A stretch of DNA of 64,000 bases, from contig CP144143.1 of assembly GCA_028485475.2 (NCBI GenBank), positions 868,001 to 932,000 of the forward strand, read 5' to 3'. Every line of letters starts with the position of its first letter. Position 1 is the first letter of the stretch. Made by a program: the position numbers and the translations under genes. Positions 1 to 64,000 of this stretch are shown piece by piece. This DNA is from Chitinophagaceae bacterium C216 (lineage in GTDB: Bacteria > Bacteroidota > Bacteroidia > Chitinophagales > Chitinophagaceae). The notes beneath the pieces are model-generated. The model had not been told where the DNA came from. It searched no databases and saw nothing but the letters and a program-made list of their open reading frames with translations.

Positions 1-103
1 AATAGAAATACAACCTAAGGGTGGCTTTGTGATCCGATAAATAACGCTTTAGGATTTTTTGTGATGCATAGCTATTGGTAGCAAATGTTTGATGCTACGT
101 TTA

Positions 104-130
104 AGTCGCCCCATAAGGGGCGGCTTTTTA
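104..130 (+). terminator. Rho-independent terminator
   Basis: A 9-base stem with one G-U pair (arms 104-112 and 117-125), a four-base ATAA loop and a short T-run follow. It must end a transcript that enters from the left edge; the upstream gene is outside the window or ends within its first few codons. Confidence 0.7.
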
Positions 131-274
131 TGTTTATTATATCTTATAAGTGCCTTAAATGTTAAAAGTCAATTCATATTAAACGTTGAATGGCATAAAA
201 ACGTCTTTATAATAAAAGGAGGATAATATTTTCCCTGTTTTTTCGTTTTTAATACTGAATTGCAAATATTTACG

Positions 275-1438
275 ATGAAATTTTACGTTTATGTGTTGGC
301 GTTGTTGTGGTCGGTATCTGTGCAGGCGCAAACACCAAGAGTCGAAATCCTGTGGCAATGGTATCAGCAAGGCTATTATATTTTGAATCCGACAATTGCG
401 CATTCCAATGCTGAAGTGGCTTTTGTACGCCGGTTAAGTGGAAAAGATAGTACTGTGCAAGCATCTTCATTTTTTAGAGGGGTGTTCAAGAATTATCTAT
501 CTGCCGGCACGTCCGATCGGTTCTACGACCCCGTGATCTGCATTCTGGATAAAAACAAAAAACTAACATTAATAGATTACGGATGGGATCCTGCATATTC
601 AAAGGATGATAAAAAAATTGCCTATGCTTATCAGGTAAAAACTTTGAAGAAAGGCGACCCTTTATATGCCGAAGCATACCAGGGCAATGAAATTAAAGTC
701 TTTGATAAATCCGCACAGCATGCAGAAGCAGTAGCCAAGCCGTTGAGCAATAATTACTTAATGGACCCTTTCTTCCTCGATTCAATGAAAGTGGTTTATA
801 AAATAGGCACAAAAGTCAATGGTCCTTATGGAGCGGGCATTTCTTTCAACCAGGTAGATCTACAAACTAAAAAAACATCCATTATTCGTCTGCCCGGTAT
901 TAAATATCGGTTATATGAGTTAATGGGTGAAGCTTATCTTATCAACAATCAACTCGCTTATACTTTGTACAGCCCTACAGATACAGGGAGAGGCATGGCC
1001 AACGAGTATTTACATCTGCTATTGACAGAGAAGGATACTTTGCAAGACTTTGGTATTCGCAGGTTCACGCTTTTGGATAATAAAATTGGGTTTAACGATA
1101 AAAATGAAATTATATTTCTTGATGACGAGCTCCTACTGCCCGAAGACACCGTGTATGTACAGACTTATAAAGATAATCGACTAATACGCCGCACTCCATT
1201 ACAGCATAATTATGTAAAAAGTTATTTAAGTCCCAATGGAACATATATGGTGTATATAACAGAAGGGAAAGAGGCTTTTTTGTTGAACCTCATAACGATG
1301 CGACGAGCAAAAATTAATATCCCGGAGAGAGAAATTTATACGATAGTATGGGCAAAAGATAGCCAGCGCCTTGCGATTGTACAAGAGCACGAAAGTTTAG
1401 TTGGAACTGATATCCTGCATTTGCTGCAAATACGTTAG
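275..1438 (+). CDS. Secreted beta-propeller-like protein of unknown function
   Basis: The ATG at 275 is preferred over an upstream in-frame TTG at 260, because it begins directly with a signal peptide (MKFYVYVLALLWSVSVQAQ, cleavage after AQA expected). The mature part, about 370 residues, has spaced segments resembling the TolB/WD40-like (PD40) blades: 'DPAYSKDDKKIAYAY' near residue 105, 'SPNGTYMVYI' and 'WAKDSQRLAIV' near the C-terminus. These look like repeated 'SPDGKxIAF' strands of a periplasmic beta-propeller. I do not recognise a specific family or function. It stands alone, convergent with the next gene, with only two bases between the stops. Confidence 0.75.
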   Translation: MKFYVYVLALLWSVSVQAQTPRVEILWQWYQQGYYILNPTIAHSNAEVAFVRRLSGKDSTVQASSFFRGVFKNYLSAGTSDRFYDPVICILDKNKKLTLIDYGWDPAYSKDDKKIAYAYQVKTLKKGDPLYAEAYQGNEIKVFDKSAQHAEAVAKPLSNNYLMDPFFLDSMKVVYKIGTKVNGPYGAGISFNQVDLQTKKTSIIRLPGIKYRLYELMGEAYLINNQLAYTLYSPTDTGRGMANEYLHLLLTEKDTLQDFGIRRFTLLDNKIGFNDKNEIIFLDDELLLPEDTVYVQTYKDNRLIRRTPLQHNYVKSYLSPNGTYMVYITEGKEAFLLNLITMRRAKINIPEREIYTIVWAKDSQRLAIVQEHESLVGTDILHLLQIR

Positions 1439-1440
1439 AT

Positions 1441-1848
1441 TTATTTTTTCCGGCCAAAACGTAAAGTAGGCTCTACTTCGGTCTTCCATTTTTTATATTG
1501 ACCTTCGGAGAGCTCTTTTTTCAATTGTGCATCTCTTTGATTCACTAGGGTTTCGTTTTGTTTACGAATGCTTTGAAAATTCTGGCTGGTTAAACCCTGT
1601 CCTAATCCGGATGCCGGTCCCTGTATATTATTCTTGAGTTGCTGCTGTTTGGTGTAAAATTCTGTAAAAATACCCTCTACTGCATTACGCTTAGACTTTT
1701 CTAGCTTCAGGTGTTCGTCCAATTGAGTGAGGGTTTTATCTACCTTCTCTTTGATTTTCTTGCTATCATTATTTTTCTGAGCAAATGCAGTTGTTCCCCA
1801 AATAGTGAATATCAGAACCAATACCGGAATAAATGCTTTGCTTTTCAT
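1441..1848 (-). CDS. Small secreted Spy/CpxP-like protein
   Basis: 135 residues with a clear signal peptide (MKSKAFIPVLVLIFTIWGTTAFAQ). The mature protein is Lys/Gln/Glu rich and predicted mostly helical, with the pattern of Bacteroidota Spy/CpxP-type or DUF4890-like periplasmic proteins ('QLDEHLKLEKSKRNAVEGIFTEF', 'LSEGQYKKWKTEVEP'). Spy-family proteins act as periplasmic chaperones or stress sensors; this role is inferred. It is the last gene of a minus-strand cluster behind an ECF sigma factor, a short membrane protein and another Spy/CnrX-like protein, so it is a plausible target of that regulon. Confidence 0.65.
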   Translation of the reverse strand: MKSKAFIPVLVLIFTIWGTTAFAQKNNDSKKIKEKVDKTLTQLDEHLKLEKSKRNAVEGIFTEFYTKQQQLKNNIQGPASGLGQGLTSQNFQSIRKQNETLVNQRDAQLKKELSEGQYKKWKTEVEPTLRFGRKK

Positions 1849-1895
1849 CTTAAGCCTTTATTGTAAGAAGAAAAAATCTCCCAAAGGTTGCATTG

Positions 1896-2396
1896 TTATT
1901 TTTCTGATTCCCGATGTGGTGCTTCACTGGGTCTTCCCATGCGGCCTCTGTTTATAATCCTTTTAATTAATGAGTCATAAGCAGGTACTTGGTCAGCAGT
2001 ACAAATTTTTCGGGTGGCAACTACATGTTTGTAGACGTTGATTTCCACTTCTCTTTGTAGTGTGCCGATGGAATCGGCCAGCCTTTCAATTATCGAGTCG
2101 GGAGTATTGTCCTGCTTGGAAAGTTCAAAAATGGTGTTCTTAATTTGTATGATTTCCTGCATTTTATCCAAAGCTTGCTGCCAGTGTCCCTTCTTTAATT
2201 CATTAAACTGAGCCACTTGCTGATCATTAAAACCTACTTCTTTTTGCAGGACTGCGGTAAAGTCTCTGAACTTATTCTTTTCAGGGGCTTTGCCAGTTCT
2301 GAAGAATAAAAAGTACCCTAGTACTGCAAAATTGGTAATCAGGAGCAGTAAGATGATAAAAACAAGTACCTTATTTTTTGAACGATTATTATTCAT
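1896..2396 (-). CDS. Membrane-anchored periplasmic sensor, CnrX/Spy-like (metal-resistance family)
   Basis: 166 residues. One transmembrane segment near residues 9-31 is followed by a periplasmic helical domain with the pattern of the Metal_resist/CnrX/Spy families ('GFNDQQVAQFNELKKGHWQQ' then two long helices). Family members sense metals or misfolded protein in the periplasm and often control a sigma/anti-sigma pair. Its ATG overlaps the stop of the upstream 109-residue gene (TAATG), so the two are translationally coupled. Specific metal ligands cannot be assigned from sequence alone; His in 'KGHW' and 'YKHV' are candidates. Confidence 0.65.
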   Translation of the reverse strand: MNNNRSKNKVLVFIILLLLITNFAVLGYFLFFRTGKAPEKNKFRDFTAVLQKEVGFNDQQVAQFNELKKGHWQQALDKMQEIIQIKNTIFELSKQDNTPDSIIERLADSIGTLQREVEINVYKHVVATRKICTADQVPAYDSLIKRIINRGRMGRPSEAPHRESEK

Positions 2397-2725
2397 TAAT
2401 ACGTATTAACGTCGTTTACTGCTAATATAAAATTATCATTTTGTAATACCTCGACGGCGGAAGTATTATGTACAAATGATGTTATCTCCTCCTGCTCGTT
2501 TACAATACTGTTGGCTTTGATAATAGAAAAAACATTAATCAGAACAATAATAACTAAACTAATAAATGCGATGGCCGGCCTACTTAAAATACGTGTTGTC
2601 CTGCTCCAGAAACTGTTTTCCTCCTGAAGCCGAGCCATAACCCTTGTATACATAAAGGGTTTGGCTTTTGCACGCGTAATGCCGTCAAAGCTGTTTAATA
2701 TTTCTTCTATTTCTGATGTTTTCAT
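2396..2725 (-). CDS. Short single-pass membrane protein, likely anti-sigma factor
   Basis: 109 residues. A soluble N-terminal part of about 50 residues (starting 'MKTSEIEEILNSFDG', with 'PFMYTRVMARL') precedes one transmembrane helix near residues 51-70 and a short periplasmic tail. This layout, directly downstream of an ECF sigma gene (39 bases) and coupled to a CnrX/Spy-like gene, fits a small membrane anti-sigma factor like CnrY. I see no zinc-binding ZAS motif (HxxxCxxC). The function is inferred from size, topology and neighbours. Confidence 0.6.
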   Translation of the reverse strand: MKTSEIEEILNSFDGITRAKAKPFMYTRVMARLQEENSFWSRTTRILSRPAIAFISLVIIVLINVFSIIKANSIVNEQEEITSFVHNTSAVEVLQNDNFILAVNDVNTY

Positions 2726-2764
2726 ACGCTATTTGACGTCGTTTTTAATATTTTCTGTCTGTTA

Positions 2765-3331
2765 TCACTGGTTACTGTTTTCTAATATCTTTCTTAGATT
2801 GTTTTTGGCACGGTGAAGCAGCGATTCTACTGCCGAAACGGTTGTTTCCATTACTTCACTGATTTCCTGATAACTTAATCCTTCAATTTTACTTAGTATA
2901 AACGCAATTCGCTGATTTTCAGGCAATTTATCTACGGCTTTGAACAATGCTGTGGCCTTTTCTTTTTTGTCAAGCAATATGCCCGGATGATTGAAATCCG
3001 GAGGGTTTACCTCTACTTGTGCATCTTCTCCGAAAATACTTTTTATAAATCCAAACCGTTTTTTTCTCTTTTTCTTACGTTCGTGATCCAGCGATTTTGT
3101 GGTAGCAATCCTATATAACCAGGTGGAGAGCTTCGACTCTCCCTTGAAGGTATGTATGGATTGGTATACCTGTACAAATACCTCCTGAGCTAAATCTTCG
3201 GCATCTTCTTCATTTTTCACGATGCTAAGGCAGGTATTGTAGATCATATCTTGGTAAGTGTCTACAATAGTCTTAAAAGCCTCATTGCTTCCTCGCTTAA
3301 GCTCCTCAATTAGTATTTGTTCGCTCACCAA
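2765..3331 (-). CDS. RNA polymerase ECF-type sigma factor
   Basis: 188 residues with the two conserved parts of sigma-70 ECF factors. Region 2 ('DAEDLAQEVFVQVYQSIHTF', then 'STWLYRIATTKSLDH') is near residues 42-90. Region 4 ('LPENQRIAFILSKIEGLSYQEISEVMETTVSAVESLLHRAK') occupies the last third. A basic, variable linker (KKKRKKRFGF) lies between. There is no ATG: the start is TTG at 3331 or GTG at 3328, and GTG gives MSEQ. It heads the cluster with the putative anti-sigma and Spy/CnrX-like proteins, so it probably directs an envelope-stress response and its own operon. Confidence 0.9.
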   Translation of the reverse strand: MVSEQILIEELKRGSNEAFKTIVDTYQDMIYNTCLSIVKNEEDAEDLAQEVFVQVYQSIHTFKGESKLSTWLYRIATTKSLDHERKKKRKKRFGFIKSIFGEDAQVEVNPPDFNHPGILLDKKEKATALFKAVDKLPENQRIAFILSKIEGLSYQEISEVMETTVSAVESLLHRAKNNLRKILENSNQ

Positions 3332-3390
3332 GTTTTGATTATTTGGCAGCGATATTACTACATTTTTTTAACCTTTTAATCAGTTAACCC

Positions 3391-6294
3391 TTAAAACATT
3401 GGTCCATGTCTCATCCCTCCGGGCATCATTCCGGGCGGAGGTCCTTGTCTCCAGTCCGGTCTGTCTCCCATAGTATTGTTGGAAGAAGATCTTCCTTTTC
3501 CAAAATTTCTTAAACTATACGTAAAGGTAAGCATAAAATACTGTTGCAGTACTCTGCTTTGGGCATCCTCGATATAGTTAGCATTGATGGTTCTTGATAT
3601 GCTCTGATTTTGTTTGAGAAGATCGAATACTGAAAGTTTCAACTCTGCGGCGTTATTTTTCAGGAATTTCTTACCCACTGCTGCATTCCACAGCCAAAAC
3701 GACTGATTCAAGCCTTGAGAAAGACCGGTATAACTTTGATAGTTTACATCATTTTGAATAAACCAGCCGTTTTTGCTCAGTAGGTTTACGAATACACCAC
3801 CCTGCTGATTCACATAACGGTTGTTGGTATTATTGGCAGTACTTTTAGTGTTATTGAAATTGGCATTGTACGAAAGATTAAAGTCTATGTACTCACTGAT
3901 ATTACTGCTCCACACAGCCCCTCCATTTATAGCGGTAGTGGTGGTTTTAGTTTCCAAATAGTTAATCAGTCCCGGACGGTCGGTATAATTAACGCCTGCA
4001 TTAAGATTGATATTGGATTTTAAAGCAGATATAGGGAAACTATATACAAAATAGGAGCTTATCTGCTTATAACCGTTAAGGTTTATTGGTTTTGAGAACT
4101 GCGATCCTCGTTTCACTACAATTCCATCCTGAATTACAGAGTCTGCTCTAGGAATATAAGTAGCGGTAGTGATGTAGTTATTGGTAATTTGCCCGAATAT
4201 ATTGGCGAAGAAGCTATTATTGGTTCTTCTGTTTGTATAGGAATACCTGAAAGAACCGAAATGTGTATACGATTGTTTCAAGGCGGGGTTTCCAGTACTT
4301 ACATTCAGGTTGGAGCTGGAAATGGTTACTACATCCTGTAATTGTGAAATGGATGGGAAGTCGGTTCTAGCTCGATAGAAAATTCTAATATTACTGTTGG
4401 CTCCTACCTTTTTCATCAGCCGCATATTGGGCAATATTGCATTAAATTCTTGATTTACAGAGGTGGCTGTAGGAAATATGCGATCGCTCTCCAGTTTCGA
4501 ATTTTGGAATTCAACTCCCACAGATATTTGATTATCTCTACTACGTCCTAAACGATAGTTGAGTTCTCCTCTGTTGGTGGAAATGGTATTGTCAAACTCG
4601 TTGGAAAATTCTGGCTGGAAAATGGTGTATGCAGTACCATCGAAATCATAAGTACGCTGATCTGCATTATTTTTCTGTACCTGACGTTCTACCTGAAACT
4701 CAAACTGTCCTTCTTTACCTACGGGTTCGGTATAGGAGATTCTCCCTGAAATTCTCGAACCATTTGTATTATTGTAGCGATATTGGTCCAGTAGCGAGTC
4801 AGTTAATACAGGCTGATAATATCTTAGTTGGTTATAGTTGTATGAGTACCCATCGTTTTTGTTCCAAGAAGTTTGTAAGCTTACAGCCAAAGTACGGCCT
4901 CTTTTAGCAAACGCTCTTCGGTACATAATATTATTATTGATATTGTACCCGTTGCGGTGAGAGCTGTTTCTACCGGCCGCGTTATTAATAGAGTCGGTCT
5001 GATCATAATAAGAGTAGCTAGAGTTTTCAGAAGCCGAGTTGTTGTTTTGAAAGTTGAGAGACGGAATAATAAAAATAGTATTGTTGGAGTCTATTTTATA
5101 TTCCAATCGCATGTTAAACCGGTGGTTATTATTATTGGCATTACTAATATATTTGTTACCGGTATATAGTACAGAGTCGGGGCTGATAGTAGTTTGTCCA
5201 AATGTAGAAGATTCATTCAGGGTATTACTATTGTTGAAGAAATAGCTGGCAGACACATCAATTTTTTTGCCCCATTTATCGCCATAGTTAATACCAAAGG
5301 CGTTGGTTTTATTGATGCCTGGTTGTACACCTACCATAAAATTGCCGGCGCTACCAAATCCACCGAAGCCACCTCCAAAGCCTCCACCTCCTCGACCGCC
5401 TCCAAAGCCTCCACCACGCCCACTACTCGTAACGCCCAGTAAATCCTGTGTGGCAAAGTTTTGTTGGTTCACATTGTTGAAATTACCTACCAGAGAGATA
5501 CGGCGATCTCCGTTAAAGAAGCTTACATTACCTCCTGCCTGGTAACGTTGGTCGGTACCATAACCGGCATAAATACGACCAAACTGCCCATTGTTGCTGA
5601 CGCCACCTTTGGTAACTATGTTAATGGCTCTCATTGAGTTACCGTCATCAAAGCCGGTAAGCTGGGCTTGGTCGCTCAGTCTGTCAAACACCTGAATTTT
5701 GTCAATCACTTCTGCAGGAAGATTTCTTAGAGCCATTGTGGCATCGTCACCGAAGAATTCCTTTCCGTCTACAGTTACTTTTCTTACCTGTTCTCCCTGT
5801 GCTGTTACATTCCCGCTTCGGTCTACGGTAATTCCCGGCATTTTTTTAATCAGGTCTTCTACTGTCGCATCGGGGTTTACCTTAAAATGACTGGCGCTGA
5901 ATTGTGTAGTATCTCCTTTCTGAGATACGGCAGGTGCCGAAGCTACCACTACAACACCTTCTAAGGTGGTAGTTTTCTTGGGTATATATACGTCGTCTAA
6001 ATCGAGAGCCGGTTTTTCGTCGGTTAATGCCAGCGACATAAAAAGCGGTTCAAAACCTACCGATGTAGCGTGCAGTAAATAATTTCCTTTTTCAATATTG
6101 TTGAAAATAAAAGTTCCGGAAGTGTCGGAAAGCGTACTTTTTATAGTATTGCTATCCAATGGGTTAAGCAGTTTTACGGTTGCATTTCTTACAACGACCC
6201 CTTCTACCGGGTCCATAAGTGTTCCTTTAATGGTCTGTGCCTGGCAAATCGTTACAAAAAACAATAAAGAAGATATAAGTCCAAGAATCCTCAT
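3391..6294 (-). CDS. Outer-membrane beta-barrel protein with carboxypeptidase-regulatory-like domain
   Basis: 967 residues. A signal peptide (MRILGLISSLLFFVTICQAQ) is followed by a CarboxypepD_reg-like beta-sandwich (about residues 22-110, 'GTLMDPVEGVVVRNATVKL'). A plug-like region holds 'PDATVEDLIKKMPGITVDRSGNVTAQGEQV' and 'VDGKEFFGDD'. A long barrel of the Outer_membrane_beta-barrel family (PF14905-like) ends in 'YFMLTFTYSLRNFGKG'. It is related to SusC/TonB-dependent receptors, but the substrate is unknown. Two low-complexity parts stand out: a Gly/Arg/Phe-rich loop encoded at about 5340-5425 and a Pro/Gly/Met-rich C-terminal tail. It lies 59 bases upstream of the ECF sigma gene on the same strand. 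Confidence 0.88.
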   Translation of the reverse strand: MRILGLISSLLFFVTICQAQTIKGTLMDPVEGVVVRNATVKLLNPLDSNTIKSTLSDTSGTFIFNNIEKGNYLLHATSVGFEPLFMSLALTDEKPALDLDDVYIPKKTTTLEGVVVVASAPAVSQKGDTTQFSASHFKVNPDATVEDLIKKMPGITVDRSGNVTAQGEQVRKVTVDGKEFFGDDATMALRNLPAEVIDKIQVFDRLSDQAQLTGFDDGNSMRAINIVTKGGVSNNGQFGRIYAGYGTDQRYQAGGNVSFFNGDRRISLVGNFNNVNQQNFATQDLLGVTSSGRGGGFGGGRGGGGFGGGFGGFGSAGNFMVGVQPGINKTNAFGINYGDKWGKKIDVSASYFFNNSNTLNESSTFGQTTISPDSVLYTGNKYISNANNNNHRFNMRLEYKIDSNNTIFIIPSLNFQNNNSASENSSYSYYDQTDSINNAAGRNSSHRNGYNINNNIMYRRAFAKRGRTLAVSLQTSWNKNDGYSYNYNQLRYYQPVLTDSLLDQYRYNNTNGSRISGRISYTEPVGKEGQFEFQVERQVQKNNADQRTYDFDGTAYTIFQPEFSNEFDNTISTNRGELNYRLGRSRDNQISVGVEFQNSKLESDRIFPTATSVNQEFNAILPNMRLMKKVGANSNIRIFYRARTDFPSISQLQDVVTISSSNLNVSTGNPALKQSYTHFGSFRYSYTNRRTNNSFFANIFGQITNNYITTATYIPRADSVIQDGIVVKRGSQFSKPINLNGYKQISSYFVYSFPISALKSNINLNAGVNYTDRPGLINYLETKTTTTAINGGAVWSSNISEYIDFNLSYNANFNNTKSTANNTNNRYVNQQGGVFVNLLSKNGWFIQNDVNYQSYTGLSQGLNQSFWLWNAAVGKKFLKNNAAELKLSVFDLLKQNQSISRTINANYIEDAQSRVLQQYFMLTFTYSLRNFGKGRSSSNNTMGDRPDWRQGPPPGMMPGGMRHGPMF

Positions 6295-6506
6295 AAAAAA
6301 AATTATTATTAGCTCAGTTGGACGATGAAATCCACGTAAACTTTCGTTTTTCTGTCATAAAATGCAATATAAACTGTTAAAATACAATTTTTAATTATTA
6401 TGTAAGATTTTAATATATTCTGGCTCAAGGTAGAAGATAAAAATTAAAATATCGGCCATAATGCAATAAATATTTATCTTGCGCCATTCAACGTTTTATT
6501 TTAATT

Positions 6507-7109
6507 ATGGAGTATAACAAGTTAGTTGCGGTTACAGGGTTACCAGGCCTGTATGAGTTGATAAGTAGTAAACAGGACGGAGCTATTGTACGCTCTTTAC
6601 AGGACAAGACTACCAAGTTTGCATCTGCCCGTATTCACCAGTTTTCACACTTGGAGAGTATTGAAATCTATACTAAAGGGGAGAATGTGAATTTGGTAGA
6701 AGTGTTTAACGCAATGGAAAAGGACGGAAGTCCCTTGCCTGATGTAAAAGATGCCAAAGCACTCCGTGCTTACTTTGAAAAAGTGTATCCCGATATGGAT
6801 TTCGACCGCGTTTACAACAGCGACATGAAGAAAATTGTAAAGTGGTTCGATATCTTGAAAAGCAATAATGTAGAAATAAAACTCACCCAGTTGGATGAAT
6901 CAGCTGAGGAACCCCAAGAAGAGGCATCTCAGGCGGCAGCTGCCGAAACAAAAGCGGCTGAAGAACCGGTAAAAGAAAAGAAAAAAGCAGCACCCAAAAA
7001 AGCGGCTGCAAAAAAAGCGGCAGAAGCTTCCGATGCAGATGAAAAAAGCGCGGCTCCTAAAAAAGCACCTGCTAAGAAGAAAGCAGCAGCTAAGAAAAAA
7101 TCTGAATAG
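6507..7109 (+). CDS. DUF5606 domain protein with Lys/Ala-rich histone-H1-like tail
   Basis: 200 residues. The first about 130 match the Bacteroidota family DUF5606 (starts 'MEYNKLVAVTGLPGLYELI', followed by 'RSLQDKTTKFASARIHQFSHLE'). From about residue 135 on, the protein is an Ala/Lys/Pro tract with repeats such as 'KKAAPKKAAAKKAAE' and 'PAKKKAAAKKKSE', like eukaryotic H1 tails or bacterial AlgP/HupB tails. The family function is not known; the tail suggests nucleic-acid or polyanion binding (inference). Monocistronic, with a terminator-like inverted repeat downstream. Confidence 0.85.
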   Translation: MEYNKLVAVTGLPGLYELISSKQDGAIVRSLQDKTTKFASARIHQFSHLESIEIYTKGENVNLVEVFNAMEKDGSPLPDVKDAKALRAYFEKVYPDMDFDRVYNSDMKKIVKWFDILKSNNVEIKLTQLDESAEEPQEEASQAAAAETKAAEEPVKEKKKAAPKKAAAKKAAEASDADEKSAAPKKAPAKKKAAAKKKSE

Positions 7110-7132
7110 TATTTTTTATAGTGCGATAAGTC

Positions 7133-7181
7133 GAAAGTCTGTAGTGAGGAACGAGCTTCATCTTTCCGATTACAGACTTTC
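7133..7181 (+). terminator. Terminator-like inverted repeat
   Basis: A perfect 11-base inverted repeat (7133-7143 and 7171-7181) encloses a 27-base loop between the DUF5606 gene and the M3 peptidase gene. The loop is long and the following T-run is short, so this is a weak terminator or an RNA-processing structure. Confidence 0.4.
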
Positions 7182-7206
7182 TTTGTAAAGAAACTCTAAT
7201 TAAATT

Positions 7207-8919
7207 ATGACAGCAGATATACAGCCTATTCCAAGACATTTTTTACCAGCGGATTTCAGCATTACTGACTGGAATGCGCTTGAACCCTATTTTAAAGAAC
7301 TTCTGGAGCGGCCTCTTAATTCCTTACAGGAACTGGAGCAGTGGTTGAAAGACTTAAGCGAGTTGGAAGCTGTAGTAAGTGAAGAGGCCTGCTGGAGACA
7401 GATTAAAATGACTTGTGATACCGAAAATCCGCAGTTGGCTGAGAGTTTCAATTATTTTATGATGGAAATCCAGCCCAAGATGCAACCCTACTCCGATCAG
7501 CTGAACCGTAAGCTAATAAATTGTTCGTTTACTAAAGAGCTGAAGGATCCTGCTCATGTTACCTATCTGAGAAATGTAAAAAAGAATATCGATCTCTTCC
7601 GCGAAGAAAATATTCCTCTACACTCAGAATTAGCTGTCGAGGCGCAACAATTCGGAGTTATCAGCGGTAAGATGACCGTAACGGTAAGAGGGAATGAGTA
7701 TACTTTGCAGCAGGCTGCCAAGTTTCTGGAAGATCCGGACAGAAATCTACGGGAAGAAGTATATCGTAAAATTGCGGAAAGAAGGTTGGCCGACAAAGAT
7801 GCATTGAATGCTCTATACGATTCATTGCTTAAGAAAAGGCATCAGGTGGCTTTGAATGCGGGTTATGACAATTATCGCGACTATCGCTTTGTTGAGCTGG
7901 CCCGCTTTGATTACACCAAAGAGCACTGTTTTCAGTTTCACGAAGCGGTAAAGCAGCACGTACTGCCTATCGTAGATGAGATCTACAAAAAGAAAAGAGC
8001 CAAATTAGGGGTAGACACCTTGCGTCCTTGGGATGTGGATGCCGAGCCTGCAGGTGTTACACCATTAAAGCCATTTACCTCCGGTAAAGAGTTGCTCGAA
8101 AAAACCATCAGCTGTTTTAATAAATTGAATCCGTTTTTTGGCGATTGCCTCAAGAAGATGGACGAGCTGAAAAGGCTGGATCTAGAAAGCCGCAAGGGTA
8201 AAGCTCCCGGAGGCTATAACTGTCCGCTGGCAGAAACCGGTGCACCTTTCATCTTTATGAATGCGGCCGGAACATTGAATGATGTGGTGACAATGGTACA
8301 CGAAGGCGGGCATGCCGTGCATTCTTTCCTTTCTCATTCCTTACCGTTGACCGGATTTAAAGAATATCCTACCGAGTTTGCCGAGGTCGCGAGTATGAGT
8401 ATGGAGCTGTTTAGTATGAGTGAATGGAATGTATTTTTTGATAAAGAAGAGGAGCTGAAAAGAGCCATGGAACAGCAATTGGAAAGAGTTATTACCGTTT
8501 TCCCATGGATTGCTACTATTGATAAATTCCAACACTGGGTGTATGAAAACCCTCAGCACACTCATGAGGAAAGAATGCAGCAATGGGTGCGTATTCTCGA
8601 TGAGTTTACTCCCGAAAGTTTGGATGTAAGCGGCTTAGAGTCTTACAGACAATACAGTTGGCAAAGGCAACTGCATTTATTTGAAGTGCCTTTCTACTAT
8701 ATTGAATATGGTATTGCACAGTTAGGAGCTATTGGGTTATGGCAGCAGTTTAAGAAGGACAAGCAACTTGCTTTGCAAAACTATATTCAGGGGCTGAGCT
8801 TAGGAGGCACCCGTCCTTTACCACAGCTTTTTGAAGCAGCCGGTCTAAAATTTGATTTATCGCCGGCCTATATTAAAGAGTTGATGAATTTTGTAAAAGC
8901 AGAAATGGAAAGTCTTTAA
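7207..8919 (+). CDS. M3 family oligoendopeptidase
   Basis: 570 residues, the usual size of PepF-like M3 zinc peptidases, which cleave short peptides in the cytoplasm. The zinc motif HEGGH is at residues 365-369 (HExxH), followed by 'EYPTEFAEVASMSMELF', which supplies the third ligand (Glu) of thimet-type enzymes. There is no signal peptide. The ATG start is close to the family start. Monocistronic, between two terminator-like hairpins. Confidence 0.92.
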   Translation: MTADIQPIPRHFLPADFSITDWNALEPYFKELLERPLNSLQELEQWLKDLSELEAVVSEEACWRQIKMTCDTENPQLAESFNYFMMEIQPKMQPYSDQLNRKLINCSFTKELKDPAHVTYLRNVKKNIDLFREENIPLHSELAVEAQQFGVISGKMTVTVRGNEYTLQQAAKFLEDPDRNLREEVYRKIAERRLADKDALNALYDSLLKKRHQVALNAGYDNYRDYRFVELARFDYTKEHCFQFHEAVKQHVLPIVDEIYKKKRAKLGVDTLRPWDVDAEPAGVTPLKPFTSGKELLEKTISCFNKLNPFFGDCLKKMDELKRLDLESRKGKAPGGYNCPLAETGAPFIFMNAAGTLNDVVTMVHEGGHAVHSFLSHSLPLTGFKEYPTEFAEVASMSMELFSMSEWNVFFDKEEELKRAMEQQLERVITVFPWIATIDKFQHWVYENPQHTHEERMQQWVRILDEFTPESLDVSGLESYRQYSWQRQLHLFEVPFYYIEYGIAQLGAIGLWQQFKKDKQLALQNYIQGLSLGGTRPLPQLFEAAGLKFDLSPAYIKELMNFVKAEMESL

Positions 8920-8969
8920 TGCCAGTAACTCGTTGATAACAAGTTTTTAAGATTTGCATTAATAGATTT

Positions 8970-9014
8970 AAAAATTCCGATTTGGAGTAATAATCGCTTA
9001 AATCGGAATTTTTT
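8970..9014 (+). terminator. Rho-independent terminator
   Basis: Perfect 14-base arms (8970-8983 and 9000-9013) with a 16-base loop. The right arm ends in a T-run, and the A-rich left arm means it can also work on the other strand. It ends the M3 peptidase transcript. Confidence 0.8.
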
Positions 9015-9100
9015 ATATATTCAGTAATTGAACATTTTTCATCGTCCCTTGTTATTACCTTTTAATAAAAAATCATAGTAAACAAAAAAACAAATTGTGT

Positions 9101-9760
9101 ATGAAGAAAATATTTGCATTACCTATTATTGCTGCTATTGTATTTGCTTCTTGTAATTCTGCCCCCAAAGCCGATGAGGCTAAAACCGAAGATGTTCAGG
9201 ATGTTGCTGCTGCAGAAGGCGAGGCCTATAAGGTAGATACTACTCAGTCTGTAAACTTCATAGGGACAAAACCCGTAGGAGCTCACTCCGGTAAATTCTT
9301 GGTAAAAGAAGGTGAAATCTTTGTAAAAGACGGTACTGGTGTAAGCGGTGGTAGACTGGTGTTTGATATCAACAGTCTTGTTATTACCGATGCAGATACT
9401 ACCGGTACTACTAATTTAAAAGGACATTTATTGTCTGCTGATTTTCTGGATGCCGAAAAATTTCCTACAGCTACTTTTGAAATTACAGCTGTAGAAGATT
9501 ATGTTGCAGATAGTACTAACGCATTGGTGCTGGAAGGAGCCACTAATATCATTAAAGGTAACTTAACTCTGAAAGATGTTACTAAGAATGTATCCTTCCC
9601 GGCTATTATTAATGTAACTCCTACATCTGTTTCTGCTAAGGCAAACTTCAATATCGACCGTACTCAGTGGAATTTAACATACGGTAATGATAAATCTTTA
9701 GGTGATAAATTTATCAGACCCGAAGTAAATATCAACTTTGAGATTACAGCTGTAAAATAA
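9101..9760 (+). CDS. YceI family lipoprotein
   Basis: 219 residues from the ATG at 9101; an in-frame TTG at 9095 would add only two residues. The N-terminus is a lipoprotein signal with lipobox FASC (Cys18), followed by an Asp/Glu-rich linker. From about residue 45 it matches the YceI lipocalin-like fold: 'YKVDTTQSVNFIGTKPVGAHSGKF', 'DFLDAEKFPTATFEIT', 'GNLTLKDVTKNVSFPA' and 'FNIDRTQWNL'. YceI proteins bind isoprenoid-type lipids in the periplasm. Here it is probably anchored in a membrane. Ligand unknown. Confidence 0.92.
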   Translation: MKKIFALPIIAAIVFASCNSAPKADEAKTEDVQDVAAAEGEAYKVDTTQSVNFIGTKPVGAHSGKFLVKEGEIFVKDGTGVSGGRLVFDINSLVITDADTTGTTNLKGHLLSADFLDAEKFPTATFEITAVEDYVADSTNALVLEGATNIIKGNLTLKDVTKNVSFPAIINVTPTSVSAKANFNIDRTQWNLTYGNDKSLGDKFIRPEVNINFEITAVK

Positions 9761-9901
9761 GACAGCAGCTGCTTTTAGCCCGGCCATATTACGTCTTTGG
9801 CAGACTATTTGTACTCTTTGGTTGAAGAAAAAATGGCCGTATTTGTTTATTTTTAAAAAATCTGAAGGCCTGTTTTAGTCAACCTGTTTAAATTTAAGCG
9901 T

Positions 9902-10423
9902 ATGAAAAAGTTAGTTTTATTGATATTCGGTCTAGTTGCACTGTTTTTCGTAAATGCTCAAGAAAAACAGAATGCACCGGCACCCAAAAGCCCGCCTGCT
10001 ACTGTGAGTGAGGAACTGAGTAATGGTACGGTAATTACTATTAATTACAGCCGTCCTTCAGTAAGAGGTAGAACTATTGGCAAAGATTTGGAACCACTTC
10101 CCGGTCAGGTATGGCGTACTGGAGCTAATAAGGCTACTGTATTCGAAGTAAGCAAAGATGTTACCGTCGAGGGCAAAGCATTGCCGGCGGGTAAATATGC
10201 ATTGTTTACTTTGGTAGATGGCGATGATTGGACCATTATCTTCAATAAAACATGGGATCAGTTTGGTGCGTTTAAGTACAAACAGGCTGATGATGCTTTA
10301 CGTGTTCACGTTACTTCTCAAAAAGCGGAATCTTTTGCAGAAACACTCACCTTTACTATCAGTAAGGAAGGAGTAGTAACACTGCTTTGGGGAGATTATA
10401 AAGTGAGCTTTAACGTAAAGTAA
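9902..10423 (+). CDS. DUF2911 domain secreted protein
   Basis: 173 residues with a signal peptide (MKKLVLLIFGLVALFFVNAQ). The mature part carries the DUF2911 signature common in Bacteroidota: 'INYSRPSVRGRTI', 'LEPLPGQVWRTGANKATVFEVSKDV', 'GKALPAGKYALFTL' and 'WTIIFNKTWDQFGAFKY'. The family function is unknown. Monocistronic, closed by a strong terminator. Confidence 0.9.
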   Translation: MKKLVLLIFGLVALFFVNAQEKQNAPAPKSPPATVSEELSNGTVITINYSRPSVRGRTIGKDLEPLPGQVWRTGANKATVFEVSKDVTVEGKALPAGKYALFTLVDGDDWTIIFNKTWDQFGAFKYKQADDALRVHVTSQKAESFAETLTFTISKEGVVTLLWGDYKVSFNVK

Positions 10424-10453
10424 GCGAACGATACTTTTAAGTGAAGATATATT

Positions 10454-10483
10454 TACCCGCCTACATAAGGCGGGTATTTTTTT
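10454..10483 (+). terminator. Rho-independent terminator
   Basis: A perfect 9-base GC-rich stem (10454-10462 and 10468-10476), a five-base loop and a run of seven T. It ends the DUF2911 transcript, and its T-run reaches the stop codon of the convergent MBL-fold gene. Confidence 0.85.
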
Positions 10484-11342
10484 ATATATCCGATAACCGG
10501 AAGATTTCTTTTGCTCTGATACCTTTTTCAGTTTGAGTAAGGGTACAACATTCATTTACAGGGTCGTGCTCAAAGAAAAGAATATACTCGCGCTCTAAAG
10601 CTTCCTTCAGAAAAACCTCTTTCTCCATCATTGAAAGCAACGGCCTAGTATCATATGACATTACATAAGGAAGCGGAATATGGCCTATCGAAGGCAACAG
10701 GTCTGCCATAAACACAATAGTCTTTCCCTTATATTCCAACTGGGGCAACATCATGGAGTCGGTATGTCCATCTGCAAAACGCACCTGCACCTGCTTGGTA
10801 AAATGAGCGAGGGCTAATGCATTTTGTTGATCCTTTCTGTCGTTTACAAATTGTAATCGACCACTTTCTTGTATAGGCAGTATATTTTCTTTGAGAAAAG
10901 AAGCTTTCTCGCGTGGATTGGGTTCGGTAGCCCACTTCCAATGGCGCTCATTACTCCAGAAAGTTGCGTTTTTGAATGCAGGTATTAGTTGTTCGCCTTC
11001 TTTTTTAATCGCACCGCCACAATGATCAAAATGCAAGTGTGTTAGAAAAACATCGGTTATATCATCACGGTGGAAGCCGTGTGCCGCAAGGCCTTTGTCC
11101 AGCGAATCATCTCCATGTAAATAATAAAAGCTGAAAAACTTTTCACTTTGTTTATCACCCATACCGGCATCCACTAATATGAGGCGCTCACCATCTTCTA
11201 TTAACAAAGAACGCATAGCCCAAGTGCACATATTGTTTTCGTCGGCAGAGTTGAGTTTGTTCCAAATGCTTTTAGGAACAACGCCAAACATAGCACCTCC
11301 ATCCAGCTTGAAATATCCGTGATTGATAGAATAAAGTTTCAA
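10482..11342 (-). CDS. MBL-fold metallo-hydrolase
   Basis: 286 residues of the metallo-beta-lactamase superfamily. The metal site HxHxDH is 'HLHFDH' (His102, His104, Asp106, His107), with further ligands likely in 'DGHTDSMM' and 'FFEHDP'. The N-terminus 'DGGAMFGVVPKSIW' is typical of a large group of AHL-lactonase-like Bacteroidota hydrolases, but substrate cannot be called. The start codon is TTG, supported by the conserved N-terminal sequence and the absence of a nearby ATG. No signal peptide. Confidence 0.85.
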   Translation of the reverse strand: MKLYSINHGYFKLDGGAMFGVVPKSIWNKLNSADENNMCTWAMRSLLIEDGERLILVDAGMGDKQSEKFFSFYYLHGDDSLDKGLAAHGFHRDDITDVFLTHLHFDHCGGAIKKEGEQLIPAFKNATFWSNERHWKWATEPNPREKASFLKENILPIQESGRLQFVNDRKDQQNALALAHFTKQVQVRFADGHTDSMMLPQLEYKGKTIVFMADLLPSIGHIPLPYVMSYDTRPLLSMMEKEVFLKEALEREYILFFEHDPVNECCTLTQTEKGIRAKEIFRLSDI

Positions 11343-11426
11343 TGTATTGGGTTTAAATTTTCCGGACTGATTTATTCAGATAATAATTGATGCTGGAATA
11401 AAGTTACAAAAGATTGATGGTAGCCA

Positions 11427-12746
11427 TTAGGCTGTTTGAGTTTGTTTTTGCTTATATAGGGCCGAGTACAGCCATACTAGTCCTATTGCAAAGAAAACGA
11501 TGAGTGATAATACTGAGTTTTTCATCGTGCCCGTGATTTCTTCAATACGGCCAAATGTAAAAATACCAATTACGATAGCCAGTTTTTCGGTAAGATCGTA
11601 GTAACTGAAAAATGATGCAGTATCTTTTGTATCGGGCATAAGCTTGGAATAGGTTGATCGGCTTAAGGATTGAATGCCCCCCATAACCAAGCCTACTAGT
11701 AGGGCCAAGATGTAAAAATGATATTCGGCATTGATCCCTTTTTCGGCGACACCTGCTGTGTAATACGCCAGTATACAGATAATAATCCAGAATACGATTA
11801 CGCCCATGAGCACTTTTAGGTTGCCGTAAATTGCCGAAAGACGTGACATACCCCAAGCTCCCAGTATGGCTACCAACTGAATGAGTACAACGGTAACGAT
11901 CAGTTTTGTATCGGGTAGTCCCAGCAATTTGCTTCCGAATATAGTAGCAGCCAGCATTACGGTTTGTACCCCCATGCTATAGAAAAAAAAGCCGCGCAGA
12001 AAGCGTTTCAGTATGGGCATGTGTTTGACTTGGTCATACACTTTTTTCATTTCTTGAAACCCTTCCTGAATGACATTACCTTTTTTAGTCTGTACAACAT
12101 TGGATTGGGGTAATGCAGCAAAAGTGATTTGTGCAAATGCAAACCACCAAATACCCACCAATAAAAAAGTGATGCGCGTGGCGAGTCCCGGATCGCTCAT
12201 CGTCATTACCAATACAAATCCCACAATCTGCATTAATACACTGCCTATATATCCGTAAGCATAACCTTTGGCACTAATGCGGTCCCTATCTTCAGGTGCT
12301 GCAATTTCGGGCAGATAAGCGTTGTAGAATACCAGACTGCCTACATATCCCATGGCTGCCATCATAAATGCAATAACGCCTAACAGCAGTGTATCTGATT
12401 TAAAAAAGAACAATGCGCTACATCCTATTGCGCCCATATAACAGAAAAAGCGCATAAAGTTTTTCTTATTACCTCTTGTATCTGCAATAGAAGTAAGAAT
12501 AGGATACAAAATGGCGATAATTAGATAGGCTACCGCCAGTATGTAATCGTAGAGAGAAGAATTGACAAATTCCCTACCCAGAAAAGTTACTTTATGCTCT
12601 TGGTCATTGCTTCCTGTAACGGCTAGAAAGTAAATAGGAAAAAAAGTAGTAGTGATAACAAGATTGTAAACGCTGTTGGCCCAATCGTACATGGCCCAGC
12701 CATTCGTAACTTTCTTGGAAGTTGTAATAACTTTTCCTTCTGTCAT
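11427..12746 (-). CDS. MFS transporter, UMF1/Atg22-like family
   Basis: 439 residues with about 12 predicted membrane helices. The N-terminal 'NGWAMYDWANSVYNLVITTT' motif is diagnostic of UMF1-type (PF11700, Atg22-like) major facilitators, and a cytoplasmic loop of about 30 polar residues separates the two halves. Substrates of bacterial members are not established. It lies 84 bases downstream of the MBL-fold gene's start on the same strand, so the transporter is upstream in transcription order. Confidence 0.88.
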   Translation of the reverse strand: MTEGKVITTSKKVTNGWAMYDWANSVYNLVITTTFFPIYFLAVTGSNDQEHKVTFLGREFVNSSLYDYILAVAYLIIAILYPILTSIADTRGNKKNFMRFFCYMGAIGCSALFFFKSDTLLLGVIAFMMAAMGYVGSLVFYNAYLPEIAAPEDRDRISAKGYAYGYIGSVLMQIVGFVLVMTMSDPGLATRITFLLVGIWWFAFAQITFAALPQSNVVQTKKGNVIQEGFQEMKKVYDQVKHMPILKRFLRGFFFYSMGVQTVMLAATIFGSKLLGLPDTKLIVTVVLIQLVAILGAWGMSRLSAIYGNLKVLMGVIVFWIIICILAYYTAGVAEKGINAEYHFYILALLVGLVMGGIQSLSRSTYSKLMPDTKDTASFFSYYDLTEKLAIVIGIFTFGRIEEITGTMKNSVLSLIVFFAIGLVWLYSALYKQKQTQTA

Positions 12747-12798
12747 TTACTAAAAATAAACAATTATGCGGAGTCGGTTATAATAGCAAGCTTTTTCA

Positions 12799-13614
12799 TC
12801 AACCGATGATACCCTGATAAATCAGTACTAATAAAATAACTCCTACAATGATACGATACCAGCCAAATATCTTAAAGCCGTATTTCTTCAGATAGTTAAT
12901 GAAAAACTTAATAGCAATAATAGATACTACAAAAGCTACTACATTTCCAATGATAAAAGCAATCGTATTATCCTGAGACTGTAAAATCAGTTCGTACCCT
13001 TTGATGGTGCCATCGCTCCATTTTTTCAGGAATAAAGAGTATAAAGTGGCGGCCGCCATGGTAGGAACTGCAAGAAAGAAGGAAAACTCAGCTGCAATAT
13101 TGCGGGTAAACTTTTGTTGCATACCACCTATAATAGAAGCGGCACTGCGGCTTACACCGGGAATCATGGCAATACACTGCCAAAGACCTGTTAGAAAGGC
13201 GCGTTTATAAGTGATTTCATTTTCGCTATGGATCGTGGGGTGATTAAAAGCTTTATCAATAAATAATAACACAACACCGCCCAGCAATAAAGATACGGCC
13301 ACGGTGGTAGGACTTTCCAGCATGGCATCAATTTTATCGGAGAATAATGCACCTAATATCAGTGCCGGAATGACACCTATTATCAGCTTCACATAAAACT
13401 GCCAGCGGCTAAAGTCAAAGAATTTTCTCCAGTATAAAACTACTACGGCCATAATGGCGCCCAGCTGAATTGCTACTTCAAACAGCTTGGTGAACTCGTC
13501 CTTTTCGATGCCCATAAACGAGCTGGTGATAATCATATGTCCCGTAGAGGAAACAGGTAAGTATTCGGTAAGTCCTTCAACAATCGCTATAATAATTGCT
13601 TCAATAATGCTCAT
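12799..13614 (-). CDS. uppP: Undecaprenyl-diphosphatase
   Basis: 271 residues with eight predicted membrane helices. UppP dephosphorylates undecaprenyl diphosphate to recycle the lipid carrier for peptidoglycan and other glycans. Both signature motifs are visible: '[14 protein letters not shown]' (residues 13-26, catalytic Glu) and '[10 protein letters not shown]' (catalytic Arg/Ser region). It follows DUF3098 and ftsX on the same strand, a neighbourhood common in Bacteroidota, but a terminator-like hairpin separates it from DUF3098. Confidence 0.95.
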
Positions 13615-13625
13615 AATACAGATTT

Positions 13626-13660
13626 GTAAAAAAACAGGCGATACGTTTTATAGCATCGCC
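13626..13660 (-). terminator. Terminator-like hairpin
   Basis: A 6-base GC-rich inverted repeat (13637-13642 and 13655-13660) with a 12-base loop is followed on the minus strand by a run of seven T. It lies between DUF3098 and uppP and could end or attenuate the ftsX-DUF3098 transcript. Confidence 0.55.
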
Positions 13661-13695
13661 CGATAAATTTATGAATAACGGCACTCGAAGATGGA

Positions 13696-13941
13696 TTATT
13701 GCTTCGATGTGGTATTTTTAAATATTGCGTAACCTTCTATTGCAAGCCCTATAAGAATTACAATGGGAGCAATAGTGATGCGTCGGGTACTATATACTTC
13801 ATGCGCATTAAATACAGCCGGGTCATCGCTTTTTCCTCCGACCATCAAAAGCATGCCCAGAGCAATAACAATGGCTCCGATGAGCATCCATACATAATTG
13901 CTTTTGCCAAACATTGCTGGGGGTATGTTGTTTTCAGCCAT
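13696..13941 (-). CDS. DUF3098 small membrane protein
   Basis: 81 residues from the ATG at 13941 (MAENNIPPAMFGKSNY). An upstream in-frame codon at 13965 would add eight residues that do not look conserved. There are two membrane helices, with the conserved 'FGKSNYVWMLIG' and 'TRRITIAPIVILIGLAIEGYAIF'. DUF3098 is a Bacteroidota family usually next to ftsX and uppP, as here; its role is unknown but a link to the division or envelope machinery is suggested by that context. Confidence 0.88.
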   Translation of the reverse strand: MAENNIPPAMFGKSNYVWMLIGAIVIALGMLLMVGGKSDDPAVFNAHEVYSTRRITIAPIVILIGLAIEGYAIFKNTTSKQ

Positions 13942-14003
13942 TTTTGTCGGTTTAATGTGTTGCAATATTAGGATTGTTTTTCAAAATAAATGTTAGATTT
14001 TCA

Positions 14004-14873
14004 TTAATATAGGTCGTCCAGCTTTTTCTTCAGGTATTTCAAGGCGCTGGTATGAGTGCTGATAAGGGTTATCAGAATACCCAATACCATCATGCCCAAG
14101 AACAGAAAGGTCAGTTGTGTATTGTTTTGTATCACGCTCAGCTCGGGAATCATTTTTTTAGCTGCTCTGATTACCAGTAGCACAGCTATAATGGCAATGG
14201 CCCCACTAATAGCACCGTTAATAATAGCCCTTATATCCAGAGGTTTGGTGATAAACCAGCGGGTAGCACCTACCATTTGCATGGTTTTGATGGTAAATCG
14301 GTTGCTAAACATAGCTAGGCGAATAGTATTATCGATGAGTACAATGGCAGCCAAAAGCAATATCAATGACAGGCCCACCAATACCCAGTTTACTACTTTT
14401 ATTTTACTATCCAGACCACCTACCAGCAGTTCAGGATACTTCACTTCGGTGACATAGGTCTGTTTTTCCAAATCTTGTTTAATATTCAAAAGTGTATCCG
14501 GGTGTAAGTACTCCGATTTTACCTTAAAGTCAATGCTTTGGGGCAGTGGGTTTTCCGTTAGAATGCCTTCCCAGCTTTCATTGCCATCGGCTAGATACCG
14601 GGCTTTGGCCATTTCTTTGGTAGTAAATATATATTCTTTTATGTAAGGCTGAGCGGCAATGTAGTTCACCAGGTCAGCACTGTCTGATTTTGCCAATGGT
14701 TCGCGTAGGTACACATTCACTTCTACTTCTTCCTTAAAATGTTCTCCCAAAGTACGGGTATTAATCACCAGCCAGCCTATCACCCCTAGCAGAAAAAGCA
14801 CTAGGGTTACGCCCAAAATACTCATAAAGTATGAAGCTTTACCCCTTTTTACTGCTTTTGTTTTTTTCGACAT
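14004..14873 (-). CDS. ftsX: Cell division ABC-type permease FtsX
   Basis: 289 residues: a basic cytoplasmic N-terminus, a first membrane helix near residues 17-37, an extracytoplasmic domain of about 130 residues beginning 'EEVEVNVYLRE', then three membrane helices of the FtsX permease fold ('NTIRLAMFSNRFTIKTMQMVGATRWFI'). FtsX works with the ATPase FtsE to activate septal peptidoglycan hydrolysis. No ftsE is adjacent, which is usual in Bacteroidota. It is first in the ftsX-DUF3098-uppP series. Confidence 0.93.
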   Translation of the reverse strand: MSKKTKAVKRGKASYFMSILGVTLVLFLLGVIGWLVINTRTLGEHFKEEVEVNVYLREPLAKSDSADLVNYIAAQPYIKEYIFTTKEMAKARYLADGNESWEGILTENPLPQSIDFKVKSEYLHPDTLLNIKQDLEKQTYVTEVKYPELLVGGLDSKIKVVNWVLVGLSLILLLAAIVLIDNTIRLAMFSNRFTIKTMQMVGATRWFITKPLDIRAIINGAISGAIAIIAVLLVIRAAKKMIPELSVIQNNTQLTFLFLGMMVLGILITLISTHTSALKYLKKKLDDLY

Positions 14874-15078
14874 AATGGTACCTTTTACTAAAATACTACA
14901 AGACTGGCAAATTTAGGGTATTCACACCTACAATGCTTAAATTTGCCGCCATGCAAAAAGCAGGTACTAATTTATGATACAAAATGCCTGTTTTTTGTAG
15001 AATAAGGCAATAGTGACAAGGTTTGGGATAATACCTTTTTGTCGCATGATTGGTATAAAATTAATTCAATAAATAGTG

Positions 15079-17892
15079 ATGGAGTACGATTTTAGTTCGA
15101 TAGAGAAGAAATGGCAACAGATTTGGAAAGAAAACAATGCTTATAAGGTTGCCAACGACAGCAGTAAGCCCAAGTATTATGTGCTGGATATGTTTCCTTA
15201 TCCTAGTGGAGCCGGCTTGCACGTAGGACATCCGTTGGGCTATATTGCCAGTGATATTTATGCTCGCTATAAAAGACTGAAAGGATATAATGTGCTGCAC
15301 CCCATGGGCTATGATGCCTTTGGTTTGCCGGCCGAGCAATATGCTATCGAACACGGCATTCATCCTGCCGTTTCTACGGCAAAAAATATCGAAACATTTC
15401 GCAGGCAGCTGGACAATATCGGTTTTTGCTACGACTGGAGCCGCGAGGTGCGTACGAGCGACCCCAAATATTACAAATGGACACAGTGGATTTTTCTACA
15501 GTTATTCAAATCTTTCTATAACAGACAAAAACAGAAAGCCGAGCCGATTACCGAACTGATTAAGGCTTTTGAGCAGGAAGGGAACGCCAATCATCCTATT
15601 CCTAACGATAAATATCAGATTCCGGGAATCGGAGGCACCACCTTCACTGCTGAACAGTGGCAATCATTTGATGAAGCCACACAGCAATCTATTTTAATGG
15701 AATACCGATTGGCCTATTGCGGCTATGGCGAAGTAAACTGGTGCGAGGCTTTAGGAACCGTACTGGCCAATGATGAGGTGGTAAACGGGGTGAGCGAACG
15801 TGGCGGCTACCCCGTAGTGAAGAAAAAATTGCGGCAGTGGTATCTGCGTATTACGGAGTATGCAGATAGATTGTTGCAGGGTTTGCAAACCGTAGATTTC
15901 AGCGATGCGATGAAGGAAATGCAAACCAACTGGATTGGCAAAAGTTATGGTGCTGAAATCACCTTCAAAATTAAGAGTACACAATCCAAGGTAGACAGCT
16001 TTGTGGTGTATACCACCCGTCCTGATACCATTTTTGGGGTGGACTTCTGTGTACTGGCACCTGAGTTGGATTATATTCTGGATATATGTTCCGAAGCACA
16101 AAGAGCTGAGGTAGAAGCATACATCGCCTATGTAAAAAGCCGTAGTGAAAGGGAGCGTATGTCGGAAAAGAAAATTACCGGCGCCTTTACCGGAGCGTAT
16201 GCTATTAATCCCTTTAACGGTAGGGAAGTGCCTATTTGGATCAGTGAATATGTGTTGGCTGGCTATGGAACTGGCGCCGTAATGGCCGTTCCTTGTGGCG
16301 ATGAGCGCGACTTTAAGTTTGCCCAACATTTCAATATTCCTATCACCAATATTATCGGCGAGCATTTTAACGGGAAAGAAGCTAATCCTACCAAGGATGC
16401 CGTGCTAAGCAACTCTGGTTTTCTGGATGGCGTACCTATGCGCGAGGCTATGGAGAAAGTGATTGAAGAAGTAGAAAAGCGTGGTATCGGTCAGCGTAAA
16501 GTGAATTATAAAATGCGTGATGCCGCCTTCAGTCGTCAGCGTTATTGGGGAGAGCCTTTCCCGATTAAGTGGGTCAACGGTATCGCTTACCCTCTGGATG
16601 AAAAAGAATTGCCGCTGACCCTGCCTGATGTGGAATCTTATAGTCCGGGCCCTGAAGGACAAGGTCCTCTAGCAAATATTCCGGAATGGATAGCCCAAAA
16701 TCTGGAAACCAATACTATGCCCGGTTATGCTGGTTCTTCTTGGTATTTCCTGCGCTATATGGACCCTCACAATGAACAGGAGTTTGCAAGTCGCCAAGCA
16801 ACCGATTACTGGAACCAAGTAGATCTGTATATCGGTGGTACCGAACATGCAGTAGGCCACCTATTGTATAGCCGCATGTGGACTAAAGTGCTGTACGATT
16901 TGGGCTATATTGGTTTTGATGAGCCGTTCAAGAAATTGGTTAATCAGGGAATGATACAGGGCAACAGCCGCTTTGTATATCGTATTCATGGTACTAACCA
17001 GTTTGTATCGCATGGCTTGATTGATAAGGACGGAACTTATCAGGGTAACACCCTAGATAAAATACATACAGATGTAAATATCGTCGACGGTTATGAATTG
17101 GACATCGAGGCCTTTAAAAAATGGCGCAACGGAGAGTTTGCCGATGCCACCTTTATCCTGGAAGATGGCAAATATATATGCGGTAGTGAAATTGAAAAAA
17201 TGTCCAAATCGAAATTCAATACCGTAAATCCTGATGATCTGGTAGCCAAATACGGTGCAGATACTTTCCGCATGTACGAAATGTTCCTGGGTCCGGTAGA
17301 GTTAAGTAAACCTTGGGATACAAAAGGGATTGAAGGCGTTCACCGCTTTTTAAAGAAATTGTGGCGTTTGTTCTATAAAGAAAATGCAGATGGAACATCC
17401 ACAGCCATCTGGAAAGACGAAGCGCCTACACCGGAAGAGCTCAAGGTATTGCATAAAGCAATTAAAAAAATTGAAGAAGATACCGAGCGGTTCAGCTTTA
17501 ATACAGCTGTAAGTACGTTTATGATTCTGGTGAATGAGCTAACCGATTTAAAGAGCCATAAAAAAGCGATTTTGGAACCATTGCTCATTATGCTCACGCC
17601 TTATGCACCCCATATAGCAGAAGAACTGTGGCATGCTCTGGGCAACACTACGTTTGTATTGGATGCGCCTTATCCTAAGTTTGAAGAGAAATATGTAGTG
17701 GAAACCAGCAAGGAATACCCCATTTCCATCAACGGTAAGATGCGCACTACTATGAATATTTCATTGGATGCGGAGCAGAAAGATGTGGAAGCACTGGTAT
17801 TGGCCAATGAAGTGGTGAAAAAATGGATTGAGGGTAAGACGCCTAAAAAGATCATTTATGTAAAGAATAAAATGATCAACATTGTGGTGTAA
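15079..17892 (+). CDS. leuS: Leucyl-tRNA synthetase
   Basis: 937 residues from the ATG at 15079; a GTG directly before it is in frame but unnecessary. This class Ia enzyme charges tRNA-Leu. The HIGH motif is HVGH at residues 48-51 and KMSKS is at residues 707-711. The CP1 editing domain is present ('TTRPDTIFGVDF', 'GTGAVMAVPCGDERD'), with the conserved 'GSSWYFLRYMDP' and 'DLYIGGTEHAVGHLLYSR'. It is somewhat longer than E. coli LeuRS because of insertions of the Bacteroidota type near residues 145-195. Monocistronic with a terminator. Confidence 0.98.
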   Translation: MEYDFSSIEKKWQQIWKENNAYKVANDSSKPKYYVLDMFPYPSGAGLHVGHPLGYIASDIYARYKRLKGYNVLHPMGYDAFGLPAEQYAIEHGIHPAVSTAKNIETFRRQLDNIGFCYDWSREVRTSDPKYYKWTQWIFLQLFKSFYNRQKQKAEPITELIKAFEQEGNANHPIPNDKYQIPGIGGTTFTAEQWQSFDEATQQSILMEYRLAYCGYGEVNWCEALGTVLANDEVVNGVSERGGYPVVKKKLRQWYLRITEYADRLLQGLQTVDFSDAMKEMQTNWIGKSYGAEITFKIKSTQSKVDSFVVYTTRPDTIFGVDFCVLAPELDYILDICSEAQRAEVEAYIAYVKSRSERERMSEKKITGAFTGAYAINPFNGREVPIWISEYVLAGYGTGAVMAVPCGDERDFKFAQHFNIPITNIIGEHFNGKEANPTKDAVLSNSGFLDGVPMREAMEKVIEEVEKRGIGQRKVNYKMRDAAFSRQRYWGEPFPIKWVNGIAYPLDEKELPLTLPDVESYSPGPEGQGPLANIPEWIAQNLETNTMPGYAGSSWYFLRYMDPHNEQEFASRQATDYWNQVDLYIGGTEHAVGHLLYSRMWTKVLYDLGYIGFDEPFKKLVNQGMIQGNSRFVYRIHGTNQFVSHGLIDKDGTYQGNTLDKIHTDVNIVDGYELDIEAFKKWRNGEFADATFILEDGKYICGSEIEKMSKSKFNTVNPDDLVAKYGADTFRMYEMFLGPVELSKPWDTKGIEGVHRFLKKLWRLFYKENADGTSTAIWKDEAPTPEELKVLHKAIKKIEEDTERFSFNTAVSTFMILVNELTDLKSHKKAILEPLLIMLTPYAPHIAEELWHALGNTTFVLDAPYPKFEEKYVVETSKEYPISINGKMRTTMNISLDAEQKDVEALVLANEVVKKWIEGKTPKKIIYVKNKMINIVV

Positions 17893-17939
17893 GTGAAAAT
17901 TGCTCAAACGGTTTATATAGTTAATCTGGTCATAGTTGA

Positions 17940-17977
17940 AACCGTTCTCTGATATAGGGGACGGTTTTCTATTTTTT
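17940..17977 (+). terminator. Rho-independent terminator
   Basis: A 10-base stem with some G-U pairs (17940-17949 and 17957-17966), a seven-base loop and a T-rich tail. It ends leuS. The rest of the gap up to 18178 shows no ORF or other structure I can name. Confidence 0.7.
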
Positions 17978-18178
17978 ATTTTCCTAAATCGAACATTTTT
18001 TGTTTAACTTTAAAGGAGCATTGGATGTTGATATGAGCTAGCCGTGAATGAGCTGTTGTCTTAAACTTTGACGTGATTATTGTGAAAATCGAAGTAGTCT
18101 AGTAAACGTTTTAACGATTGGCTTGCATGCGCTTTTATACAAAGCGATTCAATATTTCAAAACCTAAATAACATTACC

Positions 18179-19465
18179 ATGTCAATCAACATCGTAGATC
18201 TTGTAAAAAACTACATTTCGCAAGACCTTATCTCCAAAGCCAGCTCATTTCTGGGCGAAAATGAAGGTGGTGTCTCCAAAGCGCTTTCGGGTTTAATACC
18301 ATCCGTTCTTGGCGGTATTATTTCAAAAGGTACCGCATCGGAAAGCAATGCACAACAGTTGCTGGATGCTGCTAAAGAAGCTAACAATACGGGATTGTTA
18401 GGTAATCTGGGTTCTTTATTTGATAATCAAGATTTGTTATCGAAAGGTTCTGGCTGGGTTGGTAATCTTTTTGGAGGACAGTCCAATACCCTAGTAGACC
18501 TTATATCCAAATTTGCCGGTATCAAATCTTCCTCTTCTTCTTCGTTGTTAAATATGATTACGCCTTTAATACTAGGATTACTAGGAAAAAAGGCGCAGGA
18601 TGACAATTTGAATGCAGGAGGATTTTTAAATTTACTTGCTTCACAAAAAAATAATGTACTCAGCGCATTACCTACCGGCTTAGGTACTATTGCGTCTACT
18701 TTAGGCTTGGGAGCTATTGGCGAATCGGCTAAAGCAGCAGTTGAAGGATTACAGAATACCGCATCATCGGCCTATAAAAATGTAGAAAGTGGTGGAGGCA
18801 ACAAGTGGTTATGGCCATTGTTGATACTTGCTGCATTGGTTTTGTTGCTGTGGTGGCTATTAGGTAAGGGGTGTAATCAGAATGTAGAGGGTAATGCCAT
18901 TACTGAAGATACGGCGGACGCTGCAGCAGAACCGGTAACTGCCGGAGGAACACTCGATACGGTTACAGGCAATTATATCTACGATGTGGGACCGAATATA
19001 GAGATCAAACTGCCGGACGGTACGGTATTGAATGTGGGCGCTAACAGTACCGAAGCTAAATTATATAAAATGCTTACCGACGATGCATTTACCGTGGATA
19101 CAGTAAACAAATCTGCTAACTGGATAGTGCTGGATCGTGTATATTTTGAAACCGGTAAATCGATACTTACTGCCGAATCTGCCGCACAGGTAAGCAATAT
19201 TGCTACAATTCTTAAAAACTTCCCTGCCGCTTCTATTAAATTAGGGGGGTATACCGATAATACGGGCGATGCTGAGGTTAATAAAAAAGTATCTGCCGAA
19301 AGAGCTAAAATAGTAGCACAAGAGTTGATCAAAGCGGGTGCCACAGCAAATCAGGTGGTTGAAGCAGAAGGTTATGGCCCAGAGTTTCCGGTATGTCCGG
19401 CAAATGATACTCCTGAATGTCGCGCACAGAACAGAAGAGTGGATCTGAAAGTAGCTACTAAGTAA
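18179..19465 (+). CDS. DUF937-OmpA fusion membrane protein
   Basis: 428 residues. Residues 1 to about 150 match DUF937 (YidB-like; 'GISKGTASESNAQQLLDAA'-type pattern, 'LLNMITPLILGLLGKK'). A single membrane helix lies near residues 208-230 ('WLWPLLILAALVLLLWWLL'). The C-terminus is an OmpA/MotB peptidoglycan-binding domain from about residue 315 ('FETGKSILTAESAAQ', 'LGGYTDNTGD', 'NRRVDLKV'), including Cys in 'FPVCPANDTPECRAQ'. This implies a cytoplasmic DUF937 part linked through the inner membrane to peptidoglycan. Function of the combination is unknown. Confidence 0.88.
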   Translation: MSINIVDLVKNYISQDLISKASSFLGENEGGVSKALSGLIPSVLGGIISKGTASESNAQQLLDAAKEANNTGLLGNLGSLFDNQDLLSKGSGWVGNLFGGQSNTLVDLISKFAGIKSSSSSSLLNMITPLILGLLGKKAQDDNLNAGGFLNLLASQKNNVLSALPTGLGTIASTLGLGAIGESAKAAVEGLQNTASSAYKNVESGGGNKWLWPLLILAALVLLLWWLLGKGCNQNVEGNAITEDTADAAAEPVTAGGTLDTVTGNYIYDVGPNIEIKLPDGTVLNVGANSTEAKLYKMLTDDAFTVDTVNKSANWIVLDRVYFETGKSILTAESAAQVSNIATILKNFPAASIKLGGYTDNTGDAEVNKKVSAERAKIVAQELIKAGATANQVVEAEGYGPEFPVCPANDTPECRAQNRRVDLKVATK

Positions 19466-19492
19466 AACTTACAAACCCAATCTAATACTTAA

Positions 19493-19525
19493 GCCGCAAC
19501 CTTTGAGGGGAGCGGCTTTTTTTAT
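19493..19525 (+). terminator. Rho-independent terminator
   Basis: A 7-base stem (19493-19499 and 19514-19520) with a run of seven T, ending the DUF937-OmpA gene. Confidence 0.75.
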
Positions 19526-19595
19526 GGGAGCAGATGACGGTGACGTATCAGCATCATGTATCATTTTTTATAAACCTTATACTGCAAATCCTAGT

Positions 19596-19603
19596 TATCT
19601 TTG
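19596..19603 (+). promoter_or_regulatory. Bacteroidota -7 element upstream of ruvB
   Basis: TATCTTTG matches TAnnTTTG and ends eight bases before the ruvB ATG, which predicts a leader of only a few bases. No good TTTG is seen 19-20 bases upstream. Confidence 0.4.
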
Positions 19604-19610
19604 ACGAACA

Positions 19611-20648
19611 ATGAGCAATCCTAATTTAAATAGAGATAAAGAAGGGCTGAGTGCTGCAGACAGGGAATTTGAAAATACCATACGCCCTGCTCATATACAG
19701 GAATTTGCAGGGCAGCCCCAGCTGATAGAAAATCTTACCATTTTTATCAAGGCTGCAAAAATTCGGGGTGAGGCGTTGGACCACATTTTGTTTCATGGGC
19801 CTCCCGGGTTGGGAAAAACTACTCTATCGCGCATTGTAGCCAATGAATTGGGGGTAAACATTAAGGAAACCAGTGGTCCGGTTATCGAAAAGCCCGGCGA
19901 TCTGGCAGGACTGCTTACATCGTTGGAGCCGAACGATGTATTGTTTATTGATGAAATCCATCGTTTGAGTACAGTGGTAGAAGAGTATCTGTATGCAGCC
20001 ATGGAAGATTATCGATTGGACATACTTATTGATAGCGGCCCTAATGCCCGCAGCATTCAATTATCCTTAAATCCTTTTACACTTATCGGGGCTACCACTC
20101 GCAGTGGATTGCTCACGGCGCCATTATTATCTCGATTTGCCATAAAATCTCGTTTGGAGTATTATCCTGTAGATACGCTTCAGAAAATAGTAATGCGCTC
20201 TGCAAGTATACTGGATGTGAAGATCGATGAAAGGGCTGCCCGTGAAATAGCTGCCCGTAGCCGTGCTACGCCACGTATTGCGAATGGCTTATTACGTCGC
20301 GTACGAGATTTTGCACAAGTGCTGAACGATGGAGTGATAGATTTGGGTATTACCCAACATGCTTTAAAAGCATTGAATGTAGATGAATACGGGCTGGATG
20401 AAATGGACAATCGTATTTTGCTTTGTATTATAGAAAAATTCAATGGAGGTCCGGTGGGAATTAGTACCATTGCCACTGCGGTTGGTGAAGAGCCAGGCAC
20501 CATTGAGGAAGTATATGAACCATTTTTGATACAGGAAGGATTCTTACAACGAACTCCACGGGGTAGAGAGGTAACGGCTAAAGCATATGAGCATTTGGGA
20601 AAGAAACCGGGTGCAGGAAGTGGGGTGACTTTACAATTGGATTTTTAA
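19611..20648 (+). CDS. ruvB: Holliday junction branch migration helicase RuvB
   Basis: 345 residues, the usual length. RuvB is the hexameric AAA+ motor of the RuvABC resolvasome. Walker A is GPPGLGKT at residues 63-70, Walker B is 'VLFIDEIH', and sensor 1 is '[10 protein letters not shown]'. The C-terminal winged helix has '[13 protein letters not shown]'. ruvA and ruvC are not adjacent. Followed by a strong bidirectional terminator. Confidence 0.98.
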
Positions 20649-20682
20649 AAAAAAGCCCGGGACAATGCGCGGGCTTTTTTTT
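20647..20682. terminator. Bidirectional Rho-independent terminator
   Basis: Thirteen-base complementary arms (20647-20659 and 20670-20682) of an A-run plus GCCCG and its complement. It serves both ruvB (plus) and the response regulator (minus). Confidence 0.9.
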
Positions 20683-20697
20683 ATGTATAAATAATTT

Positions 20698-21396
20698 TTA
20701 CGGATGTACTACGAGTCGGAATCCGTTACCATGGATATTCACGATCTCTATTTTATCATCGTCTTTTAAATACTTACGCAGCTTGGCTATGTATACGTCC
20801 ATACTACGTCCGTTGAAGTAAGTGTCGCTACCCCATATTTTTTTCAATGCTTGTTCACGAGGCAACAGGTCGTTCAGGTGTTCTGCCAGCATTTTCAGTA
20901 GTTCGTTTTCTTTAGGAGAAAGTGTTTGTGTACGACCGTTGAAAGTTAGCTGACGCAACTTGGGATTGAAATGATAACCCGCTAGTTGGTATTCTTTATT
21001 TTCGTTTTCCTTATTGAGTTCTTCATTGCGTTTTAGAATGGCCTTAATCTTCATTAATAACACTTCACTATCGAAAGGCTTGGTAATATAATCGTCAGCG
21101 CCCAGTTTGTATCCCTGAATAATGTCTTCTTTCATAGTTTTGGCACTGAGGAAGAACAGCGGAACATCCGGATCGATATCACGAATCTCTTCCGCTAGTG
21201 TAAAACCATCCATATGGGGCATCATCACATCGAGCAGGCAGAGATCAAATTTCTCTCTCTGAAACGCTGCCAGACCTAATCGACCATCCCTTTCCAGCGT
21301 AACATTGTAATCGTTCAACTCTAAATAGTTCTTTAAAACGTTACCCAGATTAGGATCATCTTCGCATAATAGGATGTGTGGTTTATTTGCTTCCAT
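20698..21396 (-). CDS. OmpR-family response regulator, orphan
   Basis: 232 residues. The receiver domain (residues about 5-120) has the phosphoacceptor Asp in 'CLLDVMMPHMDGF', acidic pocket 'CEDDP', and switch residues in 'FLSAK' and 'YITKPF'. The C-terminal winged helix (Trans_reg_C, 'LTFNGRTQTLSPKENELLKML', 'GRSMDVYIAKLRKYL') binds DNA. It resembles Bacteroides RprY. No histidine kinase gene adjoins it, so the partner is encoded elsewhere. Confidence 0.93.
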   Translation of the reverse strand: MEANKPHILLCEDDPNLGNVLKNYLELNDYNVTLERDGRLGLAAFQREKFDLCLLDVMMPHMDGFTLAEEIRDIDPDVPLFFLSAKTMKEDIIQGYKLGADDYITKPFDSEVLLMKIKAILKRNEELNKENENKEYQLAGYHFNPKLRQLTFNGRTQTLSPKENELLKMLAEHLNDLLPREQALKKIWGSDTYFNGRSMDVYIAKLRKYLKDDDKIEIVNIHGNGFRLVVHP

Positions 21397-21583
21397 TATT
21401 TTCTGTTTTGTATGATACTTTGATTACAAATAAAGTTAATGCTTTTTAATGCATTAAAAAACGGCAACCAATTTTTTGTTAAAAGATTAGTACGTAATTA
21501 TATACAACAGATTTCTTGCAGTTTAGTTTAATTTGTAATAAAAGGTATTTCAATTATTTTTATCTTAAGGAAAATTTTTTTAC

Positions 21584-23128
21584 ATGGCAAATACAGCAAA
21601 ATTTTTGGAAACGGTAAATACCGGTTATACATTCAAAGGCGAAAGCTATAAAATGGGGCGTGCCATGCTAAATGGCGAAGTAGTAGAAGGTGCCGATGTA
21701 TATCTTCCTTTTAAAACACTGAACCGTCATGGACTCATTGCCGGTGCTACCGGTACCGGTAAAACCAAAACCTTGCAAGTGCTAGCCGAGGGTCTCAGCG
21801 ATGCCAGTATACCAGTAGTGTTGATGGATATAAAAGGCGACCTGAGCGGAATTGGAGCTGCCGGTGAGATGAATGATAAAATTACAAGCCGCAGTCAGCT
21901 GTTGGGAATTGATTTCAAACCGCAAGCATATCCTGTCGAATTTTTAACATTAAGTAAGGAAAAAGGAACTCGCCTACGTGCTACGGTGAGCGAGTTTGGT
22001 CCTATTCTGCTTTCTAAAATTCTGGAACTGAACGACACGCAAGCCGGTTTTGTATCCATGATTTTTAAATACTGTGATGATAACAAATTGCCCCTACTGG
22101 ATTTAAAAGATTTTATAAAAGTACTACAATATGTAAGTGGCGAAGGCAAAGCAGAGCTGGAGAAAGACTACGGAAAAATTTCTACCACCTCTACCGGTAC
22201 TATTTTAAGAAAGGTGATTGAGCTGCAACAACAGGGAGCCGACTTGTTTTTTGGCGAAAGAAGTTTTGATGTGGAAGATCTGATGCGTATCAGTGATGAC
22301 GGACGTGGTATTATCTCGATTGTACGCGTAACAGATTTGCAGGATCGTCCGAAGTTGTTTTCTACCTTCATGCTGCAAATGCTAGCCGAGTTATATGCTT
22401 CTTGTCCGGAAGAAGGAGACTTGGACAAACCCAAGCTGGTATTGTTCATAGATGAAGCGCACCTAATATTCAATCAAGCCAGTAAAGCGTTGTTGGATCA
22501 AATTGAAACGATTGTAAAGTTAATTCGTTCAAAAGGTGTTGGAATATTCTTCTGTACACAAAATCCTATGGACGTTCCGGCGCCGATACTGGCACAGTTG
22601 GGATTGAAGGTGCAGCATGCGCTGCGTGCCTTTACAGCGGCTGATAGAAAAGTGATTAAGCAAACTGCAGAAAACTATCCTTTCTCAGAATTTTATAAAA
22701 CCGATGAATTATTAACGCAGGTGGGTATCGGTGAGGCGCTTGTAACCATGCTGAATGAAAAAGGAGTTCCTACGCCACTGGTACACTGTATGCTGCGCGC
22801 TCCGCAGAGCCGTATGGATGTGTTGACCGACTCGGAAATAGATGCAATTGTGAGTCGTTCTAAAATTGCGGCGCGCTATAATGAGGAGATCGATAGCTAC
22901 AGTGCCTATGAAATTCTGAATCAAAAACTAGAACTAGCGGCAGAAAGAGCAGCGGCTCTGGAGCAACAGAAGCAAACCGGTCGCACACAGCAGAAACCTG
23001 AAAAAACTATTTTGGATGATCCTATTGTAAGAAGTATGGCGCGTACTGCTGGTAATACTATAGTGCGTTCATTACTTGGCGCCATCGGCCTTAGCGGTAC
23101 TCGTAGAAAAAAGAGCAGCTGGTTTTAA
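21584..23128 (+). CDS. HerA-like ATPase (DUF853 family)
   Basis: 514 residues. A P-loop ATPase of the HerA/FtsK group: Walker A GATGTGKT at residues 54-61, Walker B 'LVLFIDEAHLIF', and a further motif 'IFFCTQNPMDVP'. It matches the DUF853 (PF05872) family, a stand-alone protein common in bacteria with unproven function, possibly DNA translocation. The C-terminal tail is basic. The stop codon is inside a terminator hairpin shared with the convergent rmuC. Confidence 0.88.
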   Translation: MANTAKFLETVNTGYTFKGESYKMGRAMLNGEVVEGADVYLPFKTLNRHGLIAGATGTGKTKTLQVLAEGLSDASIPVVLMDIKGDLSGIGAAGEMNDKITSRSQLLGIDFKPQAYPVEFLTLSKEKGTRLRATVSEFGPILLSKILELNDTQAGFVSMIFKYCDDNKLPLLDLKDFIKVLQYVSGEGKAELEKDYGKISTTSTGTILRKVIELQQQGADLFFGERSFDVEDLMRISDDGRGIISIVRVTDLQDRPKLFSTFMLQMLAELYASCPEEGDLDKPKLVLFIDEAHLIFNQASKALLDQIETIVKLIRSKGVGIFFCTQNPMDVPAPILAQLGLKVQHALRAFTAADRKVIKQTAENYPFSEFYKTDELLTQVGIGEALVTMLNEKGVPTPLVHCMLRAPQSRMDVLTDSEIDAIVSRSKIAARYNEEIDSYSAYEILNQKLELAAERAAALEQQKQTGRTQQKPEKTILDDPIVRSMARTAGNTIVRSLLGAIGLSGTRRKKSSWF

Positions 23129-23143
23129 ACGGCTGCTCTTTTA
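23107..23143. terminator. Bidirectional terminator overlapping gene ends
   Basis: Arms 23107-23119 and 23132-23143 form an A-run plus GAGCAGC stem. The left arm is the last codons of the HerA-like gene and the right arm touches the rmuC stop, so one hairpin serves two convergent genes. Confidence 0.75.
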
Positions 23144-24691
23144 TTCGGAAATGCTGGCGTTGTGATTATCTTCTCCCAGATCCAGCTTTGCTTGCGGAAG
23201 ATCTTTAGGTTTTTTGTAATGGAGCAATTCGCGCATTTTCTTTGCCTGTGCGAAGAAATTATCTTTACCGGTGTGAAGTTGTTTTGTAGCTTCTTCATAT
23301 TTGCTACGTGCGCTTTCCAGATACTTGCCAACAGTTTCTAGACTCTCTACAAAGTTCACCAGCTTTTCATACATTTTTAACGCACGGTTGGCAATTTCAA
23401 GACTGTTGCGATCATTACGTTCGCGCTTCCATAAATCAGCTAACAGCTTTAGTGCGGCAATTAAGTTAGTAGGACTGATTAAAAGAATTCTTCTGTCATA
23501 GGCATATTCCCATATGCCAGGATCACCTTTTAATGCTGCAAAATAAGCAGCTTCATTGGGGATGAACATCATCACAAAATCCATCGACTTGTCATAATCA
23601 TCATAAGCTTTGATATGTAGTTCATCAATATGAGCTTTTACGGAGCGGATATGTGCCATTAGCTCTGCTTCTTGGGTGCTTTCATCTTCCGCTTCGGTGT
23701 ATCGGATGAATGCACTCAGAGAAACCTTGGCATCGATAATTACATGACGATTGTCGGGATACATTATCAAGGCATCGGGACGCATTTTCTTGCCAGTTAC
23801 GGCGTTGATTAAGGGTTGGCCGTCTTTATCGTACAACTGATATTCCATAAAGAACTCTTCGTTCTTTCTCAGCCCCGATTTTTCTAAAATATTTTCTAGA
23901 ATCAGTTCTCCCCAACGCCCCTGTGTTTTAGACTCGCTTTTCAATGCACGCGTAAGATTCTGTGCTTCCTTACTTAGCTGCTGATTCAGCAGCATTAAAT
24001 TTTTGATTTCATTTTTCAAAGAATAACGCTCATTGCTTTCCTTACCATAAGTATCCTGAACCTGTTTCTTAAACTCTTTGATATTTTCGCCTAAAGGTTC
24101 GAGAATGTTTTTGAGATTTTCTTTATTAAGCTCCGTGAATGTACTGACTTTGGTTTCGAGAATTTTATTAGCAATGTTTTCAAACTCGGTTTGAAATTTT
24201 TTATTTAAAGCTTCGATTTCGTTTTTCTGAATTTCCAATTTCTCTTTCAAAACATTGTTTTCAGCTTTGGCTGTAGTGAGTTGTTGCTGCAACTGCACGC
24301 ATTCTTGTTGTAATTGTTCATGTTGATTTTTGGTTCGTAGGTACTCATTGTTTTTTTCAATTAAATTCATTCGTGTAGTATCATACACAGCTTTCACCGA
24401 GGCTAATTGCTGACGGTAATCGTCCAGCTCTTTTCTGATAACGAATATTTCTTCTTTTAAGTTATGGTTGTCCTGAAGTCTTAATTGCAGATTGGCTTCA
24501 GCAGCTTGAAGCTTCGAGTCGGAGCTGGCCTGGAGTGCGATGTACTGATGTTCCAATTCAGCATATTTTTGTTGTGCGTTTTCTGCAATACGTAGCTGTT
24601 CTTGTACTGCTGATCTTTTGGCAATCAACCATCCGATTAAAATACCAACTATTGTTCCTGCTAGAATATAAATGAGAGCTATTGTGTCCAT
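23141..24691 (-). CDS. rmuC: DNA recombination protein RmuC
   Basis: 516 residues. One N-terminal membrane helix (residues 5-24, 'IYILAGTIVGILIGWLIA'), a long coiled coil (about residues 30-200), then the RmuC nuclease-like domain (about 210-480: 'TQGRWGELILENILEKSGL', 'PDALIMYPDNRHVIIDAKVSLSA', 'DFVMMFIPNEAA'). RmuC limits inversions at short inverted repeats and its domain is related to restriction-endonuclease folds. Convergent with the HerA-like gene. Confidence 0.95.
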   Translation of the reverse strand: MDTIALIYILAGTIVGILIGWLIAKRSAVQEQLRIAENAQQKYAELEHQYIALQASSDSKLQAAEANLQLRLQDNHNLKEEIFVIRKELDDYRQQLASVKAVYDTTRMNLIEKNNEYLRTKNQHEQLQQECVQLQQQLTTAKAENNVLKEKLEIQKNEIEALNKKFQTEFENIANKILETKVSTFTELNKENLKNILEPLGENIKEFKKQVQDTYGKESNERYSLKNEIKNLMLLNQQLSKEAQNLTRALKSESKTQGRWGELILENILEKSGLRKNEEFFMEYQLYDKDGQPLINAVTGKKMRPDALIMYPDNRHVIIDAKVSLSAFIRYTEAEDESTQEAELMAHIRSVKAHIDELHIKAYDDYDKSMDFVMMFIPNEAAYFAALKGDPGIWEYAYDRRILLISPTNLIAALKLLADLWKRERNDRNSLEIANRALKMYEKLVNFVESLETVGKYLESARSKYEEATKQLHTGKDNFFAQAKKMRELLHYKKPKDLPQAKLDLGEDNHNASISE

Positions 24692-25180
24692 ACTATTTTG
24701 TAAGATTGCTTTAGTGCAAATTAGGAAAACCCCTTCACCTTTGACAGTAAAATAAGTTGTATTGAGATTTTTAACGTTTTATAAGAGGTGCAAGACGACA
24801 GCAGGCTTACCTGGAGCGCTGCTTTATTGGTAGCTGATTGTAGGTGCATGCTGTGTAGATAATATTTTTCTAAAACATTTCTATAAGTAGTTTTACAGGT
24901 TAGTAATCTGATAGAATGTGGATATCGTGAGCAATATGGAGGAGATCATTCCATAATATCAGAAATGACGCATCAGGAATGTAGGAGCATTGTCTAGAAA
25001 AGATCGGCATCACTAATAATAAGATTTGTTTTCCCCTATTTGGTATGGGTTTACAGAATCTTTGATTATGCGTTCGAATAAGAGCATACTTATTTCAAGT
25101 GCTTATCAATTGTAATAAGAGTGAAAATATTATAGTGCTATCAGTAATTTTTTTAATTTCAATAAAAAAATTCAGTGTCC
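24692..25180. other. Long intergenic gap, no gene seen
   Basis: About 490 bases between the divergent starts of rmuC and the Rossmann oxidoreductase. I find no ORF with coding character, no tRNA and no terminator. It must hold the promoters of both genes; a weak six-base inverted repeat is present around 24939-24960. A decayed gene or small RNA cannot be excluded. Confidence 0.5.
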
Positions 25181-25837
25181 ATGAAAGCTGTGATTATTGG
25201 AGCTACAGGAGCTACAGGGAGTGCATTGGTACAACTGCTCTTAGAAGATGAAACTTTTTCAGAGGTAAAAGCACTTGTGCGACGACCTTTACAACAACAA
25301 CACCCCAAGCTAATCACTCGAGTGATCGATTTTAATCAGCCTGAAAAGTGGCAACACGAAGTTACCGGCGATGTAGCATTTTCTTGTTTGGGTACTACAT
25401 TGAAAGATGCCGGGAGTAAAGCTGCTCAGTATAAAGTGGATTACGAATATCAGTATGCTTTTGCAAAAGCAGCTAGAGATAATAATGTGCCTTATTTCAT
25501 GCTTATTTCTGCCAGCATGGCAAATCCTAAATCACTGGTGTTTTATTCTCGCATGAAGGGACAGCTTGAGAAAGCTGTTACTGCTCTACATTTTGAACAT
25601 TTGATAATTTTTCGTCCCGGATTACTATCTCGACCTGATACGCAAAGAAAAGGCGAAAAAATTAGCGAGAGTATTTTGAAGTGGCTGAACAATGTCGGAC
25701 TACTTAGGAATATGAGCCCTTTACCTGTAAGGCAATTGGCACAGCTCATGCTACATTATGCAAAAAATAAATTTGCCGATTCTATTCAAATTGTTGAATC
25801 GGCAAGAATATTAAGCGAGGTAAAAATGTTGTCTTAA
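25181..25837 (+). CDS. NAD(P)-binding Rossmann-fold oxidoreductase
   Basis: 218 residues from the ATG at 25181; an in-frame GTG two codons upstream is unlikely. The nucleotide motif GATGATGS is at residues 8-15. 'VAFSCLGTTLKDAGSKAAQYKVDYEYQYAFAKAARDN' and 'FRPGLLSR' resemble atypical short-chain dehydrogenases of the HTATIP2/TIP30 group. Substrate unknown; many relatives lack a standard YxxxK site, and here Tyr in 'FYSRMKGQLE' is a possible match. Its stop overlaps the stop of the convergent gene by four bases. Confidence 0.85.
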   Translation: MKAVIIGATGATGSALVQLLLEDETFSEVKALVRRPLQQQHPKLITRVIDFNQPEKWQHEVTGDVAFSCLGTTLKDAGSKAAQYKVDYEYQYAFAKAARDNNVPYFMLISASMANPKSLVFYSRMKGQLEKAVTALHFEHLIIFRPGLLSRPDTQRKGEKISESILKWLNNVGLLRNMSPLPVRQLAQLMLHYAKNKFADSIQIVESARILSEVKMLS

Positions 25838-26553
25838 TCTTTTAACTGTTTAAGGACTTCTTCTTTTGTAATGTACCCCGTGTGTGACCAGATGCGCTTA
25901 TTGTTTTGATAGATATGCAGTACAGGAAGCGCATCTATCTTCAATGCTTCGCTTAGTGCGGGATTGGCATCAACATCAATACGCACTACTTTTACTTTGT
26001 CGCTCATGTTTTTGGATATTTCATTGATATAGGGCTCCATTTTTTTGCAGGGAGCACACCACTCCGCATAAAAATCCACCAGCACTTTTTTCTCAGAGTT
26101 AATAACGTGCTCAAATGCCTCAAGTGTTATACCTTCCGATACGGATGTTTGGGTGTCCGTATCTATCGGAAGGTTGGCAGCTTTCCATTTTAGAATGCCT
26201 CCATTCAGTTCGTATACTTCTTTAAACCCCTGTTCGCGTAATTGCTTTGCGGCAGCTGCACTCCGTCCTCCGCTTAAACAATACACAAAAACTGGAGTTT
26301 CTTTGTCCATTTTAGCAACTTTGGAGGCAAAAGATGGATCATTCCAATTAAAATTGACGGCGTTTTTTAAATGCCCTTTTGAAAACTCATCAGGTGTACG
26401 TACATCTAATACAATGGCAAAAGGAGATTGCGTAAGTTTCTCCGAAAACGCTATAGGTTCTAGGCTGGGAGTAGTATTATTAGCCTGTCCATTGGCGCAG
26501 CCTGTAAGCCCAATGCTGTACCCTATCAGTACTATTAGGATAAATTTTTTCAT
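25834..26553 (-). CDS. Rhodanese-thioredoxin fusion lipoprotein
   Basis: 239 residues. A lipoprotein signal with LTGC (Cys19), a rhodanese domain (about residues 33-130) with its active-site Cys92 in 'VYCLSGGRS', and a thioredoxin domain (about 140-239) with WCAPC (Cys166, Cys169). It should sit in the periplasm or on a membrane, joining sulfurtransferase and disulfide exchange in one chain. The redox partner is not evident; neighbours are unrelated. Confidence 0.9.
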   Translation of the reverse strand: MKKFILIVLIGYSIGLTGCANGQANNTTPSLEPIAFSEKLTQSPFAIVLDVRTPDEFSKGHLKNAVNFNWNDPSFASKVAKMDKETPVFVYCLSGGRSAAAAKQLREQGFKEVYELNGGILKWKAANLPIDTDTQTSVSEGITLEAFEHVINSEKKVLVDFYAEWCAPCKKMEPYINEISKNMSDKVKVVRIDVDANPALSEALKIDALPVLHIYQNNKRIWSHTGYITKEEVLKQLKD

Positions 26554-26707
26554 ATTTCTTTAAGTTAGTGTTTCTGCAATAATGGAAACAAAGTTAATGA
26601 GCCGGCGCCACCCATAGCTACTCTTATCAGAATCTTAACGATTATCGTTATAAATCTGTACTTTAAAGCACTGCATCTTATAACTTTGGGCACATAAACG
26701 GTGTAAT

Positions 26708-28087
26708 ATGGCAATGACCTGGAACAATTGTTTTTCTTCCAAGCGATACGGGATTGAGTACACTACTCGCGATGTACGTAGTGATTTTGAGCGCGATTGG
26801 GACCGTATTGTTTTTTCAAGCCCTTTCAGGAGACTGCAAAACAAAACACAAGTGTTCCCATTGCCGGAAGAGGTGTTTGTGCATAATCGTTTGACGCATT
26901 CTCTAGAGGTTGCTAGTGTTGGACGTTCACTGGGGGGATTAATTGGAGAGCAGATTGCTCAGCTTCCAGAAGTGAAAGTAGATGAAAGAGCCGTTACATT
27001 TTACAATAACGATCTGAAATATGTTATTGCCGCCGCCTGTCTGGCTCATGATATGGGTAATCCAGCTTTTGGACATTCAGGCGAAGATGCTATATCCAAA
27101 TATTTTAAGAAAAGAGATACCCAGAAACCAGAGGATATTGCCTTCAAAAATTTGTTTAATGATGCGGAGTGGAAAGACCTTACTACATTTGAAGGAAATG
27201 CCAATGCTTTGCGTATTTTAACCATGCAGCAGCATGGTCGTATTAAAGGTGGGTTCAGGCTTACCTACAGTACACTAGGTTCCATCATTAAGTATCCCTG
27301 CGAATCACTTGCATCAAGCAAGGATTATGTGCATCGTAAAAAATATGGATATTTTAAAATTGATGAGCAAGTGTTTCTGGATATTGCAGCAGAATTACAT
27401 ATGATTCGGGATGAGGGAGAGGACAAGATAGTGTACAAACGGCATCCCTTTGTTTATATTGTAGAAGCAGCGGATGATATTTGTTACAATATTATCGATT
27501 TTGAAGATGCTCATCGATTAGGATTATTATCTTATGAAGAGGTGTGTGATAGCTTTTTGAATATTATTCAACATCATACTAGTGATTTAGAAAGAACTAA
27601 GAATATTGCAGCCAATCTTCGGAATGATCCCAATGAATCCATAGCTTATTTACGTTCTAAGGCTATTAATGTACTTATTTATAAATGCACAGAGGTTTTT
27701 ATCCAAAATCAACAAGCTATCATCTCCGGAGCGTTTGATAAAAGCTTAATGAGTGCTTTAGCCGAAGGTGTACAGAAGGCTATGCGGCACATTGCTGAAG
27801 TATCTGTAGAGAAGATATATAATGCACGCAAAGTAGTGGAGTTAGAAATTGCAGGATACCGTATAATGAGTGGACTAGTGGAGGATTTCGTAACGGCAGT
27901 ATTAACTCCCGCGCATGCAAGAGAAAAGGAGCATCAAAAAATACTGGAGTTGATTCCACAACAGTTTTTGTTTCAAGAAGAAGAGACTCCTTATCAAAAA
28001 GTAATGCACGTGCTGGACTTTATCTCGGGCATGACCGATTTATACGCATTAAAATTATATAGAAAACTAAGAGGGATAGAAATGTAA
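26708..28087 (+). CDS. dgt: Deoxyguanosinetriphosphate triphosphohydrolase (dGTPase-like HD protein)
   Basis: 459 residues. An HD-domain enzyme that removes triphosphate from dGTP or other dNTPs. Key motifs: 'RLQNKTQVFP' (residues 38-47), 'NRLTHSLEVASVGRSLG' (metal His), 'AACLAHDMGNPAFGHSGEDA' (HD pair and catalytic His), and 'YIVEAADDICYNIIDFEDA' (late Asp ligand). The start ATG at 26708 gives 'MAMTWNNCFSSKRYG'. A TAACTTTG -7-like element lies at 26681-26688. Confidence 0.93.
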   Translation: MAMTWNNCFSSKRYGIEYTTRDVRSDFERDWDRIVFSSPFRRLQNKTQVFPLPEEVFVHNRLTHSLEVASVGRSLGGLIGEQIAQLPEVKVDERAVTFYNNDLKYVIAAACLAHDMGNPAFGHSGEDAISKYFKKRDTQKPEDIAFKNLFNDAEWKDLTTFEGNANALRILTMQQHGRIKGGFRLTYSTLGSIIKYPCESLASSKDYVHRKKYGYFKIDEQVFLDIAAELHMIRDEGEDKIVYKRHPFVYIVEAADDICYNIIDFEDAHRLGLLSYEEVCDSFLNIIQHHTSDLERTKNIAANLRNDPNESIAYLRSKAINVLIYKCTEVFIQNQQAIISGAFDKSLMSALAEGVQKAMRHIAEVSVEKIYNARKVVELEIAGYRIMSGLVEDFVTAVLTPAHAREKEHQKILELIPQQFLFQEEETPYQKVMHVLDFISGMTDLYALKLYRKLRGIEM

Positions 28088-28186
28088 GTGGTACATATAT
28101 TAAAATGCTATATAGTTGTTTTATTAACATCAGTTATTGATAGCAGCAAGATTTGCTTATCTCATTCGTTTATATAAAGAGATGAT

Positions 28187-30034
28187 ATGGCTAAAAAGTA
28201 CTTACGGAAATATCATAGCTTTCTTAAGTTTAAAAGAGACTTTACAAGGTATAGTCTAAAAAAAGTACGAAGCCATGAAGTGGTGTTATTTTGGCTGAAA
28301 AGCCATATGAGCCGCAATCAGTTTTTGATATTGTCTGGTATTCTGGTAAGTATTACCGCAGGATTCGCGGGGGTACTATTGAAATGGCTAGTGCATACAA
28401 TTCATAAATTCATTACTACAAAAATTCATTTTGAATATCAAGTTGTATTTTATTTAGTTTTCCCATTTTTGGGAATTGTACTCACTACGCTTATCGTTAT
28501 TTATTTTTTCAAAGGTCAGTCACGCAAGGGCATAGGCTCCATCCTCTATTCCATTGCTCAGAACTCGAGTAATGTATCGCCTGTAAAAATGTATTCTCAG
28601 GTGATACAAAGTGCAGTTACTATAGGGTTAGGAGGTTCAGCAGGATTAGAGAGCCCTATTGCAGTTACAGGCTCTGCCATAGGGGCCAACTTTGCAACAA
28701 CGTATAAACTAACGTATAAGGAACGCACTTTGCTGCTCGCTGCTGGCGCTACGGCAGGTATTGCTTCAGCCTTTAATGCTCCTATTGCAGGAATCATGTT
28801 TGCCTTTGAGATTTTATTAACCGGTGTGGTATTTACCGATTTTATTCCTCTTGTTGTAGCTGCTGTTTGTGGTAGTTTGGTATCTAAAATTATTTTGCAA
28901 GAGGATGCTTTATTTCAGTTTCATGCTCGTTCTTCCTTTAATTACATGAATACCCTTTACTATATTGTACTGGGATTGCTGACGGCATTTTATGCCCGCT
29001 ATTTTTTATTTATATCCAAAAAGGTAGAACATTTTTTTTCTCATCGTCTAGGAGCATCCTTAATTAAAAGGGCTGTTGTGGGAGGTATATTGTTATCGCT
29101 GCTATGTGTGTTATTACCTCCGCTGTTTGGCGAGGGTTATGAGGCCATTAAAGCGTTGGTAGACGGGGAAGAGGAAATTCTTATAGAAAACAGTTTTTTG
29201 CGTTATTTTCCGGTAGATAATATTACCCTGATTCTTTTTCTTGCCTTCATATGTTTGCTCAAGGCGTTTGCAACGCCTATCACATTATTCGGAGGGGGAA
29301 ATGGGGGTAATTTCGCTCCTTCGTTATTTGCCGGTGGTACATTGGGGTTTTTATTTGCACAGGTGTGCAAAATCATCGGTTTTGAAAATGTACCAGAATC
29401 CAACCTGGTACTTGCCGGTATGGCCGGTGTGATGAGCGGTGTACTATACGCACCACTTACAGCCATATTCTTGATTGCAGAATCCAGCTGGGGGTATGAT
29501 TTGTTCATACCGCTGATGATTGTGTCGGTAATCTCTTTCTTAATTGCTAAGCGCTTTTCGCCCATGTCACCCGAACTTAAAAAATTGGCAGATGAGGGTA
29601 AAATTTTTACAGCCGAACACGATAAGAATTTATTGTCAAGAATCAAGGTAGTCGATATGGTAGACCGTACATCAGTGGTTATACGTGAAAATGCCAGTTT
29701 TGCCGAACTATTGGAGTTAGTGAAAACTACTAGTAAAAATATATTCGCAGTAGTAGATGCATCACATCGACTTCTGGGAGTAATTGCTCTAGATGATATA
29801 CGTCCGGTCATGTTTATGTCTGATCCACAGCATACAGATATTCGTACATTCGTCAAGTCACCCCCCGTTGTAATTAAGCTAAAAAATGATATGCCCAAAG
29901 TGATTCGAAAATTTGACGAAACCGGTGCTTGGGATTTACCAGTGGTAGATGCGGAAGAAAAGTTTCAGGGCTTTATCTCCAAATCCACAATTCTTACACA
30001 TTATCGACAATTGATGCAGGATTATTCAGAATGA
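28187..30034 (+). CDS. ClC-family chloride channel or antiporter with CBS pair
   Basis: 615 residues. The membrane ClC domain covers about residues 45-455, with the gating-glutamate motif 'GSAGLESPIAVTG' and the anion motif 'GGGNGGNFAPSLFAGG' (GxFxP). The first selectivity motif, normally GSGIP, is degenerate ('RKGIGSILYS'). Two CBS domains fill the C-terminus (about 490-545 and 555-612), which usually bind adenine nucleotides to regulate transport. The conserved Glu in GLESP suggests an H+/Cl- exchanger (inference). Monocistronic. Confidence 0.92.
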   Translation: MAKKYLRKYHSFLKFKRDFTRYSLKKVRSHEVVLFWLKSHMSRNQFLILSGILVSITAGFAGVLLKWLVHTIHKFITTKIHFEYQVVFYLVFPFLGIVLTTLIVIYFFKGQSRKGIGSILYSIAQNSSNVSPVKMYSQVIQSAVTIGLGGSAGLESPIAVTGSAIGANFATTYKLTYKERTLLLAAGATAGIASAFNAPIAGIMFAFEILLTGVVFTDFIPLVVAAVCGSLVSKIILQEDALFQFHARSSFNYMNTLYYIVLGLLTAFYARYFLFISKKVEHFFSHRLGASLIKRAVVGGILLSLLCVLLPPLFGEGYEAIKALVDGEEEILIENSFLRYFPVDNITLILFLAFICLLKAFATPITLFGGGNGGNFAPSLFAGGTLGFLFAQVCKIIGFENVPESNLVLAGMAGVMSGVLYAPLTAIFLIAESSWGYDLFIPLMIVSVISFLIAKRFSPMSPELKKLADEGKIFTAEHDKNLLSRIKVVDMVDRTSVVIRENASFAELLELVKTTSKNIFAVVDASHRLLGVIALDDIRPVMFMSDPQHTDIRTFVKSPPVVIKLKNDMPKVIRKFDETGAWDLPVVDAEEKFQGFISKSTILTHYRQLMQDYSE

Positions 30035-30165
30035 TAAGCAGCCTATTCACATGAATATGATGTGACTGAAAATAGAAATAAAATAATTTCAAGATGCAAG
30101 TTTTAGATAGGTACTGAGTAACACACTCTACTTTGAATCTTCAAATTAAAACCATTTTTAGGGCT

Positions 30166-31527
30166 CTATTTTCCAATACAAAACTTCCCGAATATTGTTC
30201 CCAATATATCGCGGTCTACTTCTACCTGTCCGGTAATTTCACCTAGATAATGCAAAGCTCGGCGGATATCAATCGTCAGCAGATCGCCGCTGAGATTGGC
30301 GGCCATTCCCGCTTCTATGGCCTCGAGGCTTTCCATCATTTTGTTGAGCGCGTCAAAGTGGCGCGCATTCGTAACGATGGTATCTTCGGTATCAATAGCA
30401 GTGCCTACCGCTTGCGTATACATGCGTTCTTTTAGCGCGTCAATGCCGAGATTTTGTTTGGCTGCGATACCCATAGCACCTTCTGGAAGGCGCAGATGCG
30501 GTACTCGGTCTATTTTATTCCATACTTCTATGGTTTTTGTAGCAAAAGGAGCCAGCCAATCCATCTCCGCCTGCTCCGGAGTGGTAGCGTCTACAACATG
30601 TAGAATGATGTGTGCTTTTTCGGCGTTTTGCTTACTACGCGCAATACCAATGCTTTCGATCTGATCGCTGGTATGTTCGCGAATACCGGCTGTGTCAATC
30701 AGACGGAATAGCACGCCTTTTATGTTCAACGTTTCTTCAATGGTATCACGTGTAGTACCGGCAATATCTGATACAATTGCACGTTCTTCATTGAGCAGAG
30801 CGTTCAATAGGGTACTTTTGCCGGCATTAGGTTTACCAATGATAGCTACACTTACTCCGTTTTTAATCACATTACCCAGTTGGAACGATTCTAGCAGGCG
30901 TCTGGTCTGCGTTTTCAATTGGGCTATCAACTCTTGAAACTGTTTTCTGTCGGCAAACTCCACATCTTCATCTGAAAAATCCAGTTCCAATTCTATCAAT
31001 GCGGCAAAATTGATAAGCTGTTCGCGCAATTGTTTAAGATCGCCCGAAAAGCCACCCCGTAACTGATTCAATGCAGCTTTTTGAGCCGCTTTACTATTTG
31101 CCGCAATTAAGTCTGCCACGGCTTCCGCTTGGGCCAAGTCCAGTTTGCCGTTCAAAAAGGCTCTCTGGGTAAACTCTCCCGGAAGTGCCATGCGTGCTCC
31201 TGCTTTTGTACAGGCTTCCAAAATGGTTTGTAGAATGTATGGCGAACCATGCCCACTGATTTCAATTACATCCTCGCCGGTATAACTTTTGGGGCCGCGA
31301 AATAGCGATATCACTACCTCATCGATTACCTCTCCGGTATCAGGTGCCACAATGCGTCCGAAATGTAGCGTATGCGAGGGCTGTGCGGCCAGCTTTTTGC
31401 CTTTGAAAATTTTATCGGCAATGGCAATGGCATCTTTCCCACTCAGGCGAATGACGCCTATGGCACCCACACCGGGTGGAGTAGCAATGGCTACAATAGT
31501 CTCTTCTATACCGGCTAATACATTCAT
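30166..31527 (-). CDS. mnmE: tRNA uridine-5-carboxymethylaminomethyl modification GTPase MnmE
   Basis: 453 residues. MnmE with MnmG installs the cmnm5 group at U34 of certain tRNAs. The N-terminal folate-binding domain ('IGVIRLSGKDA', 'SYTGEDVIEISGHGSPYI') comes first. Then a helical domain encloses the G domain: GKPNAGKS at residues 231-238, DTAG and 'NKID'. It ends in the diagnostic 'FCIGK' with its catalytic-site Cys. mnmG is not in the window. Confidence 0.97.
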   Translation of the reverse strand: MNVLAGIEETIVAIATPPGVGAIGVIRLSGKDAIAIADKIFKGKKLAAQPSHTLHFGRIVAPDTGEVIDEVVISLFRGPKSYTGEDVIEISGHGSPYILQTILEACTKAGARMALPGEFTQRAFLNGKLDLAQAEAVADLIAANSKAAQKAALNQLRGGFSGDLKQLREQLINFAALIELELDFSDEDVEFADRKQFQELIAQLKTQTRRLLESFQLGNVIKNGVSVAIIGKPNAGKSTLLNALLNEERAIVSDIAGTTRDTIEETLNIKGVLFRLIDTAGIREHTSDQIESIGIARSKQNAEKAHIILHVVDATTPEQAEMDWLAPFATKTIEVWNKIDRVPHLRLPEGAMGIAAKQNLGIDALKERMYTQAVGTAIDTEDTIVTNARHFDALNKMMESLEAIEAGMAANLSGDLLTIDIRRALHYLGEITGQVEVDRDILGTIFGKFCIGK

Positions 31528-31640
31528 GCTTCAAAAATAACGGTTACCTGTTATATTGACCTTTTATTGGGATGGGATAAGTAGTGTATGCACCTATTTT
31601 TCGATTATTTTCGCATTAGATTTTATAAGCGATAAAACCT

Positions 31641-32168
31641 ATGAATGTAAAGAAGTTTTTTATATGGGCTTTAGGCCTGATATGTACCCTCAGTTGCCTC
31701 GCTCAGGCAGATGAAGATGCTGCGGCTACACTTACCAAAGTAGGAGATAAGGTACCCGAATTCAGTTTTGAAATTGAAGAAGGAAAAACCGTCAGCATAT
31801 CCGATTATAAAGGCAAGCTGGTATTGATAAATCTATTCGCTACTTGGTGTCCACCGTGCCGACATGAATTGCCGGAATTGCAGGCCAAAATTTGGGATAA
31901 GCATGGTAAAAACGATAAGTTTGCTGTGCTTGTTTTCGGCCGAGAAGAAGACTGGGATGTAGTGGCTCCTTTCAAGGCAGAGCAGAAATTTACTTTTCCA
32001 ATTCTCCCGGATCCTCATCGAGGAGTGTTCAGTAAGTTTGCTACACAATCCATTCCACGTAATATTCTGGTTGATGAAAATGGCACCATCATCTATCAGT
32101 CCATAGGATATTCCCCCAAGGAGTTTAAAAAACTGGTAGAACTGATTAATAAGAAATTGGAGCGCTGA
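31641..32168 (+). CDS. TlpA-like thiol-disulfide oxidoreductase, secreted
   Basis: 175 residues. A signal peptide (MNVKKFFIWALGLICTLSCLAQA; cleavage after AQA, though LSC could be a weak lipobox) precedes a TlpA/ResA-like thioredoxin fold with WCPPC (Cys70, Cys73) and the cis-Pro in 'SIPRNILVDENG'. Such proteins reduce cytochrome c or other apoprotein thiols in the periplasm. It is followed 81 bases later by a DsbA-like gene and then truB, all on the plus strand. Confidence 0.9.
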   Translation: MNVKKFFIWALGLICTLSCLAQADEDAAATLTKVGDKVPEFSFEIEEGKTVSISDYKGKLVLINLFATWCPPCRHELPELQAKIWDKHGKNDKFAVLVFGREEDWDVVAPFKAEQKFTFPILPDPHRGVFSKFATQSIPRNILVDENGTIIYQSIGYSPKEFKKLVELINKKLER

Positions 32169-32237
32169 TTGGTATCCATTTATATGCTTTATTGTAATAA
32201 GCAATTGTGCTGAATGCTGTATTAAGCACATAAAGGC

Positions 32238-32245
32238 TATTTTTG
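32238..32245 (+). promoter_or_regulatory. Bacteroidota -7 element upstream of the DsbA-like gene
   Basis: TATTTTTG matches TAnnTTTG and ends five bases before the ATG at 32250, so the transcript would be leaderless or nearly so. The -33 element is not convincing. Confidence 0.4.
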
Positions 32246-32249
32246 CCCA

Positions 32250-32912
32250 ATGACATTCTATTACTGTTACGATGCGCATTGCGGCTGGTGCTTTGGATTC
32301 AGTAAAACTATCAGCACTTTTGCGCAGCAGCATAAAGACCGTTTTCACTTTGAAGTATTGAGCGGTGGCATGATTCCTAAAGAATCTGCCCGTCCTATTA
32401 AAGTAATGGCCTCTTTTATCAATGATGCGTATAAAAGGGTCGAGGAATTGACGGGAGCAAAATTTGGTGCAGATTATCTATGGCATATTCAACACCCTGA
32501 TGATAGCGATTGGTTTCCCGAATCTTTAACACCTGCTATTGCACTTTGTATTTTTAAGGAATATCTTCCACAACGGCAGGTGGAAGTAGCCGCAGATTTT
32601 CAGAAGGCATTATTCGAAGAAGGCCGTGATTTAAGCGATGGAGAGGCTTATCGACATTTACTGATAAAGTATCAAATTCCGGATACTGATTTTTACGAGA
32701 AACTGACCGACCCGGCTTATGAAGAAAAAGCCCGGTATGAGTTTGCATTATGCCGTCAACTACAGGTAACCGGTTTCCCAAAGTTGTTATTGCAAACTGC
32801 CGATACTAAGTTCTATCTGGTGGCAGAGGGTTACACTCCTTTGGATACGCTTAATGCACGCCTAGCGAGTATTATGAATGAGCTGGCTCGCGAACAGCAA
32901 AATCAGAACTAA
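32250..32912 (+). CDS. DsbA-family thioredoxin-fold oxidoreductase, cytoplasmic
   Basis: 220 residues without a signal peptide. The chain starts directly at the first strand, with CGWC at residues 11-14 ('YDAHCGWCFGF') and a helical insertion, as in FrnE/DsbA-like cytosolic members. The late 'VTGFPKLLLQ' is the cis-Pro loop. Its role, perhaps thiol chemistry or an isomerase-like activity, is not known. Short spacing (32 bases) to truB suggests co-transcription. Confidence 0.85.
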   Translation: MTFYYCYDAHCGWCFGFSKTISTFAQQHKDRFHFEVLSGGMIPKESARPIKVMASFINDAYKRVEELTGAKFGADYLWHIQHPDDSDWFPESLTPAIALCIFKEYLPQRQVEVAADFQKALFEEGRDLSDGEAYRHLLIKYQIPDTDFYEKLTDPAYEEKARYEFALCRQLQVTGFPKLLLQTADTKFYLVAEGYTPLDTLNARLASIMNELAREQQNQN

Positions 32913-32944
32913 ACCTTATTTTAACCGATTTGTGATTTTCGAAT

Positions 32945-33661
32945 ATGAATGTAGCCGATTTGAATACGATCAATTTTGAGGAAGGCGCTGTATTGCTGAT
33001 TGATAAACCGCTAGACTGGACATCCTTTGATGTAATCAGAAAAATCCGCAATCTGATCAAGATAAAAAAAGTGGGTCATGCCGGAACATTGGATCCGCTT
33101 GCTACCGGATTGTTGATCGTTTGCACCGGAAAATATACTAAGAAGATTAATGAATACATGGCTCAGGAAAAGGAGTACACTGGTACATTTACTTTGGGAG
33201 CCACTACGCCTACTTATGATTTAGAAAGTCAGCCCGAAAATTTCAAGCCTTACGACTATTTAAGCGAAGCTGATATTCAAAATGCAGTGCAGGCTTTCTT
33301 AGGAGAGATCGATCAGGTGCCCCCCATTCATTCGGCAATTAAAAAAGATGGCAAACGTGTGTACGAGCTGGCCCGCAAAGGAATGGATGTAAAACTGGAA
33401 CCCCGTAAGATTATCATTAAAGAGTTTGAAGTAGATGCTTCACAATTGCCTGAGGTGGGTTTTAGAGTAGTATGTTCTACCGGAACCTATATCCGTAGTT
33501 TGGCCCATGATTTCGGGTTGGCATTGGGCTGTGGTGCTTATCTTAGTAGTTTACGTCGTACACGCATCGGTACATTCAGGGTAGAGAATGCCGTTTCTAT
33601 CGACACTTTTGAGGAAATCATCAAAGAAAGGAAAAACCGGAACCTTCAACAAAACACATAA
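32945..33661 (+). CDS. truB: tRNA pseudouridine(55) synthase TruB
   Basis: 238 residues. It makes pseudouridine at position 55 of the T-loop of tRNAs. Catalytic Asp50 lies in 'VGHAGTLDPLATG'; other family motifs are 'LLIDKPLDWTSFDV', 'PPIHSAIKKDGKRVYELARKG' and 'CSTGTYIRSLAHDFG'. The C-terminal PUA part is short, as in many Bacteroidota. In many relatives truB follows uppP; here it is about 19 kb away. Confidence 0.97.
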   Translation: MNVADLNTINFEEGAVLLIDKPLDWTSFDVIRKIRNLIKIKKVGHAGTLDPLATGLLIVCTGKYTKKINEYMAQEKEYTGTFTLGATTPTYDLESQPENFKPYDYLSEADIQNAVQAFLGEIDQVPPIHSAIKKDGKRVYELARKGMDVKLEPRKIIIKEFEVDASQLPEVGFRVVCSTGTYIRSLAHDFGLALGCGAYLSSLRRTRIGTFRVENAVSIDTFEEIIKERKNRNLQQNT

Positions 33662-33689
33662 AAAAAGTGGTATAAGATTTATACCACTT
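33661..33689 (-). terminator. Rho-independent terminator of korA
   Basis: A perfect 10-base stem (33665-33674 and 33680-33689), a five-base loop and, on the minus strand, a run of six T. Its right arm includes the korA stop codon. It may also slow transcription out of truB. Confidence 0.75.
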
Positions 33690-35541
33690 GCTCTTCCACG
33701 AAGTAAGTATTTAAGACTTCTACGAGTTCGTGTTTCGTGATGGGGATACCCATGATTTTGTTGTATCCCTTTGCGTCTACCAAAAACTGATCGCGAATGA
33801 TTTTGATCAGTTGTCCGTTGTTGATTTCTGGGATGAGTACATGCTCAAAATTGCGAATAATATCGCCCAGATTTTTGGGGAATGGGCGAAGATGTCGTAG
33901 ATGCACATGACTTACACTCTTACCCTGCGCTTGCAATTCTTCCACGGCCGATTTAATCACACCATAGGTAGAGCCCCAACCAATCACCAGCAGTTTACCT
34001 TTTTCAGGACCGCTGTCAATTTTTTGTTCGGGAATGAAGTTGGCAATTTTATCAACTTTTTCTTGGCGGATTTTCACCATGAGCTGGTGATTTTCCGGAT
34101 CGTAGCTGATATTACCTGTAATATTTTGTTTTTCCAAACCTCCGATGCGGTGTTCCAACCCCGGTGTGCCCGGAACAGCCCAAGGGCGCACCAAGTTTTC
34201 ATCTCTCAGATAAGGTTGAAACTTCTCTTCTCCATCCCACAATTCTTTTTTGAATTTTACGTGAATCGGCGGTAGGGTTTCTTCGGTGGGGAAACGCCAC
34301 GGTTCGGCTCCATTAGCGATATAGCCATCGCTGAGGAAGATTACCGGCGTCATATGTTGAATACTGATTCTTACCGCTTCGTATACGGCATCAAAACAAT
34401 CGGCAGGTGAGCTGGCGGCAATTACAGGCATGGGGCATTCCCCATTTCTGCCATAATAGGCCTGTAACAGGTCCGATTGTTCTGTTTTAGTAGGCAGACC
34501 GGTTGAGGGACCGCCTCGTTGTACATTGATGACCACCAGTGGCAACTCCAGCATTACCGCTAATCCCATAGCTTCGGTTTTCAAAGCCATGCCGGGACCT
34601 GAGGTAGTGGTTACTCCTAGCGATCCGCCGTAGGAAGCACCAATGGCGGCCGTAATAGCCGCTATTTCATCTTCGGCCTGAAAGGTGCGTACCCCAAAGT
34701 TCTTATGACGGCTCAATTCATGTAGAATATCACTGGCCGGGGTAATTGGATATGTACCCAAAAACATGGGAAGACCGCTTTTCACCGAGGCGGAAATCAG
34801 TCCCAATGCCAGCGCCTGGTTGCCCATGATGGAACGATAGGTTCCGGGTTCGATGCGCGCTTTTTCTACTCTATAGGTAGTGGTAAAGGTCTCTGTAGTA
34901 TCACCATAGTGATAACCCGCTTTGAGGGCTGCTATATTGCTTTCAAGAATATCTTTTTTATGGGCAAATTTTTCCTTCAGGAAATTAATCGTGCTATCCA
35001 TGTTGCGGTTGTACATCCAGTACAGAAATCCAAGGATGAACATGTTTTTCGCACGATCTTTTTCTTTTGTTCCCAGTTGATAATCCTTAAGAGCCTCTCG
35101 GGTAAGCTTGGTGACGTCAATTTTGATGACTTCGTAGCCATCAAGACTATTGTCTTCGAGCGGGTTGGCACCATCAGGATAATTTGCCAGACGAAGATTT
35201 TTGCTGTCAAAGCCATCGGTATTAGCGATAATTTTGCCGCCTTTTTTTAGGCTTTTGAGGTTAGCTTTCAGGGCAGCAGCATTCATAGCAACCAGTACAT
35301 CGCACTCATCGCCCGGTGTATGTATATGGTGGGATGAAAATCTTAACTGGAATCCGCTTACACCCGGAATGGTACCTTGGGGTGCCCGTATTTCGGCCGG
35401 ATAATCAGGAAAAGTCGAGAGGTCGGCTCCTAAAAGAGCGGTATTATTGGTAAACTGAGTACCCGTTAGTTGCATACCATCCCCACTGTCCCCTGCAAAT
35501 TTTATTACTACATCCTTTAGAACTTCCTGTTTTCTATTCAT
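33679..35541 (-). CDS. korA: 2-oxoacid:ferredoxin oxidoreductase, fused gamma-alpha subunit
   Basis: 620 residues. The N-terminal about 190 residues form the gamma (catalytic-domain) part ('IKFAGDSGDGMQLTGTQFT'). The rest is the pyrimidine-binding alpha part ('GNQALALGLISASVKSGLPMFLGTYPITPASDILH', 'TTTSGPGMALKTEAMGLA'), as in 2-oxoglutarate:ferredoxin oxidoreductase KorA. The enzyme converts a 2-oxoacid plus CoA to acyl-CoA with reduction of ferredoxin. The beta subunit gene (korB), normally next door, is absent here. A TACCTTTG element lies at 35563-35570. Exact substrate is inferred from family resemblance. Confidence 0.9.
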   Translation of the reverse strand: MNRKQEVLKDVVIKFAGDSGDGMQLTGTQFTNNTALLGADLSTFPDYPAEIRAPQGTIPGVSGFQLRFSSHHIHTPGDECDVLVAMNAAALKANLKSLKKGGKIIANTDGFDSKNLRLANYPDGANPLEDNSLDGYEVIKIDVTKLTREALKDYQLGTKEKDRAKNMFILGFLYWMYNRNMDSTINFLKEKFAHKKDILESNIAALKAGYHYGDTTETFTTTYRVEKARIEPGTYRSIMGNQALALGLISASVKSGLPMFLGTYPITPASDILHELSRHKNFGVRTFQAEDEIAAITAAIGASYGGSLGVTTTSGPGMALKTEAMGLAVMLELPLVVINVQRGGPSTGLPTKTEQSDLLQAYYGRNGECPMPVIAASSPADCFDAVYEAVRISIQHMTPVIFLSDGYIANGAEPWRFPTEETLPPIHVKFKKELWDGEEKFQPYLRDENLVRPWAVPGTPGLEHRIGGLEKQNITGNISYDPENHQLMVKIRQEKVDKIANFIPEQKIDSGPEKGKLLVIGWGSTYGVIKSAVEELQAQGKSVSHVHLRHLRPFPKNLGDIIRNFEHVLIPEINNGQLIKIIRDQFLVDAKGYNKIMGIPITKHELVEVLNTYFVEEQVV

Positions 35542-35562
35542 GTACTCTGAAAAATTGGGTCA

Positions 35563-35570
35563 CAAAGGTA
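35563..35570 (-). promoter_or_regulatory. Bacteroidota -7 element of korA
   Basis: On the minus strand TACCTTTG matches TAnnTTTG and lies 22 bases before the korA ATG. The -33 element is weak. Confidence 0.4.
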
Positions 35571-35638
35571 CGGAAGTTATAACGGAGCTAATAGATATTT
35601 TACCGAGTTATGACAAGAATCATGTTTTCGGGAAAATC

Positions 35639-36259
35639 CTAATGTTTATACTGAGTGATATCAATGATTTGACTGCAGAAGCTATATTCGGTTTTATCAT
35701 TACTACTGATCAAAATCAGCCGATTTTTGCAATACTGGTCGATTAGACTATGATAGAGATCAATGCCTGCTTTGTCAAGATTGGTGCAGGGCTCGTCCAG
35801 CAACACTGCCGGCGTGTCGGAAAAAATAGATTGAGCCAGTTTGGCTCGCTGCTTCATACCGCTACTGTATTCGCTAATTTTTTTGTGTTTAACATGGGCA
35901 AGTTCTACGCGTGCGGCAATTTCGTCGGCGCTCACACCTTTAAGAAAAGGTTTAAAAGATTGATGAAACTGCAGCAGTTCCATCAATGTAAATTCTTCTA
36001 CCAGTTCCAGATAAGGAGCGCAATAAGCGATATGGGTATATACTTTTTCGAGGGCAAGGGGTTGTTCGTTAATGAAAAAGGTGCATTGCCCTTCGTTAAT
36101 GCTTACTGCACCACTTAGGATCTGTAACAAAGTGCTTTTACCGCTTCCGTTAGGCCCTATTATGGCATAACTATTCCCGGGAAGGAAGGTGTAGGAGAAA
36201 TTCCGGAAAATCCAATCCCTATTATAGCGTTTGCCAACATTATTCAATTGTATCTTCAT
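35639..36259 (-). CDS. ABC transporter ATP-binding protein
   Basis: 206 residues, a single nucleotide-binding domain. Walker A GPNGSGKS is at residues 35-42, the signature is 'YSSGMKQRAKLAQSIF', Walker B is 'AVLLDEPC', and the H-loop position appears as Asn/Asp in 'LISSNDKTE' instead of the usual His. The start codon lies inside the end of lpxA (20-base overlap), so translation is probably coupled. No permease gene is adjacent. Substrate unknown. Confidence 0.88.
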   Translation of the reverse strand: MKIQLNNVGKRYNRDWIFRNFSYTFLPGNSYAIIGPNGSGKSTLLQILSGAVSINEGQCTFFINEQPLALEKVYTHIAYCAPYLELVEEFTLMELLQFHQSFKPFLKGVSADEIAARVELAHVKHKKISEYSSGMKQRAKLAQSIFSDTPAVLLDEPCTNLDKAGIDLYHSLIDQYCKNRLILISSNDKTEYSFCSQIIDITQYKH

Positions 36260-37049
36260 CGGCCGAGGCCCCTTTGGTGTACCTTTTTATGATACCGCGT
36301 GTACTTTCTTGAATAAAAGTAAGAATCTCATCGCGCTCATCGGTTACCGGAAACTCTTCTTCCAACAACTGAACAGCCTGACTTACGTTGAGGCCTCTGT
36401 TATAAATGATGCGATAAATATCTAAGATGTGATTGATTTTTTCAACGGAGTAACCTCTTCTTTTCAAACCTATAGAGTTGACTCCGGCATAGCTTAATGG
36501 CTGACGCGCAGCTTTAATGTAGGGAGGCACATCTTTGCTTACTAGCGAACCACCACTGATGAAAGAATGTGAACCTACTTTTACAAACTGATGTACAGCA
36601 CATACACCCCCAAAGCCCACATAATCGCCCAACACTACGTGACCGGCAATCTGGGTACTATTACTCAATGTACAATAGTTTCCGATAATACAATCGTGAC
36701 CGATATGGCTGTAAGCGAGTATCCAGCAACCTTTGCCTACAACGGTTTTCCATCGGTCGCTAGTACCTCGGTGGATGGTAACAAACTCACGAATTACGCA
36801 ATCATCACCTATTTCAACGGTCGTTTTTTCCCCGGCATATTTTTTATCTTGCGGTTCTGACCCGATAACACAACCAGGGAAAATTTTACAGTTCTTACCG
36901 ATTTTGGTTCCTTCGAGTATGGTTACGTTAGAGCCAATCCAAGTACCTTCTCCGATTTCTACATCCTGATGAATCACCGTAAAGGGGTCAATCTTAACGT
37001 TAGTGGCCACTTTTGCATCAGGATGTATGTATGAGTTAAAATGTATCAT
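36240..37049 (-). CDS. lpxA: Acyl-ACP--UDP-N-acetylglucosamine O-acyltransferase
   Basis: 269 residues. LpxA catalyses the first step of lipid A synthesis. The N-terminal part is a left-handed beta-helix of hexapeptide repeats ('IHPDAKVATNVKIDPFTVI', 'EIGEGTWIGSNVTI'), with the catalytic-His region 'QIAGHVVLGDYVGFGGVCAVHQFVKVG'. The C-terminal helical domain ('KRRGYSVEKINHILDIYRIIY') completes the family length. In many Bacteroidota lpxA follows a fused lpxC-fabZ gene; that gene is not adjacent here. Confidence 0.96.
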   Translation of the reverse strand: MIHFNSYIHPDAKVATNVKIDPFTVIHQDVEIGEGTWIGSNVTILEGTKIGKNCKIFPGCVIGSEPQDKKYAGEKTTVEIGDDCVIREFVTIHRGTSDRWKTVVGKGCWILAYSHIGHDCIIGNYCTLSNSTQIAGHVVLGDYVGFGGVCAVHQFVKVGSHSFISGGSLVSKDVPPYIKAARQPLSYAGVNSIGLKRRGYSVEKINHILDIYRIIYNRGLNVSQAVQLLEEEFPVTDERDEILTFIQESTRGIIKRYTKGASADEDTIE

Positions 37050-37079
37050 TGAGATGTCGTAATATTATTTGGCGGTGTG

Positions 37080-37087
37080 CAAATTTA
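37080..37087 (-). promoter_or_regulatory. Bacteroidota -7 element of lpxA
   Basis: TAAATTTG on the minus strand, 30 bases before the lpxA ATG, with a TTTC about 21 bases upstream of it as an imperfect -33 element. Confidence 0.4.
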
Positions 37088-37178
37088 ATTATTTGAATGA
37101 TTTAGTTTGAAAATAATCAAAGAGGTCAAACTTACAGGATTTTTTTCATTCGCAAATTAATGAATGTGATAAGCGTTT

Positions 37179-37195
37179 ACCGCTGAATAAGCGGT
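37179..37195. promoter_or_regulatory. Inverted repeat in the lpxA-araC divergent region, possible operator
   Basis: ACCGCT, five bases, AGCGGT. It lies 36 bases left of the araC -33 element and between two divergent promoters. An autoregulatory or local operator role is inference only. Confidence 0.3.
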
Positions 37196-37230
37196 TATTT
37201 TAATAGTACAACATACGCCAAGTATATTAG

Positions 37231-37261
37231 TTGATAAAAACGGCAGACTATGCTATTTTTG
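37231..37261 (+). promoter_or_regulatory. Promoter of the AraC-family gene
   Basis: TTG at 37231-37233, 20 bases, then TATTTTTG at 37254-37261. This fits the Bacteroidota consensus and lies 22 bases before the ATG at 37284. Confidence 0.55.
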
Positions 37262-37283
37262 CACAGGCTAATTGAGCAGAACA

Positions 37284-38192
37284 ATGCAAGAATTCAGAGA
37301 TAAATGGCTGCAGGCAATAAATAATCTGCCCGAAATCGTAAGCAAAGAGCGAAAGATTCCTGGGGCGATTAATTATTCCATCCGGCGCTTTTATCGCAAT
37401 GAAAATGATGTGGTGGAGGATGTGGGCATTGTTCAATACGAGTATAAAGGCGAAAGTTGCGAGGAGAACAACATCAAACTGCGTTTCTGCGTGGCGGGGA
37501 ATATGTATTGTGCTGCAGAAAATTGTCAGAAATGTACTGCAGGCAACATTAAAAGCTGCGAAAACAGTGTTCCCAGTTTTGATGTGGTAGCCGTAGATTA
37601 TACGGCGGCACAGCTGACAGCTTTTATCAATGCCAAATCGGCTAATTCCGATAGCGATGTGCTGCTACGGTTCAATAGAAAAGAGTCTTTTCAGAAATCC
37701 ATACCGCTTTGTTGTAAGACACGTGGTGTTATCGAATCTCTGGTGAATCATAAATACACCGGCAGTCTGGAAAACATTTATGTAAATGCCCAGCTGCAGA
37801 TGCTGTTATTGTATAGCATCGATTGGGTAACGGATAAAGAACCCGTCATTTCCTGTCGTTTTTTAAACAGTGAGGCCGACCGCGAAAAAATAACTATGGC
37901 GCGTGATCTGCTCATCCAGAACATCGGCCAACCGCTGACGATAAAGGAGCTGAGCCGTAAAGTGGCTATGAATGAGTGCTACCTTAAAAAAGGATTTAAA
38001 GAGATGTACGGTACCACCATTTTCGAGTTTTACCAGACGCAGCGCATGGAGCACGCTAAATATCTGTTATACGAAAAAGGATTGAATGTTACCGAGGTGG
38101 CCATGATATTGGGATATTCTTCCATTTCCCATTTTAGTACGGCTTTTAAAAAACATACGGGACTAAAACCATGTGAACTATTACTTCGATAA
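37284..38192 (+). CDS. AraC-family regulator with N-terminal cysteine cluster
   Basis: 302 residues from the ATG at 37284; an in-frame TTG at 37272 is less likely. The C-terminal about 100 residues form the paired helix-turn-helix AraC domain ('TIKELSRKVAMNECYLKKGFKEMYG', 'NVTEVAMILGYSSISHFSTAFKKHTGLKP'), like PchR-type regulators. The N-terminal half contains six Cys within 34 residues (59, 69, 76, 81, 84, 92), which suggests a metal or redox site. It is divergent from lpxA and ends in a strong terminator. Targets and effector unknown. Confidence 0.88.
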   Translation: MQEFRDKWLQAINNLPEIVSKERKIPGAINYSIRRFYRNENDVVEDVGIVQYEYKGESCEENNIKLRFCVAGNMYCAAENCQKCTAGNIKSCENSVPSFDVVAVDYTAAQLTAFINAKSANSDSDVLLRFNRKESFQKSIPLCCKTRGVIESLVNHKYTGSLENIYVNAQLQMLLLYSIDWVTDKEPVISCRFLNSEADREKITMARDLLIQNIGQPLTIKELSRKVAMNECYLKKGFKEMYGTTIFEFYQTQRMEHAKYLLYEKGLNVTEVAMILGYSSISHFSTAFKKHTGLKPCELLLR

Positions 38193-38218
38193 ATAGAGGA
38201 ATATACCGAGACGGAATT

Positions 38219-38252
38219 ACCGGTTTAAGCATTATGCTTAAACCGGTTTTTT
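38219..38252 (+). terminator. Rho-independent terminator of the AraC gene
   Basis: A perfect 13-base stem (38219-38231 and 38235-38247) with a three-base loop and a T-run. It is back to back with the recA terminator. Confidence 0.88.
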
Positions 38253-38257
38253 GTGGA

Positions 38258-38286
38258 ATAAAAAAGCCGCCTTTGCAAAGGCGGCT
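38258..38286 (-). terminator. Rho-independent terminator of recA
   Basis: An 10-base GC-rich stem (38265-38274 and 38277-38286) with a two-base nominal loop and, on the minus strand, a T-run. It ends the recA transcript. Confidence 0.85.
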
Positions 38287-38317
38287 GCTATACTAACCCA
38301 ATATTTTATAAATATCC

Positions 38318-39361
38318 CTAACTGTTTTGTAATTCTGCAATTCTTTCTCTGATTTTAGATTCCAACTCTCCGGCCAACTCAGGATTATCGGTCAAGAGTT
38401 GCTTTACTGCATCGCGACCCTGACCCAGCTTGTCGTTATTGTAGCTGTACCAAGAACCGCTTTTTTGGATAATACCCAAATCTACGCCGATATCGATAAT
38501 TTCTCCGGTTTTGGAAATTCCTTCCCCAAAGATGATGTCGAACTCGGCAGAGCGGAAAGGAGGGGCTACTTTATTCTTCACCACTTTTACTTTTACGCGG
38601 TTACCGATAGTCTCATCACCGTCTTTGATTTGTGTTTGTCTCCGAATATCCAGTCTTACGGATGCATAGAACTTTAAGGCGTTACCACCGGTAGTGGTTT
38701 CGGGATTACCGAACATCACACCGATTTTTTCGCGCAACTGGTTGATGAAAATACAAACCGTATTGGTTTTAGAAATGGTGGCAGTTAGCTTACGCAGCGC
38801 TTGGCTCATCAGGCGGGCCTGTAATCCCATTTTACTGTCGCCCATTTCTCCTTCCAACTCACTCTTGGGTACCAATGCCGCTACGGAGTCAATTACCACC
38901 ACATCCAGCGCCCCTGAAAGAATCAGCCTATCGGCAATTTCCAGTGCTTGCTCTCCGTAATCGGGCTGGCTGATGAGTAGATTGTCTACGTTCACACCCA
39001 ACTTTCTAGCATATACACTGTCAAAGGCGTGCTCGGCGTCGATAATGGCACACATGCCGCCTTTTTTTTGTGCTTCTGCAATTACGTGGGTAGCAATGGT
39101 GGTTTTACCTGAAGATTCAGGTCCGTATATTTCAATTACCCTTCCACGGGGCATACCTCCGATGCCTAATGCTGCATCCAATCCTATCGAACCTGTAGAA
39201 ATCACTTCATGTGATTCTACAGCTTTTTCGTTCATCAGCATTACACTACCCTTACCATAGTCCTTATCAATCTTTTCCATGGTAAGCTTCAGTGCCTTTA
39301 GCTTTTCGCTATTAATGCTCGCGCTCATCGAGTCTTCTGATATTTTTTCTGTTTTAGCCAT
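38318..39361 (-). CDS. recA: Recombinase RecA
   Basis: 347 residues from the ATG at 39361; a TTG two codons upstream is in frame but not needed. RecA forms the strand-exchange filament and triggers LexA cleavage where SOS exists. Walker A is GPESSGKTT at residues 80-88. Further motifs are '[11 protein letters not shown]', '[21 protein letters not shown]' and '[30 protein letters not shown]'. The first 20 residues are a Bacteroidota-type extension. I see no obvious LexA box upstream. Confidence 0.98.
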
Positions 39362-39411
39362 GATCAAAAATACAACTTCGCTGTGTCTGTTTTAGTAATA
39401 ATTATTAACAA

Positions 39412-39419
39412 CAAAGCTA
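39412..39419 (-). promoter_or_regulatory. Bacteroidota -7 element of recA
   Basis: TAGCTTTG on the minus strand matches TAnnTTTG and lies about 50 bases before the recA ATG; a T-run about 20 bases upstream could serve as -33. Confidence 0.45.
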
Positions 39420-39502
39420 ATAATTTTAGCATTAAAAAACTAATCTTTTTGGATTTTTTACAAGTTCCTATAGAAATACGATAAAGTTTTTAATTAAGTG
39501 CA

Positions 39503-40192
39503 TCAAACGATAAAATCGGCCATTAACACTGCCAACGCTCCCACGGCTAGCCCAATGTAGTATTCCTTGGGTGTATGAGCGCCTAACAATAAGCGGGCAG
39601 TACCTGTAATGCCTGCAGCTAATATGGCAATAGCTAGATAGCGGGTTAAATTAGGTGCATCGGGCAGCAGTGTGAGTAGGAGCAAGTAGGTGACTGCAGT
39701 ACCTAGCGCAATACCATGCATGCTTATTTTGATATAAATATTAGCCAGTAATCCTATGGATGAAGCTAGAAAAATGCTCAATGCAAATACAATCAGGTAT
39801 TCGGGAACGCCGTTCAGCCCACGCCAAACAAACCAAATCCAGAAATACCAGATATTGGAGATGATGAATGGAATAATACGATCCTTCCGCTCTTTGAGAT
39901 GAATGGAAGGAATCAGCTTCAGGCCACGCAGCAGCAATATGCTGATTAGCGGAAAAAAGGTATAGTTTACAAATGCCCGCCCGAATGTAAGGGCTTTCTC
40001 TCTAGGTGTGGCACCCAGAAACAGGAAGGGCTCTACAAAGAGTAACAATGTGAGTACATACATGGGTATGAAGATGGGATGCATCAGGTACGACACCACC
40101 ATTGCCACTGCTTTTAGCAGGGGATTTGGAGTTGGCTGCGGTGGAGCCTCTTGCAGTCCCTCGGGCGTAACAAAATAATTTGCTGTACTCAT
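39503..40192 (-). CDS. PAP2-like integral membrane protein
   Basis: 229 residues with about six membrane helices. The C-terminal 'GTARLLLGAHTPKEYYIGLAVG' resembles motif 3 of PAP2 lipid phosphatases (SRxxxxxHxxxD, here A-R-...-H-...-E), and 'KERKDRIIP' with 'SMHGIALG' may correspond to motifs 1 and 2. The match is partial, so catalytic activity is uncertain; it may act on a lipid or lipid-linked phosphate. It lies between ssb and recA on the same strand. Confidence 0.7.
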   Translation of the reverse strand: MSTANYFVTPEGLQEAPPQPTPNPLLKAVAMVVSYLMHPIFIPMYVLTLLLFVEPFLFLGATPREKALTFGRAFVNYTFFPLISILLLRGLKLIPSIHLKERKDRIIPFIISNIWYFWIWFVWRGLNGVPEYLIVFALSIFLASSIGLLANIYIKISMHGIALGTAVTYLLLLTLLPDAPNLTRYLAIAILAAGITGTARLLLGAHTPKEYYIGLAVGALAVLMADFIV

Positions 40193-40320
40193 TTTTACAG
40201 GTCGGCAAAATAATGGAATTATTTGAATGATGTGGTATTACCGCACTGAAGTTTTGCCGCAGGGTAGTGGGGGAAACAGATAGGCTGTTCTCTTCCCCCA
40301 ATGCGGCTATCCATAAGATC

Positions 40321-40656
40321 TTATTTTCCCGACAGTAGTAGCAGTTCATGCACCTGTATTTCGGTGATGTAACGTTTTTCACCGTTTTTGCTTTCGTACT
40401 GACGGTTTACTAGTTTGCCTTCCACGGCCACTTCGCGCCCCTTTTCCAGATATTTTTCGGCAATATCAGCCAGTCGTCCCCAAGCTACCAGATGATGCCA
40501 GGTGGTTTCTGTAACACGCTCACCACTGAGGTTCTTGTAGGTTTCGTTGGTGGCAATACTAAAACGCGCCATTTTTTTACCATTAATGGTTGTTTTGATT
40601 TCTGGGGCATTACCCAAATTACCGATTAGCTGTACTTTGTTCTTTAATGCGTACAT
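40321..40656 (-). CDS. ssb: Single-stranded DNA-binding protein, short form
   Basis: 111 residues from the ATG at 40656, which begins 'MYALKNKVQLIGNLG' as expected for SSB; an upstream in-frame extension to 40746 has no SSB character. The OB fold is complete ('PEIKTTINGKKMARFSIATNE', 'TTWHHLVAWGRLADIAEKYLEKGREVAVEGKL'). The protein ends at 'IQVHELLLLSGK', right after the OB fold. It lacks the linker and acidic C-terminal tip (typically DDDIPF) that recruit partner proteins. It may be a second, specialised SSB, with the main copy elsewhere. Confidence 0.92.
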   Translation of the reverse strand: MYALKNKVQLIGNLGNAPEIKTTINGKKMARFSIATNETYKNLSGERVTETTWHHLVAWGRLADIAEKYLEKGREVAVEGKLVNRQYESKNGEKRYITEIQVHELLLLSGK

Positions 40657-40854
40657 AGTTGTAAGTTTTGTGCTCACCGTAGTAAGCGGGTGAAAGAATT
40701 TGTTTATTTCAGCCTGCTTTTGTGAAGCGGCAACACAAAGTTGCAACCAAGGGGAAGCTTTAGTCGGTTATTAATCAATTACTTGCGGATGTAAACGGAT
40801 GTAAGCGTTTGTTGTCGGATATTTTGTAAATTAGAGCAACGATATCAACGCTCT

Positions 40855-41229
40855 ATGAAAACGCCGGCATCGGAACAAAAATTATGTTTGTATTGCGGAA
40901 AACCTGTGAAGGGCCGATCGGACAAAAAGTTTTGTGATGACTCCTGCCGCAATAATTACAATAACGGACTCAAGGCGGCAGATGAAAACATGATTCGCAA
41001 TATCAATAATGCCCTGCGCAAGAATCGTCGCATATTAGCTGATTTCTTGCACGATGGCATGGACAAAGTAAAATTGCCCCGGGAAAAACTACAAACTGCG
41101 GGTTTTCATTTTAAATATCATACGCATACCTATCAGACCCAAAAAGGGCATATTTATTTTTTTTGTTATGATTACGGCTATTTGCCGCTAGAAGGTGATT
41201 GGTATCTACTGGTGCGGGATAAAGGGTGA
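40855..41229 (+). CDS. Zinc-ribbon protein (DUF2116-like N-terminus)
   Basis: 124 residues. The N-terminus holds a CxxC...CxxxC zinc site ('CLYCGKPVKGRSDKKFCDDSC'), matching the DUF2116-type ribbon. The rest is basic and helical, with 'NALRKNRRILADFLHDG' and an aromatic C-terminus. Function unknown; nucleic-acid or protein binding is possible. It is divergent from ssb. Confidence 0.75.
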   Translation: MKTPASEQKLCLYCGKPVKGRSDKKFCDDSCRNNYNNGLKAADENMIRNINNALRKNRRILADFLHDGMDKVKLPREKLQTAGFHFKYHTHTYQTQKGHIYFFCYDYGYLPLEGDWYLLVRDKG

Positions 41230-41581
41230 AGGTATATAGCCTTAGCGCCTAGCGATTACTTGTAAAAAGAAAGGGATTTTTAAAAAAATGTGAGGATGAC
41301 AAATATTTTAAAAAAATCTATTAAATTTGTAGGGATTAAAAGTCCCTACTCTTGCCCTACTATCGTACCCTTTGGCCATGTATCGCTAGGGCCGTATCTG
41401 CCATACAAGGGGAGTATAAACCTGCATTAGGTATCCACAACATTTAAGAATTTTCTTCTTTTAAAAATCTAAACTATATTTCATTCCTATACCTTCATAA
41501 TAGATATAAGATTATCAACTATCTATCTTCCCATTATCTTTGCCCATCTCCGGTATCTGGAACTTTTAAAATTCTAAGATT
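41230..41581. other. Intergenic region of about 350 bases, possible small RNA
   Basis: No protein gene is seen. TAAATTTG at 41322-41329 (a -7-like element) is followed at once by a short hairpin (41330-41337 and 41341-41348, with G-U pairs). A second -7 element, TATCTTTG at 41535-41542, fits the downstream methyltransferase gene. A small RNA starting near 41335 is possible but has no clear terminator. Confidence 0.35.
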
Positions 41582-42220
41582 ATGAACGTCGAGTCCGCAT
41601 ACAATCAATGGTCTGTTCAATACGATACCAATGAAAACAAAACCCGAGATCTGGAAGCTGTGGCTTTGAGGAAAACATTGGAACCTCTGAGCTTTTCAAA
41701 CTGCTTGGAAATTGGTTGCGGTACAGGTAAGAATACGCAATGGCTGGTAACACGTGCCCAACAGATTGTTGCGGTGGATCTATCCGAAGCCATGCTATCC
41801 ATTGCCAAAAGCAAAATACAGAACAACAAGGTAGCTTTTGTTCAGGCGGACATTTTGAAGGATTGGCACTTTACACAGGGTATGCAATTCGATCTGGCTA
41901 CTTTTAGTCTAGTATTGGAACATATCGAACACCTAGAGCCGATATTTCAAAAACTGAGTCAAGTTGTGCGTCCCGGAGGACATGTGTACATCGGAGAATT
42001 ACATCCGTTTAAACAATACAGCGGTTCCAAAGCCCGCTTTGAAACGGAAGAGGGATTGCAAATCGTTACTTGCTTTACACACCACATCTCAGATTTTACC
42101 AACGCCGCAGAACAACATGGATTTCAGGTGGTGCTGATAGATGAGTTTTTTGATAATGACGACCGATCCAATATTCCGCGCATACTTACTTTGTTATTGC
42201 AGAAAAAGTATAATTCATAA
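41582..42220 (+). CDS. Class I SAM-dependent methyltransferase
   Basis: 212 residues. The SAM motif I 'CLEIGCGTGKNTQWLV' (about residues 40-55), motif II 'VAVDLSEAM' and 'LATFSLVLEHIEHLEPIFQKLSQVVRPGGHVYIGELHPF' define the type-11 methyltransferase fold. The substrate is unknown. A -7 element (TATCTTTG) lies at 41535-41542, 39 bases before the ATG. It ends at a bidirectional terminator. Confidence 0.9.
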   Translation: MNVESAYNQWSVQYDTNENKTRDLEAVALRKTLEPLSFSNCLEIGCGTGKNTQWLVTRAQQIVAVDLSEAMLSIAKSKIQNNKVAFVQADILKDWHFTQGMQFDLATFSLVLEHIEHLEPIFQKLSQVVRPGGHVYIGELHPFKQYSGSKARFETEEGLQIVTCFTHHISDFTNAAEQHGFQVVLIDEFFDNDDRSNIPRILTLLLQKKYNS

Positions 42221-42260
42221 AACAAAAACCGCCGGAACTCTATAACCGGCGGTTTTTGTT
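42221..42260. terminator. Bidirectional Rho-independent terminator
   Basis: A perfect 15-base inverted repeat (42221-42235 and 42246-42260) with a 10-base loop and A/T runs on both sides. It lies between the convergent methyltransferase and S9 peptidase genes. Confidence 0.93.
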
Positions 42261-42267
42261 ATGTTAT

Positions 42268-44691
42268 TTACTTCCCTTTTAAATGCTTATCCAAAAATTG
42301 CTCCTGTTCCCATAGCAGGTGCAGGATGTTTTCTTTGGCTGCATAGCCGTGACTCTCCTTGGGCAGAATCACCATGCGTGCCTGTCCGCCCAACCCTTTA
42401 AGTGCTTGGAAATATCTCTCTGTCTGCAAAGTGAAAGTACCCGGATTATTATCTGCTTCACCATGAATCAGCAGAATCGGTTTTTTCATTTTATCGGCAT
42501 GCATGAAAGGCGACATGGTGTTATAAACTTCAGGGGCATCCCAGTAATTGCGTTGCTCGTTTTGGAAGCCAAAGGGTGTCAGGGTTCTGTTATAAGCGCC
42601 GCTGCGTGCAATGCCGCAGGCAAAATCGTCTGAGTGGGTAAGCAAATTAGCTGTCATAAATGCTCCGTAAGAATGTCCCCCTACAGCTACTTTTGTGCGG
42701 TCGATATAACCCAATTTGTCCACCGCATCAATTGCAGCGCGGCCATTGGCTACCAGTTGTTCGATAAAACTATCATTAGGTTCCTTTCCGTTTTCGCCAA
42801 TAATGGGGAAAGAAGCATCGTCCAGCACTACATAACCTTTGGTCACCCAATACACAAAAGAGCCATAGTATGGGAAGGTAAACTCGTTTGGGTTTTTATC
42901 GTTCTGGCTGGCGGTGTTTTTATCCTTATACTCCTGCGGATAAGCCCAGATGAGCAATGGTAGTTTTTCTTTTTTATTCTTGTCATACCCAAGCGGCAGA
43001 TAAAGGGTGCCAGAAAGGTCCACTCCGTCTGCTCTTTTATAATGTATCACTTCCTTGTGTACATTGGCCAAAATCTCAAAAGGATTTTTGTTGAAGGTAA
43101 GCTGTATGGGAGCCATTCTTTTTTTATAATTTCTTAGGAAGTAATTGGGGTATTCGTTTTTGGATTGAATGAGCACCAACGCTACACCATTTTTAAAATC
43201 TTCGATAGAGTGGATGGTTTCTTTTTTATCGGTATAAGCACTCTGATACAGTCTTTTTGTTTTCAGTGTTCTCAGATTCAGTTCGTCGATGAAAGGGAAT
43301 TGTCCGTTTTTGCTGTAACCGGCACCAATCAGGAAGGCGTTGCCGTTTTCAATGGCCAGTACGTTACGACCGTATTGATTTTTTCGGGTCTCAAAACTTC
43401 CCGGATCGTTATAGATGTCCTGTACGTTTCTGTCGAAGAGGATTTTGGGTTCGGCACTTGGCCGCGAAGGATCGATGAGATAAGTCTTTCGGTTGCGTGT
43501 ATCGTACCAACCGTCGTATAAAATGGCATGTTGGTCATCACCCCAAATAATGCCCGAGTAGCGTTGCGGAGTTTTGGCCAGAGATACAGGATCTTTATCA
43601 AACGGAGCATCCCACACGAAAAGCTCATCGCGGTAAGCCACTCTGGTAAGCGGATTACCTTGGTCTAATGCTTCTACATAATACAGAGTAGCAGGTTTAT
43701 CGGCTCTCCAGCCCATGGAGCGTTTACCGGTGCGTACGGCATCAAATCCTTTCGGGATTATTTCTACCAGTGGTATTTCGTTTACAGTTTTGATTTCATT
43801 GCCTTGTCTATCGTACACAATGCTTACTTGCGGGAAACGGCTCATGGGGACGATGTAAGAAAAGGGTTTTCGAATCATGGTAAGCATGATATAATTGCCG
43901 TCTGGTGAGATGGATTGTCCCGCATACATATCGGCCGGTTTGTAAAGTTGCTGGGAGCCGTCTAGATATACGTTGTATAGCTCTGATGTTACTAGTATTT
44001 CGAAGTTAGTTTCATCTATTTTGTTCTTCAGAAGATCTTGATAAGTTCTGTTTTGCGATACCTTGCCATCGGCAACCGATACGATGGGTCCCTTGGGTAA
44101 TTCTTTTTTAGGATCGATAAGTGGTGGCCGATTAGCCGGAATTACACGCACTAATAATCCTTTGCTATCTCTATGCCAGCTATATGGTGAGCCTAGATTG
44201 GCATTGAGGTTGGCCTCGGTTAACTTTTTAGCCTGTGCTGTGGCTACATCAATTACCCAAAGCTCTACCCCGGTAAGTGTAGTGTTGGTAAATGCAATTT
44301 TAGAATCATCGGGACTCCAGGAAATATTGGCTATACGCGGGTTTTCGGGAAGACCTGCTACCTGTGTAGGTTCGGCCTTTACATCCATCACTTTTCTGAT
44401 CTTTAAATTATTGTAGTAAGTAATGGTTGAAGAAATATTGGTTACAGGGTTAATGCGTAACCCTCCTAGGCGCATCTCTTCGTTATTCAAATCGGCCAGC
44501 GATTTATAGGCACTTCGGTAGGATAATAGCATGTAGTTTTTTTTAGTATCCATAGATACAGCGGGTGCCGGTTCGTAATTAGCCAGGGATAAAATGGGTT
44601 CGGATGGCTGCTGATAAGTGATATCTTCCTGTGCGTAAAGAGAAATACTCAAAATGAGCAGACTCAATAGTGTGCAGTAGTATAAGCGCAT
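42268..44691 (-). CDS. Secreted S9-family (prolyl oligopeptidase-type) peptidase
   Basis: 807 residues from the ATG at 44691, which starts a signal peptide (MRLYYCTLLSLLILSISLYAQ). A longer reading frame to 44838 overlaps the divergent DUF3127 gene and is rejected. The N-terminal beta-propeller ('NISWSPDDSKIAFTNT', 'SISPDGNYIMLTM') precedes an alpha/beta-hydrolase domain with nucleophile Ser674 in 'GGHSYGAFM'. Asp747 ('HGEADNNPG') and His781 ('KESHGY') complete the triad. Resembles the Bacteroidota group of glutamyl/dipeptidyl-type S9 enzymes that degrade peptides in the periplasm. Confidence 0.92.
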   Translation of the reverse strand: MRLYYCTLLSLLILSISLYAQEDITYQQPSEPILSLANYEPAPAVSMDTKKNYMLLSYRSAYKSLADLNNEEMRLGGLRINPVTNISSTITYYNNLKIRKVMDVKAEPTQVAGLPENPRIANISWSPDDSKIAFTNTTLTGVELWVIDVATAQAKKLTEANLNANLGSPYSWHRDSKGLLVRVIPANRPPLIDPKKELPKGPIVSVADGKVSQNRTYQDLLKNKIDETNFEILVTSELYNVYLDGSQQLYKPADMYAGQSISPDGNYIMLTMIRKPFSYIVPMSRFPQVSIVYDRQGNEIKTVNEIPLVEIIPKGFDAVRTGKRSMGWRADKPATLYYVEALDQGNPLTRVAYRDELFVWDAPFDKDPVSLAKTPQRYSGIIWGDDQHAILYDGWYDTRNRKTYLIDPSRPSAEPKILFDRNVQDIYNDPGSFETRKNQYGRNVLAIENGNAFLIGAGYSKNGQFPFIDELNLRTLKTKRLYQSAYTDKKETIHSIEDFKNGVALVLIQSKNEYPNYFLRNYKKRMAPIQLTFNKNPFEILANVHKEVIHYKRADGVDLSGTLYLPLGYDKNKKEKLPLLIWAYPQEYKDKNTASQNDKNPNEFTFPYYGSFVYWVTKGYVVLDDASFPIIGENGKEPNDSFIEQLVANGRAAIDAVDKLGYIDRTKVAVGGHSYGAFMTANLLTHSDDFACGIARSGAYNRTLTPFGFQNEQRNYWDAPEVYNTMSPFMHADKMKKPILLIHGEADNNPGTFTLQTERYFQALKGLGGQARMVILPKESHGYAAKENILHLLWEQEQFLDKHLKGK

Positions 44692-44782
44692 AGTATATGT
44701 TTTATACAAATTTAACAAGGTTGTTAGGGAAAACGAAGTGGCTTGATGTTTCGGCCTTATCTTTGTGGTTAATACAATCTTT

Positions 44783-45133
44783 ATGGAATTAACAGGAAAA
44801 TTAATACAGGTACTTCCCTTGCAATCTGGAGTAGCCAAAACAGGGAATGAGTGGCGTAAACAGGATATTATTGTTGAAACCGAAGGTCAGTATCCGAAAA
44901 AGGTATGTATCTCCATATGGGGCGACCGGATTAATGATAAGATACTACAGGTGGGCAATATGCTTAAGATTTATTTCGATATCGAAAGCCGTGAGTTTAA
45001 CGGACGCTGGTATACCGATGTAAAAGCTTGGAAAGTGGAGCCGTTGAGTAGCAGCGGAGATGATGGCGGTTATATTGATGAGATGCCTTCGGATATGCAA
45101 TACGATGATATCAAGGATGATCTTCCGTTCTAA
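44783..45133 (+). CDS. DUF3127 protein, OB-fold-like with SSB-type acidic tail
   Basis: 116 residues from the ATG at 44783; an in-frame GTG at 44765 is part of the promoter. It matches DUF3127 ('MELTGKLIQVLPLQSGVAKTG', 'WRKQDIIVETEGQYPKKVCISIWGDRI', 'GRWYTDVKAWKVE'), a Bacteroidota family of predicted OB fold. The last residues form an acidic tract ending DDLPF, like the SSB tip that binds PriA, RecO and other repair proteins. It may bind single-stranded DNA or interact with SSB partners (inference). TATCTTTG at 44758-44765 is a likely -7 element. Confidence 0.88.
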   Translation: MELTGKLIQVLPLQSGVAKTGNEWRKQDIIVETEGQYPKKVCISIWGDRINDKILQVGNMLKIYFDIESREFNGRWYTDVKAWKVEPLSSSGDDGGYIDEMPSDMQYDDIKDDLPF

Positions 45134-45188
45134 AGATTTTAAACCTTTCTTATAAAAAGATAAGCAAACCGCATTTTAATTTTACTCA

Positions 45189-45878
45189 ATGAAAAAACTA
45201 TTAACGGCTTTTATTCTCTGTAGCGTCATCATTGTAGGGTGTAAAAATGGCTGCGGTAAAAAACAAAGCACCCAGCCAGGGGACGATGACTCCACATCAC
45301 TGAATTGGGGTGAGCTACCGGACTCATTACGCTTAAAAGAACAGGCCGAAGCAGAAAGACTGCAAAAACTGAGTAAGGACTCGGTGCTGACCAGTCTTAC
45401 TAAAACCGTGCTTACGATTTTTAAAAACGCCGAGTATACCAAGTTGGATTCACTCATACATCCGGATGAAGGCATTCGTTTTTCACCTTATGCTACCATA
45501 TCGGATGATGATAAGCAGTTTTCTAAAGAAGCTTTTCATAAACTGGTAACAACAGATAAGAATAAAAAAATCAACTGGGGAACTTACGATGGTAGCGGCG
45601 ATCCTATCTACCTTACACCAGTGGAATATTTTAGCAAGTTTGTGTACGATGGAAATTTCGTAAATCCGGAGAAATACGATATCAATAATTTCGTAAAAAC
45701 CGGAAATGCTTTAAATAACCTGAAGAGTATGTATCGCGACTGTGATTTCACCGAAAGCTATATTTCCGGATCTAAAAAATACGGTGGTATGGACTGGAAA
45801 TCTGTAAGGTTAGTGTTTAAGCAAAAAGACGGAAAATATTATCTGGTAGGTATCGTGCACGATCAGTGGACGATATAG
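45189..45878 (+). CDS. Lipoprotein of unknown function
   Basis: 229 residues with a lipoprotein signal ('MKKLLTAFILCSVIIVGC', Cys18). An Asp/Ser-rich linker follows. The rest has no family I recognise, though 'LVFKQKDGKYYLVGIVHDQWTI' at the C-terminus looks like a beta-strand cap common to NTF2-like or DUF-type exported Bacteroidota proteins. It follows the DUF3127 gene after 55 bases and ends in a strong terminator. Confidence 0.8.
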   Translation: MKKLLTAFILCSVIIVGCKNGCGKKQSTQPGDDDSTSLNWGELPDSLRLKEQAEAERLQKLSKDSVLTSLTKTVLTIFKNAEYTKLDSLIHPDEGIRFSPYATISDDDKQFSKEAFHKLVTTDKNKKINWGTYDGSGDPIYLTPVEYFSKFVYDGNFVNPEKYDINNFVKTGNALNNLKSMYRDCDFTESYISGSKKYGGMDWKSVRLVFKQKDGKYYLVGIVHDQWTI

Positions 45879-45903
45879 CACCAAGAATATAGTATTGCTA
45901 ATG

Positions 45904-45934
45904 AAGTGTGCGAAGATTCGTACACTTTTTTTTA
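45904..45934 (+). terminator. Rho-independent terminator
   Basis: An almost perfect 11-base stem with one G-U pair (45904-45914 and 45917-45927), then a run of T. It ends the unknown lipoprotein gene. Confidence 0.75.
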
Positions 45935-45957
45935 TTTCTTGTAGCAAAACAGTAAAT

Positions 45958-47244
45958 TCAGACAATCCCCTGTTTTTTCATGCCAAAATAAGCGATTAAC
46001 TGAAATACGATAATCATGACAATGGTGGGTACCAGCAATTTGAAAATATCGGCGAAATTGCCTCCTTCCAAGAATAGGCCATAAAAGGCTTCCAAACACC
46101 AGTGCAGGGGCGAAATACGCATGATGCCCTGCATCGATTGTGGCATGGCAAATGCCGGCACCAGAAGTCCACCAATAGCGGCAAACAGAACAATGGTAAC
46201 AGCTCCAATACCGTTGCTTTGTTCTTGTGTTTTGGCGAAAGCACCAATCATGATGGCAAAGCTGGCAGCACACCATCCGCATAAAATAATTACCAATAAT
46301 AAGCTGATTTTATCCTGCGGAAAATCCAATCCCGGTAACCCAATTAAGGGGAATAACCATTTGCCTATAGAAAAAATTACCAACGCTTGCAGTACAGTGA
46401 TGATTACATAAGTGATTTGTTTGGATACCATGGCAAGGGTTAAAGGTGTGGGAAGGGTTTTCAGGCGCATAAAGCTACCACTGTTCTTCTCTCTAACAAT
46501 ACTTGCCCCCAGCGAAATCACAATAAAGAACATCGCAAATACCGTCCATGCAGGAATATTGTGTTGTGTGGCGTTCGCAATCACATGACCGCCGTCTTTG
46601 GAAACAGCATGCTGTTCGATAGGCGTTTGATTGGCTAGGATCTGTTGCTCCAGATCTTGCGGTATGGGGGCCGAATCATTGATGGCGCTGTACAGGTGTC
46701 GTACAATGTATTTACTTTGAACGATCTGTAACAAACTGTTGAGTGATCCTTCTATACCTTGGCGGAAGGAAGGCTGTAGTATAGGATGATACAGCAGGGT
46801 TACTGGTGTGTGCGAACGTTGTGATGCCGATGTATCTTCGGAATTTGTGATGGCTATCACCTGCAATGCTTGGGCAGCAATATCTTCCGACTTGGTTAAT
46901 ACATCGGTAGTATACTGCTCGGGAACAATAAGACCTATCAGCGCTTCTTTATTTTGAATTTTCTGACGGAGAACTTCTGTATTTGTAGTAGATGCTACTT
47001 TTTTTACGATAAACATTCCCCCTTTGTTAAGGGTATTTTCCAGCTCTTCGCCTGCAACACCTTGATCTTTGTTTAAGAGCAGTAACGGCACTTTCTTATC
47101 GTTTACCAGCTCGAAGGTGCTGTTTTGTACAGTGGTGATAACTACTGCCAGCACAATGGGCATGACAAACATTAGCGTCAGCCCCACTTTATCGCGGATT
47201 AGAATGCGCCAGTCTTTAATTATGGTTGCCCAGAGTTTGTACAT
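45958..47244 (-). CDS. ABC-2 type transporter permease
   Basis: 428 residues from the ATG at 47244 (MYKLWATIIKDWRIL); a TTG at 47265 is in frame. One N-terminal membrane helix ('VGLTLMFVMPIVLAVVITTV'), a large extracytoplasmic domain of about 180 residues, and five C-terminal helices give the ABC2_membrane_3/YhgE-like layout ('SFMRLKTLPTPLTLAMVSKQ'). Such permeases export lipids, drugs or peptides with a separate ATPase. No ATPase is adjacent. It lies 45 bases downstream of cysS on the same strand. Confidence 0.87.
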   Translation of the reverse strand: MYKLWATIIKDWRILIRDKVGLTLMFVMPIVLAVVITTVQNSTFELVNDKKVPLLLLNKDQGVAGEELENTLNKGGMFIVKKVASTTNTEVLRQKIQNKEALIGLIVPEQYTTDVLTKSEDIAAQALQVIAITNSEDTSASQRSHTPVTLLYHPILQPSFRQGIEGSLNSLLQIVQSKYIVRHLYSAINDSAPIPQDLEQQILANQTPIEQHAVSKDGGHVIANATQHNIPAWTVFAMFFIVISLGASIVREKNSGSFMRLKTLPTPLTLAMVSKQITYVIITVLQALVIFSIGKWLFPLIGLPGLDFPQDKISLLLVIILCGWCAASFAIMIGAFAKTQEQSNGIGAVTIVLFAAIGGLLVPAFAMPQSMQGIMRISPLHWCLEAFYGLFLEGGNFADIFKLLVPTIVMIIVFQLIAYFGMKKQGIV

Positions 47245-47289
47245 AAGAATTGGAAGAGACGTCAAAAAAAATTTACCCGAAATTCTTTT

Positions 47290-48792
47290 TTAGTTGATAT
47301 TCCAGGTGACGCTTCCGTCTTTTTCATCTTTCAGTATGATGCCTATTGCTGCCAGCTGATTTCTGATTTTGTCGGACGTTACAAAGTCTTTTCTGCTGCG
47401 GGCTTCGCGACGAATATCTATAATCAGTTGCATAACGGCTTTGAGCTTATCGTTGTCCGCAGCCGATACAGCTTTCAGTCCAAAAATATCTTCTATATAA
47501 AGCTTGAACTGTTCCTGCAGTTTATTGAAGGTAGCGGTAGATAAGGATTTAATGTCGGTGACTCTGTCTTTAATGCTGTTGATAACAGGAGCCAGCTCAA
47601 ACATGTTTGCTAGCACTTTAGCCGTATTAAAGTCATCGTTCATAAACTCGGCAAATTCATCTACCAGTTTGTTTACTTTAGCATCCAATTCTTGATCACC
47701 TGCTGTTTCGTTCAGCTCACCGCTTCTTTCTTTAATACGTTTCAAGTTTTCGTATGCTTCCCACAGTCTTTTCAGTCCTTTTTCAGATGCCTGAAGTGCT
47801 TCGTTGCTAAAGTCGAGCGTACTTCTGTAGTGGCTCTGCAGAATAAAGAAGCGTACCACCATGGGATGGAAAGCTTGGCTCAGTAAGGGATGGGTGCCGC
47901 TAAATAGTTCGGTAAGTTTAATAACATTATTATAGCTTTTACCCATCTTGCGGCCGTTAATGGTGATCATGTTGTTGTGCATCCAGTAACGCACCGGAGC
48001 TACATGGTTGCAGATGGTACTTTGTGCAATCTCACTTTCGTGGTGCGGGAACATCAAGTCCATTCCACCGCCATGGATGTCGAATTGCTTACCCAGGTAT
48101 TTAGTTGACATGGCCGAACATTCGATATGCCATCCCGGAAAACCTTCGCCCCAGGGGCTTTGCCAGCGCATGATATGCTGTGGTGGTGCTGCTTTCCACA
48201 ATGCGAAGTCGGCGGGATTATTTTTTTCTTCTTGGCCTTCCAATTCACGGGTATTTTCCAGCAACTCCTCTATTTTTCTTCCACTGAGCTTACCGTAATC
48301 GTAGTTAGCAGCATATTTTTTTACATCGAAGTACACCGATCCGTTTTTCTCGTAGGCATAACCGTCGGCAATCAGTTTTTTAATCATTTCAATCTGCTCT
48401 ACGATATGTCCTGTAGCAGTAGGTTCTATGGATGGTGGAATACAGTTGAACTGCAGCATAGCCCAATGGAAGAGGTTGGTGTATTTCTGTACCAACTCCA
48501 TGGGTTCTAGCTTTTCCAAAACAGCCTTGCTAGAAATTTTATCTTCCGCTTCACGCCCTTCTTCTTCAAAGTGACCGGCGTCTGTAATATTTCTTACGTA
48601 GCGTACTTTATATCCTAAGTAGGTAAGATATCGGTATACAACGTCAAAAGTAACGTAGGGTCTGGCATGGCCTAGGTGACTCTCTCCGCTTACGGTAGGG
48701 CCACATACATACATCCCCACATGCCCCGGGGTAAGGGGGGTAAATACTTCTTTTTGCTTTGATAATGAATTATATATCTTAAGTTCACTCAT
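47290..48792 (-). CDS. cysS: Cysteinyl-tRNA synthetase
   Basis: 500 residues from the ATG at 48792 ([17 protein letters not shown]). The reading frame extends to 48870, but a -7 element (TATTTTTG, 48816-48823) lies inside that extension, which supports the shorter start. HIGH is HLGH at residues 39-42, zinc ligand Cys30 is in 'MYVCGPTV', and the other zinc motif is in 'WHIECSAMS'. The KMSKS motif reads KMGKS ('[10 protein letters not shown]'), a known variant. The downstream ABC-2 permease may be co-transcribed. Confidence 0.96.
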
Positions 48793-48916
48793 TTTCAGCC
48801 TGATTATAAGGACTGCAAAAATATACCTTCTTTGCGTACCAGCTGCTTTCTGGCAGTATTTAATGAACAAAGCTGCTGCGGATGTAAGCTTTTTGGTATG
48901 CTTATGTACAAATTAC

Positions 48917-50032
48917 TTATTTCTTTTTAATGTCGGCTATCAGCATGTAATGGTCTGAATAAGGCGTGGTAATTCGTTTGCATTGCTCTACTGAAAACTG
49001 ATGATCGGTAAAAATATAATCAATACGTAATGTAGGAGAAAGGGATGCGTAAGTTCGGCCGATACCGAATCCTTTTTTCAGAAAAGCATCCTGCATATGG
49101 CCTTTTACCTTCTTATAGGTATAGGAGTTTGGAACATCATTCAGGTCGCCACAGAAAACGGTGGGGAAGCTGCTATTACGAACAATATCTTTTACCATAT
49201 CGGCCTGAATGCTTCTATGTTTGATAGCTACCGACAGTTTGGAAAGAATATAGCTAGCGTTTTTAATAATATTTCCTCTTACACCCTTAAGTTCTTCTAT
49301 TTTGGAAAGGTCTTCCTTGCGAAACTGATTAGACTGCAGATGGGTAGTATATACCCTAATGGTATCATTCCCTACTTTAATATCTACGAAAACCAGAAAT
49401 TCGGGTAATGTAGGACGTGGATAACGCACCATACCGGTGTCGACGATAGGGTAACGGCTGAAGATGACGCTGCCGTTGAACAGGCTATCTCCATCCACGT
49501 CGTGAGAAAAATAATAGTACGGATAGTTCAAACCTTTGCTGACGGCTGCAATATTGTTATACATATCAGGACGGATGGAGGACGCAAATTCCTGAAAGCA
49601 AAGTATATCGGCATTAACCTGTTCTATTTGTTTCAGCATTTTATAGCGCGTCTGACTACCGCGGTTATTATTGCGCGCCATTTCTATAAAACGAGCAACA
49701 TTCCAGGTGGCAACTCTTATGATACCTTCTTTTTTAGTTTCTTCAAAAGAAGTTGAAAAAGGCCTTAATGCAAAAAAATCGGTAATGGCACCACCTCCCA
49801 AAAATAATGCGACTCCTGAAAGCAAGGCCCATTTGCGGCGTACTAGCCACCACCATACAAAAAACGCTAATACTAGTAGCAATAGAAACGGAAAAGCAAG
49901 ACTGATGAGAGAAAGCAGTGGCCAGAGCTGCGGATTGATATAGGGGTTGATGCAGGCCACCAGAAATGCGGCCACAACAATAATGTTGATAAAAAACAAA
50001 ACACGACTGCTTATTCGTGCAAAAACTCCCAT
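48917..50032 (-). CDS. Endonuclease/exonuclease/phosphatase-family membrane protein
   Basis: 371 residues. Two or three membrane helices in the first 95 residues ('FINIIVVAAFLVACINPY', 'LALAFFVWWWLV'-like) anchor an EEP domain with 'VATWNVARF', 'CFQEFAS' (metal Glu), 'VFCGDLNDVPNSYTY' (catalytic Asp/Asn) and 'PYSDHYMLIADI' (catalytic His). The family hydrolyses phosphodiesters in DNA, phospholipids or phosphoinositides; which applies is unknown. Downstream of the two rhomboid genes on the same strand. Confidence 0.88.
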   Translation of the reverse strand: MGVFARISSRVLFFINIIVVAAFLVACINPYINPQLWPLLSLISLAFPFLLLLVLAFFVWWWLVRRKWALLSGVALFLGGGAITDFFALRPFSTSFEETKKEGIIRVATWNVARFIEMARNNNRGSQTRYKMLKQIEQVNADILCFQEFASSIRPDMYNNIAAVSKGLNYPYYYFSHDVDGDSLFNGSVIFSRYPIVDTGMVRYPRPTLPEFLVFVDIKVGNDTIRVYTTHLQSNQFRKEDLSKIEELKGVRGNIIKNASYILSKLSVAIKHRSIQADMVKDIVRNSSFPTVFCGDLNDVPNSYTYKKVKGHMQDAFLKKGFGIGRTYASLSPTLRIDYIFTDHQFSVEQCKRITTPYSDHYMLIADIKKK

Positions 50033-50084
50033 GATCAGTGTGCAATAAGCGGGTAAGTTAAGCCATTATTAATATCAGGACAAA

Positions 50085-51023
50085 TTATTGCCTACCTTTC
50101 AAATCTTCCTTGCTGGCCCGCTCCAGAAAAGATTTTTCTTCTTCGGTGAGCTGATCGTAGCCGTACTGACTGATTTTGTCCAGAATCTCGTCGAGTTTTT
50201 GCTGCGTAATCTTAGGTGTTTTTACATAAGGGGTTGTTTTTGCATTGTAGAAAAACGCAGACTTTATCTTTTCCCTGCTTTGATACGGTTTTTCAGGATT
50301 TACGAGATTGACGAGCCAGTCATAAAAGTTATTCATCCACTCACTGGCATCAAACCCTCTTCGCAGAATAAAAATAAATAGGAAACCGGTAAGTGCTCCT
50401 GCCAAATGAGAAACGTATACCGACAAATTATCGGGAGGTAGTGTAGCCATATCAATGGCCAAATAAATAATCGATACAATCCATAAGGAAATACCACCGC
50501 CTACCATGGGTAATATCTTATAATTAGGACAGATGGTAGTGGCGGCAGCGGCTACGGCCAAAATACCCGAACTGCTACCTATCAGAAAAGGAGCAGATGA
50601 GGCTGTGCCCAGAAAATAATTAGCTGCCAGATAAGCAATGCCCCCAATCAGCACACCATACAGATAAACAGGAACGATTCTTTTGTTGCCGGTCATGTCC
50701 ATGAATACATACCCAAATCCCCATAGCCATAACATGCTGGCGAACAACTGCCATAAGTTGATATGGGAGAAGCCATAGGTGAGGATTGTCCATATACGAG
50801 GAAGCGTCTGTTCTGTGCTGCCGGCCAGAGCAAACCATTTCAGAACCTTCTGGTTGTAAACTGTATTTAAATCTGCATTCTCGGGCAGCTGTATATAGGT
50901 GAGCGCCCTGAAAAACATCAATACCACAAAGACAATCATGGTAACAGCTATTAGCATCACCAGAGGATTGATTCTGCCTCCATATGACAGCCGCGAACTC
51001 AAATTTCTATCAGCAATAGCCAT
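50085..51023 (-). CDS. Rhomboid-family membrane protein with variant active site
   Basis: 312 residues with six or seven membrane helices and a cytoplasmic tail. The catalytic Ser region is 'FLIGSSSGILAV' (nucleophile likely Ser152), where the canonical GxSG is S-S-S-G. The catalytic His is likely in 'YVSHLAGALTGFLF', and 'TYGFSHINLWQLFASM' holds the conserved loop His. The C-terminal soluble tail ('LDEILDKISQYGYDQLTEEEKSFLERAS') is typical of Bacteroidota members. Rhomboids cleave membrane proteins within the bilayer; substrate unknown. Confidence 0.88.
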   Translation of the reverse strand: MAIADRNLSSRLSYGGRINPLVMLIAVTMIVFVVLMFFRALTYIQLPENADLNTVYNQKVLKWFALAGSTEQTLPRIWTILTYGFSHINLWQLFASMLWLWGFGYVFMDMTGNKRIVPVYLYGVLIGGIAYLAANYFLGTASSAPFLIGSSSGILAVAAAATTICPNYKILPMVGGGISLWIVSIIYLAIDMATLPPDNLSVYVSHLAGALTGFLFIFILRRGFDASEWMNNFYDWLVNLVNPEKPYQSREKIKSAFFYNAKTTPYVKTPKITQQKLDEILDKISQYGYDQLTEEEKSFLERASKEDLKGRQ

Positions 51024-51135
51024 TATATACAGTTTTCCAGCTTTATTTCTTTACTTGCAATGATAATAAATGAACAATTGATATTGTATTGCATACACCG
51101 GAATTTCGGTTATATTTTTCATTGCTCCCTCCAAA

Positions 51136-51777
51136 CTAATATAACGTCCTACGATTGGTTTTGTTCCAAATTTTAAGCAAAATAAAACCGGTAATGGCGC
51201 CTCCGAGGTGGGCAAAATGTGCAATATTATCACCGCTTACCTGCGAAATACCACCGAACAAATCTATGGCTACCAATCCTAAAATAGCCCATTTGGCTTT
51301 AATGGGTACAGGAATGAACATGATGTACAATTCGGTGTTGGGAAAGGTCATGGCGAAAGCCACTAAAACACCAAATACGGCTCCTGAAGCACCTACCGCT
51401 ACATCGTGCGCGCCCATAAAATATTGCATGGCCAGATGGGTGACTGCAGCGCCTAGTCCGCACAGTAGATAAAATATCAGAAATCTTTTAGATCCCCACA
51501 GGTTTTCCAGCACACGTCCGAACATCCACAGGGTGAACATATTAAAAAGAATATGAAAAAACATGTAAGGCCCAGACGCAGCATGGGCAAACATGTGGGT
51601 AACGATTTGCCAAGCATGGAAGAAAGGAGAGTTTACAGGCCACAGCCCAATTCTATCGGTAAGATTAAAGCGCGAATCAAAAAGAACCTGAGCCAACCAT
51701 ACTACTACATTAATGGCAATCAAGTTTTTAATCGCCGGGGGGAACTTTTCTGCCGGTCTGTAATAAAAATCACTCAT
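51136..51777 (-). CDS. Rhomboid-family intramembrane serine protease
   Basis: 213 residues from the ATG at 51777 (MSDFYYRPAEKFPP); a frame extension to 51798 runs through the promoter. Six membrane helices, GASG nucleophile motif ('VAVGASGAVFGVL') and His in 'HFAHLGGAITGFILL' make it a standard active-site rhomboid. The first rhomboid follows 112 bases downstream. A perfect consensus promoter directly precedes the start, so the mRNA is probably leaderless. Confidence 0.93.
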   Translation of the reverse strand: MSDFYYRPAEKFPPAIKNLIAINVVVWLAQVLFDSRFNLTDRIGLWPVNSPFFHAWQIVTHMFAHAASGPYMFFHILFNMFTLWMFGRVLENLWGSKRFLIFYLLCGLGAAVTHLAMQYFMGAHDVAVGASGAVFGVLVAFAMTFPNTELYIMFIPVPIKAKWAILGLVAIDLFGGISQVSGDNIAHFAHLGGAITGFILLKIWNKTNRRTLY

Positions 51778-51781
51778 TGGG

Positions 51782-51812
51782 CAAAGATAACCCCCCAAAG
51801 CTATGTTTCAAA
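51782..51812 (-). promoter_or_regulatory. Consensus Bacteroidota promoter of the rhomboid gene
   Basis: On the minus strand TTTG (51812-51809), exactly 19 bases, then TATCTTTG (51789-51782). This is the full consensus. The ATG begins five bases after the element. Confidence 0.8.
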
Positions 51813-51894
51813 TTGGTTTTGTGAAATACTTATTATTAACTAATTAATAATAGTGAGGCGGTGATTGTATTTTCTTATTAAAGATAGGCACGGT

Positions 51895-53304
51895 TTACTC
51901 GCGCAATTTTAATTGCACCACATTTTCAATATGCAATGTATGTGGGAACATGTCCACAGGTTGGATTTTGGTAACCATGTATTTTTCATCCAATAGTGCT
52001 AGGTCGCGCGCTTGTGTAGCGGGATTACAGCTTACATACACCACCGTAGGGGCTGCCATTTCTTTAATCTTTTGCACTAGCTTTTCATGCATGCCTGCGC
52101 GTGGTGGGTCGGTGATGATCACATCGGGCTTGCCGTGGTGGCGGAAAAAGGCATCGTCACATACTTTAATTACATCTCCTGCATAAAAGAATGTTTTATC
52201 CAGCTGATTCAACGCGGCGTTTTCTTTGGCGTCTTCAATGGCTGCATCAATCACCTCCACTCCAATTATTTTTCCGGCTTTATGGCTGCAAAAAATGCCA
52301 ATGCTGCCCGTACCACAGTATAAATCATACAAAGTTTCGTTGCCGGTAAGCTCGGCAAATTCGCGGGTGATTTTGTATAAAACCTCGCCTTGTCGGGTAT
52401 TGGTCTGGAAGAAAGATTTAGGTCCTATTTTAAATTTGAAGTCTTCCAATTGTTCTATTACGTAACCCTTACCATGATATACAATAGGCTCTAGGTCATG
52501 CAGACTGTCGTTTTTCTTAGTATTGATGGTATATAGCAAGGTGGTAATATCGGGAAATTGCTGCCGAATAAACTGCATCAGTTGTTCAATCTTTTCTTCA
52601 TCCGCTTCACCTACTACTACATTGGCCATCCACTCGCCGGTTTCGCAAATGCGCAATTGCAACGTGCGTAAAAAACCGTGTTGCTCTTTTAGATTATAAA
52701 AGCTCCAGCCCTTTTCTATAGCAAAGTTTTTTATTGCCAGTCTTATTTTGTTTGTGGGTTCGGATTGCAAATAGCAAGTTTGTATATCTACTACTTTACT
52801 CCAGAAACCGCGACCATGGAAGCCTGCGACACCTGGTTTAGGAGGTGTACTTACAGTATTTATGGCATCCTTGGGAAGAAACTCTTCGGTGCCGAAGGTG
52901 TATTCTATTTTATTACGGTAATGTGTTGTTTTTTCGGAACCGATGATGGGTTGTATCTCCGGTAGTTGAATTTTGCCTATGCGTGTAAGGTTATCTACTA
53001 CCTGTTTCTGCTTGTATTGCAATTGCAGATCATAAGGTAGCATTTGCCATTGACAGCCACCGCAAGTGCCAAAGTGCTCACAAAAAGGCGTAATCCTTTT
53101 TTCAGAATATTGATGAAAATGTACGGGCCAACCTTCGGCCCAGTCTTTTTTATTTTTTGTAAGACGTATATCCACTACATCGCCGGGTACTACTTGCTCT
53201 ACAAATACAACTTTGCCATCCACACGCGCTAGTGAGCGACCTTCGGCGGCATAATCTTCTATTAATACCTTTTCGAGTGTAATATTTTTATTTCTACGAG
53301 CCAA
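51895..53304 (-). CDS. rlmD: 23S rRNA (uracil(1939)-C5)-methyltransferase RlmD
   Basis: 469 residues. An N-terminal TRAM domain ('IEDYAAEGRSLARVDGKVVFV'), an Fe-S site with Cys75, Cys81, Cys84 and a further Cys in 'DIQTCYLQ', then the SAM methyltransferase domain ('TLYDLYCGTGSIGIF', 'VIITDPPRAGMHEKL', catalytic Cys in 'YVSCNPAT'). It methylates U1939 in E. coli; the paralogue RlmCD class cannot be ruled out. Start codon is TTG, which gives the family start 'MARRNKN'. A TAGTTTTG element lies at 53324-53331. Confidence 0.92.
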   Translation of the reverse strand: MARRNKNITLEKVLIEDYAAEGRSLARVDGKVVFVEQVVPGDVVDIRLTKNKKDWAEGWPVHFHQYSEKRITPFCEHFGTCGGCQWQMLPYDLQLQYKQKQVVDNLTRIGKIQLPEIQPIIGSEKTTHYRNKIEYTFGTEEFLPKDAINTVSTPPKPGVAGFHGRGFWSKVVDIQTCYLQSEPTNKIRLAIKNFAIEKGWSFYNLKEQHGFLRTLQLRICETGEWMANVVVGEADEEKIEQLMQFIRQQFPDITTLLYTINTKKNDSLHDLEPIVYHGKGYVIEQLEDFKFKIGPKSFFQTNTRQGEVLYKITREFAELTGNETLYDLYCGTGSIGIFCSHKAGKIIGVEVIDAAIEDAKENAALNQLDKTFFYAGDVIKVCDDAFFRHHGKPDVIITDPPRAGMHEKLVQKIKEMAAPTVVYVSCNPATQARDLALLDEKYMVTKIQPVDMFPHTLHIENVVQLKLRE

Positions 53305-53379
53305 AGTGAACTTATTTGGTTTACAAAACTACGGTTGCCGGTGTCAAATATAGGACAGGTAAAAAATTATACAGGTGGT

Positions 53380-53679
53380 TTATAGTGTTGCACCTTTGAT
53401 GAGAACAGCAGATTGAATGGCCTGTTCTTTTAGCGATAGATGTTTTTGTCGTTCCGGATCTTGCATGAAGCTCTCAAAATCATGCTCTGACGGAAACTCC
53501 ACCATGTGTACTTCGTAAGGCGCCGGAATATTACTTTCTAAAATCGAGGTTTTATCGGGACGAATGCGCAAGAGTAATTTGCCGTTGTGCTTGGCTATTA
53601 ATGGGATGGCAATAGCTTCGAACTGGTCGAAAAGCGTTTCTGCGCCGGGTTTGATATAGATGAGCTGTGTAATAATCAT
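53380..53679 (-). CDS. DUF1330-like small protein
   Basis: 99 residues of the dimeric alpha-beta barrel type. 'MIITQLIYIKPGAETLFDQFEAIAIPLI', 'YEVHMVEFPSEHDFESFMQDPERQKHL' fit the DUF1330 family of small cytoplasmic proteins of unknown function. It lies between metF and rlmD on the same strand. Confidence 0.75.
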   Translation of the reverse strand: MIITQLIYIKPGAETLFDQFEAIAIPLIAKHNGKLLLRIRPDKTSILESNIPAPYEVHMVEFPSEHDFESFMQDPERQKHLSLKEQAIQSAVLIKGATL

Positions 53680-53757
53680 GCTGTGGATTCATGCACTGCA
53701 GTACAAGTGTGCGACGCAAATGCGATGATACGTGCACTACAGTCGGTACCATAAAAA

Positions 53758-54717
53758 TTATAATCGTTTAATTGCATTTGCTATGATATGCGGTTTGCCC
53801 AGTGTGTAATAGTGTAATACCGGTACACCGTTCTTCTTTAGGTCGCGGCTTTGCTCCAGCAGCCACTCTTCGCCCACTTTTTCCACATCTTCGTTGTTTT
53901 TGCATTTCAATACTTCATTGCAAAGCTCGCTAGGAAGGTCTATGGAGAAAACTTTGGGCAAGGTAGTTAACTGTTTCTTGGTAGATATGGGCTTGAGACC
54001 TGGAATGATAGGTACATTAATACCTTTGGCCCGACAAGCATCCACAAAGGCGTAGTATTTGGCGTTGTCGAAAAACATCTGGGTAACGATATAATCCGCT
54101 CCTGCATCTACTTTGGCTTTCAGGTAAACCAAATCGGTTTCCATATTAGGTGCCTCGAAATGCTTTTCGGGATATCCGGCCACACCTATGCAGAAGGATG
54201 TCTTGCGACTATTGATGAGTTCTTCTTCTAAATAGATGCCATTATTGAGATTGACTACCTGTTTTAATAAGTCGATAGCATATCGATGCCCATCGGGATG
54301 CGGTATAAACGCGGTTTCGTGCTTAGCGGCATCGCCACGCAATACCAGCACATTGTCAATTCCGAGGTATTGCAGGTTGATGAGTGCGTCTTCGGTTTCG
54401 GTAATACTGAATCCACCGCAGATTAGGTGAGGTACCGTATCTACGTTGTACTTGTTCATAATAGCGGCACATATGCTTTCGGTTCCGGGTCTTTTGCGGA
54501 TGGTAACTTTTTTAAAGCTGCCATCGGGATTTTTGCGGAATTCGTGCTCGCTGCGATGGTAGGTAACGTTGATATAGGCAGGATGAAACTCCATTAACGG
54601 GTCCATATGCTCATAAAGCGCTTCGATGCCTTTGCCCTTCAAGGGAGGTAGTACTTCAAAAGATATCAGCGTTTCGTTTTTCTCCTTCGCCCTATTAATG
54701 TGTTCTATTACCTTCAT
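53758..54717 (-). CDS. metF: Methylenetetrahydrofolate reductase
   Basis: 319 residues. It reduces 5,10-methylene-THF to 5-methyl-THF with FAD. Motifs of the TIM barrel are visible: 'ISFEVLPPLKGKG', 'YINVTYHRSEHE', 'VPHLICGGFSITETEDAL', 'NVLVLRGDA', 'GADYIVTQMFFDNAKYYAF' and 'IPIIPGLKPISTKKQL'. A TAATTTTG element lies at 54738-54745 in front of the start. No other methionine or folate gene is adjacent. Confidence 0.95.
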   Translation of the reverse strand: MKVIEHINRAKEKNETLISFEVLPPLKGKGIEALYEHMDPLMEFHPAYINVTYHRSEHEFRKNPDGSFKKVTIRKRPGTESICAAIMNKYNVDTVPHLICGGFSITETEDALINLQYLGIDNVLVLRGDAAKHETAFIPHPDGHRYAIDLLKQVVNLNNGIYLEEELINSRKTSFCIGVAGYPEKHFEAPNMETDLVYLKAKVDAGADYIVTQMFFDNAKYYAFVDACRAKGINVPIIPGLKPISTKKQLTTLPKVFSIDLPSELCNEVLKCKNNEDVEKVGEEWLLEQSRDLKKNGVPVLHYYTLGKPHIIANAIKRL

Positions 54718-54835
54718 GGCCTTTTTTTAGTAAGGGGCAAAATTAAGGTTCATTGCTAAAAAAATAGCAATCTTGTAGACTTTTGGCTTTCAGTACATGT
54801 TGTAGATGAGATAATGGTACTAACCTAAACTTGGT

Positions 54836-54843
54836 TATCTTTG
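54836..54843 (+). promoter_or_regulatory. Bacteroidota -7 element of pheS
   Basis: TATCTTTG ends seven bases before the pheS ATG, implying a leaderless or very short-leader mRNA. No convincing -33 element at the standard spacing. Confidence 0.45.
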
Positions 54844-54849
54844 CGGGCT

Positions 54850-55890
54850 ATGCAGGACTTGTTACAGAAAATAGAAGCGTATAAAGCAGAAGTAAGCTCG
54901 TTTAATGCAACGGATACTAAGCAAGTGGAAGAATTTCGCATTAAATGGCTGGGATCAAAGGGGCTGGTGAAAAGCCTGATGGGCGAAATGAAAAACGTGC
55001 CTAACGAGCAAAAGCGTGAGGCGGGTCAGTTGCTGAACGAGTTTAAAAATTTTGTGGAAGAGAAGTTTAATGCCTTAAAGGAAGCTACGGAAGCATCAGA
55101 GCAAAGTGGGGCGACCCTTGATTTGACCCTACCCGGAGATGAAACTCCGCTAGGTAGTAGACACCCAATTGCTTTAATGCGTAACCGTATTATTGCTATT
55201 TTCCAGCGACTGGGATTTGCAGTGGCTGAGGGTCCTGAAATAGAAGATGACTGGCATAATTTTACTGCGTTGAATTTGCCCGAGCATCACCCTGCACGGG
55301 ATATGCAGGATACTTTTTATATCGATGCGGGTCAAAACAGTGCGGTAGACTGGTTGCTACGTACACATACTAGCAATACGCAGATCCGTGAAATGGAAAA
55401 GGGCAAACTGCCTATCCGTGTGATTTGTCCCGGACGTGTATATCGTAACGAAACCATCAGTGCACGAAGCCATTGTTTCTTCCATCAGGTAGAAGGTTTA
55501 TATATCGATGAGAATGTTTCTTTTGCGGACCTGAAACAAACACTGTACTTCTTCGTAAAAGAAATGTACGGGCAGGACGTGCGTGTTCGCTTCCGTCCTT
55601 CTTATTTCCCTTTTACCGAACCGAGTGCCGAAATGGACGTAAGCTGTTTTATTTGCGGCGGTGAGGGTTGTAACATTTGTAAGAAAACCGGATGGGTAGA
55701 AATACTGGGCTGCGGTATGGTGCATCCTAATGTATTACAAAATTGCGGCATCAACCCCGAAAAGTATACAGGCTTTGCCTTTGGGATGGGAGTTGAGCGC
55801 CCTGCCATGCTGAAATACGGCATCAATGATATCCGCCTGTTTAGCGAAAACGATGTACGCTTCCTGAAGCAGTTTACGAGCGCGTTGTAG
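54850..55890 (+). CDS. pheS: Phenylalanyl-tRNA synthetase alpha subunit
   Basis: 346 residues from the ATG at 54850; the frame's TTG at 54841 lies in the promoter. The N-terminal coiled coil is followed by the class II catalytic core: 'HPIALMRNRIIAIFQRLGF', motif 2 'VYRNETISARSHCFFHQVEGL', and motif 3 'GFAFGMGVERPAMLKYGINDIRLF'. It pairs with PheT to charge tRNA-Phe. pheT is not adjacent. A Cys cluster ('CFICGGEGCNICKKTGWVEI') is a common family feature. Confidence 0.97.
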   Translation: MQDLLQKIEAYKAEVSSFNATDTKQVEEFRIKWLGSKGLVKSLMGEMKNVPNEQKREAGQLLNEFKNFVEEKFNALKEATEASEQSGATLDLTLPGDETPLGSRHPIALMRNRIIAIFQRLGFAVAEGPEIEDDWHNFTALNLPEHHPARDMQDTFYIDAGQNSAVDWLLRTHTSNTQIREMEKGKLPIRVICPGRVYRNETISARSHCFFHQVEGLYIDENVSFADLKQTLYFFVKEMYGQDVRVRFRPSYFPFTEPSAEMDVSCFICGGEGCNICKKTGWVEILGCGMVHPNVLQNCGINPEKYTGFAFGMGVERPAMLKYGINDIRLFSENDVRFLKQFTSAL

Positions 55891-55901
55891 GATACGTGTT
55901 A

Positions 55902-55932
55902 GGCGTTTATATTTTCATTACTGATAAACGCC
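55902..55932. terminator. Possible shared terminator hairpin
   Basis: Perfect 9-base arms (55902-55910 and 55924-55932) with a 13-base loop, between the convergent pheS and CCA enzyme genes. The right arm is within the last codons of the CCA enzyme. There is no strong T-run. Confidence 0.4.
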
Positions 55933-57357
55933 GATTTCCCTTGCTTTTTGATAAAGGTATTCCAGTGCCGCTTCGCGGGTATTGGCTACAGCGCCATCTA
56001 GAATGGCATCTTTTAAGCTGTCTTTTAAAATGCCCACCGGCTTGGATGGGGGAAGATTGAACAGTTGCATGATTTCTACGCCATCAATAGGAGGCTGCCA
56101 ATTGCGGATATGGTCTTTTTCTTCCACTTCCTTGCAGCGCCTACGTACCAGCTTAAAGTTGTCGAGGTAGCGCTGCACTTTTTGTTTGTTTTTACTGGTA
56201 ATATCGGCTTCGCACAAGGTCATAAGTGCCTCGAAGTCATCGCCGGCATCGAATAGTAACCGGCGTATGGCGGAGTCGGTAATATTTTCTTTTGTAAGGC
56301 TGATAGGGCGCAAGTGAAGCATTACCAGCTTTTTCACAAAACGCATTTTTTCGTTGAGGGGTAGCTTCAGCTCGTTGAAGATTTTAGGCACCATTTTTCC
56401 GCCTACTACTTCATGCCCGTGAAAGGTCCAGCCGTGACCTTCTTCAAACTTTTTGGTGGCGGGTTTACCTATATCGTGCAATATAGCTGCCCATCTCAAC
56501 CATAGGTCATTGCTTTTTTGGGCAACATTATCCAGTACCTGTAGGGTGTGATAGAAATTGTCTTTGTGGCCGTGGCCATCGATATATTCCGCACCCGCCA
56601 ACGCAGCCATCTTGGGGAAGATAAGTGCGAGCAGTCCGGTTTTATACAGCAGGTCAAAACCCACTGAAGGCTTAGGTGCTAGAATAATTTTATTGAGTTC
56701 GTCTGTAATTCTTTCCTGTGATATGATTTTAATTCGTTCTGCTTGATCGGTGATTGCCAACAGTGTTTCGCTAGCGATGGTAAAATTCAATTGTGTAGCA
56801 AAGCGAATGGCGCGCATCATGCGCAACGGGTCATCACTGAAAGTCTGTTCCGGGTCGAGCGGCGTAATAATGGTTTTGTCTTCAAGATGTTTTAGACCGC
56901 CGAATGGGTCGATTAGCTTTCCGAAATTGTTTTTATTGAGGCTGATAGCCAGTGCATTGATAGTGAAATCTCTTCTTTTCTGATCATCCTCTAATGTGCC
57001 GGGTTGTACTTGTGGTTTGCGGCTATGGCGTTGGTAGCTTTCTTTACGGGCACCTACAAATTCAATTTCAAAGGTGATGTCTTTGCCTTGTGGTGTGCGT
57101 AGGGTAGTCTTTATTTGTGCAGTACCAAAGTTCTTAAATATGTTCACTTTGGGCACAGGTAAGAATCTTGCAGCTACTGCTTTAGCCAGTGCAATGCCAT
57201 CACCTACACATACTACATCCGCATCTTTGGTAGGCCGGTCCAGCAATTTATCGCGTACAAATCCTCCTACCAGATAGCTTTCCAGATGTAACTCCTGTGC
57301 TGCATCAGCTATTTTATCGATGATGATTTTTTCCTGGTCGTTTAATTCAATATCCAT
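55918..57357 (-). CDS. CCA-adding-type tRNA nucleotidyltransferase with HD domain
   Basis: 479 residues from the ATG at 57357. The N-terminal nucleotidyltransferase head has 'YLVGGFVRDKLLDRPTKDADVVCVG' (GG and DxD metal pair), 'RRDFTINALAISL' and 'FSDDPLRMMRAIRFATQL'. The C-terminal HD domain has 'ILHDIGKPATKKFEEG'. It is either a full CCA-adding enzyme, an A-adding enzyme, or a poly(A) polymerase; the sequence alone does not decide. No poly(A)-polymerase-type basic tail is seen. Confidence 0.92.
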   Translation of the reverse strand: MDIELNDQEKIIIDKIADAAQELHLESYLVGGFVRDKLLDRPTKDADVVCVGDGIALAKAVAARFLPVPKVNIFKNFGTAQIKTTLRTPQGKDITFEIEFVGARKESYQRHSRKPQVQPGTLEDDQKRRDFTINALAISLNKNNFGKLIDPFGGLKHLEDKTIITPLDPEQTFSDDPLRMMRAIRFATQLNFTIASETLLAITDQAERIKIISQERITDELNKIILAPKPSVGFDLLYKTGLLALIFPKMAALAGAEYIDGHGHKDNFYHTLQVLDNVAQKSNDLWLRWAAILHDIGKPATKKFEEGHGWTFHGHEVVGGKMVPKIFNELKLPLNEKMRFVKKLVMLHLRPISLTKENITDSAIRRLLFDAGDDFEALMTLCEADITSKNKQKVQRYLDNFKLVRRRCKEVEEKDHIRNWQPPIDGVEIMQLFNLPPSKPVGILKDSLKDAILDGAVANTREAALEYLYQKAREIGVYQ

Positions 57358-57454
57358 GCGCAACAAAGATAATGTTAGCTTATGGAGTTTACATGTGATA
57401 TAGGGTAAAACTTATCAAAAGACCTGTATACGCTTAACTGTTATTTGATATATT

Positions 57455-58021
57455 TTATTTTCGAATAATTTCTGGGGTACCATCGTTCCAGCGTATGATG
57501 GATGAAGGCTGTGCTGGACTGTTATCATCCTGGCGATATTGTACCACATAATCCACTCCGTTTTTAATAGGCTCATTAATAGCCGCAAATTGCGAGGGTG
57601 TAGGTTCTCCGGAAATATTGGCCGAGGTTGAAACAATCGGTTTTCCAAAACGCTTGATGAGTGCTCTACAGAATTCGTCCTTACAAATTCTGATGGCAAT
57701 ACTGCCGTCTTCGGCAAGCAGGTTGTCGGCAAAACCCAATCCGTGTTCATAAATAACAGTGGTGGGTTTGCTGACGGTATCGAGATAATCGAAAAGCCCT
57801 AAATCTACCGAGGCGGTGTGGTGTAGGATATCGCGCTCGGAAGCAACTAATACAATGAGCGCTTTACTATCGTCGCGTTTTTTTAATGCATATACTTTTG
57901 AAACTGCCTCGGGATTGGTAGCATCACATCCAATACCCCATACGGTATCGGTAGGGTATAAGATGGTGCCACCTGATTGCAATACTTCAATACATTTTTT
58001 GATATCTGCTTCAAAAACCAT
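57455..58021 (-). CDS. tsaC: L-threonylcarbamoyladenylate synthase (YrdC/Sua5-type)
   Basis: 188 residues, one YrdC domain without the C-terminal Sua5 extension. It makes threonylcarbamoyl-AMP for the t6A37 modification of ANN-decoding tRNAs. Motifs: 'GGTILYPTDTVWGIGCDA', 'VSKVYALKKRDDSKALIVLV', 'IAIRICKDEF' and 'KPIVSTSANISGEP'. It is 29 bases downstream of the GT4 gene start, on the same strand. Confidence 0.93.
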   Translation of the reverse strand: MVFEADIKKCIEVLQSGGTILYPTDTVWGIGCDATNPEAVSKVYALKKRDDSKALIVLVASERDILHHTASVDLGLFDYLDTVSKPTTVIYEHGLGFADNLLAEDGSIAIRICKDEFCRALIKRFGKPIVSTSANISGEPTPSQFAAINEPIKNGVDYVVQYRQDDNSPAQPSSIIRWNDGTPEIIRK

Positions 58022-58050
58022 ATGTATTCGCTTATAATCCGATACAAAGT

Positions 58051-59211
58051 TTATTTATTATTCAGTGCTGCTTGATAGATATTTATTACTGATTGTACAT
58101 ACACTTCCGGTGCGAAGCGTTGTACATTGATAAAACCTTTTGCTATGGCTTGTTGGCGATAAAGAGCATCGCCATAAAATTTTCTAAATCCTTCTGCCAT
58201 TTCTTCGGGCTTTTCGGGGTGGACATAGAAGGCCGCATCGCCACCGATTTCGGGCATGCAAGAAGTGGAAGACGTGATAACCGGAACTCCTCCGGACATT
58301 GCTTCGATAATAGGTAGCCCAAATCCTTCATAGAAGGATGGATAAATCATCGCCGTCGCCATTTGATACAGTGCCGGGAAATCTTCCGTTTCTACAAAAG
58401 GTTTTTTACCCGCAGCGGCCAGCGCATCGGTCAGAAAAATCACTTTATCTTGTAGCCGATTGTCGGCAAGATATTGTTTTACTTTCTTCTTATAGGCCCC
58501 GCCTTTACCCACTACTACCAATGGCAAGGGGATCTCCTGTTGCACCAGCTGCAAAGCTTTACAGATGTTCAGCAGATTTTTTCTTTCAATGATAGTTCCT
58601 ACATGCAGAAAAAACTCTCGCGGCAAATTGTATTTAGCCCGTATTCGTTCTTTTTTTTCCTCGCTTACAATATTGCTGAAGATAGGATCACAGCTTTGGT
58701 AGGCCACATCAATCTTTGAAGGATTGATATGATAGGTGTTGGTGATATGGCGTTTTGTTTCCTCACTGATGGCCATAATTCTGTTGGCGTACTTACATGC
58801 ATAGCGCATTTTGCTGCGATATATTTTGGTGCTGATAAAGCTGAAGTCTGAGGGGTATAGCTCGGCAAAAAGATCGTGTATGGTTACTACTGATGGAATA
58901 CCTGTTGTATGTATACCGCTTGGGATTTCCTGGCTAAGTCCGTGATACAGATCTATTTGCAATCTTTTTAGATCTTTACATATCCATTTGCTTCGCCAAG
59001 CTCCTCTCAGTATTTTATGCAGTGGTGCCGAAGGTTGCACTTCTTGTATATGGCTGGCTTGAGGGCGAAACATACTTCCCGGTTTGGGATTGAATAGGAA
59101 GTATCGATGCTCGGGATGATACGATGCCAATAATTCTACGAGTACCCGGCTGAAAAATCCCAGTCCTGTATCATTATGATAAGCCCGTTTTGCATCAAAA
59201 CCTATGTTCAT
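58051..59211 (-). CDS. Glycosyltransferase family 4 protein
   Basis: 386 residues with the GT-B fold. The C-terminal half has 'FLHVGTIIERKNLLNICKAL', 'YPSFYEGFGLPIIEAMSGGVPVITSS' and 'EIGGDAAFYVHPEKPEEM', with the EGFGLPxxE motif of retaining GT4 enzymes. The N-terminal 'GLGFFSRVLVELL' binds the acceptor. Sugar and acceptor unknown; a cell-surface glycan is likely. A TATCTTTG element (59217-59224) ends six bases before the ATG. Divergent from dapD. Confidence 0.92.
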   Translation of the reverse strand: MNIGFDAKRAYHNDTGLGFFSRVLVELLASYHPEHRYFLFNPKPGSMFRPQASHIQEVQPSAPLHKILRGAWRSKWICKDLKRLQIDLYHGLSQEIPSGIHTTGIPSVVTIHDLFAELYPSDFSFISTKIYRSKMRYACKYANRIMAISEETKRHITNTYHINPSKIDVAYQSCDPIFSNIVSEEKKERIRAKYNLPREFFLHVGTIIERKNLLNICKALQLVQQEIPLPLVVVGKGGAYKKKVKQYLADNRLQDKVIFLTDALAAAGKKPFVETEDFPALYQMATAMIYPSFYEGFGLPIIEAMSGGVPVITSSTSCMPEIGGDAAFYVHPEKPEEMAEGFRKFYGDALYRQQAIAKGFINVQRFAPEVYVQSVINIYQAALNNK

Positions 59212-59234
59212 AAAGACAAAGATAGCTATTGACT

Positions 59235-59265
59235 ATTGACCATTCGCTATTCAACATTATCTTTG
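59235..59265 (+). promoter_or_regulatory. Promoter of dapD
   Basis: TTG at 59235-59237, 20 bases, then TATCTTTG at 59258-59265, 20 bases before the ATG. It is back to back with the -7 element of the divergent GT4 gene. Confidence 0.65.
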
Positions 59266-59285
59266 CTAGAATACAAATTTTTACT

Positions 59286-60092
59286 ATGCAGGATCTAATA
59301 TTAGAAGCTTGGGCAAACCGAGAATTGCTAAAAGACAAGAAATACAGCGATGCTGTACGTGAAGTAATTGAAGGATTAGACAAAGGCGCTTTGCGTGTTG
59401 CCGAAAAAAACGGAGATAAATGGAAAGTGAATGAGTGGGTAAAACAGGCTATCCTGATGTATTTTGCCATACAGCCCATGCAAACTTGGGATGTAGATCC
59501 CTTTGAGTATTACGATAAAATGTTATTGAAGAAGGATTATGAGAAGCTGGGCGTTAGGGCTGTACCACCGGCAACGGCACGCTATGGTTCCTATCTGGCT
59601 AAAAACGTAGTATTGATGCCTTCTTATGTAAACATTGGTGCCTATGTAGATGAAGGCACTATGGTGGATACATGGGCTACAGTAGGAAGCTGTGCGCAGA
59701 TTGGCAAAAACGTGCATCTGAGTGGAGGTGTGGGTATCGGAGGAGTGTTGGAACCCTTACAAGCCAGTCCGGTAATTATAGAAGACGGATGTTTCCTGGG
59801 TAGCCGCTGTATTGTGGTAGAAGGAGTAATCGTAGAAAAAGAAGCGGTATTGGGTGCTAATGTGGTGCTTACCAAAAGTACGCGTATTATCGACGTAAGT
59901 AAGGAAGTGCCTATAGAGACAAAGGGACGTATTCCTGCTCGTAGTGTGGTAATCCCCGGAACCTATACTAAAAAATTCCCAGCAGGAGAATATCAAGTAC
60001 CCTGTGCGCTGATTATTGGGAAACGTAAAGCCAGCACTGATTTAAAAACTAGCCTCAACGACGCTTTGCGTGATTTCAACGTAGCGGTTTAA
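59286..60092 (+). CDS. dapD: Tetrahydrodipicolinate N-succinyltransferase
   Basis: 268 residues from the ATG at 59286; the upstream extension of the frame runs through the promoter. DapD transfers succinyl from succinyl-CoA in lysine and diaminopimelate synthesis. The helical N-terminus precedes a hexapeptide-repeat beta-helix ('SYVNIGAYVDEGTMVDTWATVGSCAQIG', 'GVGIGGVLEPLQASPVIIEDGCFLGSRCIVVEG'). Monocistronic with a strong terminator. Confidence 0.97.
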   Translation: MQDLILEAWANRELLKDKKYSDAVREVIEGLDKGALRVAEKNGDKWKVNEWVKQAILMYFAIQPMQTWDVDPFEYYDKMLLKKDYEKLGVRAVPPATARYGSYLAKNVVLMPSYVNIGAYVDEGTMVDTWATVGSCAQIGKNVHLSGGVGIGGVLEPLQASPVIIEDGCFLGSRCIVVEGVIVEKEAVLGANVVLTKSTRIIDVSKEVPIETKGRIPARSVVIPGTYTKKFPAGEYQVPCALIIGKRKASTDLKTSLNDALRDFNVAV

Positions 60093-60102
60093 TAAAATAT
60101 AC

Positions 60103-60145
60103 AGCGTATAGCAAAGAGATAATTTTGCTATACGCTTATTTTTTA
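60103..60145 (+). terminator. Rho-independent terminator of dapD
   Basis: A perfect 13-base stem (60103-60115 and 60124-60136), an eight-base loop and a T-rich tail. The most upstream possible rsgA start (60125) is inside this hairpin, which argues against it. Confidence 0.87.
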
Positions 60146-60163
60146 ATCTTAATTTATTGTTTA

Positions 60164-61093
60164 TTGAAAGCGCTCGTATATAGGTCAACCGGCAGTTGGT
60201 ATACTGTTAAGGACGAAAAAGGTCAATTTTATAATGCTCGTATCAAGGGTGTATTTAAGATTGACGATGACATTACGAGCACAAACCCTATTGCTGTAGG
60301 TGATGAAGTAACAATAGAACCGGAAAATGTAACGGAGGATACAGCCATTATCACTGATATCCTTCCTCGAAAAAATTACATCAACCGTCAGTCGCCACGG
60401 GTAAAGCATCAGCAGCATATTATTGCTGCTAATTTGGATCAGTCATTGCTTATAGCCACTTTGAAAGATCCCCGCACCTCGCAAGGATTTATCGATCGTT
60501 TTTTGGTGGTTTGCGAGATGTATCACGTACCTGCCGTTATTGTTTTTAATAAAATTGATATCTATCGCGATAAAGAACAGGAGAAACTAAAAGAGTTGCA
60601 GGAGATGTATGCTGCTCTGGGATATAAAGTCTTTCCTGTGAGTGTAGAGCATAAAAGCGGTCTTGACACTTTAGAGGCTTTACTAAAAGATCGAACCACA
60701 CTGGTTAGTGGTCATAGTGGTGTGGGAAAATCTACATTTATTAATTATCTACTACCTGATCAGCAAATTAAAACCCAAACCGTGAGTAAGTGGAGCGGAA
60801 AAGGGCTGCATACTACTACTTTTGCCACCATGTACGATTTGCCGGAAGGAGGGAGAATAATAGATACCCCCGGTATTCGGGAGCTGGCCGTTACAGGACT
60901 GGAAAGAGAAGAACTCTCTCATTATTTTCCAGAAATGCGCGAACGTCTGCACGATTGTCGCTACAATAACTGTATACATATCAATGAACCTGATTGTGCC
61001 ATTAAGGAAGCTGTTAATAACGGGCACATTCACCCCGACAGATATGTGAGTTATCTTACTATTCTGGAAAGTATCAACACTAAGAATTACTGA
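60164..61093 (+). CDS. rsgA: Small ribosomal subunit biogenesis GTPase RsgA
   Basis: 309 residues from a TTG start at 60164, which gives the family start 'MKALVYRSTGSWYTV'. RsgA checks late 30S assembly. The N-terminal OB fold comes first, then the circularly permuted G domain: 'VFNKIDI' (G4) before 'SGHSGVGKSTFINYL' (G1) and 'IIDTPGIRELAV' (G3). The C-terminal zinc site has Cys and His in 'CRYNNCIHINEPDC'. The stop overlaps the convergent carbonic-anhydrase-like gene by seven bases. Confidence 0.95.
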   Translation: MKALVYRSTGSWYTVKDEKGQFYNARIKGVFKIDDDITSTNPIAVGDEVTIEPENVTEDTAIITDILPRKNYINRQSPRVKHQQHIIAANLDQSLLIATLKDPRTSQGFIDRFLVVCEMYHVPAVIVFNKIDIYRDKEQEKLKELQEMYAALGYKVFPVSVEHKSGLDTLEALLKDRTTLVSGHSGVGKSTFINYLLPDQQIKTQTVSKWSGKGLHTTTFATMYDLPEGGRIIDTPGIRELAVTGLEREELSHYFPEMRERLHDCRYNNCIHINEPDCAIKEAVNNGHIHPDRYVSYLTILESINTKNY

Positions 61094-61614
61094 TTGTCGC
61101 TCTCTTTAAACCATCCAGCGTATTTGATATAATTATTGGCAATACGATTGATTTCGCCGTTAATCAATTCTTCTGAAATATCTTTTATTTTTTTGGCAGG
61201 AACGCCTGCATAAATACTCCCGGGTTCGCAAATAGTATTCTCGAGTACTACGGCTCCCGCAGCAATAATTGTGTTACTATGTACAACGGCGTTGTCCATA
61301 ATAATAGCGCCCATTCCTATCAATACATTATCATGTACGGTACAACCATGTACGATAGCATTGTGGCCTATGGAAACATTATTGCCTATAGTAGTACCGG
61401 CTTTTTGATAAGTACAGTGAATACAGGCGCCGTCCTGAATATTTACTTTGTTTCCGATTTTAATAAAGTTTACATCACCACGTACTACCGCATTAAACCA
61501 AACGCTACACTGCTCGCCCATGATTACATCACCCACTATTGTTGCATTAGGCGCAATAAAACAATCTTTTCCCCAAACGGGTGCTTTTCCTTCCACAGGT
61601 AGTATTACTGGCAT
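61087..61614 (-). CDS. Gamma carbonic anhydrase-like hexapeptide protein
   Basis: 175 residues of left-handed beta-helix. The three zinc ligands of gamma-type carbonic anhydrases appear as His66, His84 and His89 ('CIHCT', 'IGHNAIVHG'). The 'VWFNAVVRGDVNFIKIGNKVNIQDGACIH' segment is characteristic of the YrdA/PaaY group. Carbonic anhydrase activity has been shown for only part of the family; some members are acyltransferase-related or serve other roles. Confidence 0.92.
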   Translation of the reverse strand: MPVILPVEGKAPVWGKDCFIAPNATIVGDVIMGEQCSVWFNAVVRGDVNFIKIGNKVNIQDGACIHCTYQKAGTTIGNNVSIGHNAIVHGCTVHDNVLIGMGAIIMDNAVVHSNTIIAAGAVVLENTICEPGSIYAGVPAKKIKDISEELINGEINRIANNYIKYAGWFKESDNQ

Positions 61615-61736
61615 AAATACACGAATTTAACTTTTCAAATTAACGATATTTTTTTCCATTAGGTATATATTTGGCAATAGTTAATATATTCGAAAAAGCA
61701 TACAAAATCAATTTATCAATATTTACATTTTACTTC

Positions 61737-63191
61737 ATGCAGGAAAGAGTAAACCACATTAAAGATTTATATAGCAAAACTTACCATAAAGAACCCCGAA
61801 ACATTGATATATTGCCTCAGGCGGGTAGCGAGCGCCGTTATTTCCGAATTTGGAGTGATGCAAATGATTCCGTTATCGGTACCTACGGAGCTAATATCCC
61901 GGAGAATGAGACATTTTTTTATTTCTCCGAGCACTTTCAGAAAAAGCATCTACCCGTAGCCAATATTTATGCGGTAAGTGAAGACAGACAATACTATTTG
62001 CAAGAGGATTTCGGAGATGTTTCTTTAATCAGTCGTCTCGAATCTGAAGGATATACACCAGAAGTATATAATTTGTTCAAACGCAGCCTAGAGGAACTCG
62101 CACGGTTACAGGTGACGGGAGATCAGGGACTGGATTATAATAAATGCCTTACTAATAAGGAATTTGGCAAACAGGCTATTATGGCCGATTTGCTATATTT
62201 TAAATATTATTTTCTGGATGCATTGCGCAAGCCTTATGATAAACAGAAGTTGATCGACGATTTTGAAGCGCTGAGTAATTATCTCACACATACCGATCAT
62301 AAATTTTTTATGTTTCGGGATTTTCAAAGTCGCAATATTCAGGTGATGCCTGATAATTCTGTGCATTTCATAGATTATCAAGGAGGCATGAAAGGTGCAC
62401 CTCAGTACGATGTAGCATCTTTGCTGTGGCAGGCACGTGCCGCATTACCCGAAGATTGGAAGCATAATCTGCTGCAGGACTATATGAATGCGCTTGAGCC
62501 CTTATTAAACAAGCCTTTGAATAAGCTTACCTTCGTAAGTCAGTACTATGGTTATGTATTAATAAGATTGCTGCAGGTATTAGGGGCTTATGGTTTCAGA
62601 GGACTTTTTGAAAGAAAAGCCCATTTCCTTACCAGCATTCCTCTGGCATTAAAGAATTTAAAAGCTTTTTTGCAAACCTATCCTATGAGTATTGCATTGC
62701 TGGAGTTTGAAAAAGTATTGCAGATATGTGTGGATGATGAGATTATCCAGCAGTTTACTCCGGTACAAGCTACACACGAAACACCCTTGGTGGTGAAGGT
62801 TTGCAGCTTTTCTTATAAAAAAGGATTACCTGTAAAAGATGAAGAAAATGGCGGAGGATTTGTATTTGACTGCCGCGGTATATTAAACCCCGGTCGCATT
62901 GAAAGCATGAAAAAACTCACAGGTCGTGATAAAGAAGTGATACAGTTTTTGGAGCAGCAGACCAAAATGCCGGAGTTCTTACATAGTGTGTTTGATGTAG
63001 TGGATATTACTGTAGAGGATTTTATAAAACGTGGATTTACTAGTCTACATGTAAGTTTTGGATGTACTGGTGGACAACACCGCAGTGTATATGCCGCCGA
63101 TGCGCTAGTACGTCATCTTCGCAACAAGTTTAAAGTAAAAGTACAATTGAATCATTACGTACAGGAAGAGAAAAACTGGATTAACGAATAA
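61737..63191 (+). CDS. Aminosugar kinase-like (APH/AmgK-type) domain fused to RapZ C-terminal domain
   Basis: 484 residues from the ATG at 61737 (MQERVNHIKD). Residues about 20-330 are an aminoglycoside-phosphotransferase-type kinase: 'AGSERRYFRI' resembles the nucleotide loop, catalytic Asp195 is in 'FRDFQSRNI', and metal Asp213 is in 'FIDYQGG'. The usual HxD reads RxD. Residues about 360-480 match the RapZ C-terminal domain, with GCTGGQHRSVY at 442-452 and 'FDCRGILNPG'. In E. coli that domain binds GlcN6P. With the nucleotidyltransferase 24 bases downstream, this resembles the AmgK-MurU cell-wall sugar recycling pair. The function is inferred. Confidence 0.88.
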   Translation: MQERVNHIKDLYSKTYHKEPRNIDILPQAGSERRYFRIWSDANDSVIGTYGANIPENETFFYFSEHFQKKHLPVANIYAVSEDRQYYLQEDFGDVSLISRLESEGYTPEVYNLFKRSLEELARLQVTGDQGLDYNKCLTNKEFGKQAIMADLLYFKYYFLDALRKPYDKQKLIDDFEALSNYLTHTDHKFFMFRDFQSRNIQVMPDNSVHFIDYQGGMKGAPQYDVASLLWQARAALPEDWKHNLLQDYMNALEPLLNKPLNKLTFVSQYYGYVLIRLLQVLGAYGFRGLFERKAHFLTSIPLALKNLKAFLQTYPMSIALLEFEKVLQICVDDEIIQQFTPVQATHETPLVVKVCSFSYKKGLPVKDEENGGGFVFDCRGILNPGRIESMKKLTGRDKEVIQFLEQQTKMPEFLHSVFDVVDITVEDFIKRGFTSLHVSFGCTGGQHRSVYAADALVRHLRNKFKVKVQLNHYVQEEKNWINE

Positions 63192-63215
63192 GGTGTAGAG
63201 GCATAAGCAATAGTT

Positions 63216-63965
63216 ATGACAAATATTTCTTCAACTTTTGGAGTATCTCAGGCAATGATATTTTGTGCAGGGCTGGGCACTCGCTTTAAACCCTGGACGG
63301 ATCAACATCCGAAAGCCCTTGCTATTATTAATGGTAAATCCTTGTTGCAACGTAATGTGGAGTATTTGCTGCAATATGGTATTAAGGATATTATTGTTAA
63401 TGTACATCATTTTGCCGATCAGATAGAGGCTGCGGTAAAACAATACAACGGTTGGGGGGCTAATATTGTGATTAGTGATGAGCGGTCCGAAGTACTCGAA
63501 ACTGGAGGCGGATTACTTCATGCTAAGCATTTATTTCGACGGGGAGAGAGGTTTATAACCTGCAACGCCGATATTTTGACGGACTTGAAAATGGATCAAT
63601 TGCTGACATTTCATGAGCAGCAGGCCCCATTGATATCTTTTGCGATAAGCGATAGAAAGACATCGCGAAACCTGTTGTTCGACGAGAATAATATTTTATG
63701 CGGATGGCGTAATAATAGTACCGGAGAAGAAAGAATTGCGGTTTCGGGTAAACAATTATTCCCTAAAGCCTATGACTGTGTGGCCGTTTTTGAATACGGG
63801 GTGTTTGATCATATTCGTTTTACAGGAAAATTTTCGTTGATTGATTTATACTTGGATTTAGCACCCCATCATAAAATTATGGGCTTTGAGCATCATGATG
63901 ATCGTTGGATTGATGTGGGAAAGCCGGAGAGTGTGCCTATTGCGGAAAGTATGTTTAACGAATGA
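63216..63965 (+). CDS. Nucleotidyltransferase, MurU-like
   Basis: 249 residues. The sugar-nucleotide transferase signature 'FCAGLGTRFKPWTDQHPKALAIINGKSLL' lies near residues 16-44, followed by 'ETGGGLLHAKHLF' and 'FITCNADILTDL', the metal-binding Asp region. Size and motifs fit MurNAc-alpha-1-phosphate uridylyltransferase MurU and related short nucleotidyltransferases. The start could also be the ATG at 63255. It follows the kinase-RapZ gene after 24 bases, probably in one operon. Confidence 0.88.
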   Translation: MTNISSTFGVSQAMIFCAGLGTRFKPWTDQHPKALAIINGKSLLQRNVEYLLQYGIKDIIVNVHHFADQIEAAVKQYNGWGANIVISDERSEVLETGGGLLHAKHLFRRGERFITCNADILTDLKMDQLLTFHEQQAPLISFAISDRKTSRNLLFDENNILCGWRNNSTGEERIAVSGKQLFPKAYDCVAVFEYGVFDHIRFTGKFSLIDLYLDLAPHHKIMGFEHHDDRWIDVGKPESVPIAESMFNE

Positions 63966-64000
63966 GGATTTACAAATTGTAATAAAACAAAAAGGTTGAT

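Follow-up and report, generated by a model that had tools for sequence, protein, structure and literature searches.

A probable sugar kinase fused to a RapZ C-terminal domain, next to a MurU-like gene, as a conserved unit of Bacteroidota

Introduction

A gene in which a kinase of the APH/AmgK type is joined in one chain to the C-terminal domain of RapZ (RapZ-C) was found in Chitinophagaceae bacterium C216, followed on the same strand by a gene for a MurU-like nucleotidyltransferase, and this unit is conserved in the phylum Bacteroidota. Its architecture, conservation, co-occurrence and gene order were read directly from the genomes. It is proposed, with a probability of about one half for the whole chain, that a sugar 1-kinase and MurU together lead to UDP-MurNAc, and that RapZ-C binds an amino-sugar phosphate and tunes the kinase in cis; the regulation of the kinase and the identity of the ligand are what we infer.

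Organization of the locus

The features below are given in positions of the window, that is the whole stretch of DNA which was analysed (64,000 nucleotides of contig CP144143.1).

61737 to 63191, forward strand: fusion protein of an APH/AmgK-type kinase and the RapZ C-terminal domain, 484 amino acids (open reading frame, Pfam, NCBIfam, phmmer, AlphaFold, Foldseek)
61737 to 62740, forward strand: kinase module, about residues 1-335 (an operational cut; Pfam APH covers residues 55-250)
62313 to 62336, forward strand: kinase catalytic loop F193-R194-D195-F-Q-S-R199-N200; R194, D195, R199 and N200 in all of 107 kinases, with F, Y, I or M in place of the His of HxD
62373 to 62375, forward strand: kinase Asp213, in IDYQ, invariant in 107/107
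62790 to 63155, forward strand: RapZ C-terminal domain PF22740, residues 352-473 (Pfam, phmmer, model of the domain)
62847 to 62858, forward strand: N371-G-G-G374, Gly-rich insertion of Bacteroidota RapZ-C, without counterpart in nine aligned canonical RapZ
62886 to 62897, forward strand: N384-P-G-R387, in canonical RapZ NPH[WY] or NPYY; G386 stands at the position of H190 in the E. coli ligand pocket
63060 to 63092, forward strand: GCTGGQHRSVY, residues 442-452, pocket loop, with C443-x5-R449-S450
63192 to 63215, no strand: intergenic gap of 24 bases between the fusion gene and the MurU-like gene
63216 to 63965, forward strand: MurU-like sugar-1-phosphate nucleotidyltransferase, 249 amino acids

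The length of 484 residues is counted from the ATG start; the longest mechanical frame opens at a TTG at 61671 and gives 506 residues. A first-pass annotation had described a chain with an APH-type kinase in front and the RapZ C-terminal domain behind it, the motif GCTGGQHRSVY at residues 442-452 and a short nucleotidyltransferase 24 bases downstream, and all three descriptions were confirmed, both domains scoring above their Pfam cut-offs. It had also suggested a domain search with the APH and RapZ profiles, a structure prediction of the fusion and a survey of gene neighbours, the results of which are given below. Counts of conservation omit own, partial, frameshifted and duplicate copies (L001, L002, L057, L064, L066, L071, L073, L075, L076, L077, L099), while near-identical rows, for example L078 and L080, stayed in.

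Kinase module

Pfam APH (PF01636) matches residues 55-250 of the fusion with 38.0 bits (cut-off 23.2), and among NCBIfam families AmgK is the best named kinase match, far below its limits (49.6 and 33 bits, equivalog cut-offs 550 or 500). In PDB sequences phmmer found the APH-like protein 3csv (E=4.6e-6, residues 22-308). The AlphaFold model of the fusion, built from 57 sequences (the fusion of the window and 56 of 69 fused rows), has pLDDT 89.6 and pTM 0.74, and its Foldseek matches comprise both 3csv (E=2.6e-13) and RapZ (8b0j, E=2.3e-8), with choline kinases among the neighbours of the kinase part.

The first-pass annotation was wrong in reading the HxD motif as RxD: the motif is F193-R194-D195, with the arginine in the middle, and it is the histidine that has been replaced. 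Position 193 is F in 71, Y in 24, I in seven and M in five of the 107 aligned kinases and His in none; the loss of the His is clade-wide. Aromatic replacement of the His of HRD-type motifs is tolerated in other kinases. The APH catalytic Asp and Asn (D195, N200) and D213, which by analogy with APH we take to be the metal-binding position, are present and invariant, and since Asp195, Arg199, Asn200 and Asp213 are all kept in 107/107 sequences, the kinase chemistry is probably intact with FRD in place of HRD. Four kinases of family f18 keep His-Arg-Asp, and RapZ-C is absent there.

RapZ C-terminal domain and its pocket

Pfam PF22740 matches residues 352-473 of the fusion with 112.8 bits (cut-off 27, E=1.5e-32), NCBIfam RapZ gives 104.4 bits (cut-off 244), and phmmer aligned residues 349-478 with E. 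coli RapZ 5o5s (E=4.5e-15). RapZ-C was also modelled alone from 57 of 70 domain rows (pLDDT 88.9), and each of the 17 PDB chains that Foldseek matched to this model at E<=0.001 is a RapZ chain.

In E. coli RapZ the mutants H190A, G249W, R253A, C247A and C247S lose activity (PMC9841335), and the pocket binds sulfate or malonate by the backbone of T248/G249 and by side chains including that of R253 (PMC9841335, PMC5737377). In Bacteroidota the pocket loop GCTGGxHRSV is invariant except for x in 111/111 sequences, with the positions of E. coli C247, T248, G249, H252 and R253 all kept. Of the pocket set H190, T248, G249, H252 and R253, four members are thus retained in every sequence and H190 is changed: its position is Gly in 111/111, and the next residue is Arg in 104 and Lys in six. 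GlcN6P, proposed earlier as the ligand, stays a candidate, with the phosphate-loop positions speaking for it and the glycine against it. From the alignment, the phosphate-binding loop appears to be kept and the remainder of the pocket to differ, therefore GlcN6P cannot simply be transferred from E. coli, and because of this Gly and of the Gly-rich insertion the ligand may be another compound.

For comparison, nine canonical RapZ were aligned with no selection by motif, from E. coli, Paracoccus, two Azospirillum, Sphingomonas, Nonomuraea, Latilactobacillus, Acetoanaerobium and Fusobacterium. None has the Gly-rich insertion, and the H190 position is His in six and Tyr in three; the position thus varies outside Bacteroidota too, which weakens it as a decisive marker. 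The combination of Gly at this position with the NGGG insertion is nevertheless peculiar to the Bacteroidota set, and the Parabacteroides and Bacteroides fusions carry NPGK and GNGGG.

The same loop allows another reading, namely that RapZ-C has an enzyme activity of its own, as a phosphatase of sugar phosphates which depends on a cysteine and converts MurNAc-6P to MurNAc for the fused kinase, so that with MurU three consecutive steps would be joined. Removal of the 6-phosphate from MurNAc-6P is the MupP step of Pseudomonas, and C-x5-R-[ST] is the spacing of the protein-tyrosine-phosphatase loop (PTP, LMW-PTP). The loop G-C-T-G-G-x-H-R-S has this spacing in 111/111 Bacteroidota sequences and leads from a strand into a helix; C443, H448, R449, S450 and D378 are invariant in all of them, and C-x5-R-S is also found in 9/9 canonical RapZ, with Ser for Thr in one (GCSGGQHRS of Fusobacterium). 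For E. coli RapZ the authors suggested a catalytic -SH, C247S abolishing activity, and reported density of a probably chemically transformed GlcN6P (PMC9841335, PMC5737377), while YvcJ is described with NTPase and phosphatase activity (PMC7525490). The activity of YvcJ may, however, reside in its N-domain, and no phosphatase was significant in the Foldseek search, the best being the rhodanese-family PTP 3f4a (E=0.65).

AnmK occurs without MurQ (MurNAc-6P etherase) in 15 of 48 RapZ-C genomes, which suits a phosphatase, but AnmK is not enriched (30/48 against 241/347 other genomes, p=0.33), and in 13/48 neither of these two families was found, so that it is not evident where MurNAc-6P would come from or go to. 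The best match of the own genome to TIGR01449 (phosphoglycolate phosphatase) reaches 30.3 bits, a score that says nothing for or against MupP, since only one of 14 control genomes passes the cut-off. Taken together, a phosphatase is considered unlikely. A broader form, in which RapZ-C would be an ancient C-x5-R module for phospho-sugars, movable between proteins and catalytic in its own right, in Bacteroidota the cysteine-phosphatase (or otherwise phospho-sugar-converting) part of a bifunctional enzyme, where it would dephosphorylate an amino-sugar phosphate and hand the product on to the fused 1-kinase, and in E. coli an RNA adaptor as a late derivative, is regarded as improbable.

A role as RNase or RNA adaptor is also considered unlikely. 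The N-domain of RapZ (P-loop, PF03668) was matched neither in the own genome nor in any of the 395 sampled from the phylum, and of seven named RNA-contact positions of E. coli four (K194, R211, R238, K251) are not basic in the fusion. The remaining three (K170, R184, R196) are basic, so the RNA surface alone does not decide. These observations support the earlier proposal that the domain acts here independently of the RNA-adaptor role.

Distribution in Bacteroidota

In one scan of named genomes 78 homologous loci were found, mostly in Chitinophagaceae and unclassified Bacteroidota and several in Niabella, thus the architecture is not due to chance. Fused versions with the nucleotidyltransferase next to them are also present in Parabacteroides distasonis and Bacteroides finegoldii records labelled as plasmids. 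In a sample of 395 genomes drawn evenly from the phylum of the window, RapZ-C occurs in 48 genomes and in 36 of 171 genera. A kinase of the cassette type (at least 256 bits) is present in 49 genomes, including all 48 with RapZ-C (Fisher p=3e-61, relatedness ignored). The one further genome (G009) has a close kinase adjacent to MurU without RapZ-C, which means that the domain is not strictly required. In another 81 genomes, all of family f18, RapZ-C is lacking and the kinase is matched only at 91-146 bits.

Frames of about 476-524 residues hold the majority of the 48 RapZ-C copies, and frames of 134-169 residues hold 12. Separate genes in the order kinase, RapZ-C, MurU were noticed in Weeksella (L079), in seven genomes of family f4 and in G031, and in four genomes (G271, G306, G180, G327) the kinase and RapZ-C are at separate places yet both kept, the kinase match of G180 containing one stop codon. 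In a tree of 57 kinases the clade linked to RapZ-C, which takes in G009, is separated from four f18 kinases (100/100); several changes between fused and solo states are needed in this tree, whose bootstrap is unsettled and whose base is unresolved, and it is claimed only that the two states appear to have interchanged more than once. Retention of the domain where the fusion has been split or scattered is the strongest evidence that RapZ-C works with the kinase, as these gene arrangements suggest.

That several lineages have kept RapZ-C as a gene by itself is also what could be expected of a partner protein, and RapZ-C may be pictured as a protein-docking or dimerisation module which links the kinase to another protein, such as MurU or an enzyme of hexosamine metabolism, and senses no metabolite. 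The C-terminal domain of E. coli RapZ dimerises by itself (PMC7073468, PMC5737377). A pure docking domain would nevertheless have no need of the pocket loop, which apart from its x is kept in 111/111 sequences, and this alternative is thought rather unlikely.

Gene neighbours and the probable substrate

MurU follows directly downstream in the same orientation in 89 of 100 fused loci and in 15 of 19 loci where the parts are standalone or broken. Among the other 11 fused loci it lies on the opposite strand in three and was not found, despite room for it, in five, and three are too near the end. These counts of neighbour order omit 19 narrow-flank duplicates, own copies and the non-cassettes L122, L123 and L133, and 10 loci without a RapZ-C hit were tallied apart. 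Clustering of the neighbours of 120 loci, which include nine fetched for kinases without linked RapZ-C, gave MurU in 103 and the next cluster in 36. No wider conserved operon was found, no other neighbour cluster exceeding 36/120 loci and the 36-locus cluster being in none of the divergent set. Genes beside solitary RapZ-C (an MFS transporter, a secreted endonuclease) gave no lead from Pfam and NCBIfam.

The MurU-like protein has the signature G-x-G-T-R...P...PK, with A18, G19, G21, R23, P26, T28, P32 and K33 invariant in 101/101 sequences and T22 in 93/101. It scores 118.3 and 108.4 bits with NCBIfam MurU (cut-offs 250 or 370), and the best other family reaches 66 bits. The first annotation's MurU-like uridylyltransferase adjoining the fusion of an AmgK-like kinase with RapZ-C thus finds support in the best NCBIfam names of both proteins, each of them below its cut-off.

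Such scores, together with the weak matches of HddC-type and other nucleotidyltransferases to the second gene and the choline kinases near the kinase model, could mean that the pair uses another sugar (heptose, GlcNAc/GalNAc or a choline-like compound) and that RapZ-C belongs to that pathway. Against this, AmgK and MurU are the best named kinase and transferase, and the genomic context concerns MurNAc. MurQ is under-represented in RapZ-C genomes (20/48 against 259/347 others, p=1e-5, relatedness ignored). In 4/4 f18 loci examined, genes for the kinase, MurU, NamZ (exo-N-acetylmuramidase) and a sodium:solute symporter (SSF) are consecutive and RapZ-C is absent (NamZ and the symporter were recognised by Pfam in two of the four loci and by BLAST similarity in the other two), and in the fused locus L140 NamZ lies about 3.4 kb from the cassette. 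Use of another sugar is consequently judged quite unlikely. NamZ beside the cousin pair and near L140 and the under-representation of MurQ are the reasons for which MurNAc, from the families and their context, is the probable substrate. Tannerella, which also belongs to Bacteroidota, is described as using AmgK and MurU (PMC7670621).

Absence of AnmK or MurQ in these comparisons means that the genome is not in the match list, the flags of the 48 genomes having been compiled by hand. In family f17 neither MurQ nor AnmK is listed for any of the nine genomes with RapZ-C, and all 15 MurQ-listed genomes are without RapZ-C (f17 genomes with neither being outside this count). The own genome matches AnmK, MurQ, NamZ and GlmS. 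Simple replacement of MurQ by the cassette was considered and rejected, for it is a tendency only, and both are present in the own genome and in 10 of the 11 further genomes of its family that have RapZ-C, hence the cassette does not simply replace MurQ. As a whole, the context (adjacent MurU, fewer MurQ, NamZ beside the cousin pairs that lack RapZ-C) favours the peptidoglycan-sugar salvage which had been suggested from the window.

Proposed mechanism and significance

In the preferred reading, of a salvage kinase tuned by RapZ-C, the kinase would phosphorylate C1 of MurNAc, and perhaps of GlcNAc too, and the MurU-like enzyme would turn MurNAc 1-phosphate into UDP-MurNAc, bypassing MurA/MurB. 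The fused RapZ-C would bind a phospho-sugar and influence the kinase in cis. It would probably sense an amino-sugar phosphate, either GlcN6P or something closely related to it, by an allosteric mechanism, and it might dimerise the kinase as well. The flux of salvage could thereby follow the state of de novo hexosamine synthesis.

In Bacteroidota, RapZ-C is found without the domain that normally accompanies it and goes with a single family of enzymes across the phylum. The pairing with the kinase may point to a direct control of cell wall recycling, and one purified protein would allow both ligand binding by RapZ-C and its effect on the enzyme to be measured. With the Pseudomonas pathway as a guide, UDP-MurNAc salvage is predicted from the unit for many Bacteroidota, which might in this way circumvent inhibition of MurA. 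In the Parabacteroides distasonis and Bacteroides finegoldii records the fusion is named 'RNase adapter RapZ', a name that would suggest an RNA circuit which is probably absent. The architecture APH + PapZ_C may be listed in domain databases. No description of the kinase/RapZ-C fusion was found among the matches listed in the literature searched, most subscription journals lying outside its scope, and among the matches listed for papers naming two of AmgK, MurU and RapZ, RapZ was never one of the pair.

Comparison with known systems

Three known systems can be set beside the unit. With cysteine-based phosphatases that have the CX5R[ST] loop, RapZ-C shares the C-x5-R-S spacing in a loop between a strand and the helix that follows it, but no significant structural match to the PTP/LMW-PTP fold was obtained. 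With RapZ/YvcJ, represented by the RNase adaptor and GlcN6P sensor of E. coli, it shares the C-terminal fold (Foldseek E 2.1e-9) and the loop GC[TS]GGxHRS; the fusion differs in having no P-loop N-domain, in Gly at the H190 position, in the Gly-rich insertion and in the loss of part of the RNA surface. The AmgK-MurU salvage of Pseudomonas, known also from Caulobacter and Tannerella, has in common with the unit the kinase and uridylyltransferase genes side by side, the best HMM names and the catalytic Asp/Asn, whereas the unit described here scores far below the equivalog cut-offs, has the His of HxD replaced and carries RapZ-C fused to its kinase.

Occurrence of the RapZ C-terminal domain beyond the window

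The RapZ C-terminal domain (RapZ-C) seems to be a portable module. On both Streptomyces plasmids examined (L159, L160) it is present without the RapZ N-domain, and a MobF relaxase is encoded a few genes away. Solitary RapZ-C genes adjoining an MFS transporter were found at two further loci (L110, L112), in the genomes of which the kinase is sited elsewhere; in genome G271 the kinase has an M1 peptidase gene on one side and an alpha/beta hydrolase gene on the other, away from the solitary RapZ-C.

Selected RapZ-C genes (positions within each locus)
L159 3995-4393, RapZ-C alone, 132 aa, Streptomyces plasmid
L160 3983-4864, RapZ-C fused to a NUDIX domain, Streptomyces plasmid
L110 3944-4441, solitary RapZ-C, adjoins MFS transporter
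L112 4083-4493, solitary RapZ-C, adjoins MFS transporter
L157 6981-8411, kinase-RapZ-C fusion, Parabacteroides distasonis record
L158 6981-8411, kinase-RapZ-C fusion, Bacteroides finegoldii record

The last two fusions (WP_005858754.1 and WP_237923178.1, respectively) are recorded as "RNase adapter RapZ", a name which is misleading for kinase-RapZ-C proteins. The Parabacteroides record is labelled a plasmid, yet the nearby ruvC and gdhA look chromosomal. In three Niabella assemblies (L073, L075, L077) the fusion gene is broken across reading frames, which may reflect sequencing error or decay.

Cousin kinases with an HRD catalytic loop from family f18 (L129-L132) are clustered with MurU, NamZ and an SSF transporter, in that order, RapZ-C being absent, and this cluster is a candidate MurNAc scavenging locus.
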